Of a DNA stretch of 64,000 bases, positions 1 to 64,000 are shown piece by piece. The number at the start of each line of letters is the position of its first letter. Within the stretch, counting starts at the first letter, position 1. The notes below the pieces were generated by a model, which saw only the letters and a program-made list of their open reading frames with translations, was not told the origin of the DNA and searched no databases. The position numbers were made by a program, and so were the translations under genes. The stretch is from Embleya scabrispora (lineage in GTDB: Bacteria; Actinomycetota; Actinomycetes; Streptomycetales; Streptomycetaceae), in contig NZ_MWQN01000001.1 in NCBI RefSeq assembly GCF_002024165.1, positions 248,001-312,000 of the forward strand, written 5' to 3'.

Positions 1-229
1 TGCCCCCCTACGGCGATCCCGGCAGCATGCCAGTCCCGCGCCGCTGCCACGCGGGTTCGCCGGGGCGGCGGTCGACGCGGAGGTGCACGAACGCACGGCC
101 CGATGGAGTACCGCAGGGCGCGCGATGGAGTAACGGGCCACTCTGTGCCGCCCCGCCGAGCCGGGGAAGAGTGGGCCGGGCAACGGGCGGGCCGAGGGGA
201 CGGTCCGCCCTCGGAGGGGGGACACGATC
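1..229. other. upstream region, no gene seen
   Basis: I see no convincing coding sequence here. The ten-base string CGATGGAGTA occurs twice, at 101-110 and 123-132, and the stretch ends with a strong GGAGGGGGG ribosome-binding site for the gene at 230. The promoter of the tandem secreted pair probably lies here, but I cannot place its -10/-35 elements with confidence. Confidence 0.3.
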
Positions 230-805
230 ATGAACACCAGGCGGTTGCGCCGTCGACTGGCGCCGCTGGCACTGATCACCGTGCTCGCGGCCGGCACGGT
301 CACGGTCGGCACGGCGTCGGCGGAACGGTGCCAGGACTGCGAACCGGGCGGTGGCGGTGGTGGTACCGGCGGCGGAGGCACCGGTGGCGGCACCGGCCCG
401 AACGTGCCCACGCGGCACGTCACACTGACCGGCTCCGTCGCGATGAAGGACGCCGAGGGCATGTTCAACGACGACAAGTTCTGCTCCGACGCGTTCACCT
501 ACGAACTGGCCGCCCCCATCGGGCAGTGGACGGTGAGCCGGCGGGACAGCTTCTGCGGCGGCGAGGTGCGGGTGGAGACGTACATGGACGTCTTCCCGGC
601 GACCGACGGGACGATGCAGGCCGTGCTGCGGGTGAAGTTGTTCGAGGGGACGGATTATCGGACCCGGGATCTCGACGGCGAGGGCAGCGCGATCCTGCCG
701 ACCCTCGCGGCGGGCGGTTCCGCCGCCAGGCAGGTCTCGGTACTCAGCGAGGAAGCGGGTGCGAGCGACTACGGCAGCTCCTCCGTCACCTTCACCAACG
801 CATAG
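230..805 (+). CDS. secreted CxxC/poly-glycine protein, copy 1
   Basis: This is a predicted 191-residue exported protein of unknown function. It starts with a twin-arginine-rich n-region (MNTRRLRRRLAPLA), a hydrophobic stretch and an AxA-type cleavage site before ERCQDCEPGG. The mature N-terminus therefore carries a CxxC pair followed by a poly-Gly/Thr linker (about residues 42-60). The body contains the block GQWTVSRRDSFCGGEV, shared almost exactly with the next gene, and has two further cysteines that could form disulfides. The start follows a GGAGG-type site at good spacing. It is separated by 12 bp from its paralogue and is probably co-transcribed with it. I do not recognise the family; a cell-surface or extracellular structural or binding role is only a guess. 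Confidence 0.75.
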   Translation: MNTRRLRRRLAPLALITVLAAGTVTVGTASAERCQDCEPGGGGGGTGGGGTGGGTGPNVPTRHVTLTGSVAMKDAEGMFNDDKFCSDAFTYELAAPIGQWTVSRRDSFCGGEVRVETYMDVFPATDGTMQAVLRVKLFEGTDYRTRDLDGEGSAILPTLAAGGSAARQVSVLSEEAGASDYGSSSVTFTNA

Positions 806-817
806 GGGGTCGAACAC

Positions 818-1471
818 ATGCGCAACACGCTGTGGCGCCGGACGCGCAGGGCCGCGACACTCGCCGCGAGCACCACGCTGGTCCTCGGCGCACTCACCGT
901 CGGCTCCGCGTCGGCGCAGCGCTGCGAGGACTGTGAGCCGGGTGGCGGTGGCGGTGGCACGGGCGGCGGTCCGACCACTCCGGTGGTCTACCGACACGTC
1001 GCCCTGGAGGGCTGGCTGAACCTGTACGACCACGAGGGAGGCAATGGTTACACCCGTTGCGAGGGCAGCGGCGGCGACTACTTTTGGTACGACCTGCAGG
1101 CACCGGTCGGGCAGTGGACCACCAGTCGCCGGGACAGCTTCTGCGGGGGCGAGGTTCGGCTGGAGACCAGGATCGCGGTCCGGCCGAACGCGGACGGCAC
1201 TCTGGACTATCGCGGCGAGCAGTTGTTGTACGAGGGCACCACCACGCACAGCGGCGACCTCGACGGCAAGGCGACCATCACGGAGAGCACGGTGGCGCCG
1301 GGAGCCACCACGGGGTTGGACGTCTCGGCGCTCAACGGCAACGAACAGGGCCACCTGGTGTTCAACTTCGGCCAGGTCGACGACACGTTCAGGGTTTCGC
1401 TCGCCTGGGTCCACGACACGAGCGACCCCACCGACTACACGATCTCCCGCTTCCGGATCCACAACGTCTGA
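818..1471 (+). CDS. secreted CxxC/poly-glycine protein, copy 2
   Basis: This 217-residue paralogue of the preceding gene has the same layout: an arginine-rich signal peptide ending in SASA, mature start QRCEDCEPGG, a poly-Gly linker, then a beta-rich body containing GQWTTSRRDSFCGGEV. It is longer than copy 1 at the C-terminus, where an additional segment (DTFRVSLAWVHDTSDPTDYT) reads like the last strand of a jelly-roll or carbohydrate-binding fold; that reading is inference. An AGGGGG site sits 8 nt before the ATG. The pair looks like a tandem duplication that has since diverged mainly in the linker and C-terminus. Function is unknown. Confidence 0.75.
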   Translation: MRNTLWRRTRRAATLAASTTLVLGALTVGSASAQRCEDCEPGGGGGGTGGGPTTPVVYRHVALEGWLNLYDHEGGNGYTRCEGSGGDYFWYDLQAPVGQWTTSRRDSFCGGEVRLETRIAVRPNADGTLDYRGEQLLYEGTTTHSGDLDGKATITESTVAPGATTGLDVSALNGNEQGHLVFNFGQVDDTFRVSLAWVHDTSDPTDYTISRFRIHNV

Positions 1472-1501
1472 CCGATCGTGCGATCGATCGATCCCGGCAC
1501 G

Positions 1502-1541
1502 CCGACGGCTTCCCGCGCCCACCCGCGCGGGAAGCCGTCGG
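1502..1541. terminator. bidirectional hairpin terminator
   Basis: A perfect 17-bp stem (arms 1502-1518 and 1525-1541, loop CCACCC) lies between the convergent ends of the secreted pair on the plus strand and the GH63-like gene on the minus strand. There is no U-tract, as is usual for high-GC actinobacterial terminators. It should stop transcription from both sides. Confidence 0.8.
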
Positions 1542-1543
1542 GC

Positions 1544-3166
1544 TCAGGTGCGGGCCAGGTCCACGAACAGGGCGCTGGACCAGCCGAAGCCGGAGGTGGC
1601 CCGGCCGGCTCGGGCGCCGGTGAGCGGGTTCCAGTACTCGTACAGGCCCCCGCCCTCGGCCACCATCCGCACCGTGCGCTCGGTCAACTCGTCGGCCACG
1701 TCCGGGTATCCGGATCGGCGCAGGCCCTCGATCAGCAGGTAGTTGACGTTGAGCCAGACCGGCCCGCGCCACATCGCGTCGGGGTCGAAGTCCGGGTCGT
1801 CGAACGCGACGGTGGGCACCGGGCGTTCGCCCCAAAAGCTTGCCGAGCGCAGGTCGGCGACCAGTCGGTCGGCGATGGCGCGCGGCAGCCGGCCGGTAAG
1901 CAGCGGCAGCAGTTCCAGCGGGGTGCGGGTGGCCACCGCGCGGCCCGCCGAGACGGTGCCGAAGCGCTCGCCGTCCCAGCGGCGCGCGATCAGCAACTCG
2001 GTGTGCGCGGCGGCGCGTTCGCGCCAGTCGGCGGCCTCGTCCGCCCGGCCGAGCGCCTCGGCGATGTCGCCGAGGACGTCGAACTGGAGCGCCAGGTAGG
2101 AGTTCAGGTCCGGCGGTTCGGCACGCGGGCCGTAGTCCCAGACGGGGCTGTCGTCCAGGCCGCTGGAGTACGGGTGCAGGTATTCGGCCAGGCCGTCCCC
2201 GTCGGGGTCGGAGGAGGTGAGCCACCACTGCTGGGAGCGCGCGAGCGGCTCGTAGACCTCGGCCAGGAAGTCGAGGTCGGGGGCGGCCCGGTGGATCTTC
2301 CACACCGCCCACGCGGTCAGCGGCGGCTTGGTCACCGGGACCACCTCGCCCGCCGAGGCATTCGACGCGGCGGCGGCCTCCTCCTCCCCCAGGGCGCTGC
2401 CGACGTGCTCGGCCAGCCGGGCCCGGTCGGAGCGGGGCAGGTCGGTGGTCTCGGCCAGCACGCCCTCGTCGTGCACGACGTCGGGGATCAGCCCGTCGGG
2501 GCGCTGGTGGGCGAGCAGGATCCGGATCTGGTCACGGGCCAGTTCGGCATCACCGTGGCGCAGCGCGATGGCGTGGAAGTACGCGTCCCAGTTCCACACT
2601 CCGACGTAGCCGAAGCGGGACGGGACCAGGCCCTCGCGCCCGCCCGCGTGCCGAATCGGCAGCAGGTTGATCCCGAGCGTCCACCAGGCGAGCGCCGCCC
2701 GCTCGCGCAGGTCGGCGCGCACGGCCGGCATGCGCTCGAACCAGGTCGTCCAGCGCGCGCGGGCCGCGCCCAGGACGGTCGGCGCGTCCGGCGCGTCCTT
2801 GCCGACCAGCACCAGCCGCCCGTCGATCGCGGCGCCGTGCGCGATGCCGTCCGCGTCGAGCCATTCGGCCCGCGCGCCGGTGCCGGTGAGCACGAGGGTG
2901 TCGGCGTCGGCGAAGGCCAGGTGTACCCCGCCCGCGAAGGCGATCCGGTCCGGGCGCGCGGCCCGGATCGGCAGCGCCGCGCCGTCGGCCGCGCGGATCC
3001 GCAGCGCGGTGAGCACGGTCGTCTCGGTCAGCCGCGTCTCGTACTCGGACCGGGCGACCCACAGGTCGCCGTCGTCCGCGGCGAGTACGAGCAGGCGCGA
3101 TCCCCGGTCGGTGAACGGGCGTTCACGCAGGTCCAGCGCCACCAGGTCGAGTAGGGGCGTGGGCAT
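1544..3166 (-). CDS. GH63/glucosylglycerate-hydrolase-like glycosidase
   Basis: A 540-residue (alpha/alpha)6-barrel glycoside hydrolase of the MGH1/GH63-like group, which includes glucosylglycerate and mannosylglycerate hydrolases. Seen in the sequence are the barrel motifs VGVWNWDAYFHAIAL (about residue 190), SGLDDSPVWDYG (about 340), MWRGPVWLNVNYLLIEGL (about 470) and a C-terminal YEYWNPLTG. There is no signal peptide, so it acts in the cytoplasm on an imported sugar. Its ATG is 1 nt after the stop of the upstream permease gene, so the two are translationally coupled and it is the last gene of the operon. The ABC importer next to it probably supplies the substrate. The exact sugar cannot be read from sequence; alpha-glucosyl or alpha-mannosyl conjugates are known for the family. 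Confidence 0.8.
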   Translation of the reverse strand: MPTPLLDLVALDLRERPFTDRGSRLLVLAADDGDLWVARSEYETRLTETTVLTALRIRAADGAALPIRAARPDRIAFAGGVHLAFADADTLVLTGTGARAEWLDADGIAHGAAIDGRLVLVGKDAPDAPTVLGAARARWTTWFERMPAVRADLRERAALAWWTLGINLLPIRHAGGREGLVPSRFGYVGVWNWDAYFHAIALRHGDAELARDQIRILLAHQRPDGLIPDVVHDEGVLAETTDLPRSDRARLAEHVGSALGEEEAAAASNASAGEVVPVTKPPLTAWAVWKIHRAAPDLDFLAEVYEPLARSQQWWLTSSDPDGDGLAEYLHPYSSGLDDSPVWDYGPRAEPPDLNSYLALQFDVLGDIAEALGRADEAADWRERAAAHTELLIARRWDGERFGTVSAGRAVATRTPLELLPLLTGRLPRAIADRLVADLRSASFWGERPVPTVAFDDPDFDPDAMWRGPVWLNVNYLLIEGLRRSGYPDVADELTERTVRMVAEGGGLYEYWNPLTGARAGRATSGFGWSSALFVDLART

Positions 3167-3167
3167 G

Positions 3168-4007
3168 TCAGCGTCCTCCCATGCCGGATGCCGCCATGCT
3201 GTTGATGATCTTCCGCTGGCCGATCACGAAGGCGATCAGCATCGGCACCACGGAGATCGTCGACGCGGCGAGCAGCAGGCCGTAGTCCAGTCCGCCGTGC
3301 TGGCCCTTGAACGAGGCGAGCAACATCGGAACGGTGAATTTGTCCTCCGAGTTCAGGAAGATCAGCGGGTAGATGAAGCTGTTCCAGCTGCCCAGGAAGA
3401 CGATGATGCCCAGCGCCGCCATGCCCGGCTTGATGTTGGGCAGCACGATGCGGGTGAAGATCGTCCACCGGTTCGCACCGTCGAGGCGGGCGGCCTCCTC
3501 CAGTTCGATCGGCACCGCGCGAATGAACTGGCGCATCATGAACACCGCGAACGGGTTGGCGATGGCGGGCAGGATCAGCGCCATGTGGGTGTCGATCCAG
3601 CCGAAGTGCGACAACATCACGTACAGCGGCACCAGGGTGACCTGGGTGGGCACCATCTGGGTGAGCAGGAAGACCACGAACAGCGAACGCGAGAACGGGA
3701 AGTCGATCCGGCTGAACGCGTAGGCCGCCATCGAGGCGGTGAGCAGGGTGGCCACGACGGTGATCGCGGCGATGTAGAAGCTGTTCCAGTAGGCGCGCCC
3801 GAACGGCATCGCGTCCAGGGCGTCGGGGAAGTTGCTCGCCCGCCAGGGATCCGGGATCCAGGACAGCGGATCCTGGATCATCTGCCCCTCGCCCTTGAAC
3901 GCGGTGAGCAGCATCCAGATGAACGGGAACACCATCAGCAGCCCGCCCACGACGAGCAGGGTGTGCAATGCGACGGTGCCGATACGACGGCGGATGGCCG
4001 TGACCAT
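3168..4007 (-). CDS. sugar ABC transporter permease, MalG type
   Basis: A 279-residue inner-membrane permease with six predicted transmembrane segments and the MalG-type EAA loop (EEAARLDGANRWTIFTRIVLPNIKPG region, about residues 170-195) that docks the ATPase. The ATG at 4007 is preferred over the GTG at 4010 because it lies 6 nt after a GGAGGG site. It follows the MalF-type permease by 15 bp. No ATP-binding subunit is encoded in the operon, which is usual for actinobacterial CUT1 importers that share an MsiK-type ATPase encoded elsewhere. Confidence 0.9.
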   Translation of the reverse strand: MVTAIRRRIGTVALHTLLVVGGLLMVFPFIWMLLTAFKGEGQMIQDPLSWIPDPWRASNFPDALDAMPFGRAYWNSFYIAAITVVATLLTASMAAYAFSRIDFPFSRSLFVVFLLTQMVPTQVTLVPLYVMLSHFGWIDTHMALILPAIANPFAVFMMRQFIRAVPIELEEAARLDGANRWTIFTRIVLPNIKPGMAALGIIVFLGSWNSFIYPLIFLNSEDKFTVPMLLASFKGQHGGLDYGLLLAASTISVVPMLIAFVIGQRKIINSMAASGMGGR

Positions 4008-4022
4008 CACGACCCTCCTCTC

Positions 4023-4985
4023 CTACGACTCGTAGTGGACGAAGCGCTTTTGCGCGCGGAACTGGACGAGGGTCACCACGATCGTCATCAGCGTCAGGAG
4101 CAGGGCGGCGGCGCTGCTGGCGCCGAACTCGAACTTCTTGAAGCCCAGGTCGTAGACCTGGTACACGATCGTGCGCGCGCCCTCGTTGTGGTCGGGGTCG
4201 ACGAGTACGTAGATCTGGTCGAACGCCTGGAACGAGCTGATCACCGCGACCACGAAGGAGAAGAAGATGGTCGGCGACAGCAGCGGCAGCGTCACGTGTC
4301 GGAAGATGCGCAGCGGGCCCGCGCCGTCGATCCGGGCCACCTCGGTCAGGTGTGCCGGGATGGACTGGAGGCCGGCCAGGAAGATCACCACGTTCAGCCC
4401 GAGCGAGGACCAGATGGTCACCGCCGCGATGGCGACCATCACCCAGTCGGGGTCGTTGAGCCAGTCGGGCAGGGTGATCCCGAACCAGTCGTGCACGGTG
4501 TTGTTGAGCATGCCCAGGTCGCCGCTGGCGAGGAGCATCTGCCAGATCACCGCGACCGCGACCGAACTGGTGACCACGGGCAGGAAGTAGACCACCCGGT
4601 AGAAGGTCTTGCCGCGCACGTTGTTCAGCGCCATCGCGATCAACAACGCCAGCGCCAGGCCCACGGGCACCGTGATCAGGCCCAGGGTCAGCGTGTTCAG
4701 GACCGCGTCGCGGAACGTGGGGTCGGACAGCTGGGTCTGGAAGTTGTCGAAGCCGACCCAGGACTTCTCACCCAGGCCGTCCCACTTCATGAACGCCAGT
4801 ACGACCGCGAAGCCGAGCGGGATCAGGGTGAACAGCAGCAGGAAGGCCAGTTGCGGCCCGAGGAAGAGGGCGGCCCACCACCGTTCCCGGCGCCGCCGGC
4901 CCCGAAGGGACCGGCGGCGCTCGGAGGTTTCCTCGGTGGTCGGGCGCCGTGTGTCGGTGGTGCGGCTGAGCGTGGACGTGGTCAC
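4023..4985 (-). CDS. sugar ABC transporter permease, MalF type
   Basis: A 320-residue CUT1-family permease. An arginine-rich cytoplasmic N-terminus (about 35 residues) precedes six predicted transmembrane helices, and the EAA-type loop TEVARIDGAGPLRIFRHVTL is present at about residues 215-235. It starts with GTG behind a GGGGGC-type site. It lies 12 nt after the binding-protein gene and 15 bp before the MalG-type permease. Together with these it forms a canonical high-affinity oligosaccharide or glycoside importer. Confidence 0.9.
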   Translation of the reverse strand: MTTSTLSRTTDTRRPTTEETSERRRSLRGRRRRERWWAALFLGPQLAFLLLFTLIPLGFAVVLAFMKWDGLGEKSWVGFDNFQTQLSDPTFRDAVLNTLTLGLITVPVGLALALLIAMALNNVRGKTFYRVVYFLPVVTSSVAVAVIWQMLLASGDLGMLNNTVHDWFGITLPDWLNDPDWVMVAIAAVTIWSSLGLNVVIFLAGLQSIPAHLTEVARIDGAGPLRIFRHVTLPLLSPTIFFSFVVAVISSFQAFDQIYVLVDPDHNEGARTIVYQVYDLGFKKFEFGASSAAALLLTLMTIVVTLVQFRAQKRFVHYES

Positions 4986-4997
4986 GGCGGCCCCCGG

Positions 4998-6284
4998 TCA
5001 GTGCAGTTTGGCGGAGACGAGCGAGCCGAGTTCGTTCATCGCCTGGTCGAAGCCGATCTTGCCGGTCCACAGCTTCAGCAGGTGGTCGTTGATCTCGGCG
5101 GTCAGCGAGGGCACGCCGGCCTCCTCGGGGTAGTTGGCGAAGCCGCCGTCACGGGCGTCGATGAAGGTCTGCGCGTGCGCGGGGTAGCCCTCCATCACCA
5201 CGCTCTCCGCGCCCTTGACCGAGGGCACCGCGTTGCCGCCGCCCTTCAGGCGCAGCGTCTGACCGTCCTTGGAGACGAACTCGGACATGAACGTCCAGGC
5301 CGCCGCGGCCTTCTTGGTGTCCTTGTTCATCGCGAGGAAGGAGGTGCCCACCGTTTGCGGCATCAGCACGCCGGTCTGCGACGGGAAGGGCACGATGTCG
5401 TAGTTGTCCTGCTGCCCCTTCTTGACCGTGTCGATCATCCACCGGCCACCCGCGGCGAAGCCCACCTTGTGCTTGATGAACTGCACGTCGGCGCCGTTGC
5501 CCTCGGGCAGGACGTCGGCGACCAGGAACGTCTTGTCCTGGTAGCCGTCGGCCAGCGTCTTCAATGCCTCACGCGACTTGGGGTCGGTGTTGCCGACGAA
5601 CTTGCCGCCGTCGTACACCTTGCCGCCGAAGCCGTTGATCATGCTGTAGGTCGAGCCGTACCAGTTGTAGAAGACCGAGCCGGCCTTGTCGGCGGCCTTC
5701 AGCTTGCGGTTCATGTCCAGGAACGTGGCCATCGTCCACTTGCCCTGGGCGTTCAGCGCGGCCGGGTCCTCGGTGATCCCGGCGTCCTTGAGCGTCTGCT
5801 TGTCGTACCAGAGCACTTCGGGGTTGGCGTCGTTGGGGATGCCGTAGATCTGGCCGTCCTTCTTGGCGCCGCCGTACAGACCGTCGAAGAAGTCCTCGGG
5901 CTTGGCCTTGCTGTCGGGGGCGGCCATCTTGTCGTTGAGCGGCGCGAGCACCCCGGCGGAGACGAACTTCCCGGCGAAGTCGTCGCCCACGTAGAAGACG
6001 TCGGGCGCGGTCTTGGAGGAGAGCTGGGTGAGCAGCTTGGCGTGGTAGTCGCTGTAGGACGGCACCGCCTGGAGCTTCAGGTTGATGTCCGGGTGCCGCT
6101 TGGCGAAGTCCTTCTCGAATGCCTTGAACCGGGCGAGCTCTTCCGGGTTGCCCCAGGTCGACCAGGTGATGGTGGTCTTGGAGCCGGAACCGGAACCGCT
6201 GCTGCCGCCACAACCGCTGGTGGCGACGAGCGCGGCGCCGGCGGCCAGCACGGCCACGGTCTTCGCGGCGCGGGAGATTGACAC
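4998..6284 (-). CDS. extracellular sugar-binding lipoprotein
   Basis: A 428-residue solute-binding protein of the CUT1 importer (cluster B/D, MalE-like). The GTG at 6284 is chosen because a GGAGG site lies 6 nt upstream and because the signal sequence then begins correctly (MSISRAAKTVAVLAAG). A longer ATG reading frame from 6320 would put a useless extension before the signal. The lipobox VATSGC places the lipidated cysteine at about residue 25, followed by a Gly/Ser linker and TTITWSTWGN, the typical first strand. It is the first transporter gene; an 81-bp gap with an imperfect hairpin separates it from the SDR gene, so transport genes may also have their own promoter. Confidence 0.9.
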   Translation of the reverse strand: MSISRAAKTVAVLAAGAALVATSGCGGSSGSGSGSKTTITWSTWGNPEELARFKAFEKDFAKRHPDINLKLQAVPSYSDYHAKLLTQLSSKTAPDVFYVGDDFAGKFVSAGVLAPLNDKMAAPDSKAKPEDFFDGLYGGAKKDGQIYGIPNDANPEVLWYDKQTLKDAGITEDPAALNAQGKWTMATFLDMNRKLKAADKAGSVFYNWYGSTYSMINGFGGKVYDGGKFVGNTDPKSREALKTLADGYQDKTFLVADVLPEGNGADVQFIKHKVGFAAGGRWMIDTVKKGQQDNYDIVPFPSQTGVLMPQTVGTSFLAMNKDTKKAAAAWTFMSEFVSKDGQTLRLKGGGNAVPSVKGAESVVMEGYPAHAQTFIDARDGGFANYPEEAGVPSLTAEINDHLLKLWTGKIGFDQAMNELGSLVSAKLH

Positions 6285-6365
6285 GATGTGCCTCCGGGGG
6301 GATGAGTGCGGGACGTGCACGTGCGGGGAAGGGGCCTGCCGCCCTCGGGAGCGGCGGGGCCCGGA

Positions 6366-7129
<764 letters not shown>

Positions 7130-7133
<4 letters not shown>

Positions 7134-8236
7134 CCGACGCTCTCCTCACTAGCAGGAACAATTCGATAGGGGACACTCTCGCGGTAGCCCGTGACCACCC
7201 GGACATAGCCCCCGAGTCGGGCGTCGGTGGCCGGGTCCCCGGTGTCGGCCAGGAGCGGCCGGCCACCGAGCGCGGCGAGCTTCTCCCGGGTTGCCAGCAC
7301 GGTCAGTTCGTCCACCCGGGCCAGGACCCGGGGGCTGATCTGCTGGTTGCCCCGGCCGAGCACGAAGCCCTGGCCGCCGATCACGGACACCACCGCGGCC
7401 ACCTCGTGCCCGTCCACCAGGTCGAGCAGGGCCCGCTCGCTCACGTCGGTCCCGATCGGCACGCCGTCGGCGACCACGTCCACCCCGAGCAGGGTGCCCT
7501 CGCTGCCCAGGGCCCGGCCCACCGCGCGCGTGGTGCTGCCGGGGCCCAGGATGTAGCGCACGCCGGGACGCATCCGGGCGACCACCTCGCGGGCGATGCC
7601 CTCGACCGTGGCCGGCGCCGCCGTGGTGGAGCCGGTCTTGCGGCCGGAGAGCCGGACCCGGGCGGCCGGCACGGTGAGTGTGCCGTACAGCCGGGGGCTG
7701 ACCCGGCCCTCGCGGTAGGCCTGCTCGTCCAGGTCCACCACCTCGGCCTCGGTGGTGTTCCCGGCGAACTCGACGGCCGCCAGGCCCGCCGCCGCCGGAC
7801 CGACCGCGAAGCAGCCGGAGTAGACCTTGACCCCGGCCGGGATGCCGAGCACGGGCCCGCCCGGCGCGGCGTCGAGCACGTCGCGGGCGGTGCCGTCGCC
7901 ACCCGCGAACAGCAGCACGTCCACCGCCGCGAGCGCGCGGACCGCGGCCCGGGTGTCGCCCGCCGAGGACGGCTCGCCCGGGGCGAAGGCGACGAGTTCG
8001 GGCTCGGCGCCGCCCGCCCGCGCGGCGGCCTCGCCCATCGGACCCGGCACGGTGACCACCGTGGCGTCCGGGCGGGCGGCGAGCAGCGCGCGCACCGCGG
8101 CCGCCGCGCGCTCGCCGGCCCGGGCGGTGGCACCTCGGGCCAGCGCCTCGCGCTGGACCTCGGTGCCGTCGCTGCCCTTGAGCCCGGCCGCGCCGCCGAG
8201 GCCGGCGACCGGGTTGACGATCAGGCCGATTCTCAC
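7130..8236 (-). CDS. ATP-NAD kinase/AcoX family protein
   Basis: A 368-residue protein of the COG3199 group (predicted ATP-NAD kinase, AcoX-like). It opens with IGLIVNPVAGLGG and carries the diacylglycerol/NAD-kinase phosphate-binding motif GGDGT at residues 112-116. True house-keeping NAD kinase is shorter and has a different C-terminus. COG3199 members often sit in catabolic operons and their real substrate is poorly defined. The GTG start overlaps the previous stop (GTGA), as does its own stop with the SDR start, so it is tightly coupled to both. It could phosphorylate NAD for the SDR or, alternatively, a pathway intermediate; neither is proven. Confidence 0.75.
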
Positions 8237-9789
8237 GACAGGTGCTTACGGACGTAGGCCCGCCAGGTCGGCGCCCACTGCTCCGGGTCGTCGAGGCAGG
8301 TCGGGTCGATCTTGTGCACGGTCTGGTTGTAGGGCGCGCCCTTGACGAACTCCGGGTCGGTGCGCGCCTCCTCGGCGACGTGGGCGAGGATCGCGGCGTA
8401 CTCGTCCAGGTCCTCCTTGGAGTACGACTCGGTGGGCTCCAGGGTGAACGGCTCGGGCACCAGGTACGGGTGGTGGCTGGTCCAGTAGTGCACGCCGAAG
8501 TCGGCCGCACGCACCCCGATGTCCTCCGAGTGCACGCCGGTCTCCTCGTACAGCTCCTCCCACGAGTAGCGCACCTGTTCGAGTCGGCGCCTGCCCCACG
8601 GCGCGGAGGCGCCGCGGATCTGCAGGATCTTGTGCTGGAGGTAGTTGTTGTTCAGCACCGCCGTCTCGGCGACCTGCCGCAGGCCCTCGGCGCCCAGCGC
8701 CATGATCCAGGCGTAGGCGCGCACCACGTTCTGGGTGACTCCCAGGTACGGCCGGACCTTGCCGATCGACTGCGGCCGGTCGGCGTCGAGGAAGTAGCGC
8801 TCGCCGTCGAACTCGACGGTGGGGCCGGGCAGGAACGGCACCAGCTTCTCCGCGACACCGCTGGCGCCCGCGGCCGGCCCGCCGCACATGTGCGGGGTGG
8901 AGAAGGTCTTGTGCAGGTTGAAGTGGCACAGGTCGAACCCGGCCTCGGCGGCCCGGGTGATGCCCAGGATGCCGTTCGCGTTGGCCTGGTCGTAGCAGGC
9001 CAACCCGCCCACGCCGTGCACGAGTTCGACGAACTCGGCGATCCGCGGGTTGTAGATCCCGGTGTCCTCCGGGTTGGTGATCATCAGCGCCGCGGTGCGC
9101 GGGCCGACCGCCGCGCGCAGTGCCTCGATGTCCGGGTGGCCGTCGGCGTCCGGCATCAGGGTGATGACCTCGTACCCGGCGAGCTTGGCGCAGGCCGCGT
9201 TCGAGGGGTGCGAGAACATCGTGGTGATCACCTGGTCGCGCTGTTCGCCCTCGCCCCGGGAGGCGTGGTAGGCGCGGATCATCGCGATGTTGGTGTAGAT
9301 GGCCGCCGAGCCGGAGTTGGGCTGAAGGCTGACCCGGTGCAGACCGGAGATCTCCGCGAGCATGCGCTCCATGCGCCAGTAGATCTCCAGCACGCCCTGC
9401 ACGCTGTCCTCGGGCTGGGCCGGGTGCAGTTCGGCGATCCGCGTGTCGCTGACGAAGCGGTCGTTGACCTTGGGGCTGTACTTCATCGTGCAGGTGCCCT
9501 GGCCGACGGCGATGTTGACGTCGACGCCCAGCGTCTCCTGGGACAGCCGTACGTAGTGGCGCAGCACGTGCAGCTGGGACATCTCCGGCAGCGCGGGCGG
9601 TGCCTGGCGGCGTACCGCGGCCGGCAGCTCGACGGCGGGCACGCCCGCCTCGGGCACCCCGATGCCGCGCCGGCCGGGGCTGGACAGCTCGAAGATGATC
9701 GGCTCGTCCCAGCGCGCCTGGTGGAACCGGCGCAGCGGCGGCTTGGCCTCGATCGGCAACTTCGCGAAGGATTCTCCGACGGCACCCAT
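8233..9789 (-). CDS. GcvPB-like PLP-dependent decarboxylase subunit
   Basis: A 518-residue homologue of the C-terminal half (subunit 2) of glycine decarboxylase. The PLP-lysine motif NLHKTFSTPH is intact (Lys294), as are GTCTMKYSPKVND (about 98-110) and FELSSPGRRG near the N-terminus. The last 100 residues (DFGVHYWTSHHPYLVPEP onward) differ from what I remember of canonical GcvPB. The ATG overlaps the stop of the GcvPA-like gene (TGATG), so the two subunits are made in equal amounts. Most actinobacteria have a single-chain GcvP for the house-keeping glycine cleavage system, and no H- or T-protein gene is found near. It may therefore act on a substrate other than glycine. Confidence 0.8.
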   Translation of the reverse strand: MGAVGESFAKLPIEAKPPLRRFHQARWDEPIIFELSSPGRRGIGVPEAGVPAVELPAAVRRQAPPALPEMSQLHVLRHYVRLSQETLGVDVNIAVGQGTCTMKYSPKVNDRFVSDTRIAELHPAQPEDSVQGVLEIYWRMERMLAEISGLHRVSLQPNSGSAAIYTNIAMIRAYHASRGEGEQRDQVITTMFSHPSNAACAKLAGYEVITLMPDADGHPDIEALRAAVGPRTAALMITNPEDTGIYNPRIAEFVELVHGVGGLACYDQANANGILGITRAAEAGFDLCHFNLHKTFSTPHMCGGPAAGASGVAEKLVPFLPGPTVEFDGERYFLDADRPQSIGKVRPYLGVTQNVVRAYAWIMALGAEGLRQVAETAVLNNNYLQHKILQIRGASAPWGRRRLEQVRYSWEELYEETGVHSEDIGVRAADFGVHYWTSHHPYLVPEPFTLEPTESYSKEDLDEYAAILAHVAEEARTDPEFVKGAPYNQTVHKIDPTCLDDPEQWAPTWRAYVRKHLS

Positions 9790-11123
9790 CAGCCCTGCAC
9801 CTCTCGTACCGCTCGCACCAGCGTGTCGATGTCGTCCTTGGAGTGCCGCTCGGTCACGCAGACCAGCAGCGTGCCGGCGTCCAGGCGGACACCGGCGAAG
9901 ATGCCGTGCGCGCGCAGCGCGGTGAGCAGCGCGTCGGCGTCGGCCACCTCGACGGCGAACTCGCGGAAGTGCACACCCTCGGGGTGCAGCACCCGCACGC
10001 CGGGTACGGCGCCGAGTTCGTCCATCGCGTAGCGGGTCCTGGCCAGGACGGTCTCGCCCAGCTCGCGCATGCCCTCCGGGCCCATCAGGGCCAGGTAGAC
10101 GCCGGCGGTGATGCCCCACAGGGAGGCCGCGGTGCCGACCCATTCCTTGCCCTCCTCGCGCAGCGCGAAGGAGGTGCGGTCGTAGAAGACGTCGCCGAAG
10201 CCGTATTCGCCGGGCACCGCGGTGGGCGCGATGCCGAACAGGCGGGAGGGGAACTCGGCGACCAGGCGCGGTTCGTCGCGGGTGGCGATGTAGCCGGCGT
10301 GGCCGCCGCCGTAGCTCTGGTGCATGCCGAGCGACTGGATGTCGCCGCAGACGATGTCCGCGCCGAGCGTCGCGGGCGGGGCGAGCACGCCGAGCGCGAT
10401 CGGGTCGGCGCTCACCACGAGCAACGCACCCTGGGCGTGCGCGAGTTCGGCGATCTCGGCCATCCGGGTCTCGACCACGCCGTACGCGTTGGGGTATTCG
10501 AGGTAGACCGCGGCGACGCTGTCGTCGACGGTGAACGCGGCGGCCTCGCCGGTCTCGGTGACCGGGATCATGGCGATCTCGATGTCGGGCGCGAGGAAGT
10601 CGTGCAGCTTGCTCAGCTTGTCCGCGCCGATCGCGGCGGTGACCAGGACGGTGGAGCGGCCGGTGTAGCGGGCGGCCATGCGCAGCGCGGTGCCGGACGC
10701 CTGGAAGCCGTCGTAGGTGGGGACGTTGACGACGTCCATTTCCAGGAGTTCGGCCATCATGCTGACGTACTCGAAGATCGCCTGGAAGCGGCCGTGGTCC
10801 TCGTACGGCTCGCCCGCGTAGGCGGTCAGGAATTCGCCGCGCGTGTTGACCTCGTCGCACACCGCGGGCACGTGGTGCGGGTAGCAGCCGCCGCCCAGGA
10901 AGCTCAGCACTTCGGTGGTGTCGGTGTTGCGTCCCAGCAACGCGCCCATGTGCCGGACGAGTTCGTGCTCCGAGGTGATCGGCGCGGGCAGGTCGAGCGG
11001 GCGGTTCAGGCGCAGCGCGGCAGGGATGTCGGCGTAGAAGTCCTCGACGGACTCGACCCCGATGGCGGCCAGCATCTCGGCCCGTACGGCCGGCTCGGCG
11101 TTGGGTATATAGGGGTGGGTCAC
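9789..11123 (-). CDS. divergent GcvPA-like subunit
   Basis: A 444-residue homologue of subunit 1 of two-chain glycine decarboxylase. The first half follows the family (FLGGGCYPHHVPAVCDEV, about residues 75-92; QAIFEY; MDVVNVPTYDG). Two diagnostic blocks are changed. The region after FLTAY reads AGEPYEDHGR (103-112) where canonical proteins have TPYQPEISQG. The segment at 325-342 reads GKEWVGTAASLWGITAGV where the family has a REKATSNICTNQAL-like block. I infer altered substrate or partner specificity. The GTG start overlaps the stop of the beta-galactosidase gene by 4 nt. Confidence 0.75.
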   Translation of the reverse strand: MTHPYIPNAEPAVRAEMLAAIGVESVEDFYADIPAALRLNRPLDLPAPITSEHELVRHMGALLGRNTDTTEVLSFLGGGCYPHHVPAVCDEVNTRGEFLTAYAGEPYEDHGRFQAIFEYVSMMAELLEMDVVNVPTYDGFQASGTALRMAARYTGRSTVLVTAAIGADKLSKLHDFLAPDIEIAMIPVTETGEAAAFTVDDSVAAVYLEYPNAYGVVETRMAEIAELAHAQGALLVVSADPIALGVLAPPATLGADIVCGDIQSLGMHQSYGGGHAGYIATRDEPRLVAEFPSRLFGIAPTAVPGEYGFGDVFYDRTSFALREEGKEWVGTAASLWGITAGVYLALMGPEGMRELGETVLARTRYAMDELGAVPGVRVLHPEGVHFREFAVEVADADALLTALRAHGIFAGVRLDAGTLLVCVTERHSKDDIDTLVRAVREVQG

Positions 11124-13108
11124 TTCTCTCCCTCGTGTGCGGTGCGCAGCACCACGGCGTCCCTGGGTCCGATCTCGATCGAGCCGTGCAGGTCGCGCCC
11201 GGTCAGCAGGTCCGTGCCGGGGGCGCGCAGGGTCAGTGCCGCGGTGGTCGTGCCGTGGTTGAGCAGGAACAGGTAGTCGGCGTCGGGGCCGGTTCGCAGC
11301 CCGGCCTCGACGCCGGGGGGCAGGTCGGCGACCGGGCGTATGCCGGCGCGAGTCAGCGCGTCGGTGAGTACGGGAGTGACGTCCTCCAGGGCGCAGCCGA
11401 CGTAGGTGACGCGGTCCAGGCGGGTGATCGCGGGTTGTCCGGCGAGGTCGCCGTCGGCGTATTCGGCGACGGTGGCGGCACCTTCGGTACGGATCCACTC
11501 GGCCCAGCGGGTCGCGGTGCCCGAGGTGCCGTCGGCGTAGCGCACGCCCTGCTCGACGCCGTCGGCCAGCGGCCAGAATTCGTCGACGCGCAGTCCGAGC
11601 AGTTCGCGCAGCGGGCCGGGGGCGCCGCCGGGGTGGATCCGGTCGGCCGCGTCGACCACGCCGCTGAACGGGCCGACGACCAGTTCGCCGGGGTAGGCGC
11701 GCAGGTGGGCCGCGCTCTCCTCGGTGCACAGGTACAGGTTGGGCGCGATCACCAGGCGGTAGTCGGACAGGTCGCGGTCGGGCGGGGTCAGGTCGACGGG
11801 AATGCCGAGCGCGTGCAGCGGTTCGTACCAGGTGCGCATCAGGCGCAGCAGGGCCAGGCGCTTGGTGGGCATCGACTCGGGGGCTTCCAGGCCCCACCAC
11901 GAGTCCCAGTCCAGGACGAGCGCGACGTCGGCGCGGCCGGAGGTGCCGGCGATCTCGGCGAGCTTGCCCAGATCGCCGCCCAGGCGCAGCGTGTCCTGCC
12001 ATCCTCGGGTTTGCACACCGCCGTGCGGCAGGAGCGCGGAGTGGAACTTCTCGGGACCGTAGTGGGCCTGGCGCCATTGGAAGAACATCACGCCGTCGGC
12101 GCCGTGGGCGAGTGCCTGGAGGCTGTCCAGGCGCATCTTGCCGGGCGGCTTGGGCACGTTGACCTCGCGCCAGCTGACCGCGCTCGGCGCCTGTTCGAGC
12201 AGCAGCCACGGGCGCCGCTTGAGCGAGCGCATCAGGTCGTAGCTGAGCGCGATGCCGGTGTGCGAGGTCGGGTCGGCGGGGTCGGGGTAGGCGTCGTCGC
12301 TGACGAAGTCCTCGGCGGCGGCCCACTTCCAGTAGTCCAGGCCGTGCAGGATGCTCATGAAGTTGGTGGTCACCGGGATCTCGGGGGTGACCTCGCGCAG
12401 CACGGCCTTCTCCGCCTCGAAGCACTCCAGGAGCGCGTCGGAGCAAAAGCGCCGCCAGTCGAGCACCTGGGCCGGGTTGATCGGTCCCGGCGCCACGCGC
12501 GGCGGGTTGATCTGGCCGAAGTCGGTGTAGTGCTGGCCCCAGCAGGAGGTGCCCCAGGCGGCGTTGAGGCCGTCGATGTCGGCGTACCGGTCGGTCAGCC
12601 ACCGGCGGAAGTGCCGGGCCGACTCGTCGCAGAAGCACTCCAGCGTGTGGTCCGCGTACTCGTTGCCGATGTGCCACATCGCCAGCGCCGGGTGGCTGCC
12701 GTAACGCTCCGCCATCGCCCGGGCGAGCCGGACGGTGGCCGCGCGGAAGATCGGCGAGCTGGGGCAGTAGCCCTGCCGCGAGCCGAATTCGAGCCGCGTG
12801 CCGTGCGCGTCGACCGGCATCACCTCGGGGTGCTCCCGCACCAGCCAGGGCGGCGGGGTGGCGGTCGCGGTGGCCAGATCGGCGGCGATGCCGTGCTCGT
12901 GCAGCAGGTCGAGCACCCGGTCCAACCAGCCGAAGTCGTACTCCCCGGGCCGGGGTTCCAGACGTGACCAGGAGAAGACCGCGACGGTCGCCATGTTCAC
13001 GCCGGCCTCGACCATCAGCTTGGCGTCCTCGGCCCAGACCTCCTCCGGCCACTGCTCGGGGTTGTAGTCACCTCCGAACAGCAATCCCGGCACTCGCGTC
13101 AACCGCAC
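11120..13108 (-). CDS. GH42 beta-galactosidase
   Basis: A 662-residue cytoplasmic glycoside hydrolase family 42 enzyme. It begins LLFGGDYNPEQWPEEVW, typical of GH42, with acid/base Glu150 in WHIGNEYADH and nucleophile Glu305 in WLLLEQAPSA. The cysteine cluster around CFCDE (about 158) may bind zinc as in other GH42 enzymes. The C-terminal trimerisation and beta domains are present and the length is normal. The GTG start has an AGGAGA-like site (CGGAGA) 6 nt upstream. It is the first gene of the operon and faces the GntR gene across 105 bp. It should remove a beta-galactosyl (or alpha-arabinosyl) group from an imported compound. Confidence 0.9.
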   Translation of the reverse strand: MRLTRVPGLLFGGDYNPEQWPEEVWAEDAKLMVEAGVNMATVAVFSWSRLEPRPGEYDFGWLDRVLDLLHEHGIAADLATATATPPPWLVREHPEVMPVDAHGTRLEFGSRQGYCPSSPIFRAATVRLARAMAERYGSHPALAMWHIGNEYADHTLECFCDESARHFRRWLTDRYADIDGLNAAWGTSCWGQHYTDFGQINPPRVAPGPINPAQVLDWRRFCSDALLECFEAEKAVLREVTPEIPVTTNFMSILHGLDYWKWAAAEDFVSDDAYPDPADPTSHTGIALSYDLMRSLKRRPWLLLEQAPSAVSWREVNVPKPPGKMRLDSLQALAHGADGVMFFQWRQAHYGPEKFHSALLPHGGVQTRGWQDTLRLGGDLGKLAEIAGTSGRADVALVLDWDSWWGLEAPESMPTKRLALLRLMRTWYEPLHALGIPVDLTPPDRDLSDYRLVIAPNLYLCTEESAAHLRAYPGELVVGPFSGVVDAADRIHPGGAPGPLRELLGLRVDEFWPLADGVEQGVRYADGTSGTATRWAEWIRTEGAATVAEYADGDLAGQPAITRLDRVTYVGCALEDVTPVLTDALTRAGIRPVADLPPGVEAGLRTGPDADYLFLLNHGTTTAALTLRAPGTDLLTGRDLHGSIEIGPRDAVVLRTAHEGEK

Positions 13109-13122
13109 GTTGATCTCCGTTC

Positions 13123-13144
13123 ATGTATTCTGTATTCATAATTC
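13123..13144. promoter_or_regulatory. candidate GntR operator in divergent promoter
   Basis: In the short AT-rich gap between the beta-galactosidase and GntR genes, the 17-mer at 13123-13139 has imperfect dyad symmetry of the form ATGnATnCnGnATnCAT. It can also be read as a 7-bp direct repeat TGTATTC (13124-13130, 13131-13137) with a third relaxed copy to 13144. FCD-type GntR proteins bind short AT-rich palindromes. The site lies just upstream of the operon ribosome-binding site, which fits repression. Confidence 0.5.
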
Positions 13145-13213
13145 AAGGTGGCTACGGTGTGACATGTCAAGCACCAGATATCGGCGACGATCGACACGAG
13201 GAGTAACCGACAC

Positions 13214-13870
13214 ATGGGTATCCAGCGGCGACCTCTGCGGGAGCAGATCCGCGAGGAGTTGCTTCTGCGCCTCGACCGGGGCGACTTCGCGGCGGGCAAG
13301 GACATCAACGAGGTGGTGCTCGCCGCCGAGCTGGGCGTGAGCCGCACTCCCCTGCGCGAAGCCCTGATCACCCTCGCCGGCGAAGGTGTCCTGGAGAGCA
13401 ATCAGGGGCGCGGCTTCCGGTTCGCGCCGGTCAGCAGCAAGGAGTTCCGCGAGCTGTGCGAGATCGTCGCGGGCCTGGAGTCACTCGCCCTGGAGCTCTC
13501 CGACCCGGAGGAACTCCGGGAGATGGCACCGGAGTTGCTGCGTCTGGCCCGGGGCTTCCCGGATCCGGTGGCGGAGCAGTCGGAGATCGAGTGGCACGAC
13601 GACGAGTGGCACGACCTGCTGCTCGGCCGGTGCCCGAACGAGCGGCTGCTCGATCTGGTGACCAGCGTGAAGGCGGGAATGCGCCGCTACACCCACCTGA
13701 TCGCGGGCGAGGACACCTTGCTGGAGCGCGAGGCCGAGGAGCACTGCCGGATCGCCGAACACCTGCGCGCCGGCGACGTCCCGGCGGCCACGGCGGCGCT
13801 GCGCGACAACTGGATCAGCGGGATGGAGCGCATGACGAGCCGGATCCCGGCGGCCCCGGGTACGGCCTGA
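13214..13870 (+). CDS. GntR family regulator (FCD domain)
   Basis: A 218-residue transcription factor. The N-terminal winged helix (LREQIREELLLRLDRGDF, then ELGVSRTPLREAL at about residues 37-49) is followed by an all-helical FCD ligand-binding domain with the expected metal-site residues (DDEWHDLLL near 130; EEHCRIAEHL near 178). It is divergent from the nine-gene operon and most likely represses it until a pathway metabolite binds. A GAGGAG site lies 10 nt before the ATG. The effector is unknown; FCD domains typically bind small carboxylic acids. Confidence 0.88.
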   Translation: MGIQRRPLREQIREELLLRLDRGDFAAGKDINEVVLAAELGVSRTPLREALITLAGEGVLESNQGRGFRFAPVSSKEFRELCEIVAGLESLALELSDPEELREMAPELLRLARGFPDPVAEQSEIEWHDDEWHDLLLGRCPNERLLDLVTSVKAGMRRYTHLIAGEDTLLEREAEEHCRIAEHLRAGDVPAATAALRDNWISGMERMTSRIPAAPGTA

Positions 13871-14041
13871 CCGACCCCGCTCCCCCGACGGGCCGCCTCC
13901 GGCCTGGTCGGGGCCGGGCTCGTCGGAGCCGGCCCGCCCGGGGCGGTTCCGCGAAACCCGGCCCGTCCGCACCGACGCCGCCCGCCGCCGTCGGTCGCGT
14001 CGGCATGTCCGGACGCGGCACGAGTACGCGGGCGGACGACG

Positions 14042-14074
14042 ACGCCCCGACGACGGCGGGCGTCGTCGGGGCGT
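14042..14074. terminator. bidirectional hairpin terminator
   Basis: A perfect 14-bp stem (14042-14055 with 14061-14074, loop GCGGG) lies between the convergent GntR gene and the membrane-protein gene ending at 14152. A second short GC hairpin follows near 14100. The rest of 13871-14151 shows no gene. Confidence 0.7.
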
Positions 14075-14151
14075 ACGGAGTATGCGAAGTGCCCGGCGCG
14101 CCGGGCCCGTGGGCCCGGCCGGGAGATCGGCGGTCGCGTGCTACCCCTCGA

Positions 14152-15081
14152 TCACTTCTCCAGGTCCGGGCGCAGCCGCAGGGTCTGCGCCGCGGTCTCG
14201 TCCAGCGTCTTGTCGTTGATCCCGTACACGACGCCCACGGTGTCCGCGTCGGCCCACACGCAGGTCGGCAGCGCCTTGCCGCCGGACTTGATGGTGGTGC
14301 AGCGCAACACGCCGCCCATCGAACCGGCGCCCATCTCGCGGACGGCCCCCAGGTCGGCCGACTTCTCGTCGGCGCCCTCCCGCATGCCGGCGATGATCTG
14401 ATCCATCGTCGTCATCGGCGACTGGCCCGGGGCCGGGTTGGCCATCACCATGACCACCGCGCTCGGCGTGGTCGAGCCCGAGGCGCCGTACGCGGCGACC
14501 TTGGAGCCGGGCCTCGCCCCGTCCCGGAGCGACTTCTGCGCCGGATACGCGTCGTCGCTCATCTTGTTCAGCCCACCCGCCCTGTCGGGCGTGTCCACGG
14601 TGCGCTTGGGCGCCGACGTGGTGCTCGGCGGGCGGGTGGTGGGCAGGTCCGGCGGCGCCGGCGCGGGCGAGGTGGGCCGCGTGGTCGGCGGGCCCGAGGT
14701 CTGCGACGACGAGGTGGGCTTGGCCACCGGGTCCTTGTCGTCGGACGAGAACGCGCCGGTGGCACCCAGCACCGCGACGGTGCCCACGGCGATGACGCCC
14801 ACCACGGCCGCGACGATGATCGCGACCTTGCGCTTGGGCTGCCCGGGCGGCGGCGGGCCGCCGTATCCGGGCCCGTAGCCCCACTGGCCCGGTGGCGGCG
14901 GGGCCCCGTAGGGATGATGGGCGCCGGGCTGCGCCGTGTGCGGCGGGCCGGGTGGGCCGTAGGGGCCACTGTATGGCTGACCGGGAGGCGGCGGCGCCCC
15001 GTACGGACCGGGCGGCGGACCATACGGCCCACCCGGGGGCTGCTGCGGCTGCTCGCCGCCCGGCGATTGCTGAAACGACAC
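14152..15081 (-). CDS. proline-rich single-pass membrane protein
   Basis: A 309-residue protein of unknown function. Residues 1-82 are a Pro/Gly/Tyr-rich low-complexity cytoplasmic tail (repeats such as GPPPGPYGAPPPPG). One transmembrane helix follows (about 86-108, VAIIVAAVVGVIAVGTVAVL). A Ser/Thr/Pro linker then leads to a small extracytoplasmic domain of about 150 residues beginning around KMSDDAYPAQKS, with two cysteines (CTTIKSGGKALPTCVW). This architecture is common in actinobacterial envelope proteins annotated only as hypothetical. It is oriented away from the PQQ-propeller genes across a 261-bp gap. Confidence 0.75.
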   Translation of the reverse strand: MSFQQSPGGEQPQQPPGGPYGPPPGPYGAPPPPGQPYSGPYGPPGPPHTAQPGAHHPYGAPPPPGQWGYGPGYGGPPPPGQPKRKVAIIVAAVVGVIAVGTVAVLGATGAFSSDDKDPVAKPTSSSQTSGPPTTRPTSPAPAPPDLPTTRPPSTTSAPKRTVDTPDRAGGLNKMSDDAYPAQKSLRDGARPGSKVAAYGASGSTTPSAVVMVMANPAPGQSPMTTMDQIIAGMREGADEKSADLGAVREMGAGSMGGVLRCTTIKSGGKALPTCVWADADTVGVVYGINDKTLDETAAQTLRLRPDLEK

Positions 15082-15342
15082 GGATCCACTTCCCCGTTGC
15101 GACTTACGATGCGTCGCCGACTACGGCCGACGACGCCCGGACCACATCCTCTCCCATCACGGCACCGCCGCGACGGGGGCCCGACGCCGGTCCGACGCAC
15201 GTGCGGCCCGGGCGGATCCCTCGGTCGTGGCGGGTCCACCCTCGAACCGGCCCGGATTGTCGGCGGCGGGCGGCCGGGGTCGGTACGGTAATCGACGCGG
15301 CACGGGGTGAACAGGTAACGGGACACGGGGGGCACGATCGTC

Positions 15343-15645
15343 ATGACGCAGTCATCGCCACCGCGGCGACAGGCCGCCGGACCGACGCCGACGCCGTGGG
15401 GCGCGCCGCCGGAGCCCGCTCCGGCCCGCGGGCCGGCCGCACCGCGCAAGCTCCTGGTGATCGTGGTGGGCGTACTGATCACCGCCGCCTCCGCCGCGGT
15501 GATCACCTTCCTCGTGTTGTGGCTGCACAACGTCGGCCAGTCGGTCGGACACGTGGACCGCCGCGACCTCAAGGACCTGCCGGGCCCGCACGAGGTCGGC
15601 CTCGGCGCCCCGGTGATACCCGGCACTTCGGGAGCCGCCGCGTGA
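15343..15645 (+). CDS. small single-pass membrane protein
   Basis: A 100-residue protein with a Pro/Ala-rich N-terminus and one hydrophobic helix (about residues 37-60, LLVIVVGVLITAASAAVITF), then a short polar tail. Its stop overlaps the GTG of the propeller gene (GTGA), so the two are translationally coupled and may form one complex. I do not recognise the family. Confidence 0.7.
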   Translation: MTQSSPPRRQAAGPTPTPWGAPPEPAPARGPAAPRKLLVIVVGVLITAASAAVITFLVLWLHNVGQSVGHVDRRDLKDLPGPHEVGLGAPVIPGTSGAAA

Positions 15646-17612
15646 GCACCCCGCAGAACCCGACCGATCCGCAGGACCCGTGGGACGAGCACCGGCGTGC
15701 CCGAGCGGCCTCGTCCGAGCAACCACCGTTCGCCCCGCCGCAGCCGACCCCGGCCGAACCACCGCCGTTCGCGCCCCCGCAGCCGACACCCTCCGGCCCG
15801 CCGCCGTTCGGGCCGCCCGGATCGAACACGTCGGGCCGCCCCGGCTTCGCCCCACCGCGGTCGACATCCCCGCAGCCGGCCTTGTCGAGCCGCCCCGGCT
15901 TCGCCCCACCCCCGGCACCCGGACCAGCGCAACCACACGGTCAGGCACCTGCGCAGCCGCACGCCCCGGCCCACGGGCACCCGCAGCCGCACGTGCCGCA
16001 TCAGGCGCAGCCGCAGTCGCACACCCGCCCGGCGCCGTATCCCCCTTCCTCCGGCGGCGGCGGTTTCGTCGCGAACCCCAACCTGCCGCTGTACGAGACC
16101 CACCCCCCGGCCGGCCCGCACACCTACCCGCCGCACGGCGGCCCCGGCGGCCCGGCCGGCCCGGGTCCGTTGCCGCCCCACGGCCCCGGCGGCCCCGGCG
16201 GCCCGACACCCCCGTCGTCCCCGATGCCGCTGCAACCGGCGCCCTCGGACCACCACTTCGTCTTCGGCCCGCCGCTCGACCCCACCCGCATCCGGGTGCG
16301 GCGGGATCGCCCGGTCCTGCTCCGCAGCGCGCTCCTGGCCCTGGCCGTGCTCGCGGTGGCCGGCGTCGGCGCGGTGCGGCAGGCGGTCAAGGACGCCAAC
16401 GACTACGACAACTCCGGCCAACACGTCGCGGTCTCCTGGGCGTTGAAGGAGGGCCGGGACGGTCCGAAGCCCCCGGCGAGCGCGGCCAAGGACCCCCGTA
16501 CCCTCGAGGGCACCTGGTTCCAGGGCGACACCGTGGTCCGCTCGGAGCGTGCCCGCGTGGTGGCGTACCGCGTCGACAGCGGGGCCACCGCCTGGGAGAA
16601 GCCGCTTCCGGGCGGCGCCTCGATGTGCGCCGCCGGCGCCGAGACCGACGGGACGATCGCGGTGATCGTCTACGGCGTCGGCACCGCCTGCGACCGCGTC
16701 GCGGGCGTCGACGTCACCTCCGGCACCGAGGTCTGGAGCAAGCCGCGCACCGCCAGGGACACCCCGGCCCAGGAGCGGGTGGCCGTCTCGCACGGCGTGG
16801 CGGTCAGCGGCGACACCGCGTTCCGGATCCGGGACGGCGCCCAGCTCTGGACCGCGAACACCGTGGCGGCCGGCTGCCGGGTCACCGGATTCCGCGGCGG
16901 CGCGGCGCTGGTCGCCAACGGACAGTGCGCCGGCGCCGACACGGTCTGGGCCCTGGACCCCGCCACCGGCAAACCGGCCTGGACACACACCCTGCCCAAG
17001 GGCGGCCCGCCCGGCGCCTCCCCGGTCGTGGCCACCTCCCCGGTCATCGTCAACGAGCCGACCGGCTCGGGCGGCGCGATCCGACCGACGGTGCTGACCG
17101 ATCGCGGCGAGCCCGCGTACCCGATCGACACCGGCAATCCCCTGGTCGGCGACGCCCGCGGCACCGCCCCGCGCCTGCTCGCCGACGAGCGCACCATCTA
17201 CGTGCCCGGCAACAACGGCCGGTCCGTGCACGCCTCGTCCTCCCCCGGCGCCAACCAGATCATCGCGATCGACCGGGCGAGCGGCCGGGTGCGCTGGATC
17301 TCCGAGTTGCCCGCCGCGGTCAAGGTGGTCGGCCTGAGCGTGGACAGCAAGGCCGCCCCGATCGCGGTCGAGCCGGACGGCGCCCTGCGCGTGTGGGTCA
17401 ACGCCCGGGGCAGCAAGCCGCCGCGCCTGGTCCGCTTCGACCCGGACGACGGCCACATCACCGTCCTCGACGAATACCCGCTGCGCCTGGGCGTCTCGCT
17501 CGCGGAGGCGATGCCCAAGCCCTTCGAACACGACGGCCGGCTGTTCCTCGTCGACGAAACCACCACCGGCCTGGGCTACCGCCTGATCGCCGGCGCCCGA
17601 AGAAACACCTGA
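15642..17612 (+). CDS. membrane-anchored PQQ-like beta-propeller protein
   Basis: A 656-residue protein. About 215 residues of Pro/Gln/His-rich low complexity are followed by one transmembrane helix (about 225-245) and an extracytoplasmic eight-blade-type propeller with repeated motifs such as ARVVAYRVDSGATAWEKPL, VAGVDVTSGTEVWSKP and VWALDPATGKPAWTH. These are PQQ/BamB-like repeats, which in actinobacteria more often bind proteins or ligands than PQQ. The GTG start overlaps the upstream stop. A role in envelope sensing or assembly is inference. Confidence 0.8.
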   Translation: MSTPQNPTDPQDPWDEHRRARAASSEQPPFAPPQPTPAEPPPFAPPQPTPSGPPPFGPPGSNTSGRPGFAPPRSTSPQPALSSRPGFAPPPAPGPAQPHGQAPAQPHAPAHGHPQPHVPHQAQPQSHTRPAPYPPSSGGGGFVANPNLPLYETHPPAGPHTYPPHGGPGGPAGPGPLPPHGPGGPGGPTPPSSPMPLQPAPSDHHFVFGPPLDPTRIRVRRDRPVLLRSALLALAVLAVAGVGAVRQAVKDANDYDNSGQHVAVSWALKEGRDGPKPPASAAKDPRTLEGTWFQGDTVVRSERARVVAYRVDSGATAWEKPLPGGASMCAAGAETDGTIAVIVYGVGTACDRVAGVDVTSGTEVWSKPRTARDTPAQERVAVSHGVAVSGDTAFRIRDGAQLWTANTVAAGCRVTGFRGGAALVANGQCAGADTVWALDPATGKPAWTHTLPKGGPPGASPVVATSPVIVNEPTGSGGAIRPTVLTDRGEPAYPIDTGNPLVGDARGTAPRLLADERTIYVPGNNGRSVHASSSPGANQIIAIDRASGRVRWISELPAAVKVVGLSVDSKAAPIAVEPDGALRVWVNARGSKPPRLVRFDPDDGHITVLDEYPLRLGVSLAEAMPKPFEHDGRLFLVDETTTGLGYRLIAGARRNT

Positions 17613-17654
17613 AGCCGACACCCCGGGTTGCGCCGCCGCCTTGGCCGACACCGG

Positions 17655-17845
17655 TCGGGTGCACCCACCACGCCACCCGATGTCTCACCCACACGCGCTG
17701 CGGTGCGCAGGCACCGGGCACGACCCGACTCCGCCGCGCACGCAAGCTGCGGCAACACCTCAGTCGACTCGACCCGGTGCACCCACCGGCCCCACCCGAC
17801 GCCTCACCCACACACGCACTGACGTTCGAAAGCATCGGACACGAC
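17655..17845. repeat. degenerate direct repeat, about 118 bp
   Basis: Two diverged units start near 17657 and 17775. They share GGTGCACCCACC, then a CCACCCGA(T/C)G block, CTCACCCACAC and CACGACCC in the same order at offsets of 118-121 bp. No coding sequence is supported across them. They may be remnants of a duplicated gene end or an intergenic element. Confidence 0.45.
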
Positions 17846-17925
17846 CCACCGGGCCCCGCAGCCAACCGACATCACCACCTCGCGGCGCGTCAGCGCCCCC
17901 GACCCGGGCCGCCCACGCGATCGAC

Positions 17926-18080
17926 GCGCGAAGCGCGGAGAGCGGCGGAGCCGCGGTTGTGTGGGTCGGATGGCCCGGAGCGAAGCGGAGGGACAGCCGA
18001 CCCCGAGCGAGGGGCCGCTTTTTCTCGGAGGAGCGAAGCGGGGGAGAGAAAAAGCGGTGCCTCGCGAGCCGGCGCGAAGC
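17926..18080. repeat. GCGAAGC mini-hairpin cluster with long stem
   Basis: The heptamer GCGAAGC occurs four times in about 150 bp (17928-17934, 17980-17986, 18033-18039, 18074-18080), twice inside a longer GCGCGAAGCGC-type palindrome. A perfect 12-bp inverted repeat (18015-18026 with 18046-18057) encloses the third copy. The whole 17613-18174 interval has no supported gene. It could serve as the terminator of the propeller gene, encode a structured RNA, or be a dispersed palindromic element. Confidence 0.6.
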
Positions 18081-18174
18081 GCCCAACAAAAAGCCCCCGC
18101 CGCCGACACGACACCACCACACCGACCCGCCCACCCCCCGACCCACCCCCCGACCCGACCCCCACCCCCTCACC

Positions 18175-19158
18175 TCACGCCCCCGCCGCCCCCCGACTCT
18201 GCGGCGACCGCGACCCCCACGGCCCGCTGCGCCACGTGATGCCGTTCCAGCGCCCCAACCGGCGGATCTCCCACACGCTCAACGCGGTGATGATCAGCGA
18301 TCCGCCCACGCCCACCGGAAGTTTGATGTTGTCCGGCACGATGTCGGAGCCGGCGAACAGCGGGTTGTCCGTCTTGATCAGCAGATCGGTCAGGGTGAAG
18401 GCCCAGGCCAGCCACATCGCCATCAGCGCGGGCAACATGGGGTGGCCGTCGGCCGCCGAGAACAGGTGCTGGGCCACCTGCCAGATGGCCACCACGGCGA
18501 AGCCGAACACCCAGATGCCGACGACCATGGACACCCACGACAGGACCAGTTGCACCATGGTGCCGTCGGTGCGCAGCGTGTTGGTGTTGCTCCCCAGGCC
18601 CGCGCCCCTGCGGCAGCCCCAGGCCACCGCGACGCCGATCACCGGGACCACCAGGAACAACCCGACCGAGCGGACCGGGTGGATCAACTGACGCATGGTC
18701 AGCGAGCGCAGGTGCGGCCGGGCGAAGAGCACCAGGAGGCAGCCGATCAACACGATGCCGATCATCCCGTACACCGGCAGCAGGACCATCCGACGCACCA
18801 TCGCCGACGCCACCTCGGCCACCACCTGAGCGCCCTGGATCCGGGTCGTGGTGGCCGACTGGCCGGAGCCGTGCGTGCGCTCCTGGTACAGGCCGCGCAG
18901 GAACACCGCCAGCACGATCATCAGTCCGAGCCACGCGCGCACCCGGTTGAGGTTGCCCATCAGCCCGTCGGGCTTGCCGATCCGGTGCGCAGGCCGCAAC
19001 ATCCGGTGCGCGAGCACGCCCGGGACCACCACGGAGGCGACGTAGGCGATCCAGCGCCGCTCGATCTGCGCGGCGGTCTCCACCGGCGCGTGACCGGGCC
19101 CGGTCCCGGGTGTGTTCGGGTGTGGACGTACGTCCGGCTGCCGGCCGACATGGGCCAT
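18175..19158 (-). CDS. polytopic membrane protein, unknown
   Basis: A 327-residue integral membrane protein with about seven hydrophobic segments (for example IAYVASVVVPGVLAHRML, MIVLAVFLRGLY, LLPVYGMIGIVLIGCLLVLF, VVPVIGVAVAWGC, VSMVVGIWVFGFAVVAIW). The ATG at 19158 is chosen because a GGGGAGG site lies 8 nt upstream; a longer reading from 19209 has none. I recognise no family. The stop lies close to the GCGAAGC-rich stretch, which is convergent with it. Confidence 0.72.
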   Translation of the reverse strand: MAHVGRQPDVRPHPNTPGTGPGHAPVETAAQIERRWIAYVASVVVPGVLAHRMLRPAHRIGKPDGLMGNLNRVRAWLGLMIVLAVFLRGLYQERTHGSGQSATTTRIQGAQVVAEVASAMVRRMVLLPVYGMIGIVLIGCLLVLFARPHLRSLTMRQLIHPVRSVGLFLVVPVIGVAVAWGCRRGAGLGSNTNTLRTDGTMVQLVLSWVSMVVGIWVFGFAVVAIWQVAQHLFSAADGHPMLPALMAMWLAWAFTLTDLLIKTDNPLFAGSDIVPDNIKLPVGVGGSLIITALSVWEIRRLGRWNGITWRSGPWGSRSPQSRGAAGA

Positions 19159-19261
19159 CGCTCGAAACCTCCCCGCGGAACGACCACTCGAGCCGCACCA
19201 CGGTAGCAACGCCCGCCGGCTGCCGCCGGGGGTCCGGGGCGGGCGAGGCGAATCCCCCGAT

Positions 19262-20350
19262 TCAGCGCGTCGCGCCCGCGCCGATCCGGGGCGCGATGCC
19301 CACGAGTTCGGCCAGGCGCCGGGCCGAGTCCGCGCGGCCGATCCGGTCGTGGCTGCTCGTGGTGACCAGGAACTCGTCCGCGTCGGTGCGGGCGAACAGC
19401 GCCGCCAGGTCCGCCGCGACGGTCTGCGCGGTACCGGCGATCCGGTCGCGCCGCGCGGCGTCCAGGTGGTCGCGCTCGCGTGCGGTGAGCGCGGCGGCGC
19501 GGATCTCCTCGGCCGGGATCAGCGGCGGGAAGGTGCCGCGAGTGCGCGAATAGGCGGCCGCCCACGCCTCGGGCAGCAGCAGGTCGTCGGCCGCCTCGGC
19601 GGTGTCCGCGACGGCGACCGTGCCGGCGAGCACCACGTAGGGTCGCGCCGCCCAGGTGGACGGCCGGAACGCGGTCCGGTAGCGCTCGATCGCGCGCAGC
19701 ATGCGCTCCTCGCCGATCGCCGCGGCCACCACCAGCGGTACGCCCGCCGCGGCCGCGTAAGCCGCGCCCGCCCCGGTGGCCAGCACGAACGGCGCCGGAC
19801 GCAGCCCTTCGGCGGGGCGCGCGTGGACGCCCGGGTGCGCGTCCTGGGTGCCCAGGAAGTAGCCGAGCAGTTCGGCCAGCCGCTCCGGGAAGTCCTCCGC
19901 CGCGTCCTTGTCCCGCCCCAGCGCCGCGCGGATCCCGTCGGTGAACCCCACGGAACGCCCCACGCCCATGTCGATCCGCCCCGGGTACAGCGCCTCCAGC
20001 ACCCCGAACTGCTCGGCCACCACGAGCGGTTGGTGGTTGGGCAACATCACCCCGCCGGTGCCGACCCGGATCCGCTCGGTCGCCGCCGCCACCGCGGCGG
20101 CCAGCACGGTCGGCGCCGAGCCGGCCACCCCCGGAACGCTGTGATGCTCCGCGACCCAGAAGCGGGAATACCCCAGCCGCTCCACCTCCCGGGCGAACGC
20201 CACCGCGTGCCGCAGCGCCGAGGCGGGGTGCTCGCCGCGAAGCGTCAACGATCGATCGAGGACGGAGAACCGGACCTGCGGCGAGAACACGTTCACACGA
20301 GTGGCAACACGTCGGCGCCCGAGGAATTCCCGATCGACGGGGGCGTCCAC
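19262..20350 (-). CDS. LLM class flavin-dependent oxidoreductase
   Basis: A luciferase-like monooxygenase of up to 362 residues, group with LuxA-type TIM barrel (YSRFWVAEHHSVPGVAGSAP, RIRVGTGGVMLPNHQPL, ALYPGRIDMGVGRSVG). These blocks mark the MsnO8-type family that uses FMNH2/F420-like cofactors. The start is uncertain: the GTG at 20350 has no clear ribosome site, and internal GTG codons at 20305 or 20293 would give a length closer to the family. It stands alone between the membrane protein and the amidase cluster, and its substrate is unknown. Confidence 0.82.
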   Translation of the reverse strand: MDAPVDREFLGRRRVATRVNVFSPQVRFSVLDRSLTLRGEHPASALRHAVAFAREVERLGYSRFWVAEHHSVPGVAGSAPTVLAAAVAAATERIRVGTGGVMLPNHQPLVVAEQFGVLEALYPGRIDMGVGRSVGFTDGIRAALGRDKDAAEDFPERLAELLGYFLGTQDAHPGVHARPAEGLRPAPFVLATGAGAAYAAAAGVPLVVAAAIGEERMLRAIERYRTAFRPSTWAARPYVVLAGTVAVADTAEAADDLLLPEAWAAAYSRTRGTFPPLIPAEEIRAAALTARERDHLDAARRDRIAGTAQTVAADLAALFARTDADEFLVTTSSHDRIGRADSARRLAELVGIAPRIGAGATR

Positions 20351-20384
20351 GTTCCCGGCGGGAAGCCGGCTGCCCCCGCCCCCT

Positions 20385-20446
20385 GGGACATCCCCGGGCC
20401 CCGGGGGGACGCGCGTCGGCGGACGCGATTCGCCCGGGGATGTCCC
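20385..20446. terminator. long inverted repeat after amidase cluster
   Basis: A perfect 15-bp inverted repeat (20385-20399 with 20432-20446) encloses a 32-nt loop. A second 9-bp hairpin follows at 20484-20510. Both lie downstream of the acetamidase gene on the minus strand and upstream of the luciferase-like gene, so they probably end the amidase transcript. Confidence 0.55.
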
Positions 20447-20563
20447 CCTCCCACCCGGCGCGGGGGCGGCACGCCGCCGGGTGCCGGGACCGTGGCCTCT
20501 CCGGTCCCGGAGTCGATGTCGAGGCGCGCTCCCCCGCGGGTGCGGGAGCCGCGCCCCGGCCCC

Positions 20564-21583
20564 TCAGCGCTCCCGCAGGTACGCCCCCGCGACCGCGCGC
20601 AGGTGGTCGTGCCGCCCCTCGTAGGCCCGCTGCCGACCCAGCGTCGCCTTCGGGAGCTTGGCCACCATCGTGTAGTTCGTGTCGCACACGTTGGCGGCCG
20701 GGGCCAGGCCGGCCTGGCTGACCAGCTGGTAGGCGTCGAGCAGGTCCAGGTCCAGCAGGCCCGCCGTCCAGTCGACCAGGTCGCGCTGGCTGATCCGGTA
20801 GGCGTCCTCCAGCGGGCGGGCCGAGCCCGTGGTCATCAGGTAGCGGTCGTTCTCCAGGCGCGGCGACACCGGTGCGCCGCCCTTGATCAGGTCGACCACG
20901 ATCACCGTGCGCATCGCGGCCTCCACCGCCGTCCCGCATACCTCCCCCTCGCCCTGCCGGGCGTGGCCGTCGCCGATCGAGAGCATGCCGCCCGCGACGT
21001 TGACGCCGAAGTACGCGGTGGTGCCGGCGCGCATCTCGGGGGTGTCCATGTTGCCGCCGTGCGCCCCCGGGGTGATCGACATCAGCGTCTCGCCGCCGGC
21101 CGGTGCCACCCCGACGGTGCCGTGCATCGGGTCGAGCGGCAACTCGACCGAGAAGTCGCTCTTGCGGGCCCGGAAGCGGCAGACGCCCGCCTCGACGTCC
21201 AGGTCGTAGACCCAGACCCGCTCCTCCAGCGGCGCGTGCAGCATCGCCGTGGTGTGTGTCGCGGTCAGCGCGCCGAAGTGCGGGAAGGTGCTGGAGACAC
21301 CCCAGTCCCGGGCGGGCGAGATGTCCACGAAGTGCACCGCGAGGGTGTCCCCGACCTCGGCGCCCTCGACCGCGATCGGTCCGGTGACGGGATTGAGATA
21401 GGGGAACTCGCAGACCGCGCTGGGCAGATCGTCGAAGCCCCTGACGTTGCCGCCGAAGCAGTCCTCGGTGGACAGCTCGACGATGGTGCCCGGGCGCACC
21501 GTCACCAGGGGCCGACGACCGCCGAAGGTGTAGGCGTACTGGTGGTAGGTCGGCCGTAGCGAGACGACTTCGAGCAGGGTCAT
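20564..21583 (-). CDS. acetamidase/formamidase family amidohydrolase
   Basis: A 339-residue FmdA/AmdA-type enzyme that releases ammonia from short-chain amides. Diagnostic stretches are VRPGTIVELSTEDCFGG (about 30), GDTLAVHFVDISPARDWG (about 78), the metal-site block TPGAHGGNMDT (about 170) and GMLSIGDGHARQGEGE (about 198). The ATG overlaps the stop of the permease gene by 4 nt, so uptake and hydrolysis are co-expressed. With the AmiC-like sensor it forms an amide-use operon. Substrate choice between formamide, acetamide or a larger amide is not resolved. Confidence 0.87.
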   Translation of the reverse strand: MTLLEVVSLRPTYHQYAYTFGGRRPLVTVRPGTIVELSTEDCFGGNVRGFDDLPSAVCEFPYLNPVTGPIAVEGAEVGDTLAVHFVDISPARDWGVSSTFPHFGALTATHTTAMLHAPLEERVWVYDLDVEAGVCRFRARKSDFSVELPLDPMHGTVGVAPAGGETLMSITPGAHGGNMDTPEMRAGTTAYFGVNVAGGMLSIGDGHARQGEGEVCGTAVEAAMRTVIVVDLIKGGAPVSPRLENDRYLMTTGSARPLEDAYRISQRDLVDWTAGLLDLDLLDAYQLVSQAGLAPAANVCDTNYTMVAKLPKATLGRQRAYEGRHDHLRAVAGAYLRER

Positions 21584-23034
21584 ACGGGTTCCTCGATCGG
21601 ATCGATGGCGGAGATCTTGGGCCGGCGGCCCGCCAGGACCAGACCGGAGAGCAGGGCAAGACCGATCGCGAACCAGATCATGCCCAGGCGCTGCGCGTCG
21701 TCGTCGGCCTTGTAGACGACGTACGCCAGGATCGCGAAGCCGATCGAGGGCGCGATCAGGTGTCGCCAGTAGTCGCGGCTCTTGTGCCGGACGAGGTAGT
21801 GCACGACGACCGAGACGTGCAGGACGAGGAAGGTGGTCAGCGCGCCGATGTTGACCAGGCTGCTCAGCTTGGTGATGCCGTCGTCGCGGGTGCTGGTGTA
21901 CAGGCCGAGCGCGAGCGAGACGGCGGCGGTGAGCAGCGTGGCGTTGACCGGCACCCGATGCTTGGGGTGCACCTTGGCCAGGATGGACGGCAGTTGCCGG
22001 TCGCGGGCCATCGCGTAGAGCAGGCGCGAGGTGGCCGCCTGGGCGACCAGCGAGTTGGCGAAGCCCCAGGCGACCGCGGTGGCCACGGCGGTGAGCTTGG
22101 CCAGCCAGCCGCCGGCCGCGACCCGGGCCGCGTCGTAGAACGCGGTGCCGTCCGGGTCGCCGTTGGCGATCAGCGCCTTGGGGTCCTCCACCAGGAGCGA
22201 GGCCACCCAGGTCTGCACGATGAACAGGGTGCCGGCGAGCAGCAGCGCGGCGACCATCGAGCGGCCGATGGCCTTGGCCGAGTCCTTGTTCTCCTCGGAC
22301 AGCATGGAGATGCCGTCGAAGCCGAGGAAGCTCAGCGCCGCGATCGAGACGGCGCCGAAGGCCAGGCTCCAGGAGAAGGTGTCGCCGTTGTACAGCGGGG
22401 TGAAGTCGAAACCCCGGCCCTTGCCGTCCATCAGCGCGACCACGCCGACGACCACGAACAGCAGCAGGACGATCAACTCGCCGATCAGCATGATCTTGTT
22501 GACCTTGGCGGTCATCTCCACGCCCAGGTAGTTCACCGCCGTGTTCAGCAGCACGAAGCCGACCACCCACATCCACACCGGGATCGAGCCGACCAGCGAG
22601 TTCATCGCCACGGCGGCGATCAGGTAGAGCAGGCCGGGGACGAGGATGTAGTCGAGCAGGATCATCCAGCCGGCCAGGAAGCCCACGGGGGCGGCGATGC
22701 CGCGACCGGCGTAGGAGTACACGGATCCGGCCATCGGGAAGGCCTGGGACATCTGCGCGTAGGACAGCGCGGTGAACATCATCGCGACCATGCCGATGAT
22801 GTACGTGAGCGCGACCATGCCGCCGGAGCCCTGGAACACGCCGCCGAAGATGCCGAACGGCGCGATCGGGACCATGAAGACCAGGCCGTAGACGAGCAGG
22901 TCGCGAAAGCTCAGCGAGCGGCGGAGCTCTTGCTTGTAGCCGTACTTCTCGATCGACTCGGCTCCACCGGTCGGGTCGGGTCTGCCGGTGGACCCGGGTC
23001 TCGCGGCGGATTCGGGCGCGGGGACTTCGCTCAT
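21580..23034 (-). CDS. APC superfamily amino acid/amide permease
   Basis: A 484-residue transporter with about twelve transmembrane helices after a 40-residue hydrophilic N-terminus. The first-helix motif LVYGLVFMVPIAPFGIFGGV and the following GSVYSYAGRGI are typical of the PuuP/amine-permease branch of the APC family. It is coupled to the acetamidase by a 4-nt overlap. It probably imports an amine- or amide-containing substrate for that enzyme. Confidence 0.87.
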   Translation of the reverse strand: MSEVPAPESAARPGSTGRPDPTGGAESIEKYGYKQELRRSLSFRDLLVYGLVFMVPIAPFGIFGGVFQGSGGMVALTYIIGMVAMMFTALSYAQMSQAFPMAGSVYSYAGRGIAAPVGFLAGWMILLDYILVPGLLYLIAAVAMNSLVGSIPVWMWVVGFVLLNTAVNYLGVEMTAKVNKIMLIGELIVLLLFVVVGVVALMDGKGRGFDFTPLYNGDTFSWSLAFGAVSIAALSFLGFDGISMLSEENKDSAKAIGRSMVAALLLAGTLFIVQTWVASLLVEDPKALIANGDPDGTAFYDAARVAAGGWLAKLTAVATAVAWGFANSLVAQAATSRLLYAMARDRQLPSILAKVHPKHRVPVNATLLTAAVSLALGLYTSTRDDGITKLSSLVNIGALTTFLVLHVSVVVHYLVRHKSRDYWRHLIAPSIGFAILAYVVYKADDDAQRLGMIWFAIGLALLSGLVLAGRRPKISAIDPIEEPV

Positions 23035-23062
23035 GGGAATCTCTCCTCGGGACGACCCCGAG

Positions 23063-23079
23063 GGGTCTCGGAGAGACCC
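23063..23079 (-). promoter_or_regulatory. small hairpin between sensor and permease genes
   Basis: A 7-bp perfect stem (GGGTCTC/GAGACCC, loop GGA) lies in the 54-bp gap between the AmiC-like gene and the permease gene. In Pseudomonas, AmiC controls an antiterminator acting on a leader hairpin, so an attenuator here is possible, but the stem is short and no AmiR is encoded nearby. Confidence 0.3.
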
Positions 23080-23088
23080 TAGATCCAG

Positions 23089-24228
23089 TTATTTCCAAAT
23101 GGAAGTACTTTCGCGGTGCGGAAGCACGGCGAATTCCAGCCCCTCCGCCCGCGCGAGGAACACCTGCCGGCGCGGCGGGCCCAACGGCGACCGAGCCCAG
23201 GCCGCACGGGTGCCCTCCGGGTCCCCGTCGAGCAGGCGGTGTACCGCCGCCGCCAACCCGTTGGGGCCCAGCGCGTTCCACGACGCGAGTGCCGCGACCA
23301 GGTGCAGCCCGTCGTACAGCCCCTCCGCGTAGGCGTCCAGAACCGGCGCCTCCGGTCCGAACAGCGCCCGGTGCCGCTCGGCCAGCCCCAGCCGGCGATC
23401 GTCGGTCTGCGACGCGAACGACTGCATCACCGCGTACATCCCGCCGGTGTCGTCGCCGCCGTAGGCCAGCAGGCCGTTCTCCTCCAGGGATCCGGACAGC
23501 CGCACCAGGATCCGGTCCAGACCGGCGTGCCGCAGCGCCCGGTTGAAGTCCACCAGGTCCCGCCCGATCAGACTGAGCAGCAGCGCGTCGGCACCGGTCG
23601 TCCGCAGCCCCGCGAACAACTCGTCCAGCCCCTCGCGCACCGCGCCGAAGGCGACCCGCCGCTCGTACACCACACTGCTGCGCGCCTCGGCGATCAGCCG
23701 GGCCGCCGCACGGTGCGTGGCCTGCGGCCAGATGTAGTCGTTGCCGATCAACGCCCAACGGCGCAGCCGGTGTTGTCGGGTCAGCCAGCCGATCGAGTCG
23801 CGCAGCTGCCGCATCGGGTCGACCCCGGTGCACACCACGCCCGGCAGCCGGAGGCCGCCCTCGTGCGGCGGGGTGAAGATGTACGGCACCCGCCCGGTCA
23901 CCACCGGCTCGATCGCGCGGTGCACGTCGCTGGTGTGGAAGCCGACCAGCGCCTCCACCGCCCCGGCGTCGGCGAGCTGTCGGACCTGCGCGGCGACCGC
24001 GGCGGGTGCGGCGCCGGCGTCCACGAGCACCAGTTCGAGCCGGCGGTCGCGCACCCCGCAGGCGGAGTTGATCTCGTGCGCCGCGAGCAGCGCGGCATCC
24101 ACGGCGGAGGGGCCGATGATGCCGAGCGCACCGGACTGGGGCACCACGAGGCCCACTCGAAGCACCTGGGGATTCCGATCGGAATACAGCGCGTCGAGCG
24201 GCTCGATCAGGACTGTCTCGACGCTCAT
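23089..24228 (-). CDS. AmiC-like cytoplasmic amide-binding protein
   Basis: A 379-residue periplasmic-binding-protein fold of the AmiC/UrtA group (LRVGLVVPQSGALGIIGPSA near residue 23; ALIGNDYIWPQATHRAAARL near 158; LSGSLEENGLLAYGGDDTGGMYAV near 262). There is no signal peptide or lipobox, so it stays in the cytoplasm, as AmiC does. It is encoded just ahead of the permease and amidase genes and likely senses the amide. The usual partner AmiR (ANTAR antiterminator) is missing here; a MarR gene is divergent instead. It could alternatively be a degenerate transporter component, but the missing export signal argues for sensing. Confidence 0.78.
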   Translation of the reverse strand: MSVETVLIEPLDALYSDRNPQVLRVGLVVPQSGALGIIGPSAVDAALLAAHEINSACGVRDRRLELVLVDAGAAPAAVAAQVRQLADAGAVEALVGFHTSDVHRAIEPVVTGRVPYIFTPPHEGGLRLPGVVCTGVDPMRQLRDSIGWLTRQHRLRRWALIGNDYIWPQATHRAAARLIAEARSSVVYERRVAFGAVREGLDELFAGLRTTGADALLLSLIGRDLVDFNRALRHAGLDRILVRLSGSLEENGLLAYGGDDTGGMYAVMQSFASQTDDRRLGLAERHRALFGPEAPVLDAYAEGLYDGLHLVAALASWNALGPNGLAAAVHRLLDGDPEGTRAAWARSPLGPPRRQVFLARAEGLEFAVLPHRESTSIWK

Positions 24229-24278
24229 CAGGCGAGTAAGTATGCTCCTGGGAACGGTCCGGTGAAGGGGTGATCAGC

Positions 24279-24719
24279 ATGTCCGCCGGCGAACTTGCCG
24301 AACGCGCCGTCGCACCGCCGCTTCTGGTCGAGGCGCTGACCGTCGCGCAGCGCCGACTCACCCGCACGCTGACCGTCGCCCTGACCGAGGAGGACTGCAC
24401 CCTCGACCAGTGGCTGGTGTTGCGCACCCTGGGCGACGGCACCGGGCGGTCGATGGGCGAACTGGCCCGCGCGCTGGTGATCCCGCAGGCCACGCTGACC
24501 CGGATCGTGGACGCGCTGGTGGACGGCGGCCACATCTACCGCCGCCAGTCCGGGGCCGACCGCCGCCGGATCACGGTCCACGTGTCCCGGCGCGGTACGG
24601 ACCGGCTCGCTCGGCTGAACGCGCTGGCCGAGGCACACGAGGCGGCCGTGCGCGCGGCGTGCGCGAGCGAGGACCCGGCGGCCCTGCTGGCGTTTCTGGC
24701 CGGCCCCGACACCGCCTGA
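24279..24719 (+). CDS. MarR family regulator
   Basis: A 146-residue winged-helix regulator (LDQWLVLRTLGDGTGRSMGE, LVIPQATLTRIVDALVDGGHI, and the wing RRQSGADRRRITVHVSRRG). The ATG at 24279 is chosen because AAGGGG lies 8-9 nt upstream; a GTG at 24270 would sit on top of that site. It is divergent from the AmiC-permease-amidase genes across about 50 bp, which suggests that it controls them, probably as a ligand-released repressor. Confidence 0.85.
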   Translation: MSAGELAERAVAPPLLVEALTVAQRRLTRTLTVALTEEDCTLDQWLVLRTLGDGTGRSMGELARALVIPQATLTRIVDALVDGGHIYRRQSGADRRRITVHVSRRGTDRLARLNALAEAHEAAVRAACASEDPAALLAFLAGPDTA

Positions 24720-24762
24720 CCGCACCGGGAGCGAGCCGGCGTCCGGCCGGCCGTCGGGCCCC

Positions 24763-27177
24763 TCACCCCCCGCCGAGAAACCGCGCCGTCACCCCCGCCC
24801 CCCGCGCCGCCACGTCCCCCGGCACGCCGCTCGCCACGATCCGCCCGCCGTGCACGCCGCCGCCCGGACCCAGGTCGATCAGCCAGTCGGCGCCGGCGAT
24901 CACGTCCAGGTCGTGCTCGACCACCACCACCGTGTTGCCGGCGTCGACCAGACCGTGCAACTGGCGCATCAGCAACTCCACATCCGCCGGATGCAGACCC
25001 GCCGTCGGCTCGTCCAGGACATAGAGGGTGTGGCCGCGCCGGGCCCGCTGCAACTCGCTCGCCAGTTTGATCCGCTGCGCCTCGCCGCCGGAGAGTTCGG
25101 TCGCGGGTTGGCCCAGGCGCAGATAGCCCAGGCCCACCTCGCGCAGCGTGGTCAGACTGCGCGCGGCGGCGGGCACGTCGGCCAGGAAGTCGGCCGCGTC
25201 GTCCACGGTCAGCCCGAGCACGTCCGCCACGTTCAGCCCGCGATAGGCGACCTCGAGGGTGGCCGGGTCGTACCGGGCGCCGTGGCAGGTCGGACACGGC
25301 GCGTACGTGCCCGGCAGGAACAACAGCTCGACCGCGACGAAGCCCTCCCCCGCACAGGTCTCGCAGCGCCCCTCGGCCACGTTGAACGAGAACCGACTCG
25401 CGGTCCACCCGCGCGCCCGGGCCGCGTCGGTCTCCGCGAACAACCGGCGCACGGTGTCGAACAGCCCGGTGTAGGTGGCCAGGTTCGAGCGCGGCGTGCG
25501 CCCGATCGGCTTCTGGTCCACCCGCACCAGGCGGTCGATCGCCGCCAGTCCCTCGACCGCGCGCACCTCGCCCGACACCGGGCCGCCGTCCTCGTCCGGC
25601 TCCGCCCCGGTGCCCAGGTGCGCCGCCGTCACCTCGGCCAGCACCCCGCCGACCAGGCTGGACTTGCCCGACCCCGACACACCGGTCACCACGGTGAACA
25701 CGCCCAGCGGGAACGCCACATCCAGGTCGCGCAGATTGTGCAGGGTGACCCCGGTCAACGTCAGCCACGCGCCGGCCGGCCGCGGTTCGCGCACCGGCGG
25801 CGGGCCGGCCGGGAACAGGAAGCGGCGGGTCGCCGAGTCGGCCACCTCGCGCAGCCCCGCCGGCGGGCCGCTGTACAGGATCCGGCCGCCGCCCTCGCCC
25901 GCGCCCGGCCCCACGTCCACCAGCCACCCGGCCCGCCGGGCGACGGCCATCCGGTGTTCCACCACGAACAGCGAGTTCCCGGCCGCCCGCAGCCGGTCGA
26001 GCACCACGAGCAGCGCCTCGGTGTCCGCCGCGTGCAACCCGGCCGACGGCTCGTCGAGCACGTACACCACCCCGAACAACCCGGACCTCAACTGGGTGGC
26101 CAGGCGCAACCGCTGCAACTCGCCCGAGGACAACGTCGGCGTCTCGCGCGCCATGGCCAGATAGCCGAGCCCCAACTCGACCAGCACCGCGATCCGCGCC
26201 CCCAGGTCCGCGCAGATCGTCGCGGCCGCCTCCCCGTCCGGCTTCGCCTCCGCCAGCACCCGGGCCGCCTCGGTCAACGGCAACGCGACGAGCGCGGCGA
26301 TGTCGTACCCGGCGAATGTGACCGCCAGCGAGGCCGGCCGCAACCGCCGACCGTGGCAGATCGGACACGGCCCGCTGCGCAGGAAACGCTCCACCCGCTT
26401 GCGCTGCGTCGCACTCTTGGAGGTCGCGAAGGTCTTCAGCACGATCCGCCGGGCGCTGCTGTACGTGCCCTGGTAGTCGCGTTGGATCCGGCTCGCGTCG
26501 CGCACCGGGTGCACGGTGACCACCGGCTGGTCCTCGGTGAACAGGATCCAGTCGCGCTCGGCCTTCGGCAGTTCGCGCCACGGCCGGTCCACGTCGTAGC
26601 CGAGCGTGGCCAGGATGTCCCGCAGATTCTTCCCGTACCACGCGCCCGGCCAGGCGGCGATCGCCCCGTCCCGGATCGACAGGTCCGGATCCGGGACCAG
26701 CGACGCCTCGTCGACGTCGTGCACCCTCCCGAGCCCGGAACAGTTCGGACAGGCCCCGGCGGCGGTGTTCGGGGAGAACGCGTCCGAGTCCAACCTCGGC
26801 GCGCCCGGCGGATACTCCCCGGCGCGGGAGAACAACATCCGCAGCGAGTTCGACAACGTGGTCAGCGTGCCCACCGTCGACCGCGACGTGGGTGCGGACC
26901 GCTGCTGCCGCAGGGCGATGGCCGGCGGCAATCCCTCGATCCCGTCCACGTGCGGAGCGCCGACCTGCTGGATCAACCGGCGCGCGTAGGGCGCGATCGA
27001 CTCGAAGTAGCGGCGTTGCGCCTCCGCGTACAGCGTGCCGAACGCGAGCGAGGACTTGCCCGACCCGGACACCCCGGTGAACACGACGAACGTGTCGCGC
27101 GGGATGTCCACGTCCACGTCCCGCAGATTGTGCTCCCGCGCCCCCCGCACCCGGACATACGGATCGTGCTCGCTCAT
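24763..27177 (-). CDS. short UvrA-like ABC ATPase
   Basis: An 804-residue UvrA-family protein with two ABC modules. Walker A motifs are [12 protein letters not shown] (about 37) and [12 protein letters not shown] (about 485), signature motifs are [12 protein letters not shown] and [12 protein letters not shown], and zinc-finger cysteines are present ([32 protein letters not shown]). Canonical UvrA is about 950 residues; this is the shorter UvrA2-like class, linked in actinobacteria to DNA-intercalator resistance or unknown repair roles. The ATG at 27177 is preferred because GAGGAG lies upstream. It is probably not the main excision-repair UvrA. Confidence 0.85.
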
Positions 27178-27341
27178 CCACCCGCTCCTCGCCGCACCGC
27201 TTCTGGCCACACCCACCGGAAGGTTGTCGTATGCCCGCGCCGGCGGACAGCCGAACCGGTCGGGCCGTGCCGCTGGGAATCGTTCGGGTTCGCCGCTAGC
27301 GTCGGCGCGCGCCGGGTGGCGGCGCGTGTGAGGGGGCGTCG

Positions 27342-28808
27342 ATGGGGTTGGACGGGATCGATCCGCGCACGCCGGTGCTGGTCGGGGTCGGGGTGGCGGA
27401 TCAGCGCCTGGCCGAGGCCGGGGCCGGGGTGGGCGAGTTGGAGTTGATGGCGCGGGCCGTCGAGGACGCGGCCGAGGGGCTCGGCGGGCTGCTCGGGGCC
27501 GTGCGGCGGGTCCTGGTGCCGCGCGGGACCTGGCGGCACGGCGATCCGGGGCGGTGGGTGGCCGAGCGCTTCAAGCTCGTGGACGCGCACAGCACGTTGG
27601 CCGAACTGGGTGTGCTGCAACAGTCCTTGCTCACCCGCGCGAGCGTCGACATCGCGGCCGGCCGGGTGGACGCGGTCCTGGTGGTGGGCGGCGAGGCGGC
27701 GCATCGGCGGCTGCGCGCCCGGATCGCCGGGGTCGAGGTGGCGGATCCGGTCGCGGACGGGGTGCCGGACACGGTGTGGGCGCCGGGCGCGGACATCCTG
27801 GCCCGGGTCGAGATCGATCGCCATCTGGCGGTGCCGGCCCGGCAGTACGCGGTCCTGGAGTCGGCGATCGGCGCCGCACGCGGGGTGTCGCCGGCGCGGG
27901 ACGCCCGGGAGATCGCGGCGCTGTACGCGCAGTTCGCCGCCGTCGCCGCCGAGGGCGGGCGGTCGATCCGCGGCCGTGCGGTGTCCGAGGACGAGTTGCT
28001 GGCCCCGGTCGGGCGCAACGCGTGGTTGGCGAGCCCCTATACCAAGTGGCACTGCTCGCAGATGAACGTCGACCAGGCCGCCGCGCTGGTGCTGTGCTCG
28101 GTCGAGACGGCGCGGCGCTTCGGCGTCGCGCGCGAGCGGTGGGTGTTCCCGACGGTGGCGGCCGAGTCGAACACGATGGTGCCGCTGGTGGCCCGGCCGG
28201 ACCCGGCCCGCTCGCCGGGCTTCGCGGCGGTCGGTGTGGCGCTCGGCCCCGGCGCGGCCGACGCGGCGCATGTGGACCTGTACAGCTGTTTCCCGGCGGC
28301 GGTCCGGATCCAGCGGCGCGAACTGGGCCTGACCGGGCGCGCCGATCGGGAGCTGACCACGACCGGGGGCATGGCCTTCGCGGGCGGTCCGCTCAACACG
28401 TACGCGCTGCACGCCACCGTCGAGGTGGCCCGGCGGGTGCGCGAGGGCGGGGACGGACTGGTCACCAGCGTGTCGGGCATGGTGACCAAGCAGGCCGGGG
28501 CACTGTGGTCGGCGCGCCCCGCCGCCGGCGGCTTTCGCGCGGTGGACGTGAGCGCCGAGTTGCCCGCCCGGCCGGTGGACCCGGACTACGCCGGCCCGGC
28601 GCGGGTGGTGGGCTGCACGGTGGCCTTCGACGGGGGCGAACCGGCGGTGGCGATCGCGGTGGTCGAGGGCGAGAGCGAGGGCGGGGCCGGCGGCGGGGTG
28701 CGCTCGGTGGCCTCCTCGACCGACGCGGACGTCCTGGCGTCGATGCGCACGGACGCGTGGGTCGGCCGGGCGGTGCGGGTGGCCGGGGCGGCGTTCGAGC
28801 CGGCGTAG
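27342..28808 (+). CDS. thiolase-like (SCP2-type) acetyltransferase
   Basis: A 488-residue thiolase-superfamily protein of the actinobacterial acetyl-CoA acetyltransferase/SCP2-thiolase-like group. Family blocks seen are DPRTPVLVGVGVADQ, HCSQMNVDQAAALVLCS (about 240), VDLYSCFPAAVRIQ (about 312) and TTTGGMAFAGGPLNTYALHA (about 346). The nucleophilic cysteine expected near residue 90 is absent (the region reads LGVLQQSLLTRASVDIAAG), as in thiolase-like proteins. The C-terminal block reads SGMVTKQAGALWSARP where GNGGYLTKHA-type sequence is more usual. Thiolysis is therefore uncertain; acyl-CoA binding is likely. Confidence 0.8.
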   Translation: MGLDGIDPRTPVLVGVGVADQRLAEAGAGVGELELMARAVEDAAEGLGGLLGAVRRVLVPRGTWRHGDPGRWVAERFKLVDAHSTLAELGVLQQSLLTRASVDIAAGRVDAVLVVGGEAAHRRLRARIAGVEVADPVADGVPDTVWAPGADILARVEIDRHLAVPARQYAVLESAIGAARGVSPARDAREIAALYAQFAAVAAEGGRSIRGRAVSEDELLAPVGRNAWLASPYTKWHCSQMNVDQAAALVLCSVETARRFGVARERWVFPTVAAESNTMVPLVARPDPARSPGFAAVGVALGPGAADAAHVDLYSCFPAAVRIQRRELGLTGRADRELTTTGGMAFAGGPLNTYALHATVEVARRVREGGDGLVTSVSGMVTKQAGALWSARPAAGGFRAVDVSAELPARPVDPDYAGPARVVGCTVAFDGGEPAVAIAVVEGESEGGAGGGVRSVASSTDADVLASMRTDAWVGRAVRVAGAAFEPA

Positions 28809-28942
28809 GCCCGGTCCGGTGGATCCTGGTGGATCGGGCCGCGTCGTCCGGGTGTTCGCCGTGTCGGGAGATGGGATCGGTCGTGGCGGGTATCCGGGTG
28901 GCGACGCCGCGACCGCGACGTGTTGCCTGCTTGGAGGTCGCC

Positions 28943-29101
28943 GTGACCGACCCGTGGCCCGATCCACTGCCGCCGGTGCCGCCGATGCCCCTGCCCCACC
29001 CGCTGCCCGAACCCGGCCCGGAACCCCTGCCGCCCGACCCGGGCACACCTGCGCCCCCCGACGAGCCGGAACCGGCCCCCCGGCCGGGCCCGGCGTCCTG
29101 A
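28943..29101 (+). CDS. candidate proline-rich micro-protein
   Basis: A 52-codon reading frame starts with GTG 5 nt after an ideal TTGGAGG site and encodes a peptide of almost pure Pro/Glu/Asp/Pro repeats (start VTDPWPDPLPPVPPMPLPHP). It carries no hydrophobic segment. The excellent ribosome site is the main support; the biased composition could also arise by chance in such GC-rich DNA. Confidence 0.4.
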   Translation: MTDPWPDPLPPVPPMPLPHPLPEPGPEPLPPDPGTPAPPDEPEPAPRPGPAS

Positions 29102-29192
29102 ACCGGCGCACGGGCGGCGCCTCGCCGGGGCCTATGGCCGACCCTCGCGCGCCGACTGTCGGCCGACCCGGCGAAGCCGGCACGCTGGGGGC

Positions 29193-29513
29193 ATGGACTC
29201 GACGATCCCCGAACCACGCACACCCGACCTGGTGATCCGGGTCGGGGGCGGCCGGTGGCCGTCGCCGGCCGAGATCCGAGCCGAGTTGCCCGAGGACGTA
29301 CGCGCCGAGTTCGAGCGGGACTTCGCCGCGGCCCTCGCCCACGCCCACGACACCGGACAGTTGGCCATGCTCGCCGACCTGCTCGCCGGGTGGCAGCGGC
29401 ACCTGATCCTGCGCCGCACCGGCGACTACGAACGGATCCTCGAACGGGCGGCCCGGCTGCACGCGGGCGAGGAACTGGAAACGGTGCCCGCCGCCGAGAC
29501 GAGGCGCACATGA
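29193..29513 (+). CDS. DUF6247-type antitoxin
   Basis: A 106-residue protein that matches the DUF6247 pattern (SPAEIRAELPEDVRAEFERDFAAAL, then a helical WQRHLILRRTGDYERIL segment). The same layout recurs at 51305 and 60242 in this window, each time directly upstream of a RelE-like gene. The stop overlaps the toxin ATG (ATGA). It most likely neutralises the downstream protein and autoregulates the pair. Confidence 0.72.
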   Translation: MDSTIPEPRTPDLVIRVGGGRWPSPAEIRAELPEDVRAEFERDFAAALAHAHDTGQLAMLADLLAGWQRHLILRRTGDYERILERAARLHAGEELETVPAAETRRT

Positions 29514-29758
29514 GCTACCTCGTGGTGTACGACGCGCCCGCCGCCCGGCAGAAGGCGGGCCTGCCGCGGCCCGCGGTCGCCGCGCTCAACAATCTGGAGA
29601 GTGCGCTGGAGCGTGATCCGTGGAGCGTCGGCGGCCGGATGCACAGCGGTCTCAAGACGATGCGCGAAGCCGCGTTCGGAGCCTTCGGTTTCATCACCTT
29701 CGTGATCGAGGACAACCGCGTCCGGGTCACCGTGATGAACGTGGTCTGGACCGGCTGA
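29510..29758 (+). CDS. RelE/ParE-like toxin
   Basis: An 82-residue small basic protein with the compact RelE/ParE-type order: beta strand YLVVYDAPAARQK, two helices (LPRPAVAALNNLESALERDPW), then strands ending FIEDN RVRVTVMNVVW-like. It overlaps the antitoxin gene by 4 nt. Its sequence differs from the other RelE-like copies near 51 and 60 kb, so it is a separate lineage. Ribosome-dependent mRNA cleavage or gyrase inhibition are both known in the fold; which applies is unknown. Confidence 0.68.
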   Translation: MSYLVVYDAPAARQKAGLPRPAVAALNNLESALERDPWSVGGRMHSGLKTMREAAFGAFGFITFVIEDNRVRVTVMNVVWTG

Positions 29759-29815
29759 GCCCGGACATCCCGACGCCCCGCCCGACAACGCGGCGCGCGG
29801 CCGCCGCGACGCGGA

Positions 29816-31030
29816 TCAGCGAATCGGCACGTCCGCCAACGTGCGGGCGATGACCAGGCGTTGGATCTCGCTGGTGCCCTCGAAGATGGTGTAGATCGCG
29901 CTGTCGCGGTGCATGCGCTCGACCGGGTACTCGCGGGTGTAGCCGTTGCCGCCGAGGATCTGCATCGCCGCCGAGGTCACCCACTTGGCGGTCTCGCCCG
30001 CGTACAGCTTCGACATCGAGCCCTCGGCCGCGGTGAACGGCTGCTTCGTCGCGGCCATCCACGAGGCGCGCCAGGTGAGCAGGCGGGCCGCGTCGATCCG
30101 GGTGCGCATGTCGGCGATGGTGAACGCGACGCCCTGGTTGTCGATGATGGGCCGGCCGAACTGCTCGCGGACCTGGGCGTATTCCAGCGCCACCTCGTAG
30201 GCGGCGCGCGCGATGCCGACCGCCTGGGCGGCGACCGCCGGGCGGGACGACTCGAAGGTGGCCATCGCCGCGTTCGAACGCGCGGAGGTGCCGGACCTGG
30301 CCCGCGCGATCCGCTCGTCGAGCTTGTCCTTGCCGCCGAGCAGGCAGTCGCCGGGCACCCGTACGTTGTCCAGGATCACCTCGGCGGTGTGCGACGCGCG
30401 GATCCCGTGCTTCTTGAACTTCTGCCCCTGGGACAGTCCCGGCGTGTTCGGCGGGATCACGAAACTGGCCTGCCCCCGTGAGCCGAGCGCGGGGTCGGTG
30501 GTGGCGACCACGACGTGCACGTGTGCGATACCGCCGTTGGTGGCCCAGGTCTTGACCCCGTTGAGGATCCAGTCGCCGGTCGCCTCGTCGTGGTCGGCCC
30601 GGGTGCGCATCGAGGAGACGTCGGAGCCGGCGTTCGGCTCGGACGAGCAGAACGCGGCGACGCGGACGTCGTCGGGCGTGCCGAACAACTCCGGCGCCCA
30701 GGTCACGATCTGCTCCTGGGTGCCGTTGGCCACCAGGCCCGCCGCGGCGAGCGCGGTGCCGGACAGTGCCAGGCCCAACCCGGCGTCGCCCCAGAACAGT
30801 TCCTCCATGATCAGCGGAATGCTCAGGCCGGTGGGGTCGAAGGCCTGGGTGCTGAAGAAGTCCAGCGAGTAGAGTCCGATCTTGGCGGCCTCCTGGATGA
30901 TCGGCCAGGGGGTCTCCTCGCGCTCGTCCCACTCCGCGGCGGCCGGCCGCATGGTCTCCGCGGCGAAGGTGTGCACCCAGTCGCGGATGGTGGTCTGGTC
31001 CTCGTTCAGGGCGAGGCTGAAGGCGGTCAT
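29816..31030 (-). CDS. acyl-CoA dehydrogenase
   Basis: A 404-residue flavoprotein with the normal ACAD order: N-terminal helical domain ([20 protein letters not shown]), FAD/substrate beta domain ([16 protein letters not shown], about residue 130), and C-terminal helical domain with [28 protein letters not shown]-type end (about 360-390) containing the usual catalytic Glu. The ATG at 31030 gives the expected family length. It is alone on its strand apart from the VOC gene 143 bp upstream. The acyl chain is not predictable. Confidence 0.88.
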
Positions 31031-31173
31031 GGGTGGCGGGCCCCCGGGACATCGTCGAATTGTTACCGGCTGGTAGCTTGAGTGTGTCGCCGTCGCCGTG
31101 GGGCCGTCAAGGGGCGTCGAGAGGTGTCGACGAATCCGCCCGGCCCGATGGATCCGACCGAGGTGCCCGACGG

Positions 31174-31569
31174 TCAGATGCCGGGCCGATAGCGGATCGG
31201 ATGCTCGTCCGGGACCTGCACCACACAGATGCGTACACCGTCGGGATCGGCGATCCACATCTCGTCGAGTCCCCACTCCTCGCGGCGCGGTGCGCGCAGC
31301 ACGGTGGCGCCCCGGTCCACGAGTTCGCGGTGGGTGGCCGGCAGGTCCCGCACCTGGAGCCACAGCCGCAGATCCTCGCCCCCGGGCCCGCCGCCGGTCG
31401 CGGTGCCGGAGACCTCGAGAAAGCCGCCGCCGAGGAAGAACACCGTCCCGCGATGGATCCCGGTCCCGAACTCGCGGGCGATCGCGAGGCCGAGCACGTC
31501 GCGATAGAAGACCAGCGAACGCTCGGGATCGACGGGGCGCAGCAGGATACGACCGGAAAGTACGTCCAT
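31174..31569 (-). CDS. VOC/glyoxalase-fold protein
   Basis: A 131-residue single VOC domain built of two beta-alpha-beta-beta-beta modules (ILLRPVDPERSLVFYRDVLG; WIADPDGVRICVVQV). Candidate metal ligands include a Glu in the first module (GGGFLEVSGT) but the typical His at strand one is replaced. It may be a dioxygenase-like, bleomycin-resistance-like or lyase-type enzyme. Function is unassigned. Confidence 0.75.
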   Translation of the reverse strand: MDVLSGRILLRPVDPERSLVFYRDVLGLAIAREFGTGIHRGTVFFLGGGFLEVSGTATGGGPGGEDLRLWLQVRDLPATHRELVDRGATVLRAPRREEWGLDEMWIADPDGVRICVVQVPDEHPIRYRPGI

Positions 31570-31644
31570 CCTCCGAGTTTCGCCCCGATGCCCCCATTTC
31601 CAACCCTCACCCCCTCAGAACCCGTCGCCCACCCTCGCGCGGGG

Positions 31645-31820
31645 CGCAGGTGAGGTCGGGGCGCAGGTGAGGTCGGGGCGCTGGCGGGGGCGAGGGGCGG
31701 ACGGGGTCGGGGCGCTGGCGAGGTCGGGACGCAGGCGGGGCGCCGGCGGGTCGAGGGGCGGACGGAGTCGGGACGCAGGCGGGGTCGGGACGCAGGCGGG
31801 GCGCCGGCGGGTCGAGGTCA
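31645..31820. repeat. G-rich 17-bp and 60-bp direct repeats
   Basis: Next to the minisatellite, a different set of repeats is seen. GCGCAGGTGAGGTCGGG is repeated in tandem near 31645-31680, and a longer unit of the form GGCGCCGGCGGGTCGAGG with flanking GGGACGCAGGCGGGG recurs at about 31725-31820. These look like older, more diverged expansion of the same tract. No gene is supported. Confidence 0.6.
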
Positions 31821-32575
31821 GGCGGGCCGAGACCGGGCACGGCACCGGCGGGGCGGGGGGCGGGGGGCAGGCGGGCCGAGACCGGGCACGGCACCGGCGG
31901 GGCGGGGGGCGGGGGGCAGGCGGGCCGAGACCGGGCGCGACACCGGCGGGGCGGGGGCGGGGGGCAGGCGGGCCGAGACCGGGCGCGACACCGGCGGGGC
32001 GGGGGGCGGGGGCAGGCGGGCCGAGACCGGGCGCGACACCGCCGGGGCGGGGGGCGGGGGCAGGCGGGCCGAGACCGGGCACGGCACCGGCGGGGCGGGG
32101 GGCGGGGGGCAGGCGGGCCGAGACCGGGCACGGCACCGGCGGGGCGGGGGGCGGGGGGCAGGCGGGCCGAGACCGGGCACGGCACCGGCGGGGCGGGGGG
32201 CGGGGGCAGGCGGGCCGAGACCGGGCGCGACACCGCCGGGGCGGGGGGCGGGGGGCAGGCGGGCCGAGACCGGGCGGCACCGCGGGGCGGGGGGGGGGGC
32301 AGGCGGGCCGAGACCGGGCACGGCACCGGCGGGGCGGGGGGCGGGGGGCAGGCGGGCCGAGACCGGGCACGGCACCGGCGGGGCGGGGGCGGGGGGCAGG
32401 CGGGCCGAGACCGGGCACGGCACCGGCGGGGCGGGGGGCGGGGGGCAGGCGGGCCGAGACCGGGCGCGACACCGCCGGGGCGGGGGGCGGGGGCAGGCGG
32501 GCCGAGACCGGGCGCGACACCGCCGGGGCGGGGGGCGGGGGCAGGCGGGCCGAGACCGGGCAGGGCACCGGGGGG
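31820..32575. repeat. G-rich minisatellite, 16 copies of ~48 bp
   Basis: The core GGCGGGCCGAGACCGGG starts at the same phase 16 times (GCCGAG at 31826, 31875, 31924, 31972, 32020, 32068, 32117, 32166, 32214, 32263, 32307, 32356, 32404, 32453, 32501, 32549). Spacing is 48 or 49 bp, with one of 44. Two sub-variants alternate after the core, GCACGGCACCGG and GCGCGACACCG(G/C)C. Each unit carries G-runs of four to nine on the plus strand, so G-quadruplexes are likely. Single-base length changes break every reading frame, so the open frames through it are a consequence of composition, not a gene. Confidence 0.92.
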
Positions 32576-32706
32576 GGTGGGGGTGGGCGCGCCGATGGTG
32601 TTGCTTGGTCGGGCAGTTGGGTGCGCGGGTGGACAGGTGGCGGGAAATGGCCGGCTGTCGGTGTTCCGGGCCGGCAGGGTGGGCCGTCGACGAAGGGTGG
32701 CATCGC

Positions 32707-33726
32707 ATGGTGGGGAACGCGGAGCGGGTGCGCGGGAGCATGTTCGGGTTGGCGTACGGGGACGCGTTGGGCGCGCCGACGGAGTTTCTGTCGTACGCGC
32801 AGATCGTGCGCCGGTACGACCTGCCCGGACCGATGGACCTGGAGGGCACGCCGGCCGAGGTCACCGACGACACCCAGATGGGCCTGGCGGTGGCCCGGGC
32901 GGTGATCGACGCACGCGCCGACGCCGGGGCGTTCACCGCCGAGCGGCTGACCCCGCTCCTGGTGAACCGGTTCCTGGCCTGGTGGGACTCCCCCGAGAAC
33001 ACCCGCGCGCCGGGCCACACATGCATGTCCGCATGCGCGGAACTGGCCGCCGGCCGAGCGTGGCCCGACGCCACCCGGCGCGGCTCCAAGGGCTGCGGCG
33101 CCAACATGCGGGTCACCCCGCTGGGCCTGCTCGACGGCGTCGACGAGGCCGACCGGTGCGGCGCGGCCCAACTCCAGGCCGCGATCACCCACGGGCACCC
33201 CACCGCGCTGGCCGCCTCGGACCTGACCGCGACCGCCGTACACGCGCTGCGCACCGGCGCGCCGATCCCCGAACTCCCCGGCCTGCTGCGCGCGCACGCC
33301 GAGGCGCAGCGCGAGGTGTACCGGGGCGACTGGCTCGGCGACGACCTGTGGCGCGGCCCGTTCGCCGACACCCCGGAGGGGTTCGTCGCGCGCGGTTGGG
33401 ACGAGTGCCTGGCCGTGCTCGACCGGTTGGACCAGGCCGTGGCGGAGGGCGACCGCCGCGCCGACCCGTGTCGGATCACCGGCGCGGGGTGGATCGCCGA
33501 GGAGGCACTGGCCACGGCGGTGTTGTGCGTCCTGCTGTACCGGGACGACCCGCGCTCGGCCGTCGCCCGGGCGGCCGCCTCCTCCGGCGACTCGGACTCG
33601 ATCGCCGCGTTGGCCGGCGCGATGATCGGCGCCGCACACGGCATCGACGCCTGGCCCGTCGCGTGGTCCGAGCGCATCGAATACCGCGCCGAACTCGCCG
33701 AGACGTCGGCGGCGCTGGCCGGGTAG
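32707..33726 (+). CDS. ADP-ribosylglycohydrolase family protein
   Basis: A 339-residue all-helical enzyme of the ADP-ribosylglycohydrolase family (DraG/ARH3). It has GSMFGLAYGDALGAPTEF at the N-terminus, the first metal motif DDTQM at residues 54-58, and a second metal motif DSDSIAALAGAMIGAAHG near residue 297. These bind the two Mg ions needed to remove ADP-ribose from protein or small-molecule targets. The ATG at 32707 has AAGGGTGG upstream; longer starts run into the minisatellite. There is no partner ADP-ribosyltransferase nearby. Confidence 0.87.
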   Translation: MVGNAERVRGSMFGLAYGDALGAPTEFLSYAQIVRRYDLPGPMDLEGTPAEVTDDTQMGLAVARAVIDARADAGAFTAERLTPLLVNRFLAWWDSPENTRAPGHTCMSACAELAAGRAWPDATRRGSKGCGANMRVTPLGLLDGVDEADRCGAAQLQAAITHGHPTALAASDLTATAVHALRTGAPIPELPGLLRAHAEAQREVYRGDWLGDDLWRGPFADTPEGFVARGWDECLAVLDRLDQAVAEGDRRADPCRITGAGWIAEEALATAVLCVLLYRDDPRSAVARAAASSGDSDSIAALAGAMIGAAHGIDAWPVAWSERIEYRAELAETSAALAG

Positions 33727-33806
33727 ACCCGAGCCGGCGGCGGCTTCGAACACCGAATCGGCTCCCGCCTTGCGTATCCGTCGGGATTCTTTGCGAAGAT
33801 TCACGG

Positions 33807-35294
33807 ATGGGAAAGATCCATGCCGCCGACCGGGCGGCCTTCGCGTGGGTGGCATCGCATCATGTGCCGTGGGCGAACAAGGCGTTGCCGGCCTTGTCGC
33901 GAGCGGCCAACCATTCGCGCCTGTGGGCGGTGACCGGTGCGGGGATGGCGCTTTCCGGCGGGCGCAGCGGGCGCCGGGCGGCGTTGCGCGGTCTGGGTTC
34001 GGTGGCGCTGGCGTCGACGGTGAGCAATGTGCTGCTCAAGAGCTGGGTGCGCCGGCCGCGTCCGGTGATCGACGCGGTGCCCATGGCGCGTCGGCTGAGC
34101 CGGCAGCCGTGGACCACCTCGTTCCCGTCCGGGCATGCCGCCTCGGCGGCCGCGTTCGCCACCGGCGTCGCGCTGGAGTCGCGCCCGCTGGGCGTGGCGG
34201 CCGGCGCGCTGGCCGGCTCCGTGGCCTTCTCCCGGGTGTACACGGGTGTGCACTACCCGGGTGACGTGCTCGCGGGCGCGGCGCTCGGCGCGGGCCTGGC
34301 GGCGGTGACGCTGCGCTGGTGGCCGACTCGGCCGGTGGAGGCCGCGACCGCGCCGCAACCGCGCGGCAAGGTGCCGTCGCTGGTCGACGGCGACGGCCTG
34401 GTGGTCGTGGTGAACGCCTCGGCCGGCCCCGAGGGCGACACCGCGCAGCGGCTGCGCGAACTGCTGCCCGCCGCGAAGGTGGTCGAGCGCGGTCAGGACG
34501 GCGACCTGGTCGCGCTGCTGTGCGAGGCGGCCCGGGAGGCCCAGGTGCTCGGTGTCGCGGGCGGCGACGGCAGTGTGAACTGCGCGGCGCGGATCGCGCT
34601 GGACCGCGGCATGCCGCTCGCCGTCTTCCCGGCGGGCACGCTCAACCACTTCGCGGGCGACCTGGGGCTGACCCGGCTCGACGACACCGCGCAGGCGCTC
34701 ACCGCGGGCGAGGCCGTCCTGGTGGACGTCGCCGAACTCCAGCGCGACCACTCGCACCCGTTCTCCGACGACGGCGAGGAGTTGGGCCCGGAGTTGTTCC
34801 TGAACACGTTCTCGCTCGGCGTGTATCCCGATCTGGTGCGCTTCCGCGAAGAGTTGGAGCGGAAGATCGGCAAGTGGCCGGCCATGCTGGTCGGCCTGGT
34901 CCGGGTGCTGCGGGACGCGGGCCCGGTGAAGATGCGGGTCAACGGTCGGCCGAGGTCGTTGTGGCTGATCTTCCTCGGCAACGGGGAGTACGCCCCGGAG
35001 GGCTTCGCGCCCACGTATCGCCCCGACCTCACCGACGGCCTCCTCGACGTACGCATCGTCGACGCCTCCCGCCCGCTGGCCCGTACCCGACTGGTCGCCG
35101 CCGTACTGTCCGGCACACTCGGCACCTCGCGGGTCTACGAGGCGTCCACGGCGCGCACGATGCACCTGTCCGAGATCCAGGAGGGCGCCGAACTCGCGGT
35201 GGACGGCGAGGTGCGTCCCGGCGCCTCCCAACTCCGCGTCGCCAAGGGCCGCCGCCTGATGGTCTACCGCCCGGAGGGCGCCCTCCGCGACTGA
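33807..35294 (+). CDS. PAP2 phosphatase-diacylglycerol kinase fusion
   Basis: A 495-residue two-domain membrane-lipid enzyme. The N-terminal PAP2 domain (about 1-175, several hydrophobic helices) has all three phosphatase motifs: KSWVRRPRP, PSGHAAS and SRVYTGVHYPGD. The C-terminal half is a DAGK/YegS-like lipid kinase with VVNASAGPEGD, GGDGSVNCAA (where Ser replaces the usual Thr of GGDGT) and PAGTLNHFAGD. Such fusions occur in actinobacteria and should dephosphorylate and rephosphorylate lipids such as phosphatidate and diacylglycerol. Confidence 0.87.
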   Translation: MGKIHAADRAAFAWVASHHVPWANKALPALSRAANHSRLWAVTGAGMALSGGRSGRRAALRGLGSVALASTVSNVLLKSWVRRPRPVIDAVPMARRLSRQPWTTSFPSGHAASAAAFATGVALESRPLGVAAGALAGSVAFSRVYTGVHYPGDVLAGAALGAGLAAVTLRWWPTRPVEAATAPQPRGKVPSLVDGDGLVVVVNASAGPEGDTAQRLRELLPAAKVVERGQDGDLVALLCEAAREAQVLGVAGGDGSVNCAARIALDRGMPLAVFPAGTLNHFAGDLGLTRLDDTAQALTAGEAVLVDVAELQRDHSHPFSDDGEELGPELFLNTFSLGVYPDLVRFREELERKIGKWPAMLVGLVRVLRDAGPVKMRVNGRPRSLWLIFLGNGEYAPEGFAPTYRPDLTDGLLDVRIVDASRPLARTRLVAAVLSGTLGTSRVYEASTARTMHLSEIQEGAELAVDGEVRPGASQLRVAKGRRLMVYRPEGALRD

Positions 35295-35401
35295 GCACGA
35301 CCGAGCGTGGGCCCGCGTGAGCCGCGGCCGGCCGGGCGGCCGTCGCGGCGCATCGAAGTGAGGGCCTTCCCGATAGCGGACGCGGGGGTCCGTGGGGGCT
35401 A

Positions 35402-35995
35402 ATGGTGCGGGCGGGGGCGCCTGTGCGGGTCGCGGGGGCCTCGGTGGAAACCGGTGGGCGGGTTCCGTGCGTGGTGGGGGTGCGGGGCCCGAATCGGGGC
35501 ACCGCTACGGTGTGGGCCGCCGGTCGATGGGCCGGGGGTACGGGCAGGTTTCGATCGGGGGCAGTGGTGGTGGTTTCGGGCGCGATATCCGGGTCGGCCG
35601 GACGCGTGGCGACGGTGTTGGCGGCCGGCCGAGTGGCCGCGGGGGTGGTGTCGTTGGTGGCGCCGCGCGGCGGGGTGTGGTTGCGGCCCACGGCGGCCCG
35701 GGAGGCGGCGCTGCTCGGCCGCGGTCTGGGCGCGCGCGACGTGCTGTTGGGCGCGGGTGTACTGCGGGCGCTGGCCTCCGGGCGCGGCACCGCCGAGTGG
35801 GGCTGGTTCGCGGTGGCGTCGGATCTGGTCGACGGGGCGGGCGGGGCGCTCGAATGGCGGCGTCTGACCCCGGCGGAACGCACGTGGGTGGGCGCGGTGT
35901 TCGCGCTGGCCGCGTGCGAGGCGGCGGTGGCACTGTCCCTGGCCGGCGCGGACTCCGAGGCCGCGCGGGGGATCCTCCCCGTCGTCCCCGAGTAG
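35402..35995 (+). CDS. DUF4267-like membrane protein
   Basis: The C-terminal 125 residues read as a small four-helix membrane protein (RVATVLAAGRVAAGVVSLVAP, LLGRGLGARDVLLGAGVL, GWFAVASDLVDGAGGALEW, GAVFALAACEAAVALSLAGA), matching the general layout of DUF4267-like proteins. The first 55 codons are low-complexity and the true start may be a GTG near 35561. Function is unknown. Confidence 0.6.
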   Translation: MVRAGAPVRVAGASVETGGRVPCVVGVRGPNRGTATVWAAGRWAGGTGRFRSGAVVVVSGAISGSAGRVATVLAAGRVAAGVVSLVAPRGGVWLRPTAAREAALLGRGLGARDVLLGAGVLRALASGRGTAEWGWFAVASDLVDGAGGALEWRRLTPAERTWVGAVFALAACEAAVALSLAGADSEAARGILPVVPE

Positions 35996-36148
35996 GCCGC
36001 CGGGCCCGACACCCGCAACCGCCCGCGTCGCGTCGACGTCCCACGTACCGCATCCACCACGCCGGGATCTCCTCCCGAACGGCCGCCGTCCACAACGCGG
36101 TCGGCCGCCCATCGGACGGATCCCGGCTCGACCCCGGGAGACCCCGCC

Positions 36149-36523
36149 GTGGCCGTCAGCCTCAACCACACCATCGTCCCCGCGATCGACCACCGCGCCG
36201 CGGCCCGGTTCTTCGCCACCGTGATGGGCCTGGAGGAACTGCCCCCGTCGGGCGCCGCCGGGCACTTCGCCCCTGTACGCGTCAACGAGCAGCTCACACT
36301 CGACTTCATGACCGTGCCCGCCGCCGAGGGGCACCATCTGGCCTTCGACGTCGACCCCGACACGTTCGACGCGATCCTGGCCCGCATCCGCGCGGCCGGG
36401 ATCCCGTACGGCAGCAACCCTCGCGACCGGACCAACGGCCGCATCGACCACCCCCTGTGCCCGCGCGGCCTGTTCTTCGCCGACGACTCGGGCAACCTGT
36501 ACGAGGTGATGTCCCCGGCCTGA
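36149..36523 (+). CDS. VOC family protein
   Basis: A 124-residue VOC-fold protein (VSLNHTIVPAIDHRAAARFF, LTLDFMTVPAAEGHHLAF, GLFFADDSGNLYEVMSP). His and Glu residues expected at the metal site are present (HTIVPA, HHLAF, YEVM), so it may be a metal-dependent dioxygenase or lyase. It starts with GTG behind GGAG. It stands alone. Confidence 0.78.
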   Translation: MAVSLNHTIVPAIDHRAAARFFATVMGLEELPPSGAAGHFAPVRVNEQLTLDFMTVPAAEGHHLAFDVDPDTFDAILARIRAAGIPYGSNPRDRTNGRIDHPLCPRGLFFADDSGNLYEVMSPA

Positions 36524-36612
36524 CCGACCGAACCGGACCGATCCGCCTCGACCCCGGCCCTTGCGGTGCGATGCAAACCTTTCGACCGGGGCGGTGGGGT
36601 CGCTAGCGTGGC

Positions 36613-37379
36613 GTGGGGCCGTTGCGGTTGGCCGATCGACTCGACCCGATGTGGGAGATCGCGTTCACTCTGCATCTCCCGCAGAGCCGGGAGCCGGACC
36701 TCGAATTCGCCGCGTGGCGACAGGAGGTGTGCGCCGCGCTGGAGACGGCCGGCCTGACCCGGGCGGTTCGGGAACTCGCCCGGCTCTACCCCTGCTCCGA
36801 GCCCTTTCCCGACTTCCTGGGCCCCGGGTACGGCGGGTGACCTGGACACCGGCATCGACCGGGTGCCGGCCACCCCGTCCGCCACGATCGCCGCCGAACC
36901 GGCCCGACTGACCAACGGCGACGCGACCGGTCTGCGGCTCTTCGGCCGACTGCTGCGCGCCTACCACACGGTCGCGGTCGCGCCGTACGCCTCCCGGGCC
37001 GCGACCGCGTTCGAGGCGGATCGGGCGCAGCGGGCGGAGGCGGTGCTCCAGCGGGGCCCGCGGCCTGCTCGACAGCTTCCCGCCGCAACTGATGTCCTGG
37101 CACGACGACATCCTGAGCACGCCGTGTCCGATCGACGCCGACGTCCGCGCCGACGGCCGGTCCATCGTGATGGTGCCGTCGTTCTTCTGCGGCCCGAACC
37201 TGTTCGCCGCGGTGCAGCCCGAACTCCCCATCGTGCCGTCGGTTGACCACCGCGAGCCGCCACGCGAGCGTGCTGCGCGAGGCGGCCTGGTCTCCTCCGA
37301 ACGCCGCGGCCAGTCGATGGTGCACGTGCGTACCCGTCTGGGGACCGCGCTGCTCGACGGCCGGGTCCCCCGGACCTGA
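36613..37379 (+). pseudogene. decayed DUF5937/ArsR-type regulator
   Basis: Three frames together spell one protein. Frame 1 runs from the start near 36613/36649 (MWEIAFTLHLPQSREPDLEF) to a stop at 36838-36840. Frame 2 continues without a gap in sense (DLDTGIDRV, then LRLFGRLLRAYHTVAVAPYA). Frame 3 picks up near 37065 (LLDSFPPQLMSWHDDILSTP, then SFFCGPNLFAAVQPEL) and ends at 37379. Members of this family end in a winged helix-turn-helix. Here only its last residues (RLGTALLDG) remain, so the DNA-binding domain has been deleted. Two frameshifts plus this deletion make it non-functional. The family assignment rests on remembered sequence style. Confidence 0.62.
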
Positions 37380-37478
37380 CCGGCTCCGACGGTCGGCGGC
37401 GGCACCCGTCGCGGGCGGTCGCCCATCGGAACGTCGGCGTGCGGGTCGTGTCACCCGTTTGCCCTATGCTCAACTCCC

Positions 37479-38159
37479 ATGGTGGCGCGGCCGTTGGGCG
37501 AAATTGTCGAGGCAGGATGGGCCAAGGCCCTGGAACCGGTGGCGGGTCGCATCGCCGCCATGGGCGACTTCCTGCGAGGAGAGATCGCCGCGGGGCGACG
37601 TTACGTACCCGCGGGCGCGAACGTACTGCGGGCGTTCATGCAGCCGTTCGCGGACGTGCGCGTGTTGATCGTCGGCCAGGATCCCTACCCGGGCCCCGGG
37701 CACGCGGTGGGCCTGAGCTTCGCCGTCGCCCCCGAGGTGTGGCCGCTGCCGCCGTCGCTGATCAACATCTTCACCGAGATGAACCGCGACCTGGACCTGC
37801 CCCTGCCGACCAACGGCGACCTGACCCCGTGGACCACGCAGGGCGTACTGCTGCTCAACCGATCCCTGACCACCGCTCCCGGGCGCTCCAACGCACACCG
37901 GGGCAAGGGCTGGGAGGAGGTCACCGAGCAGGCGATCCGGGCGCTCGCCGAGCGCGGCACGCCGCTGGTGAGCATCCTGTGGGGCCGCGAGGCGCGCAAC
38001 GCCCGGCCGCTGCTCGGTCCGGGCGCGGCGGTGGTGGAGTCGACCCACCCGTCCCCGAAGTCGGCCGACTACGGCTTCTTCGGCTCGCGCCCGTTCTCCC
38101 GCACCAACGACCTCCTGGTCGCCCAGGGAGCACAGCCCATCGACTGGCGCCTGCCGTAG
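37479..38159 (+). CDS. ung: uracil-DNA glycosylase, family 1
   Basis: A 226-residue family-1 uracil-DNA glycosylase. The water-activating motif [16 protein letters not shown] holds catalytic Asp68, and the HPSP motif holds His190. Between them are [12 protein letters not shown] and [11 protein letters not shown], the usual structural blocks. It removes uracil produced by cytosine deamination, a frequent lesion in so GC-rich a genome. Length is normal and the gene is monocistronic. Confidence 0.95.
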
Positions 38160-38428
38160 GGACGCCGGCGGAGCACGCGGCGGGCCGCCGGGGCCCGGCC
38201 CGAGGCGGGGCGCGCGGCCGACCGTCCGGCCGACCGTGGCGAAACACCCACCCCGCCGACCGGCCCGACCGCAACCGCGACGACCTGCCCGGGCGTCCCC
38301 TCTCATACACATCCCGTACACACCGTCGCCGGCGACGGAAGGGCGGATGATCTCGATAGGGTGGCGGCCGGTACACCCGGTCATGGGCCACCGCCGGTCG
38401 GGGCCGTCGCTTGGAGGAACCTTCTTCG

Positions 38429-39718
38429 ATGTCAGGCAATAGCGTTCCCGGCCAGGGGGCCGCGCCGCGGCGCTCCCCCGAGGCGTTGCCGCCGCGTTCC
38501 AAATTGGCGATCACCGCGAGTCGGGTGACCGCGGCCATCTCGCGGCGCGCCGGCAAGGGCAGCGGTTCGGTCATCGGCGGCAAGCTCGCGCTGCGGCTCG
38601 CCCCGGACCTGCTCGCGCAGTTGTCGGTGGGGTTGCAGGTGGTGCTGATCTCCGGCACCAACGGCAAGACCACCACCACGCGTCTGGTCGCCGAGGCGAT
38701 GCGCGCCGCGGGTCCCGTGGTGTCCAACGCGCTGGGCGCGAACATGCCCGCGGGAATCACCTCCGCGCTGGCGGGCGCGGGTGACGAGGCGCGCTACGGC
38801 GTGATCGAGGTCGACGAGAAGTACCTGGCCGGCGTCGCCCGCGACTCCGACCCGGTGGCCATCGCGCTGCTCAACCTCTCCCGCGACCAGCTCGACCGGG
38901 CCGCCGAGACCCGCATGCTCGCCGAGAAGTGGCGCGAGGGCCTGCGCGGGCGCGACGCCATCGTGGTCGCCAACGCCGACGACCCGCTGATCGTGTGGGC
39001 CGCTTCGTCCAGCAAGGACGTGCTGTGGGTCGCCGCCGGGCAGACCTGGCAGGAGGACTCCTGGTCCTGCCCGCAGTGCGGTGGCGTGATGCAGCGTCCG
39101 GGCGACGACTGGTTCTGCTCGCAGTGCGACTTCCGCCGCCCCTCCCCCACGTGGTCGCTCGCCGGGGATCAAATGGTCGACCCCGACGGGCGGATCTGGC
39201 CGCTGCACCTGCAACTGCCGGGCCGGGCCAACCGGGCCAACGCGGTCACCGCGGCGGCCATCGCGTCGTTGTTCGGCGTGCCCGTCGAGGCGGCCCTGGA
39301 GCGGATGAAGCACGTCACGGCCGTGGCCGGTCGCTACGACGTGGTCGACTACATGGGCCGCAAGCTGCGGCTGCTCCTTGCCAAGAACCCGGCCGGCTGG
39401 GTCGAGACGTTCTCCCTGATCAACCCGCCGCCGACGCCGGTCATCCTGTCCGTCAACGCGCTGGACGCGGACGGCAAGGACACCTCGTGGATCTGGGACG
39501 TCGACTTCACCCAGCTCGCCGGCCGTCCGCTGTTCGTCCTCGGTCAGCGCCGCCTCGACCTGGCGGTCCGCCTGGAGGTCGCGGGCCTGCAGTTCCAGGT
39601 CTTCGAGACGGCCGCCCAGGCGGTGGCGGCCTGCCCGCCGGGCCAGATCGAGGTCATCGCCAACTACACGGCGTTCCAACAGCTCCGCAAGACGATCAAG
39701 GAAGCGGCACAGGCATGA
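38429..39718 (+). CDS. murT: lipid II isoglutaminyl synthase subunit MurT
   Basis: A 429-residue Mur-ligase-type enzyme. It has P-loop SGTNGKTTTTRLVAEA (about residues 74-89), central ligase domain, a four-cysteine zinc ribbon (CPQCGG and CSQCDF, about 205-228) inserted in that domain, and a C-terminal DUF1727. With GatD it converts the D-Glu of lipid II to D-isoglutamine. The ATG at 38429 follows a GGAGG site at longer than usual spacing (11 nt). A TTG at 38411 would be on the ribosome site itself. It overlaps gatD by 4 nt. Confidence 0.93.
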   Translation: MSGNSVPGQGAAPRRSPEALPPRSKLAITASRVTAAISRRAGKGSGSVIGGKLALRLAPDLLAQLSVGLQVVLISGTNGKTTTTRLVAEAMRAAGPVVSNALGANMPAGITSALAGAGDEARYGVIEVDEKYLAGVARDSDPVAIALLNLSRDQLDRAAETRMLAEKWREGLRGRDAIVVANADDPLIVWAASSSKDVLWVAAGQTWQEDSWSCPQCGGVMQRPGDDWFCSQCDFRRPSPTWSLAGDQMVDPDGRIWPLHLQLPGRANRANAVTAAAIASLFGVPVEAALERMKHVTAVAGRYDVVDYMGRKLRLLLAKNPAGWVETFSLINPPPTPVILSVNALDADGKDTSWIWDVDFTQLAGRPLFVLGQRRLDLAVRLEVAGLQFQVFETAAQAVAACPPGQIEVIANYTAFQQLRKTIKEAAQA

Positions 39719-40452
39719 TCGGTGAGAGCAGGCTGCGCCTGGTCTGGATCTACCCGGACCTGCTCAGCACATATGGCGACCAGGGCAACGCGTTGATCGT
39801 GGAGCGGCGCGCGCTGATGCGCGGCATCGAGGTCGAGCGCGTCGACGTACGCTCCGACCAGCCCGTGCCCACCTCCGGCGACATCTACCTGATCGGCGGC
39901 GGCGAGGACCGGCCGCAGCGCCTGGCCGCGGAGCGGCTGCGGCGTGACCCGGGCCTGGCCACCGCGGTGGGCGCGGGCGCCGCGCTGCTCGCGGTCTGCG
40001 CGGGCTACCAGATCATCGGTACCGAGTTCATCGACGACCTGGACCAGCCCGAGGCGGGCCTGGGGCTGCTCGACGTGCGCTCCGGCCGCGGTGCGCCGGG
40101 CAAACGCTGCGTCGGCGAGGTGCTGGCCGAGGTCGATCCGGCGCTCGGGCTGCCGGTGTTGTCCGGCTTCGAGAACCACCAGGGCGTCACGTACGTGGGC
40201 CCCGGCGCCAAGCCGCTGGCCAGGGTCACCCACGGCAACGGCAACGGCACGGGCGACGGCACCGAGGGTGCGTACGCGGGTCGGGTGATCGGCACGTACA
40301 TGCACGGTCCGGTGATGTCCCGCAACCCGGCGCTGGCCGACCTGCTGCTCACCTGGGCCACCGGTGTGCCGCTGACCCCGCTGGGCGACCACTGGCACGA
40401 GCAGCTGCGCTCGGAGCGCCTGCGCACCGTGCGCGCCGCCGCCGCGAACTGA
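39715..40452 (+). CDS. gatD: lipid II isoglutaminyl synthase subunit GatD
   Basis: A 245-residue class-I glutamine amidotransferase that supplies ammonia to MurT. It has the oxyanion/nucleophile motif AVCAGYQIIG with Cys95 and the catalytic His197 in YMHGPVMSRNP. Its N-terminal LVWIYPDLLSTYGDQGN is typical of GatD. Translation is coupled to murT by ATGA. A strong hairpin 15 bp downstream ends the operon. Confidence 0.93.
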   Translation: MIGESRLRLVWIYPDLLSTYGDQGNALIVERRALMRGIEVERVDVRSDQPVPTSGDIYLIGGGEDRPQRLAAERLRRDPGLATAVGAGAALLAVCAGYQIIGTEFIDDLDQPEAGLGLLDVRSGRGAPGKRCVGEVLAEVDPALGLPVLSGFENHQGVTYVGPGAKPLARVTHGNGNGTGDGTEGAYAGRVIGTYMHGPVMSRNPALADLLLTWATGVPLTPLGDHWHEQLRSERLRTVRAAAAN

Positions 40453-40466
40453 CTCGCCTGCGCCTG

Positions 40467-40505
40467 CGTCGGGCCCGCATACCTCGACGGTATGCGGGCC
40501 CGACG
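40467..40505. terminator. bidirectional 17-bp hairpin terminator
   Basis: A perfect 17-bp stem (40467-40483 with 40489-40505, loop TCGAC) separates the convergent gatD and CDF-transporter genes. It should work in both directions; no U-tract follows. Confidence 0.85.
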
Positions 40506-40531
40506 GTGTCTCACCCTCGGCGGACGCCCGC

Positions 40532-41599
40532 TCAGCGCGTGTGCACCGCCCCGTGTGGGTCCTCGCAGTGGGCGCGCCTGGCGCCGATGGACAACACCGG
40601 CGGGTCGGCGTGGTCGACCTGGAGCGTGGTGTGGGTGATCGCGTACCGCTCGCGCAGCCGTTCCTGGAGCCGGTCGCGGACCCGGTGGCAGTCGTCGCCG
40701 GGCTCGACCAGGACGTGTGCGGACAGCGCCGGGAAGCCCGACGTGATGGTCCAGATGTGCAGGTCGTGGATCTCGGTGACGCCCTCGACCGAGGCCAGGT
40801 CGGCGCCGACCGCGTCCGGGTCGATGCCCGCGGGGGCGGCCTCCAGGAAGATCCGCCACGACTCGCCGACCAGCGTGATGCCGGACTTGAGCATCAGCCC
40901 CGCCACGATCAGCGACGCGATCGCGTCCGCGCGGGCGAAGCCGGTGGTGAGCACCACGATGCCGGAGACGAGGGTGGCGATGAATGCCCACAGGTCGTTG
41001 AGGATGTGCTGGTAGGCGCCCTCGACGTTGAGGCTGGAGCGGTTGGCCTTGGAGATCAGCCAGGCCGCGATGACGTTGATCACGATGCCGACCGCGGCGG
41101 TGACGATGACCAGGCCGCCCTCGACGTCGGGCGGCGCGATCAGCCGGCGCACCGCCTCGTAGGTGAACCACACCGCGAGCACCAGGAACGTGATGCCGTT
41201 GACCTGCGCGGACAGGATCTCCGCCCGCTTGAAGCCGTACGTCCACCGCCCTCGCGCGGGCCGCGCCGCGAGGCGCATCGCCACCAGCGCCAGGCCGATC
41301 GCGAACGCGTCGGTGACCATGTGGCCGGCGTCGGTGATCAGGGCCAGCGAACCGGCCAGGATGCCGACCGTGACCTCGACGACGATGAACGCGCCGATCA
41401 GGACGAGGGCGGCGGTCAGGTAGCGCCGGTCGGCGTCGGCGGCGACGCCGTGCGAGTGCCCGGCATGGCTGCCGCCGCCGTGGCCGTGCCCGGCGTGCGC
41501 CGCGTGGTCGTGGTCGCCGGAGCCGGCCACCGGGCCGCGGGCCGGCTCGGGAGTCCCGGTGCCGCCCGGGGCGCCGTGGTCGCAATCGCGGGTGGTCAT
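40532..41599 (-). CDS. cation diffusion facilitator (metal efflux)
   Basis: A 355-residue CDF-family exporter. It starts with a His-rich metal-binding tail (HDHAAHAGHGHGGG, then HAGHSHG). Six transmembrane helices follow, with the transport-site pairs ALITDAGHMVTDAF in helix 2 and YQHILNDLWAF in helix 5, and then a cytoplasmic C-terminal domain (EIHDLHIWTITSGFPALSAH). The HxxxD arrangement suits Zn(II)/Co(II) export by proton antiport. The ATG overlaps the stop of the ArsR gene (ATGA), so regulator and pump form one operon. Confidence 0.9.
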   Translation of the reverse strand: MTTRDCDHGAPGGTGTPEPARGPVAGSGDHDHAAHAGHGHGGGSHAGHSHGVAADADRRYLTAALVLIGAFIVVEVTVGILAGSLALITDAGHMVTDAFAIGLALVAMRLAARPARGRWTYGFKRAEILSAQVNGITFLVLAVWFTYEAVRRLIAPPDVEGGLVIVTAAVGIVINVIAAWLISKANRSSLNVEGAYQHILNDLWAFIATLVSGIVVLTTGFARADAIASLIVAGLMLKSGITLVGESWRIFLEAAPAGIDPDAVGADLASVEGVTEIHDLHIWTITSGFPALSAHVLVEPGDDCHRVRDRLQERLRERYAITHTTLQVDHADPPVLSIGARRAHCEDPHGAVHTR

Positions 41600-41982
41600 C
41601 GCGCCCCTCCGGGGATCTCGGTCGCGCAGCCGATGTGGTCGGTGGCCGGGGCGTGGCCGATGTGCGCCAACGCGACGTCCAAAAGCAGACGCACGTGGGC
41701 GTCCGCGAGGCGGTAGTAGGCCAGCCGCCCCTCCCGGCGCACCGTCACCACCTGGTGTGCGCGCAGCAGCCGCAACTGGTGCGACACGGCCGATTCGCCC
41801 TGACCGCACGCGGCCGCCAGGTCGCGTACGCACAACTCGCCCTCCAGGAGCGCGACCAGCAGGGTCAACCGCCCCGGGTCGCCGAGCAGCGCGAACACGT
41901 CGGCCGTCTCGGCCAGGTGCGCGCCGTCGGGCAGTCGCGACCGCACCGAGTCCACCAGATCGGCGTTCACCGGCTGCGCCAT
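41596..41982 (-). CDS. ArsR/SmtB metal-sensing repressor
   Basis: A 128-residue winged-helix repressor (LLGDPGRLTLLVALLEGELCVRDLA, then GQGESAVSHQLRLLRAHQVV). The C-terminal helix carries D-x-H-x10-H-x2-H (DAHVRLLLDVALAHIGH), the alpha-5 metal site of the CzrA/SmtB/NmtR group, which senses Zn, Co or Ni. The ATG at 41982 is preferred over an upstream start because GGAGG lies 7 nt before it. It should release its operator and allow expression of the CDF exporter when metal rises. Confidence 0.88.
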   Translation of the reverse strand: MAQPVNADLVDSVRSRLPDGAHLAETADVFALLGDPGRLTLLVALLEGELCVRDLAAACGQGESAVSHQLRLLRAHQVVTVRREGRLAYYRLADAHVRLLLDVALAHIGHAPATDHIGCATEIPGGAR

Positions 41983-42043
41983 CGGGCCACCTCCGTCGTC
42001 ATTCCCATATGCCACCTCGGGTCGGCTTCGACATCGTAACGTC

Positions 42044-42057
42044 TGAATAGATCTTCA
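42044..42057. promoter_or_regulatory. candidate ArsR/SmtB operator
   Basis: TGAATAGATCTTCA is an inverted repeat with TGAA/TTCA ends and a 6-bp centre, the usual half-site form of SmtB/CzrA-family operators. It lies about 60 bp upstream of the arsR ATG in an AT-rich patch, where a promoter is expected. Confidence 0.5.
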
Positions 42058-42223
42058 TACGAATGCCTGAACAAAACATAGGGGTCGGGGGTATGTGCTC
42101 GCAAGCGGGACGGGGCCGATCGGGGGTTACCCCCACCCGAGAGAGACCGGCTCGCGCGATGTCGCGCCGGCCCGGAGCCGGCCGATTCTGGTGCACGCAA
42201 GGAAGCACCGATTCGATTGCCCG

Positions 42224-42259
42224 ACCGAAGCTCGTACCGCAACCGAAGCTCGTACCGCA
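42224..42259. repeat. perfect 18-bp tandem duplication
   Basis: The 18-mer ACCGAAGCTCGTACCGCA is repeated exactly at 42224-42241 and 42242-42259, just before the peptidase ribosome site. An 18-bp unit keeps frame and could be a doubled regulatory half-site or a recent slippage event. The remaining 41983-42276 interval shows no gene. Confidence 0.7.
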
Positions 42260-42276
42260 TCGGAACAGGAACCACG

Positions 42277-43701
42277 ATGACCAAGCTGTTCGGCACCTGT
42301 GCGACGGTGGCCGCCGCCACCCTGCTCGCGACCACCACCGGCATCGCGTCGGCCACGGCCGACACCGCGCCTCGCGAGCGCCCGTCACCCCGCCAGGACG
42401 GCGTCTGGCAGGTGGACGGCTACGGCACCGTGCTGACCATCGAGAACGGCACACTGCAGCAGTACGACACCACCGCGATCAGCTGCCTCGAGGGCTCGAC
42501 CGCGACCCGCGCGACGGTGGACGGCGACACGATCGGCTACCGGGCCGACAACAGCCGCGTCCTCGCCGTACGGGTGAATCCGAACCGCAGGCAGGCCACG
42601 CTGCAGTTCACCGACGCGCCGGACCACCGCAACCTGCGCCGCGTCGCGGCCCTGCCGGCGGCCTGCTCCCGCCCCCTGCCCGGGGACCCGCGCACCACGT
42701 TCGACGTCTTTTGGCAAACCTTCGCCGAGAACTACCCGTTCTTCGCCGCCAAGGGCGTCGACTGGCGGTCCGTCGGCGATCGATACCGGCCCCGGGTCGG
42801 TCCGAACACCACCGACGACGAACTCTTCGCGATCTTCCGGGAGATGCTGGACCCGCTCGACGACGCGCACCTGTACCTGAGCGGCGGCCCGAACCGCTTC
42901 TTCGCCGAGGCCCGCCCCGGCACGACCGCCCCGACGCCCGAACTCGACGCGAGGATCAAGGCGTACATCCAGGAGCGCGACCTGGGCGCCGACCACCCGC
43001 TGACCGAATACGGCCAGGGCCGCGTCAGCTACACGGACCTGCCCGGCGGCCGGGGCTACCTGCGCGTCTCCGGGTTCCTCGGCTACGTCGAGGACCCCAA
43101 GGGCGGCTATGCCGTCAACGCCGCCGAACTCGACCGGGCGCTGGACTCCATCCTCACCACCGAACGCGTGCGGCGACTGCGCGGGTTGATCGTCGACCTG
43201 CGCGTCAACGGCGGCGGCGCGGACAACCTCGGCCTGAACCTGGCCGCGCGCCTGACCGACCGCCCCTACTTCGCCTACGCCAAGCAGGCCCGCAACGATC
43301 CCCTCGACCCCACCCGCTTCACCCGCGCCCAGCCCATCCGGGTCCGCCCGGCCCCGGGCGTGCCCCACTACACCGGCCCGCTCGCGGTCCTCACCGGCGG
43401 CTCGACGGTCAGCGCCGGCGAGACCTTCACCCAGTCCCTGATGAACCGCCCCGGCCGCACCGTCCGCATCGGCGAGGCGACCCAGGGCGTCTTCTCCGAC
43501 GTGCTCGACCGGGCCCTCCCCAACGGCTGGCAGTTCGGCCTCCCCAACGAGGTCTTCCGCACCCGCGACGGCCACACCTTCGACGGCACGGGAATCCCCC
43601 CACACATCACCGAACCGGTCTTCACCGACGAGGAGTTCGCCCAGCACAAGGACTCCGCCTTCGACCGCGCGGTGGCGGAACTCCACGCCCGAACGAGCTG
43701 A
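42277..43701 (+). CDS. secreted S41 family peptidase
   Basis: A 474-residue exported protease related to the C-terminal processing/Tsp and tricorn-core group. A signal peptide (TKLFGTCATVAAATLLATTTGIASATA) is followed by a non-catalytic N-terminal region, a helical cap (DVFWQTFAENYPFFAAKGVDW) and the S41 core (GLIVDLRVNGGGADNLGLNL). The catalytic Ser is in GGSTVSAGETFTQSL. The ATG at 42277 follows CAGGAACC; a longer upstream reading would bury the signal. A terminator hairpin lies after the stop. Role may be protein quality control or nutrient scavenging. Confidence 0.86.
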   Translation: MTKLFGTCATVAAATLLATTTGIASATADTAPRERPSPRQDGVWQVDGYGTVLTIENGTLQQYDTTAISCLEGSTATRATVDGDTIGYRADNSRVLAVRVNPNRRQATLQFTDAPDHRNLRRVAALPAACSRPLPGDPRTTFDVFWQTFAENYPFFAAKGVDWRSVGDRYRPRVGPNTTDDELFAIFREMLDPLDDAHLYLSGGPNRFFAEARPGTTAPTPELDARIKAYIQERDLGADHPLTEYGQGRVSYTDLPGGRGYLRVSGFLGYVEDPKGGYAVNAAELDRALDSILTTERVRRLRGLIVDLRVNGGGADNLGLNLAARLTDRPYFAYAKQARNDPLDPTRFTRAQPIRVRPAPGVPHYTGPLAVLTGGSTVSAGETFTQSLMNRPGRTVRIGEATQGVFSDVLDRALPNGWQFGLPNEVFRTRDGHTFDGTGIPPHITEPVFTDEEFAQHKDSAFDRAVAELHARTS

Positions 43702-43718
43702 CCCCACCCTCCCCCTTC

Positions 43719-43753
43719 GGGACCTGCGCGGCGTGGCCCGCCGCGCGGGTCCC
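43719..43753. terminator. hairpin terminator after S41 peptidase
   Basis: A 15-bp stem with one G-U wobble (43719-43733 with 43739-43753, loop TGGCC) starts 18 bp after the peptidase stop. Confidence 0.7.
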
Positions 43754-43863
43754 GGGGTCCGTCCGAAACTCGGGTGCGAGGGTCGGGCGTCGCGCCTACG
43801 CTGCACGTTTTGGGCTTGGGCGGGCGTCGAGGCGACGGCCGATGGATCGGAGATGCACGGAGT

Positions 43864-44619
43864 ATGACCAGTCGACTGTTCGCCGTCTGCTTCGGCGCGA
43901 CCGACCCGGCGGGCCTGGCGCGGTTCTGGTCCGAGATCCTGGGATGGGAGATCGCCGCCGACGGCAGGGGCGACGACGTCGCGATCCTGCCGCCCGATCC
44001 CGCCGGGTTTCGGGTGCGTTTCCTGCCGAGTCGGGAGCCGAGGATCGGTCGCAATCGGGTGCACTTCGACCTGACGAGCGCCTCCCCGCAGGTTCAGCGG
44101 CAGACCGTGGCCCGGGCGCTGGAGCTGGGCGGCCGGCACCTCGACGTGGGCCAACTCCCGGAGGAGACCCACGTGGTGCTCGCCGATCCGGACGGCAACG
44201 AGTTCTGCGTCATCGCGGCGGGCAACAGGTTCCTCGCCGACACCGGCCCCGGCCGCATCGGCGCACTCTCCTGCGACGGTACGCGGGAGGTCGGCTACTT
44301 CTGGAGCAAGGCGCTGGGGTGGCCGCTGGTCTGGGACCAGGACGAGGAGACGGCGATCCAATCCCCGGACGGCGGCCCGAAGATCACGTGGGGCGGCCCC
44401 CCGGTGGCGCCCAAGACGGGCCCGAACCGGCTGTACCTCGATCTGGCGCTGCCCGCCGACGCCGACCGCGAAGCGGAGATCGCCCGGCTGATCTCGCTCG
44501 GCGCGACGCGCCCGGACGCCGCCGAGGACGCTGCCGGCGGGGTGTTGTTGATCGACCCCGACGGCAACGAATTCACCCTGCGCCGGCCCCGTTGGCCGCC
44601 TGTCGTCGGCGTTCGCTAG
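43864..44619 (+). CDS. two-domain VOC family protein
   Basis: A 251-residue protein made of two VOC domains in tandem (1: RLFAVCFGATDPAGLARFWS to HVVLADPDGNEFCVIA; 2: GALSCDGTREVGYFWSKALG to VLLIDPDGNEFTLRRP). Double VOC proteins of this type are annotated as glyoxalase-like or lincomycin-type enzymes, usually without known substrate. The ATG follows GGAGT. It is 10 bp upstream of the next gene, so the two are probably co-transcribed. Confidence 0.8.
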   Translation: MTSRLFAVCFGATDPAGLARFWSEILGWEIAADGRGDDVAILPPDPAGFRVRFLPSREPRIGRNRVHFDLTSASPQVQRQTVARALELGGRHLDVGQLPEETHVVLADPDGNEFCVIAAGNRFLADTGPGRIGALSCDGTREVGYFWSKALGWPLVWDQDEETAIQSPDGGPKITWGGPPVAPKTGPNRLYLDLALPADADREAEIARLISLGATRPDAAEDAAGGVLLIDPDGNEFTLRRPRWPPVVGVR

Positions 44620-44629
44620 CTTTCCGGGC

Positions 44630-45700
44630 ATGTCGATCACCGCACATCTGCGCAACTCCGCCCGACTGTCGGGGGATGCTCCGGTCGACCACCATGCCGT
44701 GGACAAGCGTGCGAACGGATCACGCCTCCTGGTTCGGCGCGGGCACCGGCTGGACGTCCACGACGTGGACGAGTTCTTCGCGGGCACGCTCGCCCCGATG
44801 GCGACGTTCCCTGTTCCGTGTCCCGAGTGGAACAACGGCGTCGATACGCTGAGCCCCGACGCGTCGTTCGTGGTGTTCTCCGGTCAGCGTGCCGTGACGG
44901 CCGTGGGCGCCGACGGCGAGCGGTTGTGGGAGTACCGGCACAGCTGTTGGGGACCGGTGTTCGGTCACACCCACACAGGCGACGAACAGCAGGTGTGCTA
45001 CGGCTTCGAAAGCGGCTCCTGCCACGTCTCCGACGACGGCCGACACGTCTGGGCCCACGTCGTGGTCGGCGGACACGACGTGGAGTGGGACGACTGGCAC
45101 GAGTGCTGGGTGGTCCTGGACGCCCGCGACGGTCGGGAACTCGCCCGCATGCGGCTGGACAGCGCGGCCGGCGGCTCACACCAACTCGCCCACCCGGACG
45201 GGATCCACGTCGGCTTGTGCATCGGCATGGGTCAGGACGGCGTCCTGCTGCACTGGGCCCGGCTGGACGGCGACACGCTGACCGGGTGGGACCTGAACGA
45301 CGACATGGACCGCATCCTGATGGACGTGCACGCGGGACACGCCGGCTTCCTCACCATCGAAAACGACGGCGCCGACCTGCGTCTGCACGCCCTGGACGGC
45401 ACGGTGCTCGCCAAGGCGGACCCGGAGCCGAACGACGACGAGTCCCCGTCCTGGTGGGACCACACCAGCGGCTTCGTGGACGCCGACACGGTCGTCGCCA
45501 CCACGATCGATGCCGACGAAGACGCGGATCGCCCGGTCCGGCACTGGCTGTTGGACGCGCGGACCCTCACCCTCCGCGGCCCGGTCACGTACCCCACCGG
45601 CCCCATCACCGCCTACCCACGCCCTCTCGGTGACGGGACCTGGCTGACCTACGACAGCGCCAACAGGACGTTCGACCGCTGGAGCGAAACACCGTCCTGA
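44630..45700 (+). CDS. unknown WD40/propeller-like protein
   Basis: A 356-residue soluble protein, rich in Asp, Trp and His, with repeated short strand patterns (LSPDASFVVFSGQRAVTAVG, VSDDGRHVWAHVVVGG, VVLDARDGRELARMRLDSA, LHALDGTVLAKADPEP, WLLDARTLTLRGPV). These suggest a beta-propeller of five to seven blades. No signal peptide is seen. It follows the VOC gene by 10 bp. I do not recognise the family. Confidence 0.7.
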   Translation: MSITAHLRNSARLSGDAPVDHHAVDKRANGSRLLVRRGHRLDVHDVDEFFAGTLAPMATFPVPCPEWNNGVDTLSPDASFVVFSGQRAVTAVGADGERLWEYRHSCWGPVFGHTHTGDEQQVCYGFESGSCHVSDDGRHVWAHVVVGGHDVEWDDWHECWVVLDARDGRELARMRLDSAAGGSHQLAHPDGIHVGLCIGMGQDGVLLHWARLDGDTLTGWDLNDDMDRILMDVHAGHAGFLTIENDGADLRLHALDGTVLAKADPEPNDDESPSWWDHTSGFVDADTVVATTIDADEDADRPVRHWLLDARTLTLRGPVTYPTGPITAYPRPLGDGTWLTYDSANRTFDRWSETPS

Positions 45701-45736
45701 CAGCGGAGGGCGGGACTTCGGCCCGGGAGGACGGCG

Positions 45737-46651
45737 TCAGGGCAGTCTCGGGTCGCGGTCCAGCGCGGCCCACCAGCGGGCGGCCGGGGTGTGGATCCGC
45801 CGCCACGTGGTGATGAACAGGTCGTTCGCGGTGATGCCGGGCCAGTCGACCGGGAGCAGCGCGGCCGGCAGGCGTGGGTCGCGTTCGAAGGTTTGGCGCC
45901 ACGCGTGCACCATGCGGGTGCGCAGGACGAAGGCCGCTTCGTCGGAGGCGGCGCGCGCGTCGGCGAAGCGGGTCACGAAGTCGTCCAGGATCGTGCGCAC
46001 CGCGGCCAGGTCCCACGCCTGTTCGACCAGCGCCCGTTCCCGGGCGGCGTCGCACACCGTCGACGTCATCCACGTCGCGTACGCGGTCAGGCCCTGCTCG
46101 GCGATCAGCGCGCGCAGTGCGTCCACCCCACCCGGGTCGGCCGCGATCCACACCCCCCGGCCCAGATCGCCGAAGCCCTCGAAGGCGAGTTGTTCCTCGA
46201 CCACCGCCCGCGCCTCGCGCAGCGCCGCCGGTGGGCGGAACAGGAGTTGTTGCCACTGCCCCGACCAGGGCGTCTCCCGGGTCGCCCGGGCCAGCCGCTC
46301 GGTCCAGCCGGTCAGCAGGCGGTACAGCGACGGCGCGAGGGTCAGCCGGGTGTAGCGCCCCTCGGAGCGGGCCGACAGCCACCCCTCCCGGGTCAGCCGG
46401 GTGATCGCCCGCCGGGTCGCCGCCTCCGGCACCCCGAGCGCGTCGAGCGCGGCCACCACCGCGGGCGACCACACCCCGTCGTGCCCCGGCCAGCGCACGT
46501 ACTCCCCCAGCACGGTCAGCACCAGCGTGCGCGCGCTCGGGCCGCCGTCGGCGGTGCGCCGGGTGCGCGGACCGGTCGAGGTGCCCGGGGCCGGCCCGGG
46601 CGACGTCCCGCTCGCGCCCCTTGTTTCCTCGCCATCCTCCATGTAGGACAT
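45737..46651 (-). CDS. PaaX family transcriptional regulator
   Basis: A 304-residue PaaX-type repressor: N-terminal winged helix (TLVLTVLGEYVRWPGHDGVW, VPEAATRRAITRLTREGWLSARSEGRYTR), central PaaX domain (TPWSGQWQQLLFRPP near 128) and C-terminal domain (AFVLRTRMVHAWRQTFERDPRLPAALLPVDWPG). Known members sense phenylacetyl-CoA or related CoA thioesters. The first 40 residues are disordered and the start could be the ATG at 46642. It is divergent from the luciferase-like gene across 65 bp and probably controls it and the downstream dehydrogenase. Confidence 0.88.
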   Translation of the reverse strand: MSYMEDGEETRGASGTSPGPAPGTSTGPRTRRTADGGPSARTLVLTVLGEYVRWPGHDGVWSPAVVAALDALGVPEAATRRAITRLTREGWLSARSEGRYTRLTLAPSLYRLLTGWTERLARATRETPWSGQWQQLLFRPPAALREARAVVEEQLAFEGFGDLGRGVWIAADPGGVDALRALIAEQGLTAYATWMTSTVCDAARERALVEQAWDLAAVRTILDDFVTRFADARAASDEAAFVLRTRMVHAWRQTFERDPRLPAALLPVDWPGITANDLFITTWRRIHTPAARWWAALDRDPRLP

Positions 46652-46681
46652 AACTCATCCAAGCACGTTCTTGTGTCCTAC
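46643..46681. promoter_or_regulatory. candidate PaaX operator (inverted repeat)
   Basis: GTAGGACA (46643-46650) and TGTCCTAC (46674-46681) are perfect 8-bp inverted arms with centres 31 bp apart, about three helical turns. The left arm overlaps the possible PaaX start codons and the right arm lies 35 bp before the luciferase-like GTG. This suits a shared autoregulatory site. Confidence 0.5.
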
Positions 46682-46716
46682 GAAAGTGCGCCACACGTCC
46701 GACGAAAGGCCCGCCC

Positions 46717-47883
46717 GTGTCAGAGGCCGCCCCACCGACCCGCTTCGGCGCGTTCATCGCGCCCTACCACGGCATCGACGGCAACCCCGCGCTGCAACTG
46801 CGCCGCGACCTCGACCTCGTCGGGCACCTGGACGCCCTCGGCTTCGAGGAGGCGTGGATCGGCGAACACCACTCGGCCGGCTACGAAACCATCGCCTCCC
46901 CCGAGGTGTTCATCGCCGCCGCCGCCGAGCGCACCACCCGGATCCGGCTCGGCACCGGCGTCAACTCGCTGCCGTACCACCACCCGCTGGTCCTCGCCGA
47001 CCGCATCGTGCAGCTCGACCAACAGTCGCGCGGGCGGGTGATGTTCGGCTCCGGGCCCGGCCAACTGGCCTCGGACGCCTTCATGATGGGCATCGACCCG
47101 ATGCGTCAGCGGAGCATGATGGCCGAGGCGCTGGCCGCGATCGTCCCGCTGCTGCGCGGCGAGACGGTGACCATGAAGACCGACTGGTTCACCCTCGACC
47201 AGGCCCGGCTGCACCTGGGCCCGTACACCCGCGCGGGCATCGAGACCGTGTGCGCCTCCACCGTCTCCCCGTCGGGATCGGTCCAGGCCGGCACCCACGG
47301 CATGGGCCTGCTCTCGCTCGCCGCCGCCGACCCGTCGGGCTTCGCCGCGCTGGCGACGAACTGGGACGTGTATGCCAAGACGTGCGCCGAGCACGGCCAT
47401 GTCGCCGACCGCGAACGCTGGCGCCTGGTCGTGCCGATGCACCTGGCCGAGACCGTCGAGGCGGCGCGCGAGCAGGCCGAGTACGGGGTGCACCACCTCG
47501 TCGACTACATCCAGGGCCTGTCCGGGATGACCATGCCGTGGGGGGCGACGCCCGAGGCGGCGATCGCGCAGTGGACCGGGGAGGGCTTCCCCACCTTCGG
47601 CGTCGCGATGATCGGCACTCCCGCGCAGGCGATCGAGCGCATCACCGCGATGGCGGAGCGCTCCGGCGGCTTCGGCACGTTGCTGCTGCTCGACCTGCCG
47701 ATCGCCCGGCCCGCCGACAAGTGGCGCAGCTACGAGCTGTTCGCTGAGTACGTGGTGCCGCACTTCACCGGCGCCAACCGCCCCCGGCAGGCCTCGATGG
47801 CCTGGGCGAACGAGAACAGCGAACGTTTCATCGGCGCCCTGCGCCAGGCGGTGGTGGCGGCGATGACCCCGCCGGCGTCCTGA
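46717..47883 (+). CDS. LLM class flavin-dependent oxidoreductase
   Basis: A 388-residue luciferase-like monooxygenase with the core motifs FEEAWIGEHHSAGYETIASP, RIRLGTGVNSLPYHHPLVLA and GRVMFGSGPGQLASDAFMMG. It resembles the alkanal/limonene monooxygenase-like group of two-component FMNH2 enzymes. No flavin reductase gene is adjacent. A start GTG follows AAAGGC. It faces the PaaX gene and is 73 bp ahead of the zinc dehydrogenase, so it may form a short catabolic operon with it. Confidence 0.85.
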   Translation: MSEAAPPTRFGAFIAPYHGIDGNPALQLRRDLDLVGHLDALGFEEAWIGEHHSAGYETIASPEVFIAAAAERTTRIRLGTGVNSLPYHHPLVLADRIVQLDQQSRGRVMFGSGPGQLASDAFMMGIDPMRQRSMMAEALAAIVPLLRGETVTMKTDWFTLDQARLHLGPYTRAGIETVCASTVSPSGSVQAGTHGMGLLSLAAADPSGFAALATNWDVYAKTCAEHGHVADRERWRLVVPMHLAETVEAAREQAEYGVHHLVDYIQGLSGMTMPWGATPEAAIAQWTGEGFPTFGVAMIGTPAQAIERITAMAERSGGFGTLLLLDLPIARPADKWRSYELFAEYVVPHFTGANRPRQASMAWANENSERFIGALRQAVVAAMTPPAS

Positions 47884-47956
47884 CCGGTCGTCACACCCGC
47901 ACCCCGGCTCCACCCGAAACCGATCCACCCGAAGCCCAGGCAGGGAGACGCCCATC

Positions 47957-49021
47957 ATGCGAGCAGCGGTACTGCGCGGCGGCACGTTCACCGTCGAGGA
48001 CATCGCGGCCCCCGAACCCGGCGAGGGTCAGGTCCTCGTGGAGACGGTGGCCTGCGGGATCTGCGGCTCGGATCTGTCCGCGTACAGGCACACCGCGGAA
48101 TTCCTCCGGGCCTCGATCGACTCGGACACCCCCTCGTTCGTCTTCGACCCGGACGCCGACCTGGTCATGGGCCACGAACTCGCCGCGCGGGTGGTGCGCC
48201 CGGGCCCGGGGGTGACCGGGTTCGAGCCGGGCGAGGTGGTGGTCGGACTGCCGTGGGCGCTCGACGGCGGCGGTGTACTGCGCACCATCGGCTTCTCCAA
48301 CACCTTCCCCGGCGGCTTCGGCGAGCGCATGGTGATGCAGGCCGCGGCGCTGGTCAAGGTGCCCGCACACGTGCCGCCGCACGTCGCGGCGCTGACCGAG
48401 CCGCTGGCCGTCGGCATCGGCAACGTGGCCCGTTCCGGTGCCGAACGCGGCGGCGCGGCGATCGTCATCGGCGCCGGCCCGATCGGCCTGGGCGCGATCG
48501 CCGGTCTGCTCGAACGCGGCGTCGCGCCCGTCGTGGTCTCCGAGCCCTCGCCGCGCCGGCGCGCACTCGCCCGTGCGTTCGGCGCGCACGTGGTGGTCGA
48601 CCCGGCCGAGCGCGATCCGTTCGACGCGTGGCGCGAGAGCGTCGAGCCGGGGCAGCCGCTGACCATCTTCGAGTGCTCCGGCAAGGCCGGCATGTTCGAC
48701 CGGATCACCTACGCCGCACCCCGCGGCGCCACGGTGCTGCTGATCGGGGTGTGCATGACCGAGGACACCTTCCGACCGGTGGTGGGGATCTACAAGGACC
48801 TCACGGTGAAGATGTGCCTGACCTATCCGCCGGAGGAGTATCCGAAGACCCTCGCCCGGATCGCCGCCGGCAGTGTCGACGCCGCATCGCTGATCACCGG
48901 TCAGGTCGGCTTCGAGGGGGTGGTGGCGGCGATCGACACCCTCGGCCGCCCCGACGAACACGTCAAGGTCCTGGTCCGCCCGCACCTGACCGGCACGGAC
49001 GTTCATCCACCCACCGCGTAA
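47957..49021 (+). CDS. zinc-dependent alcohol dehydrogenase family
   Basis: A 354-residue medium-chain dehydrogenase/reductase. Catalytic zinc ligands are seen at GICGSD (Cys36) and GHE (about 72), the Rossmann motif is GAGPIGLGAIAGL (about 172), and the substrate domain starts AAVLRGGTFTVEDIAAPEPG. The four-cysteine structural zinc loop is missing; instead there is an extended acidic insertion (DSDTPSFVFDPDADLV). The GGGAG site is 8 nt upstream. The likely role is oxidation of an alcohol formed or released by the upstream monooxygenase. Confidence 0.85.
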   Translation: MRAAVLRGGTFTVEDIAAPEPGEGQVLVETVACGICGSDLSAYRHTAEFLRASIDSDTPSFVFDPDADLVMGHELAARVVRPGPGVTGFEPGEVVVGLPWALDGGGVLRTIGFSNTFPGGFGERMVMQAAALVKVPAHVPPHVAALTEPLAVGIGNVARSGAERGGAAIVIGAGPIGLGAIAGLLERGVAPVVVSEPSPRRRALARAFGAHVVVDPAERDPFDAWRESVEPGQPLTIFECSGKAGMFDRITYAAPRGATVLLIGVCMTEDTFRPVVGIYKDLTVKMCLTYPPEEYPKTLARIAAGSVDAASLITGQVGFEGVVAAIDTLGRPDEHVKVLVRPHLTGTDVHPPTA

Positions 49022-49250
49022 CGCACGCCGACCACCGGGTGCCCGGCTCGCCCCCCTTGGCCCCGGAGCGGTGGGCGCGCGAAACACGAGTCACGCGTAC
49101 GGGTGGACCCGGTTCGACCGCCCCTGGCGCGCAATGTGCGCGGGCGGCGCGCTCGCCAGGGCGTTTTGCCGACGCGCGCCCCCGAACGCCCCGCCGAGGG
49201 GGTGTGGAAGTGTCGCAAACTGGACGCGGCGGGCGTCGGAATCGGTACGC

Positions 49251-49270
49251 TCCGAGGGAATTCCCTCGGA
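49251..49270. promoter_or_regulatory. perfect 20-bp palindrome
   Basis: TCCGAGGGAATTCCCTCGGA is a complete 20-bp palindrome with no loop, 30 bp before a small open frame and about 100 bp before the anti-sigma-type ATPase gene. It is a good candidate operator for a dimeric regulator; a terminator is less likely because there is no loop. The rest of 49022-49299 holds no clear gene. Confidence 0.5.
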
Positions 49271-49299
49271 AGATCCGTACACCCGCCATCGGGGACATC

Positions 49300-49377
49300 A
49301 TGAGCCACACCAGGCGCCGCAGCGGCGCCGTGTCCGTCCGTCACGTGACCGCCACCGGCTCGGGAGGCGCGGCATGA
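49300..49377 (+). CDS. possible 25-residue coupled leader peptide
   Basis: An ATG at 49300 behind GGGGAC opens a 25-codon frame (basic start MSHTRRRSGAVSVRH) whose stop overlaps the ATG of the ATPase gene by 4 nt (ATGA). The exact overlap resembles the coupling used by real gene pairs in this window. It may be a translated leader. Confidence 0.33.
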   Translation: MSHTRRRSGAVSVRHVTATGSGGAA

Positions 49378-49802
49378 CCGTGCTCAACGATGCCCATCCG
49401 GTGTGTCGATTCGACCTGCCGCCGCACGAGGCGGAGGTGTCCGCGGCCCGTCGCAAGGTGGTCGCGATCGCCGTCGAGTGGGGCATGCCCGCCCACGGCG
49501 ATCTTGTGGACACCCTGCGACTGGTGGTCTCCGAATTGGTGACCAACGCGGTCCGACACGCGGGCGTACTGACCCCCGCCATCGTGGTGACCGTGCGCGG
49601 CACGGCCCAGGGGGCGCTCGAGGTCGGCGTGCACGACCGACATCCGTTCTGCCCCAAGGCCCTGGTGGAGACGGTCGACGACGACAGCGGGCGCGGCCTG
49701 CTGATCGTCAAGACCCTGGTCGCGGAGGCCGGCGGTTACGCGGGTATCCAGCCGGACGCGACCGGCGGCAAGACCGTGTGGGTGTGCCTGCCGCTGCGCT
49801 GA
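49374..49802 (+). CDS. anti-sigma-type histidine-kinase-like ATPase
   Basis: A 142-residue single GHKL/HATPase_c domain of the SpoIIAB/RsbW type found in many copies in streptomycetes. The N-box is LRLVVSELVTNAVRHAG (about residue 48) and the G-boxes are VETVDDDSGRGLLIVKTLV (about 100) and GGKTVWVCLPL. It has no kinase dimerisation domain. Such proteins bind sigma factors or anti-anti-sigma factors; the SigJ-like gene just downstream is a possible but untested partner. A GGGAGG site lies 6 nt before the ATG. Confidence 0.85.
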   Translation: MTVLNDAHPVCRFDLPPHEAEVSAARRKVVAIAVEWGMPAHGDLVDTLRLVVSELVTNAVRHAGVLTPAIVVTVRGTAQGALEVGVHDRHPFCPKALVETVDDDSGRGLLIVKTLVAEAGGYAGIQPDATGGKTVWVCLPLR

Positions 49803-49912
49803 GCACCCGGGCCGGCCGGGGCCGCGCCGGTCGGCTCGATCGTCCGTTCCGTCACATCGCCTCGCTCCCATCGGTCATGTCCGTGACACGACACCACGGA
49901 GATGTGAGACCG

Positions 49913-50788
49913 ATGGACGAGAACGACTTCCTTGCCGGCCGCTTCGAGGAACACCGCTCCCACCTGCGTGCGGTGGCGTACCGCATGCTCGGTTCGTTCA
50001 GCGAGGCCGACGACGCGGTCCAGGACACGTGGATCCGGCTCAGCCGTACGGACGTGCGCGACATCGACAACCTGGGCGGCTGGCTGACCACGGTGGTCGC
50101 CCGGGTGTCGCTGAACATGCTGCGTTCGCGCCGGACCCGTCGCGAGGATCCGTTGGAGGCGTTCGTCGCGGACCCCGCGGTCTGCACGGCCGAGGGAAAC
50201 GATCCCGAGCACGAGGCGGTGCTGGCCGACTCGGTCGGCATGGCGCTGCTCGTCGTCCTGGAGACCCTCGCCCCGGCCGAACGGCTCGCCTTCGTGCTGC
50301 ACGACATGTTCGCCCTGCCGTTCGACGAGATCGCGCCCATCGTGGACCGCACGCCCACCGCGACCCGGCAGTTGGCCAGTCGGGCACGGCGCCGGGTCCA
50401 GGGCTCGCCCGGCGACCTCGAGGTGGACCCCATCCGACAGCGGGAGGTCGTCGGCGCCTTCCTGGCCGCGTCGCGCGGCGGCGACTTCCAGGCGCTGCTG
50501 GCCCTGCTCGACCCGGACGTGGTGCTGCGCGCGGACTCGGCGGCGGTCGCGGTCGGCGCCATGGCCGAGGTACGCGGCGCGGCGGCGGTGGCGGAGACCT
50601 TCTCCGGCCGGGCCCGGGGCGCCCGGCCCGCCCTGCTCGACGGCATCGCCGGCCTGGCCTGGGCGCCGGGCGGCGAACCCAGGGTCGTGTTCGGATTCGT
50701 GATCGCGAGCGGCCGCATCGTCGGCATCGACCTGCTGTCCGACCCGGACTACCTGCGCGACACGGACGTACAACTGCTGGACGGGTAA
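49913..50788 (+). CDS. SigJ-like ECF sigma factor with SnoaL tail
   Basis: A 291-residue ECF sigma factor of the SigJ/ECF41 kind. Region 2 is LRAVAYRMLGSFSEADDAVQ and region 4 is LAPAERLAFVLHDMFALPFDEIAP with the recognition helix TATRQLASRARRRV. A C-terminal SnoaL-like domain (about residues 180-291, VVGAFLAASRGGDFQALLAL) can control activity in this family. The carboxymuconolactone-decarboxylase gene often found beside ECF41 is absent. The ATG at 49913 is preferred; a GTG at 49904 overlaps the ribosome site. Confidence 0.9.
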   Translation: MDENDFLAGRFEEHRSHLRAVAYRMLGSFSEADDAVQDTWIRLSRTDVRDIDNLGGWLTTVVARVSLNMLRSRRTRREDPLEAFVADPAVCTAEGNDPEHEAVLADSVGMALLVVLETLAPAERLAFVLHDMFALPFDEIAPIVDRTPTATRQLASRARRRVQGSPGDLEVDPIRQREVVGAFLAASRGGDFQALLALLDPDVVLRADSAAVAVGAMAEVRGAAAVAETFSGRARGARPALLDGIAGLAWAPGGEPRVVFGFVIASGRIVGIDLLSDPDYLRDTDVQLLDG

Positions 50789-51065
50789 CGCCGGCGGCCC
50801 GAGCACGTGCCGGGAGTCGGTACCGAACGGAGGTCACCGCCCCCGCTCCGACCGCCCTCCGCTCACCACTTCAGATCGAACCGCTGCTCCACGACGTCGA
50901 TCCCCCACGTGCGGGCGGGGCGCTCCCGAACGTGTGGAAGCCGCCTGGAAAACCTTCCTCACCGAAACCTTCCCGGCCCCCTGACCATCCCCACCTCGCC
51001 CGAGACCAAGATCCCACCCGTCCTGTCGCCACCCGGCACGGTCGCAACGGGCAGCGTCCGCGGGG

Positions 51066-51308
51066 TCAGATCCCGACGACCTTGAGCATGGTGACCACCA
51101 GGACGTCGCGGCTGATCTCGTACTCGGTGATCACCCCCGCGAGGCACGCCGAACGCCGGTCCTTGTTTCCTCGGATGGCGGCGCCGTGGGCATAGGGGTC
51201 GCGGGCCACGCCGACCACCGCATGGTCGAAGTGGCGGCGGGTCGCGGCGGACAGGGCGGCGTATTCGCTGCGGGCCCGGTCGGAGTACTGCACGTAGTAG
51301 CCGCTCAT
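51066..51308 (-). CDS. RelE-like toxin
   Basis: An 80-residue RelE/ParE-fold protein (YYVQYSDRARSEYAALSA, HFDHAVVGVARDPYAHG, GVITEYEISRDVLVVTMLKV). The start overlaps the stop of the antitoxin gene by 4 nt. It is closely related to the broken copies at 59.9 and 60.5 kb, and less so to the toxin at 29.5 kb. Confidence 0.78.
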   Translation of the reverse strand: MSGYYVQYSDRARSEYAALSAATRRHFDHAVVGVARDPYAHGAAIRGNKDRRSACLAGVITEYEISRDVLVVTMLKVVGI

Positions 51309-51598
51309 GGCTCCACCGGGTTCCCGTCGGTGTCGACGACGCCGGTGAGGTCGCCGGAGCGAATGCGCTCGGCGTCGGCGTCGATGCGGGCGTGCTCCTC
51401 CTGGGGGATGGCCCAGTGGACGGCAATGGCGGCCAGGTCCTTGAGGGGGGCGTTGCCGATTTCCTTGTCGAAGGCGTCGCGTCGGTCTTCGGGGAGGGCG
51501 GCGCGGATGTCGACGAGGGTGCCGGGGAGTTCGGTGGGGACGCCGTCGATGGTGGTGGTGATAGTCGGCCGGTCGGGGTCGCGGAAGTTGTCGTCCAT
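51305..51598 (-). CDS. DUF6247-type antitoxin
   Basis: A 97-residue partner of the downstream RelE-like toxin, with the motif order GVPTELPGTLVDIRAALPEDRRDAFDKEI and a helical HWAIPQEEHARIDADAERIRSGD segment. It resembles the antitoxin at 60242 both in sequence and length. The operon order antitoxin-toxin is conserved in all copies here. Confidence 0.76.
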   Translation of the reverse strand: MDDNFRDPDRPTITTTIDGVPTELPGTLVDIRAALPEDRRDAFDKEIGNAPLKDLAAIAVHWAIPQEEHARIDADAERIRSGDLTGVVDTDGNPVEP

Positions 51599-51667
51599 GC
51601 CGTCAGGGTGGCATCGAGCCCGGCGTAACCGGTAGCCGGCGCACTCGAGTGAGACCCGCGCCGGGGG

Positions 51668-51871
51668 GTGCGCTTCGCGGCTCCGACCGCCACCGTCCTG
51701 GGCTGGTCACGCATGCTCGGACTCGACGTCACCACGGCGGCCCCCGAGCCGACCATGGCGCCCGACGTCCCGGCCGTGGTCGAACTCGTCCCGCGGCACG
51801 AGAAGTCCCTGGCCGCAGCCCGCGAACAGGTCGGCCGGCCGGCCGCGGCCTTCGCCGGCCGTGCCGCCTGA
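51668..51871 (+). pseudogene. possible remnant of cysteinyl-tRNA-synthetase-like C-terminus
   Basis: A 67-codon frame reads VLGWSRMLGLDVTTAAPEPT, then VPAVVELVPRHEKSLAAARE. This order (short helix, LGLD, Pro-rich linker, V-x-ELV-x-R-x-E) is like the linker and anticodon-binding start of CysS-family proteins. Nothing of the catalytic domain precedes it and no ribosome site is seen. The resemblance could be fortuitous. Confidence 0.27.
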
Positions 51872-51874
51872 GCC

Positions 51875-52402
51875 ATGCCGCGTGGAGGGTGTCGGTGGAG
51901 CGTGGGAAGGTGGTTGGTTCAAGATCGTTTGTTCGGCGTCCGGGAGCGCGGCGTGGGTGGAATCGGCGACGGTGTGTACGTGGTGCGCAATGTGCACAGT
52001 GGGCTCGTGCTCGAGGTCGAGGGGGGTCGAACGGGAGGCGGGGCCCGGGTGGTGCAGGGGGCCGACGACGGTACGACCGCGCAGCATTGGCGGGTCTCGG
52101 CGGTCCACGCCGGTGGGGCCGTGTATCACCTGGAGCACGTGGTCGCCGGGAAGCGACTGGACGTGATCGGGGCCTCCGTGGAGAACGGGGCCCACGTACA
52201 GCTCTGGCGGGCCAACAACTTCGGTGCGCAGGAATGGATTCTGGAGGAGCACGCGGAGGAGGCCGGGCGGGTCACGCTGATCAACTACGTCAGCGGGCTG
52301 CTGCTCGAGGTCGCCGACGGCAGTACGGAGGTCGGCGGGACCGTACGGCAGTGGGAGGACACCGACCACCCGTCGCAGTGGTGGACGCTCGAACCACGCT
52401 GA
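51875..52402 (+). CDS. ricin-type beta-trefoil lectin protein
   Basis: A protein of up to 175 residues that is almost only one ricin-B-type trefoil. The three QxW signatures are AQHWRV, AQEWIL and PSQWWTL, spaced about 47 residues apart, each preceded by a strand such as YVVRNVHSGLVLEVEG. No signal peptide or fused enzyme is present, which is unusual for bacterial RICIN domains. The true start may be a GTG near 51953, giving about 149 residues. It probably binds galactose-like sugars. Confidence 0.75.
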   Translation: MPRGGCRWSVGRWLVQDRLFGVRERGVGGIGDGVYVVRNVHSGLVLEVEGGRTGGGARVVQGADDGTTAQHWRVSAVHAGGAVYHLEHVVAGKRLDVIGASVENGAHVQLWRANNFGAQEWILEEHAEEAGRVTLINYVSGLLLEVADGSTEVGGTVRQWEDTDHPSQWWTLEPR

Positions 52403-52419
52403 GCCGCGCCCGACACGCC

Positions 52420-52932
52420 CTACGCCGCGGCCACCACCTGGGCGCGTGCCAGCGCGGGCGCGGCCGGGCGGGGCCGGGCGTCGGGGCGGGCGAAGACGAA
52501 CAGCCGCAGCAGCACGAAGCGGCCGATCCCGGCCAGGCCGGACGCGCCCAGGTAGACGCCCTGTTCGACCAGGACGCCCGCGCCCGGGGCCGCCGCGTGC
52601 AGGCCCAGCATCGCGGCAGTGGTGACCAGGTACGCGGCCAGCGCGCTGAGCGCGGACTGCCCGTGCGCGCGCAGCCCGGCCCGGCCGCCGCCGAAGGTGA
52701 ACCGGCTGTGCAGCTCGGTGGCGGCCACCGTGGAGACCACGGTCACGAACGCGTTGGCGACCGCGATCGGCATCGTGCCGGAGAGGACGACCAGCGCACC
52801 GGAGGAGGCGATTCCGGTGCCGCCGCCGAAGAGCACGAAGCGCGCGAACGCGGCGATCGGACCGGGCTTCCCGGTCTCGCCGCCCGCCGCCTCGCCGCTG
52901 GTGTCCGCGCTGCTCTTCCCCGTGGTCTTCAT
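52420..52932 (-). CDS. GtrA family membrane protein
   Basis: A 170-residue GtrA-like protein with four predicted transmembrane helices (ARFVLFGGGTGIASSGALVV, IAVANAFVTVVSTVAATELHSRFTFGGG, SALAAYLVTTAAMLGL, ASGLAGIGRFVLLRLFVF). GtrA proteins are thought to move polyprenyl-phosphate-linked sugars across the membrane. The start is placed at the ATG at 52932, as longer readings add a non-family tail. It is 17 bp from the convergent lectin gene. Confidence 0.8.
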   Translation of the reverse strand: MKTTGKSSADTSGEAAGGETGKPGPIAAFARFVLFGGGTGIASSGALVVLSGTMPIAVANAFVTVVSTVAATELHSRFTFGGGRAGLRAHGQSALSALAAYLVTTAAMLGLHAAAPGAGVLVEQGVYLGASGLAGIGRFVLLRLFVFARPDARPRPAAPALARAQVVAAA

Positions 52933-53162
52933 AGGCTTCAGCCTAGAAACGAATGAGGCAAACGAGCTTCCTGATTCGCTCGATGCACGCGGGATTCCCG
53001 ATAAAAACACGGAACCAAGCCTGGCGGAAGACACAGCCCCGACGCACCGGGTTTTTCACCGCCGACGCCACGCCCACAACACGCCCGTCGCCGGCATCCC
53101 GCCGCCCGGGTGCGCCCCGACCGCAGCCGATCGGAGCGCTCGTTCCCTGGGCGTCGCCGGCG

Positions 53163-54386
53163 CTAGTCGGCCGACGTGAAGACCAGCGTCGCGTTGTGTC
53201 CGCCGAAGCCGAAGGCGTTGGCCACGGCGACGTTGAGCGGGCCGACCCTGGGTTCCTTGGCGACCACGTCGAGGTCGATGTCCGGGTCCTGGGAGTCCAG
53301 GTTGATCGTGGCCGGGACGACCCCGTCGCGCAGCGCCGACACCGCCGCGACCGCGGCGATCGCGCCGGCGCCGCCGCACAGGTGGCCGAGCATCGACTTG
53401 ATCGCGGTGACCGCCGCGTGTGTACCGATCGCCTCGGTGATCGACGCGGCCTCCAACACGTCGCCGGCCGGCGTCGAGGTCGCGTGCGCCTGGATGTGGT
53501 CCACGTCGGCGCCGGTGACGCCCGCCTCGGCCATGGCCAGCCGCAGTGCCCGGACCTGGCCGGGCCCGTAGCCGGCGGTGATGTGGTTCGCGTCCGAGGT
53601 GACCCCGGCGCCCGCCAGGTACGCGTGTACGAACGCACCGCGCGCCGCCGCGAATTCGGCCCGCTCCAGGACCACCAGCGCGGCCCCCTCGCTCATCACG
53701 AAGCCGTTGCGCGTGACGTCGAACGGACGCGACGCGGTGGCGGGGTCGCCGTCGTGCGTGGACAACGCGCGGGCCTGTGCGAAGCCGGCGATGGGCAGCG
53801 CGCCTATCGTCGCCTCCGCACCGCCCGCGACCACCACGTCGGCCCGGCCGAGGCGGATCAGGTCCAGGCCGTAGGCGATCGCCTCGGAGCCCGACGCGCA
53901 CGCGCTCACGGGGGTGTACGCGCCGGCCCGGGCGCCCAGTTCCATGCTCACCTGCGCGGCCGGCCCGTTGGGCATCAGCATCGGCACGGTATGCGGGGAC
54001 ACCCGGCGCACCCCGGACTCGGCCAGCAGGTCGTGCTGCGCGAGCATCGTCATGGCGCCGCCCATGCCGGTGCCGACCACGACGGCGAACCGTTCCGGCT
54101 CGACCGCCGGCGCGCCCGCGTCGCGCCACGCCTCGCGCGCGGCCACGAGCGCGGCCTGCTGACACCGGTCCAGCCGTCGGGCCCGGACCCGGTCGAGCAC
54201 CGTCTCGGGGCAGACCTTCATCCGCCCGGCGATCCGCACCGGCAGGTCGGCCGCCCAGGGATCCGTCAGCGGGCCGATTCCCGACTCGCCCGCCAGCAGG
54301 GCCGCCCACGTCGAGGGCACATCCCCGCCCAACGGCGTGGTCGCACCCATCCCCGTCACCACCACATCGGTCCTGCCGAGCGACAT
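53163..54386 (-). CDS. free-standing beta-ketoacyl-ACP synthase II
   Basis: A 407-residue FabF-like condensing enzyme. The catalytic Cys163 is in PVSACASGSEAI, His301 in IQAHATSTPAGD, Lys330 and His335 in IKSMLGHLCGGAG, and GFGGHNATLVF closes the sequence. All catalytic residues are present. There is no ACP, reductase or malonyl transferase nearby, so it is not in a fab operon. It may extend a special fatty acid or polyketide starter. The ATG at 54386 is preferred to a start three codons upstream. Confidence 0.88.
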   Translation of the reverse strand: MSLGRTDVVVTGMGATTPLGGDVPSTWAALLAGESGIGPLTDPWAADLPVRIAGRMKVCPETVLDRVRARRLDRCQQAALVAAREAWRDAGAPAVEPERFAVVVGTGMGGAMTMLAQHDLLAESGVRRVSPHTVPMLMPNGPAAQVSMELGARAGAYTPVSACASGSEAIAYGLDLIRLGRADVVVAGGAEATIGALPIAGFAQARALSTHDGDPATASRPFDVTRNGFVMSEGAALVVLERAEFAAARGAFVHAYLAGAGVTSDANHITAGYGPGQVRALRLAMAEAGVTGADVDHIQAHATSTPAGDVLEAASITEAIGTHAAVTAIKSMLGHLCGGAGAIAAVAAVSALRDGVVPATINLDSQDPDIDLDVVAKEPRVGPLNVAVANAFGFGGHNATLVFTSAD

Positions 54387-54806
54387 ACAACGCACCCCAG
54401 CTCAGTCGAAGCCTTGTCAAAACGCGACACAGACGACCGGCGCACGATCATGAGCCGGTCACTTGTCTCGCAACGCTGTCAGGGATACGTCGGCACCGGG
54501 GTATCGACACCGATAAAGAGGACGTCCTAATACTTGTGGAGACTCGACAACCGACCGGTAACCGACCCAGCGCCGCAAATCCCGCACAAAGCCCCGATAC
54601 CGGCATAAGTCGAATGCGCGCGGCCGGCATCTTCGGCCGATACGGGACACATATCGAGCCGGCGCCGGAGGCGAGTCCCGCCGGCGGGCATTATCGCCGA
54701 ATCATGGACGGTTGACCCGATTTTCCCGAAGATCGACTAAAACCGGGCGAAGCATCGCGACCATGGCCATTCGCGACTTTCCCGCAGTCGATCCCAGGGG
54801 GACGCC
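54387..54806. other. 420-bp divergent intergenic region
   Basis: This gap between the ketosynthase and PGRP-amidase genes is visibly richer in A/T than the rest. It contains a perfect AGGACGTCCT palindrome at 54519-54528, next to ATAAAG and TAATACTT strings that could form -10 or -35 elements. No supported gene is seen. It probably holds both divergent promoters. Confidence 0.5.
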
Positions 54807-55646
54807 ATGGCCTGGTACTCCGGAGCCACCAAACGTGAACTACAACCCGAATCCGACTCCCAACCCGCCATCCGCCCCACCCAGTTGATCCTCCACTCGA
54901 TCGCCGCGCCGTGGTCCGGGGAACGGATGTACGAGTACTGGCGCGACTCGACCAACCTGGAGTCGCACTTCGGCTGCGCGTACGACGGCAGCCTGTTCCA
55001 GTTCATCGGCACCGAGACCCGCGCCGACGCCAACGCCTCGGCGAACCGGCGGGCCGACGGCACCGGAGCGGTCAGCTGCGAGAGCGCGAGCAACCTGGAG
55101 CACACCGATCCGTGGACCGACGCCCAGATCGCGAGCCTGGTCCGGCTGGGCGTCTGGCTGCACGAACGGCACGGCCTGCCGCTGCGGGTGTGCCGCACCT
55201 GGGACGACCCGGGCTACGGGTACCACCGGATGTTCGCCCAGTGGTCGCTGGGCGGCACCGCCTGCCCCGGCGATGCGCGGGTGCGCCAGTTCACCGAGCT
55301 GGTCTTCCCCGGGATCGTGGCCGCCGCCACGGGTGGCCCCGCCGTCGAGATCCCGGCCCAGCGGCCCGCCGTGGACCTGGCCGAACTGATCGCGGCGGCG
55401 CGCTCGGACCCGGAGCGGGCCGGGACGCCCGTCACCTACATGGGGACACGCATGGTGGAGAACGCGCTGGTCGCGGAGGGGTTGCTGGCGGAGGGCCTGG
55501 CCGACGGGCACTACGGCACCGCGACGGTGCGGGCGTACGCGGAGTGGCAGCGCAGGCTCGGCTACAGCGGCTCCGACGCCGACGGCATCCCGGGTCGCCG
55601 CTCGCTGGCCCGGCTGGGCGACAGGCACGGGTTCACGGTGGCGTGA
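54807..55646 (+). CDS. PGRP-type N-acetylmuramoyl-L-alanine amidase
   Basis: A 279-residue two-domain protein. Residues 1-165 are a peptidoglycan-recognition amidase fold (QLILHSIAAPWSGERMYEYW, ESHFGCAYDGSLFQFIGTETRA, WSLGGTACPGDARVRQF), with zinc ligands expected at the His in ILHS and near the Cys of TACPGD. The C-terminal domain (ENALVAEGLLAEGLADGHYG to SLARLGDRHGF) is a PG-binding-like module with one tryptophan-rich helix AYAEWQRRLGY. No signal peptide is present, so it resembles a phage endolysin or a lysis-released enzyme. No phage genes flank it. Confidence 0.82.
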   Translation: MAWYSGATKRELQPESDSQPAIRPTQLILHSIAAPWSGERMYEYWRDSTNLESHFGCAYDGSLFQFIGTETRADANASANRRADGTGAVSCESASNLEHTDPWTDAQIASLVRLGVWLHERHGLPLRVCRTWDDPGYGYHRMFAQWSLGGTACPGDARVRQFTELVFPGIVAAATGGPAVEIPAQRPAVDLAELIAAARSDPERAGTPVTYMGTRMVENALVAEGLLAEGLADGHYGTATVRAYAEWQRRLGYSGSDADGIPGRRSLARLGDRHGFTVA

Positions 55647-55690
55647 GCGAACCGCGAACCGCGAACCGTGAGCCGCGAACCACGGGTCCG
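55647..55690. repeat. short GCGAACC tandem array
   Basis: Directly after the amidase stop, the heptamer GCGAACC is repeated three times exactly, with diverged copies continuing (GTGAGCC, GCGAACC). It lies in the gap before a small membrane protein gene and is probably slippage-derived. Confidence 0.6.
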
Positions 55691-55733
55691 CCCGGGCCTC
55701 GGGGCGCGGCGCCGTACCCCCCGATCGGCGTCG

Positions 55734-55907
55734 CTATACGCCTCGATCGGTGGCCACGAGCAGGCCGGTGACGATCGCCAGGAGCGACCACACCAGCCAC
55801 GTCCACGCGACCGCTTCGTAGACCGCGCTGTACAGGCCGAGGATGGTCAGCAGCACGAGCGTGCAGACCACCATGCCGCGACTCTGCGGACCGTAGGTAC
55901 GGATCAT
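55734..55907 (-). CDS. small two-helix membrane protein
   Basis: A 57-residue protein with two hydrophobic helices (MVVCTLVLLTILGLYSAVY and WTWLVWSLLAIVTGLLVA). The ATG at 55907 follows a clear GGAGGAGG at 5 nt. Function is unknown. Confidence 0.65.
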   Translation of the reverse strand: MIRTYGPQSRGMVVCTLVLLTILGLYSAVYEAVAWTWLVWSLLAIVTGLLVATDRGV

Positions 55908-56043
55908 CGTCGCCTCCTCCGTCGGAGTCCGGGAACGCACCCGTGCGAGCCACGGTAGCGCAGCGCGTTCGATCACCGACAGATCACGACCGGTTCCGAA
56001 CCTGCGGCATGAAGGGCCGGCATCCGAGGGATGGCCGCATCCG

Positions 56044-56436
56044 TCACAACACCAGGAGGTCGAACAGCCGATCCAGGTCCGCCGCCGGATTCGCGGTCAA
56101 CCCGCCGTGTACCGGGCCCGGTTGCACGATCGTGCTGCGCGGCGCGGTGAGCCAGCGAAAGCGCCGGCCGAGCGGCTCCGCGCCCGGCGCGCCGGCCGAC
56201 TCGCTGCCCGCGCACACCAGCTCCCACGCGGCCAGCACCGCCCGGGCCTGCGTCGGGTCGGCCTCCGGGTCGAGCGCGCACAACCGGGACTGCTCGACGT
56301 GCGTCCGCGCGCCCAGGAAGTCGAAGGCCTGGCTGTACAGGGCCACCCCGACGTTCAGGCACTCCCCGCGCTCCACGCGCGGCACCAGCCGGATGATCGA
56401 GTACTCGAAGAACTCCCGCTGCACGGCCATCGTCAT
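56044..56436 (-). CDS. DUF3037 domain protein
   Basis: A 130-residue protein of the DUF3037 family (EFFEYSIIRLVPRVERGECLNVGVALYS at the N-terminus, LDRLFDLLVL at the end). Its ATG overlaps the stop of the kinase-like gene (TGATG). DUF3037 genes are regularly found after HipA-like kinase genes, so a functional pair is likely, perhaps inhibitor and kinase, though the mechanism is not known. Confidence 0.82.
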   Translation of the reverse strand: MTMAVQREFFEYSIIRLVPRVERGECLNVGVALYSQAFDFLGARTHVEQSRLCALDPEADPTQARAVLAAWELVCAGSESAGAPGAEPLGRRFRWLTAPRSTIVQPGPVHGGLTANPAADLDRLFDLLVL

Positions 56437-57269
56437 CACTTCAGCCAATCCGGACGGTTCGACGGCTGCGCGGCGCCCTGGCGCGCGGACACCTCGGGCG
56501 CGATCTCCGGCAACCACGCGCGCGGGGCGGCGGCGCGGGCCAGCAGGTGCGCGATGTACGCCTCGCGCAGTGCGTCGGGGCCGTCCAGGCCGAGGGCCCG
56601 CTCCGCGTCGCCCGGTTCCAGCCACTCGTCCGGGACCAGGGCCAGCACTTCGGTCAGCAGTTCGCGGGTGATCCTCGGGGCCAGCTCGGCGTCCGCCTTG
56701 AGCAGGCCCGGACCGCCGAGCGCGGCCAACACGTGGTCGCTCGCGTCGAACGCGCGCGTGGCGGCGGACGCGGCGGCCTGCCACGCGTGGTGGAACCACA
56801 ACGAGGCGCCGTGGTCGATCAGCCACAACCGGCCGTGCCAGACCAACAGGTTCGGGTTGCGCCAGGAACGGTCCACGTTCGAGGTCAGCGCGTCCAGCCA
56901 CAACACGCGCGCGGCCAGGTCGGGATCCGGCTCCCAGGTGGCGGGGGTGAAGTCGGCCGAGCCCGGCAGGAAGTCCATCCCGAGGTTCAGCCCGGCACTG
57001 GCCCGCACCAGCTCCTGTACCTCCTGGTCCGGTTCGCCGCGCGCGATCACCGGATCGACCTCGACCCGCACCAGCGCCGGCACCGGCAGTCCGAGCCGAC
57101 GCGCGAGTTCGCCCACCACGACCTCGGCGACCAGCACCTTGGGCCCCTGCCCGGCACTGCGGAACTTGACGACGTACGTCCCGAGGTCGTCGGCCTCGAC
57201 GAGCCCGGGCAACGAGCCGCCCTCACGCATGGGCGTGACGTAACGAATGGCATGGACCAGGGGAAGCAT
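56436..57269 (-). CDS. HipA-like kinase
   Basis: A 277-residue atypical kinase of the HipA family, much shorter than HipA proper (about 440). It starts HAIRYVTPMREGGSLPGLVEADD with a nucleotide-binding YVVKFRSAGQGPKVLVAEVV loop (Lys at about residue 37). The catalytic loop is NVDRSWRNPNLLVW and the metal-binding motif is IDHGASLWFHH. It lacks the N-terminal HipA subdomain. The ATG at 57269 begins the conserved region. The gene is coupled to DUF3037 and divergent from the ATP-grasp gene. The target is unknown; in HipA it is an aminoacyl-tRNA synthetase. Confidence 0.82.
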   Translation of the reverse strand: MLPLVHAIRYVTPMREGGSLPGLVEADDLGTYVVKFRSAGQGPKVLVAEVVVGELARRLGLPVPALVRVEVDPVIARGEPDQEVQELVRASAGLNLGMDFLPGSADFTPATWEPDPDLAARVLWLDALTSNVDRSWRNPNLLVWHGRLWLIDHGASLWFHHAWQAAASAATRAFDASDHVLAALGGPGLLKADAELAPRITRELLTEVLALVPDEWLEPGDAERALGLDGPDALREAYIAHLLARAAAPRAWLPEIAPEVSARQGAAQPSNRPDWLK

Positions 57270-57343
57270 GCCCGAAACAATGCCACGCCCTCGACGCCGA
57301 AAAACACTCGCCCCGCCGCGCCGGTTCCCGACACCCTGGGCCG

Positions 57344-58147
57344 ATGACCCACACCGACCGCGTCCTGGTCCTGTCTCCGCGCGGCACCGACACCGACCGG
57401 GCCCTGACGAGCGCCGCCCACCGCCGCGACCTGCCGGTACGCCGCCTGCACACCTGGCAGGCGCCCGCCGACCTGATGGGCGTGCGGGCGCACCTGTACG
57501 CGGGTCCGCTGTTCGCCGACGCGACCGCGCGCGACCTGGACCTGGGCCTGTTGGAGGCGCCGGAGGACTGGTTGGCACGGCTGCCGGTCGAGTTGACCCG
57601 TCGGGAGATCACCGCGACCACGTTGGCGCACGCATGGACCCTGCGCCGGCCGATGTTCGTCAAGCCGCCGAACGACAAGTCGTTCCCGGCCCGGGTGTAC
57701 CGGGACGGCACCCAACTGCCGGGCAGTGACGCGGCGGACCCGGACACCGCGGTGCTGCTCAGCGAGACCGTCGTGTTCCGGGCGGAGTACCGGCTGTTCT
57801 GCCTGGACGGGGCGGTGCACACGGCGTCGCGCTACGCCGTCGACGGCGACCTCGACGTCGCGCCGATCGCGGCGTGCCGGCGCGGTCCGGACGCGCTCGC
57901 GTTCGGCGCCGACGTGCTGGCCGCGGCCGGGGCGGACCTGCCCTCGGCGGTCGTGGTGGACGTGGGGCGCACCGACGCGGGCTGGGCGGTCGTCGAGGCC
58001 AACGCCGCCTGGGCCTCGGGGGGCTACGCGGGTGAGATCGACCGGGTGCTGGACGTGGTGCTGCGCGCCGGTGGGCCGCGTCGGGAACTCGCGGCACGGG
58101 ACGCGGCGTTTGTTCGGCACGCCCCCGTCGTTCGGGACCGGGGGTGA
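57344..58147 (+). CDS. ATP-grasp domain protein (DUF4343-like)
   Basis: A 267-residue protein. The C-terminal 170 residues read as an ATP-grasp ligase core (MFVKPPNDKSFPARVYRDGT, VVFRAEYRLFCLDGAVHTAS, VVVDVGRTDAGWAVVEANAAWASGGY). The Lys in VKPP and the Glu/Asn of VVEANAAW are typical ATP and metal ligands. It probably forms an amide or peptide bond on an unknown substrate. It is divergent from the HipA-like kinase gene across 74 bp. Confidence 0.78.
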   Translation: MTHTDRVLVLSPRGTDTDRALTSAAHRRDLPVRRLHTWQAPADLMGVRAHLYAGPLFADATARDLDLGLLEAPEDWLARLPVELTRREITATTLAHAWTLRRPMFVKPPNDKSFPARVYRDGTQLPGSDAADPDTAVLLSETVVFRAEYRLFCLDGAVHTASRYAVDGDLDVAPIAACRRGPDALAFGADVLAAAGADLPSAVVVDVGRTDAGWAVVEANAAWASGGYAGEIDRVLDVVLRAGGPRRELAARDAAFVRHAPVVRDRG

Positions 58148-58256
58148 CGGTTCGGAGCCGGCGGGCGACCCGGGGATGGGGGGCCGTGCGACGGGTCCGG
58201 CGACAATGGGTGTACCCGGGTCCATCAGGATCCCCGCTCCTCGGGACGTGACACGC

Positions 58257-58751
58257 GTGAGCTCGCCGCAATCCAGTTCGGCGCCGATCGGCGACCTGTT
58301 CATGCGCCTGGCCAAGCGCATCCGGATCCGCGCCGGCCGCGAACTCGCCCCGTTGGGCCTGACCCCCGCCCAGGCGCACGCGATGAAGGTGCTCGCGCAC
58401 GCCGGGAAGCCGCTGCGGATGGCGGACCTCGCCGCGCGCCTGGAGATCGTGCCCCGTTCGGCGACGACGGTGGTCGACGACCTGGCGGCGCGCGGATTGG
58501 TCCGGCGCAGCGCCTCGGCGGTGGATCGGCGGGCGACGCTGGTCGAGCCGACGGAGGAGGGGCGCGCCGAGGTGCGTCGGATCCGGGCGATCCGTCAGGG
58601 CGCGGGGGCGGCCGTGTTCGACCGGCTCGGCGAGGCGGACCGGGCCGAGTTGCTGCGGCTGTTGCGCCTGCTGGATCGGGAACTGGCCGAGCAGGAGTCG
58701 GTGGACCGCGACGGGGCGGGGCATCCGTGTGCGCGCGGGTCGGCGAGGTGA
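58257..58751 (+). CDS. MarR family regulator
   Basis: A 164-residue MarR-type winged helix (LAPLGLTPAQAHAMKVLAHAG, DLAARLEIVPRSATTVVDDL, wing RRSASAVDRRATLVEPTEEG). The GTG at 58257 is chosen because the conserved region starts shortly after; its ribosome site is weak (GGGACGTG) and an ATG at 58206 is possible. It is 78 bp ahead of the epimerase-like gene in the same orientation. Confidence 0.8.
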   Translation: MSSPQSSSAPIGDLFMRLAKRIRIRAGRELAPLGLTPAQAHAMKVLAHAGKPLRMADLAARLEIVPRSATTVVDDLAARGLVRRSASAVDRRATLVEPTEEGRAEVRRIRAIRQGAGAAVFDRLGEADRAELLRLLRLLDRELAEQESVDRDGAGHPCARGSAR

Positions 58752-58829
58752 GTGGGTTCGGCGTCCGGGGAATTCCGCCGAGAGCAGAGGGTCCTTCCCG
58801 TGGCGGGCGTACGCGGGCAGAGTCGGATC

Positions 58830-59815
58830 ATGAGAACTTTGATCCTGGGTGGTTCCGAATTCGTCGGCCGGGCCCTGACCGACGCCGCGCTCGCCAGGGG
58901 CTGGGACGTCACCGTGTTCAACCGCGGCCGTTACGAACTCCCGCCCGAGGCACGCCCGTTGGTCGGCGATCGCACCGTCGAGGGCGGTCTGGCGGCGCTG
59001 GCCGGCGGGGAGTGGGACGTGGTCCTGGACACCTGGAGTGCCGCGCCCAGGGCGGTGCGGGACACGGCCGATCTGCTGGCCGACCGGGTCGGGCGCTATG
59101 TGTACATCTCCTCGTGTTCGGTATACGCGGACCCGACGCCTATCGGGCTGGGCGAGGAGGCGCCGTTGGTCGAGGGTTCGCCCGACGACGACGGCGACGT
59201 GGCGTATCCCATCGCCAAGCGCGGTGCGGAGATCGCCGTCGAGCGGGCCTTCGGCGACCGATATGTGCACGCGCGCGCCGGTCTGATCCTGGGCCCGCGC
59301 GAGAACATCGGCCGCCTGCCATGGTGGCTCAACCGGATCGCCCGAGGCGGCCCGGTGGTCGCGCCCGGCCCGCGCGAGTCCCCGCTGCAGTTCATCGACG
59401 CGCGCGACCTGGCCGAGTGGTCGGTGCACGCCGCCGAGGCGGGCCTGAGCGGCCCGTACAACCTGATCTCGCCGACGGGTCACACCACGATGGGCGAACT
59501 GCTCGACCTGTGCGTGCGGGTCACCGGTTCCACCGCCGAACTGCGCTGGATCGACCCCGAGACGATCCTGGCCGCCGACGTCCAGCCGTGGATCGAACTG
59601 CCGGTGTGGGTTCCGGCGGGCGCGGACTACGACAGCATCCACCGCCGCGACGTGGGCAAGGCCCTGGCCGCCGGCCTCCGGATCCGCCCGGCGGCGGAAA
59701 CCGTGGCCGATACGTGGGCCTGGCTGTGTGCCCTGGGCGGCGTGGCCCCCCAACGCCCCGACCGCCCGGTGGTCGGCCTGCCCCGGAAAAGGAAGCCGCA
59801 CTGCTCAAGGCCTGA
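58830..59815 (+). pseudogene. NAD-dependent epimerase-like gene with 3' frameshift
   Basis: An extended-SDR enzyme with MRTLILGGSEFVGRALTDAA (Rossmann GGSxFVG), VGRYVYISSCSVYAD and AYPIAKRGAE (Tyr-x3-Lys). The frame is intact until codon CTG at 59778-59780. There a one-base loss in a C-run moves it off the expected ending (DPEKEAALLKA-like, visible in the next frame and stopping at 59815). In the actual frame translation continues 66 residues to 59981, into the toxin remnant. The catalytic domain is complete, so the product could still work with an aberrant tail. A base-calling error is an alternative. Confidence 0.72.
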
Positions 59816-59886
59816 CGGGGCCAGGCGCCGTCGGCCAACCCGACGGCGCCCACCGGGTACACGAGCCCACCCCGCGCCCCGAGTCC

Positions 59887-60111
59887 AAGCGGTGCACCGA
59901 TCCGGCCCGGGCCGGATACGCAGCCCTCACCGCGAGCCGGCGGTGCGCCTTCGACGCGGACGTCGCCGCCATGGCCCGTGACCCCTACGCCTGGGGCGAT
60001 CCCATCCGCGGCGACCGTGACCGCCGATCGGCCGCCCTCGGCGGCGTCATCGCCGAGTACGAGATCAGCGCGGGCATCCTCACCGTCACGATGCCGAAAG
60101 TCGTCGGGATC
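59887..60111 (+). pseudogene. RelE-like toxin remnant
   Basis: About 75 codons read KRCTDPARAGYAALTASRRC, then FDADVAAMARDPYAWGDPIR and GVIAEYEISAGILTVTMPKV, closely matching the toxin at 51066. The first eight or so residues and the start codon are missing and no stop follows the last conserved Val-Gly-Ile. No antitoxin precedes it; the frameshifted tail of the epimerase frame overlaps it. Confidence 0.7.
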
Positions 60112-60241
60112 CGAACCCGAACGCGACTGGTCAACGATGATCAGCCGCCTGCTCGCCCACGCCCCGGGCGCATGGCCGGCGCGTGCTCCACCGTGTGCGC
60201 CGGCTACCGGGCACCACCGCGGTGATGCCACCCTGGACCGC

Positions 60242-60520
60242 ATGAGCGATCGACCCGTCATCCGCGCCCACCACGACGGCCGGACCATCGAACTGCCGGG
60301 GACCCTTCACGACATTCGCATCGCCCTCCCCGAGCACGAACGCGCCCAGTTCGACCACGACATCGCCCACGCCCACATCGACAACCTCCCCGCCGTCGCC
60401 TCCGCGTGGGCCAAAACTCCCGAGATGCGCGCCCACGACGACGCCATCGCGGCCCGAGTCGCCGCGGGCGACAACACCGGCCTGTTCAACGCCGACGGCA
60501 CACCGGCAGGTGAGACGTGA
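60242..60520 (+). CDS. DUF6247-type antitoxin
   Basis: A 92-residue antitoxin like that at 51305 (GRTIELPGTLHDIRIALPEH, then RAQFDHDI and a helical ASAWAKTPEMRAHDDAIAAR). Its stop overlaps the GTG of the following toxin frame (GTGA). It is intact although its toxin is broken, as expected when the antitoxin is lost last. Confidence 0.74.
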   Translation: MSDRPVIRAHHDGRTIELPGTLHDIRIALPEHERAQFDHDIAHAHIDNLPAVASAWAKTPEMRAHDDAIAARVAAGDNTGLFNADGTPAGET

Positions 60521-60758
60521 CCAAATATGGGGTCCAGTACACCGACGCCGCGCTCACCGGCTACAACGCCCTGTCCCCCGGAACCCGGCAGGCTTTCGAC
60601 CGGGCCGTCGACGCCATGTCCTACTCCCCGCGCACGCACGGCGATGCCATACGCAACAACCCGGACCGGCGCACCGCCGTCCTGGCCGGGTGATCACCGA
60701 GTACGAGGTCAGCTCCGGCGTCCTCGTCGTCACCATGCTCCACGTGCGCGGATACTGA
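60517..60758 (+). pseudogene. frameshifted RelE-like toxin
   Basis: Starting from GTG, the first frame gives YGVQYTDAALTGYNALSPGT through NPDRRTAVLAG and stops at 60691-60693. One base is missing in the GGG run there; the next frame continues exactly as the family should (VITEYEVSSGVLVVTMLHVR) to a stop at 60758. The 58-residue truncated product lacks the last beta strands and should be inactive, unless frameshifting restores it. Confidence 0.78.
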
Positions 60759-60893
60759 CCCGCACCCCGGCGTTCACCCGCCCCCGCACCCCCGCGCCCA
60801 CACGTGCACGGCGTCGGGCCGGCGAGCGACCTTGCGCGGAGGCGCGACGGGTGCATGCCTCATTTGGATCCCGGGCCCGTCGCGGGCCGGGAA

Positions 60894-60930
60894 AGGCGCC
60901 GCCCGCTGCTCCCGGGAGCGGGCGGCGCCT
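60894..60930. terminator. hairpin terminator of the P450 operon
   Basis: A perfect 14-bp stem (60894-60907 with 60917-60930, loop of 9) lies 27 bp after the cytochrome P450 stop on the minus strand. No U-tract is present. Confidence 0.75.
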
Positions 60931-60956
60931 GCTTCGGTGGCCGCAGCCGGGCCCGG

Positions 60957-62195
60957 CTACTTGCCCGTGTAGTGGACCTGGAGTTCCTTGATGCCGTTGA
61001 TCCATGCGTGGCGGAGGCGCCTCGGGTCGGCGGCCTTCGTGATGTCGGGCATCGCGTCGGCGATGGCGTTGAACATCAGGTTGATCTCCATGCGCGCGAG
61101 CGAGGCGCCGAGGCAGAAGTGCGGGCCGCCGCCGCCGAAGCCCAGGTGCGGGTTGGGGCTGCGGGTGATGTCGAACTTCGTCGGGTTCTCGAACACGTCC
61201 GCGTCGAAGTTGGCCGAGCTGTAGAAGATGCCGACCCGTTGGCCCGCCTTGATCTCCTGGCCGCCGAGCACGGTGTCCTGGGTGGCGGTGCGCTGGAAGG
61301 ACATCACCGGCGAGGAGTAGCGCACGATCTCGTCCGCCGTGGTCTCCGGGCGCTCCGCCTTGTACAGCTCCCACTGGTCGGGGTTGTCGAAGAACGCCAG
61401 CATCCCGTGCGTGATCGCGTTGCGCGTGGTCTCGTTGCCGGCCACGGCCAACAGCAGGACGAAGAAGCCGAATTCGTCGGAGGACAGGCTGCCGTCGGAT
61501 TCGGCGGTGATCAGCCGGGTGACGATGTCCTGCGCCGGGCACGCCTTGCGCTCCTCGGCCATGCCCATCGAGTACAGCATCAGCTCGGCGGCGGCCTGCG
61601 CGCCCGCCTCCTGCGACTCCGCGTACTCGGGGTCGTCGTAGCCGAGCATCTTGTTCGACCACTCGAAGATCTTCCGGCGGTCCTCCTGCGGTACGCCGAT
61701 CAGCTCCGCGATGGCCTGCAGGGGCAGTTCGCAGGCGACCTCGGTGACGAAGTCGCCCGAGCCCTTGGCCTTGGCGTCCGCCACGATCTGCGCGGCGCGT
61801 TCGGTCAGCGCGGCCTGGAGGGCGTTGATCGCCCGGGGGGTGAAGCCGCGCTGGACGATGCTGCGCAGCCGGGTGTGCTCCGGCGGGTCTATGTTGATCA
61901 TGATGAGCTTCTGCGCATCGATGTTGGACATGTCCATGCCCTCGGCGAAACGGATGATCGCCGTGTTCTTGTTCGTCGAGTAGATCTCCGGCTTGGTGGA
62001 GACCTCCTTGACGTCCGCGTGCCGGGTGACCAGCCAGTAGCCGTCGTCGCCGAAGTTGGACACCTCGGGCGTCTGCGGGACCCACACCACCGGGGACGTC
62101 TTGCGCAGCAGCGCGAACTCGTCGAGCGGGATGCGCGTGGTGTACAGGTCGGGGTCGGTGGGGTCGAAGCCGTGGTCGAGGACCGGACACGTCAT
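60957..62195 (-). CDS. cytochrome P450, CYP125/142-like
   Basis: A 412-residue P450 with all core motifs: I-helix AGNETTRN (about residue 252), ExxR in EIVRYSSPV (about 289), and the heme loop FGGGGPHFCLGASLAR with the axial ligand Cys361. MINIDPPEHTRLRSIVQRGFTPRAI (about 98-123) is typical of the CYP125/CYP142 steroid-side-chain hydroxylases. No ferredoxin or sterol genes are adjacent, so the substrate may be a sterol, another isoprenoid or a fatty acid. The ATG follows CGGGAG. It lies 167 bp downstream of the TetR gene. Confidence 0.88.
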   Translation of the reverse strand: MTCPVLDHGFDPTDPDLYTTRIPLDEFALLRKTSPVVWVPQTPEVSNFGDDGYWLVTRHADVKEVSTKPEIYSTNKNTAIIRFAEGMDMSNIDAQKLIMINIDPPEHTRLRSIVQRGFTPRAINALQAALTERAAQIVADAKAKGSGDFVTEVACELPLQAIAELIGVPQEDRRKIFEWSNKMLGYDDPEYAESQEAGAQAAAELMLYSMGMAEERKACPAQDIVTRLITAESDGSLSSDEFGFFVLLLAVAGNETTRNAITHGMLAFFDNPDQWELYKAERPETTADEIVRYSSPVMSFQRTATQDTVLGGQEIKAGQRVGIFYSSANFDADVFENPTKFDITRSPNPHLGFGGGGPHFCLGASLARMEINLMFNAIADAMPDITKAADPRRLRHAWINGIKELQVHYTGK

Positions 62196-62332
62196 GGTGG
62201 AACTCCCGTTGCCGGAGGGTGTGCGAGGTCGCCGCGGGATCCGGCCGGGGACGGGTGCCGAACGTCGCGGTGGTGCGGTGGTGCGGTGAACTGTCGTGCT
62301 GGTATCGAGCCCGCGGAGGTCTTGCGGGAGGC

Positions 62333-62351
62333 GGGGCGGGGCGGGGCGGGG
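62333..62351. repeat. four-run GGGGC quadruplex motif
   Basis: Four runs of four G separated by single C (62333-36, 62338-41, 62343-46, 62348-51) form a textbook G-quadruplex motif on the plus strand. It lies in the gap between the TetR stop and the P450 start, on the template side of that transcript. Confidence 0.7.
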
Positions 62352-62362
62352 CGCGTGCTCGG

Positions 62363-62941
62363 TCAGACCCCGGCGACCGTGCCCGGCGCCCTGCGGCGCG
62401 GGCCCAGGAGCTTGCGGACCACACCGCGCAGGATGCGACCCAGCTCGTCGTCGGGCAGTTCGGGGAAGGCGGCGACGGCGGAGTAGATGCCACCCATCGC
62501 CACCGCCGTCGACACGCGGTAGTCGATCGAGTCGTCGACGTCGTCGAGGACCTCGCGCACCCGCGCGGTGATCGAGGCGAGTCGGGGCTGAATGGCGGGG
62601 TGGCGGCCTATCGCGACGTCTCGGTCGAGGATGACGGCGAGGGTGCGATACCGGATGAGGAAGTCGACGTAGCCCTCGAACAGCAGGCGTTGGCGAGCGG
62701 TGGTGCCGCGCCTGCTCTCGGCGACCTCCAACACCCGGTCCAGATCGTTCAGGGCCGGGCGCAGCAGGGCGTCGAGCAGTTCGTCCTTGGTCCGGAAGTG
62801 GTAGTACAGCGCCGCCTTGGTCACTCCGACGCGGTCGGCGATGGCCTGCAACGACGTGCCGGCGAAGCCGTGTTCGCCGAACAGTTCCTCTGCCGCCAGG
62901 AGCACCCGGTCGTAGGTGTCCTCCGGTGCCGGAATCGCCAC
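62363..62941 (-). CDS. TetR family regulator
   Basis: A 192-residue TetR-type repressor with HTH at LQAIADRVGVTKAALYYHFRTKDELLDALL (about residues 31-60) and an all-helical ligand domain. It is probably co-directional with the P450 gene and likely controls it. The effector is probably a hydrophobic ligand, perhaps the P450 substrate. Confidence 0.88.
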   Translation of the reverse strand: MAIPAPEDTYDRVLLAAEELFGEHGFAGTSLQAIADRVGVTKAALYYHFRTKDELLDALLRPALNDLDRVLEVAESRRGTTARQRLLFEGYVDFLIRYRTLAVILDRDVAIGRHPAIQPRLASITARVREVLDDVDDSIDYRVSTAVAMGGIYSAVAAFPELPDDELGRILRGVVRKLLGPRRRAPGTVAGV

Positions 62942-62972
62942 GGGTCCCCCTTCCTGTTGGCCATGAACATAC

Positions 62973-62992
62973 GTCGACCTTTGCCAATCGAC
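62973..62992. promoter_or_regulatory. candidate TetR operator
   Basis: GTCGACCTTTGCCAATCGAC has 5-bp inverted ends (GTCGA/TCGAC) 10 bp apart, about 32-51 bp upstream of the tetR start, in the only AT-richer patch there. This fits an autoregulatory TetR site. Confidence 0.42.
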
Positions 62993-63184
62993 AAGGCTGA
63001 TGGGCCGTCAATTTTGCTCCGGGAACGGTTGTTCGCAAGGAAACCGGCTTGCCGCTCGGCCAGGGAGCAGACCCCGATGCGCTGACGATCGGGCCGGGCC
63101 GGTGAGCGCATCCGAACCGCGCCCCGAGCACGCCGGCCCGCCCGAACCGGCCCACCGCCCGCAAGGCGCCGGTAGGTTGCCGCC

Positions 63185-63772
63185 ATGAGCGACTTCGAGG
63201 CCCGCATCGAGGCCGAGCGCCGGCGGTCGGCCGGCTCGACCCCGGCCGCGCGTCGACCCGCCGACTGGGCCGCGATCGCCGAGCGCGTCGAGGCGCTTCT
63301 GACCGCGACGGCGGCGGAGTTCGACCGCCGGGGCATCGCGGCACTGCCCGTACTCGGCTACCCGCCGCCCGGAGTGCGGTCGCGGCTCACCGGCCGTCGA
63401 CCGACCGTCGTGGCGCACCGCAGACCGGTCCCGGGTCTGTTCTCGCTCGACCACGCGGGTCGCCCGTTCCTGGAGCGCGACCCGTTCCCGGCCCGGCAGA
63501 TCTGGCTGCGCACGTCGCATCCGGGCCGGGCCAGGACCCTGGAGGCAGCCGTACTGCGCGCCGGCCTGACCCCGGACACCCTGATCCTCGACGAGGGCCC
63601 ACCCATCCCCCTCGACCCGGACGAGGCCGCCCGCAACGGCCGACTGGGCGGCCGCTTCGACATCACGGCCGACGGCACCCTGCTGGTGTACCCGGCGGCG
63701 GACGCCCCGCCCATCCCGCTGGTCGAAGCGCTGACGGCGGCCGTGACTGGCGGCGGCGGCACGCACCCTTAG
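63185..63772 (+). CDS. conserved hypothetical protein
   Basis: A 195-residue soluble protein with an Arg/Glu-rich N-terminal helix (SDFEARIEAERRRSAG), a helical segment (WAAIAERVEALLTATAAEFDRRG), and an alpha/beta part (QIWLRTSHPGRARTLEAAVL, FDITADGTLLVYPAADAPP). No catalytic motif is recognised. It starts with ATG without a strong ribosome site. Confidence 0.65.
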   Translation: MSDFEARIEAERRRSAGSTPAARRPADWAAIAERVEALLTATAAEFDRRGIAALPVLGYPPPGVRSRLTGRRPTVVAHRRPVPGLFSLDHAGRPFLERDPFPARQIWLRTSHPGRARTLEAAVLRAGLTPDTLILDEGPPIPLDPDEAARNGRLGGRFDITADGTLLVYPAADAPPIPLVEALTAAVTGGGGTHP

Positions 63773-63788
63773 CCCGCGCTCGCCCCAT

Positions 63789-64000
63789 TCACTCCACGCC
63801 CTCCACGTACATCCCCCCGCCACCCGCCCGCGCCCGCAGCGCCGCTCGCAGTCGTGCGGCCCGTTCCGCCGGCATCGCCGCCGCGCCCTGATCCGGCGTC
63901 AGCAGGTGCCACGCCCGCAACTCGTCGGCCTGGAGCCGGATTTGCCCGATTCGCTCGGCCGTCAACACGCCTCCGTCGAACAGCCAGCGCATACCGCCGC
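63789..64000 (-). CDS. hypothetical protein, N-terminus near window edge
   Basis: A reading frame runs leftward from the window end to 63789 (LFDGGVLTAERIGQIRLQADELRAWHLL, then Arg/Ala-rich helices). An ATG at 63992 could be the start, giving 67 residues, or the gene may extend beyond the window. The gene is convergent with the hypothetical protein, with 16 bp between stops. No family is recognised. Confidence 0.5.
   Translation of the reverse strand, partial: GGMRWLFDGGVLTAERIGQIRLQADELRAWHLLTPDQGAAAMPAERAARLRAALRARAGGGGMYVEGVE

Follow-up and report, generated by a model that had tools for sequence, protein, structure and literature searches.

Intergenic minisatellite and VNTR loci are known from bacteria, mycobacterial MIRU-VNTR being an example, and the array described here resembles such loci in its head-to-tail units of tens of base pairs, its position in a spacer, its non-coding character and its unit variants. 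It differs from MIRU-VNTR in being one locus rather than a dispersed family and in being unusually G-rich on one strand, and unlike at VNTR loci, the difference known here is absence between species, with one genome representing each species. A second parallel is the human CEB1 minisatellite, which has a G-rich unit of 39 nt, folds into quadruplexes in vitro and is destabilised through them in yeast without Pif1 (excerpt of PMC2673046). The array resembles CEB1 in unit length and in that one strand of each unit carries several G-tracts, but it is bacterial, its quadruplexes are predicted only, and we claim no sequence relationship. Minisatellites are numerous in Streptomyces, with 973 of 15–63-bp units in one genome (excerpt of PMC10720549), and an excerpt of PMC4060949 describes the tandem repeats of longer units in prokaryotes as generally not suppressed. 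Our literature search found no description of this particular array.

The window, that is, the whole stretch of 64,000 nucleotides that was analysed, covers 248–312 kb of a 7.0-Mb contig of Embleya scabrispora. The minisatellite is located in the spacer between divergent VOC/glyoxalase-like and ADP-ribosylglycohydrolase genes, and the features of the locus are as follows.

31174–31569, minus strand: VOC/glyoxalase-like gene, 131 aa, divergent from the ADP-ribosylglycohydrolase gene (PF00903, E 1.9e-12)
31570–31611, no strand: 42-bp block directly upstream of the VOC gene, conserved with congener G001 with 4 mismatches
31640–31818, plus strand: degenerate G-rich array adjoining the minisatellite upstream (TRF period ~17 at 31640–31801 and ~61 at 31674–31817)
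31819–32587, plus strand (G-runs): 48/49-bp G-rich minisatellite of 16 head-to-tail units, one of 44 bp, the last degenerate (TRF, exact core count)
32666–32706, no strand: 41-bp block directly upstream of the ADP-ribosylglycohydrolase start, conserved with congener G001 with 2 mismatches
32707–33726, plus strand: ADP-ribosylglycohydrolase gene, 339 aa, start set at ATG by choice (PF03747, E 2.3e-64)

TRF describes the minisatellite (31819–32587) as 15.9 copies of a 48-bp period with 94% matches and a score of 1307. The core GGCGGGCCGAGACCGGG occurs exactly 16 times, with starts from 31821 to 32544 (span 31821–32560) and spacings of 49, 49, 48, 48, 48, 49, 49, 48, 49, 44, 49, 48, 49, 48 and 48 bp. 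An earlier note on this DNA had described a G-rich array of 16 copies at 48–49 bp, once 44, and both the exact core count and TRF bear this out; the array does lie at 31820–32575, where the note had placed it, but its true end is ~12 bp further and the note had missed the degenerate upstream array, perhaps an older one. When 31600–32700 was shuffled 200 times with dinucleotides preserved, 196 shuffles gave a TRF row with a score of at least 50, the best being 183. These comparisons confirm that the minisatellite is real and far beyond shuffled sequence, with head-to-tail repeats in the ~10–100-bp range of bacterial minisatellites.

The first 19 bp of the unit, CAGGCGGGCCGAGACCGGG, are unchanged in 16 of 16 units, and the differences in the rest of the unit consist of linked point changes and of G-run length; the single-G length differences could in part be homopolymer sequencing errors. 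The exact unit sequences of units 1–15 follow the order AABCDAAEFGAHADD (eight variants), which does not fit the two alternating variants that had been proposed: with simplified variant types, units at lag 2 agree in 2 of 13 cases, fewer than the 4.3 expected. Agreement was 7 of 14 at lag 1 (expected 4.65, p 0.10) and 6 of 10 at lag 5 (expected 3.38, p 0.05), with seven lags tried, and these lag tests gave no significant sign of block duplication in the variant order.

Unit lengths of 48, 49 and 44 bp shift the reading frame, so the array is non-coding and, as the earlier note held, not a protein repeat. All six reading frames run across the array without stops because the plus strand contains only 0.3% T, which is no evidence of coding, and a minus-strand ORF over part of the array (31607–32326) had no Pfam match. 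A search of 30000–34000 against Rfam at a lax threshold returned a single match, outside the array, with E 0.44 and below the gathering score. A CRISPR array was ruled out, since the segments between cores are near-identical copies and not unique spacers.

The array stands out by the density of its quadruplex motifs on one strand, and base composition explains a large part of that density. Sixteen non-overlapping G3+N1–7 motifs lie on the plus strand of the array, as had been predicted from its G-runs, compared with 9.8 ± 1.7 in 500 mononucleotide shuffles; this amounts to 16 motifs in 769 bp, whereas no 800-bp segment of 40 sampled stretches has more than 5 on a strand. The region 31600–32600 holds 17 motifs on the plus strand and 1 on the minus strand, and the repeated G-tracts of the array thus fit a quadruplex motif on one strand in the manner of CEB1. 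Folded with RNA parameters, a unit reaches −32.4 kcal/mol with a quadruplex versus −15.9 kcal/mol without, and the former energy is not beyond that of 200 shuffles (−31.7 ± 8.6 kcal/mol). By G4Hunter, scored over 48 bp at a time, the window has stronger quadruplex candidates than the array: the top plus-strand score (1.98, at 31665) falls in the degenerate upstream array. The largest absolute G4Hunter score of the window (−2.56) belongs to a C-rich stretch at 18122–18169 that overlaps the 12-bp repeat CCCGACCCACCC.

We compared the locus in its own genome (G000) with one genome from each of three congeners (G001, G002 and G003). In the nearest, G001 (95% ADP-ribosylglycohydrolase identity), the gene order is the same, the spacer is 181 bp and the array is absent; G002 (85% identity) keeps the gene pair with a spacer of 343 bp and also lacks the array; and in G003 (80% identity) the gene lies on a 4.5-kb contig with neither the array nor a VOC match. 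The spacers of G000 and G001 can be aligned only over the 42 bp beside the VOC gene and the 41 bp beside the ADP-ribosylglycohydrolase gene, leaving an unaligned middle of 1,054 bp in G000 versus 98 bp in G001. In two further genomes of the same family a VOC gene neighbours the ADP-ribosylglycohydrolase gene, with divergent orientation in G004 and co-directionally in G020, and the stretches taken from these two contained no array of at least 5 units.

From these comparisons we think it likely that the array is a recent, lineage-specific, non-coding G-rich minisatellite that grew by tandem duplication and has probably little or no selected function. Growth would have occurred by replication slippage, unequal recombination or both, in the central part of the spacer, where constraint between the two divergent genes is weak, and would have spared the blocks next to each gene; the adjoining, perhaps older G-rich array was possibly its source. 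Slippage may have been promoted by the predicted quadruplexes on the G-rich strand and by negative supercoiling between the divergent promoters. For Embleya, a linear chromosome of 7.1 Mb and a second replicon of 4.2 Mb have been described (excerpt of PMC13152386), and the assembly analysed here is similar in size and layout. In it, a strong dnaA match lies at 3.33 Mb on the same contig, ~3.05 Mb from the array, with a weaker dnaA-family match on another contig. If forks run from the dnaA region towards the window, the G-rich strand would be the leading-strand template.

A different reading is that the array is a cis-regulatory element of variable copy number, whose quadruplexes alter supercoiling or RNA polymerase access and thereby tune one or both neighbouring genes. 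Its position invites this idea: it lies between two divergent genes, close to the ADP-ribosylglycohydrolase gene as the earlier note had recognised (the PF03747 match has an E value of 2.3e-64), with the start 119 bp past the array end. The 600 bp upstream of that start carry 10 quadruplex motifs on the plus strand and none on the minus strand, and quadruplex motifs have been used for promoter prediction in GC-rich bacteria (PMC5801747). However, the array is missing in 3 of 3 congeners that keep the ADP-ribosylglycohydrolase gene, and the conserved blocks adjoin each gene, outside the array. The wider comparison drew on 109 homologue loci (29 from a genome search plus the best 80 of 581 from a contig scan), of which 90 gave a usable match with over 600 bp of upstream sequence and were examined; some of the 109 are paralogues, and two (L020 and L047) are apparently the same contig. 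Within 1.2 kb upstream, 5 of these 90 loci had a TRF array with a score of at least 100.

L052: 32 bp, 2 copies
L064: 36 bp, 11.6 copies, with overlapping periods
L098: 25 bp, 3 copies
L102: 357 bp, 2 copies, score 1122, close to the gene
L113: 21 bp, 2.9 copies

The arrays at L064 and L102 indicate that repeats near the ADP-ribosylglycohydrolase gene do occur, but all five arrays are built of other units and the unit of the minisatellite was found at none of these array-bearing loci among the 90 examined. Over 600 bp ahead of the homologues, each strand has on average ~0.1 quadruplex motifs, with a maximum of 2. A repeat present in 0 of 3 congeners, where the arrays at 5 of 90 homologue loci all have other units, does not behave as a conserved cis-regulatory element; the influence on the downstream gene that had been proposed is not supported by the comparison, and we regard cis-regulation as unlikely. 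A narrower version, in which the newly grown quadruplex array serves in this species only as a copy-number-tunable buffer of supercoiling or transcription between the divergent promoters, seems to us slightly less probable again.

The 19-bp core, invariant in 16 of 16 units, could be a hint of a selected site, and could be explained if the array bound a protein of chromosome organisation or replication. Chromosome-organisation sites such as parS and matS are present in several dispersed or conserved copies. A core search of the genome, which the earlier note had called for, placed all 16 exact copies in the array (16 of 16 in the 10.96-Mb assembly), and GGGGCGGGGGGCGGGG likewise occurs 12 times in the own genome, always within the array. 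Core sites with one mismatch number three off-locus, versus three for a reversed-pattern control. With no dispersed copies in the own genome, near-matches elsewhere only at the level of the control, none in the congeners, and the main dnaA match ~3 Mb off on the same contig, the earlier suggestion of a chromosome-organisation site does not hold up, and we consider a protein-binding array very improbable. A two-unit query against 41 genomes gave matches at E ≤0.001 in 33 of the 41, own genome included; those outside the locus are partial and GC-rich, three of them in the own genome. The best off-locus match (77–79%; L010 in G029) is a GGC-rich repeat with a ~60-bp period and was not taken as homologous. 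The spacer had no match in a distant plasmid search run with the BLAST low-complexity filter on, a setting that may hide G-rich sequence. Finally, errors are common in long GC-rich repeats and in G homopolymers, and many of the 48/49 differences are single Gs, but the array sits inside a 7.0-Mb contig and its units 1–15 comprise eight exact variants that follow no regular order; we see very little chance that faulty assembly produced the array or its exact copy number.

The reading of the array as a recently grown minisatellite can be viewed alongside the tandem repeats of the genome at large, sampled here over 859 kb: the window itself and 40 stretches that lie more closely together towards the left end of the contig. 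Large tandem arrays are frequent in this sample, which fits that reading: non-overlapping arrays with a TRF score of at least 150 number 35 (4.07 per 100 kb; two in the window), a count that takes arrays whether or not they are coding and includes several from one dispersed repeat family, and 4 reach a score of at least 1000 (one in the window). They are commoner here than in the samples from G001 (6 of at least 150 and 1 of at least 1000 in 400 kb, on two contigs of a fragmented assembly) and from another family member, G011 (5 and 1, likewise over 400 kb), whereas TRF density over all scores is equal in G000, G001 and G011 (29.3, 29.5 and 29.8 per 100 kb). G-rich arrays showed no strand bias by replichore (8 and 8 on the left, 2 and 4 on the right). 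A 76-bp array near C2:603003–603560 has matching repeat sequence in G001 and no match across the array in G002, which indicates that arrays differ in age. Among other arrays, a locus near the start of C2 (L163, G000:C2:8359–9755) combines a 231-bp unit ×3.1 with a neighbouring 17-bp unit ×~24, and a GGCCGGCGTTTGAGGCC-like word builds tandem arrays both in the own genome (L161, L139 and L140) and in G001 (L202 and L192).

A dispersed inverted repeat elsewhere in the own genome is more striking than the minisatellite. This element, ~1–2 kb long, has at least one ~207-bp minus-strand unit, then a centre, then at least one plus-strand unit, a layout present at 12 of 12 own-genome loci examined (L229–L240, including L236, G000:C2:957800–962000, and L232, G000:C1:1284500–1288000; further examples are L158, L166 and L168). 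The 10 centres read are 438–505 bp long, all with GGTTTCG or CGAAACC words, and the element centres have stop-free stretches of 121–166 aa. A 20-mer of the ~207-bp unit, allowing at most 1 mismatch, has 135 sites in G000, 8 in G001, 0 in G002 and a single one in G003; of the 101 family genomes, the remaining 97 have none. G001 also has diverged copies of the element. At one locus the flanks are 622 bp apart in G001 versus 2,028 bp in G000, and at a second they are 171 bp apart in G002 (versus 1,862) and 208 bp in G003 (versus 1,943), so the element seems to be missing there. It had no plasmid match, and is possibly an unusual mobile or satellite element.

Apart from its dense one-strand quadruplex motifs, the array looks like an ordinary tandem repeat and not a conserved switch. 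As a minisatellite it could be of use for typing strains and could provide a natural test of whether quadruplex-rich repeats are unstable in a GC-rich bacterium, for which a close congener with both genes and without the array provides a ready comparison.
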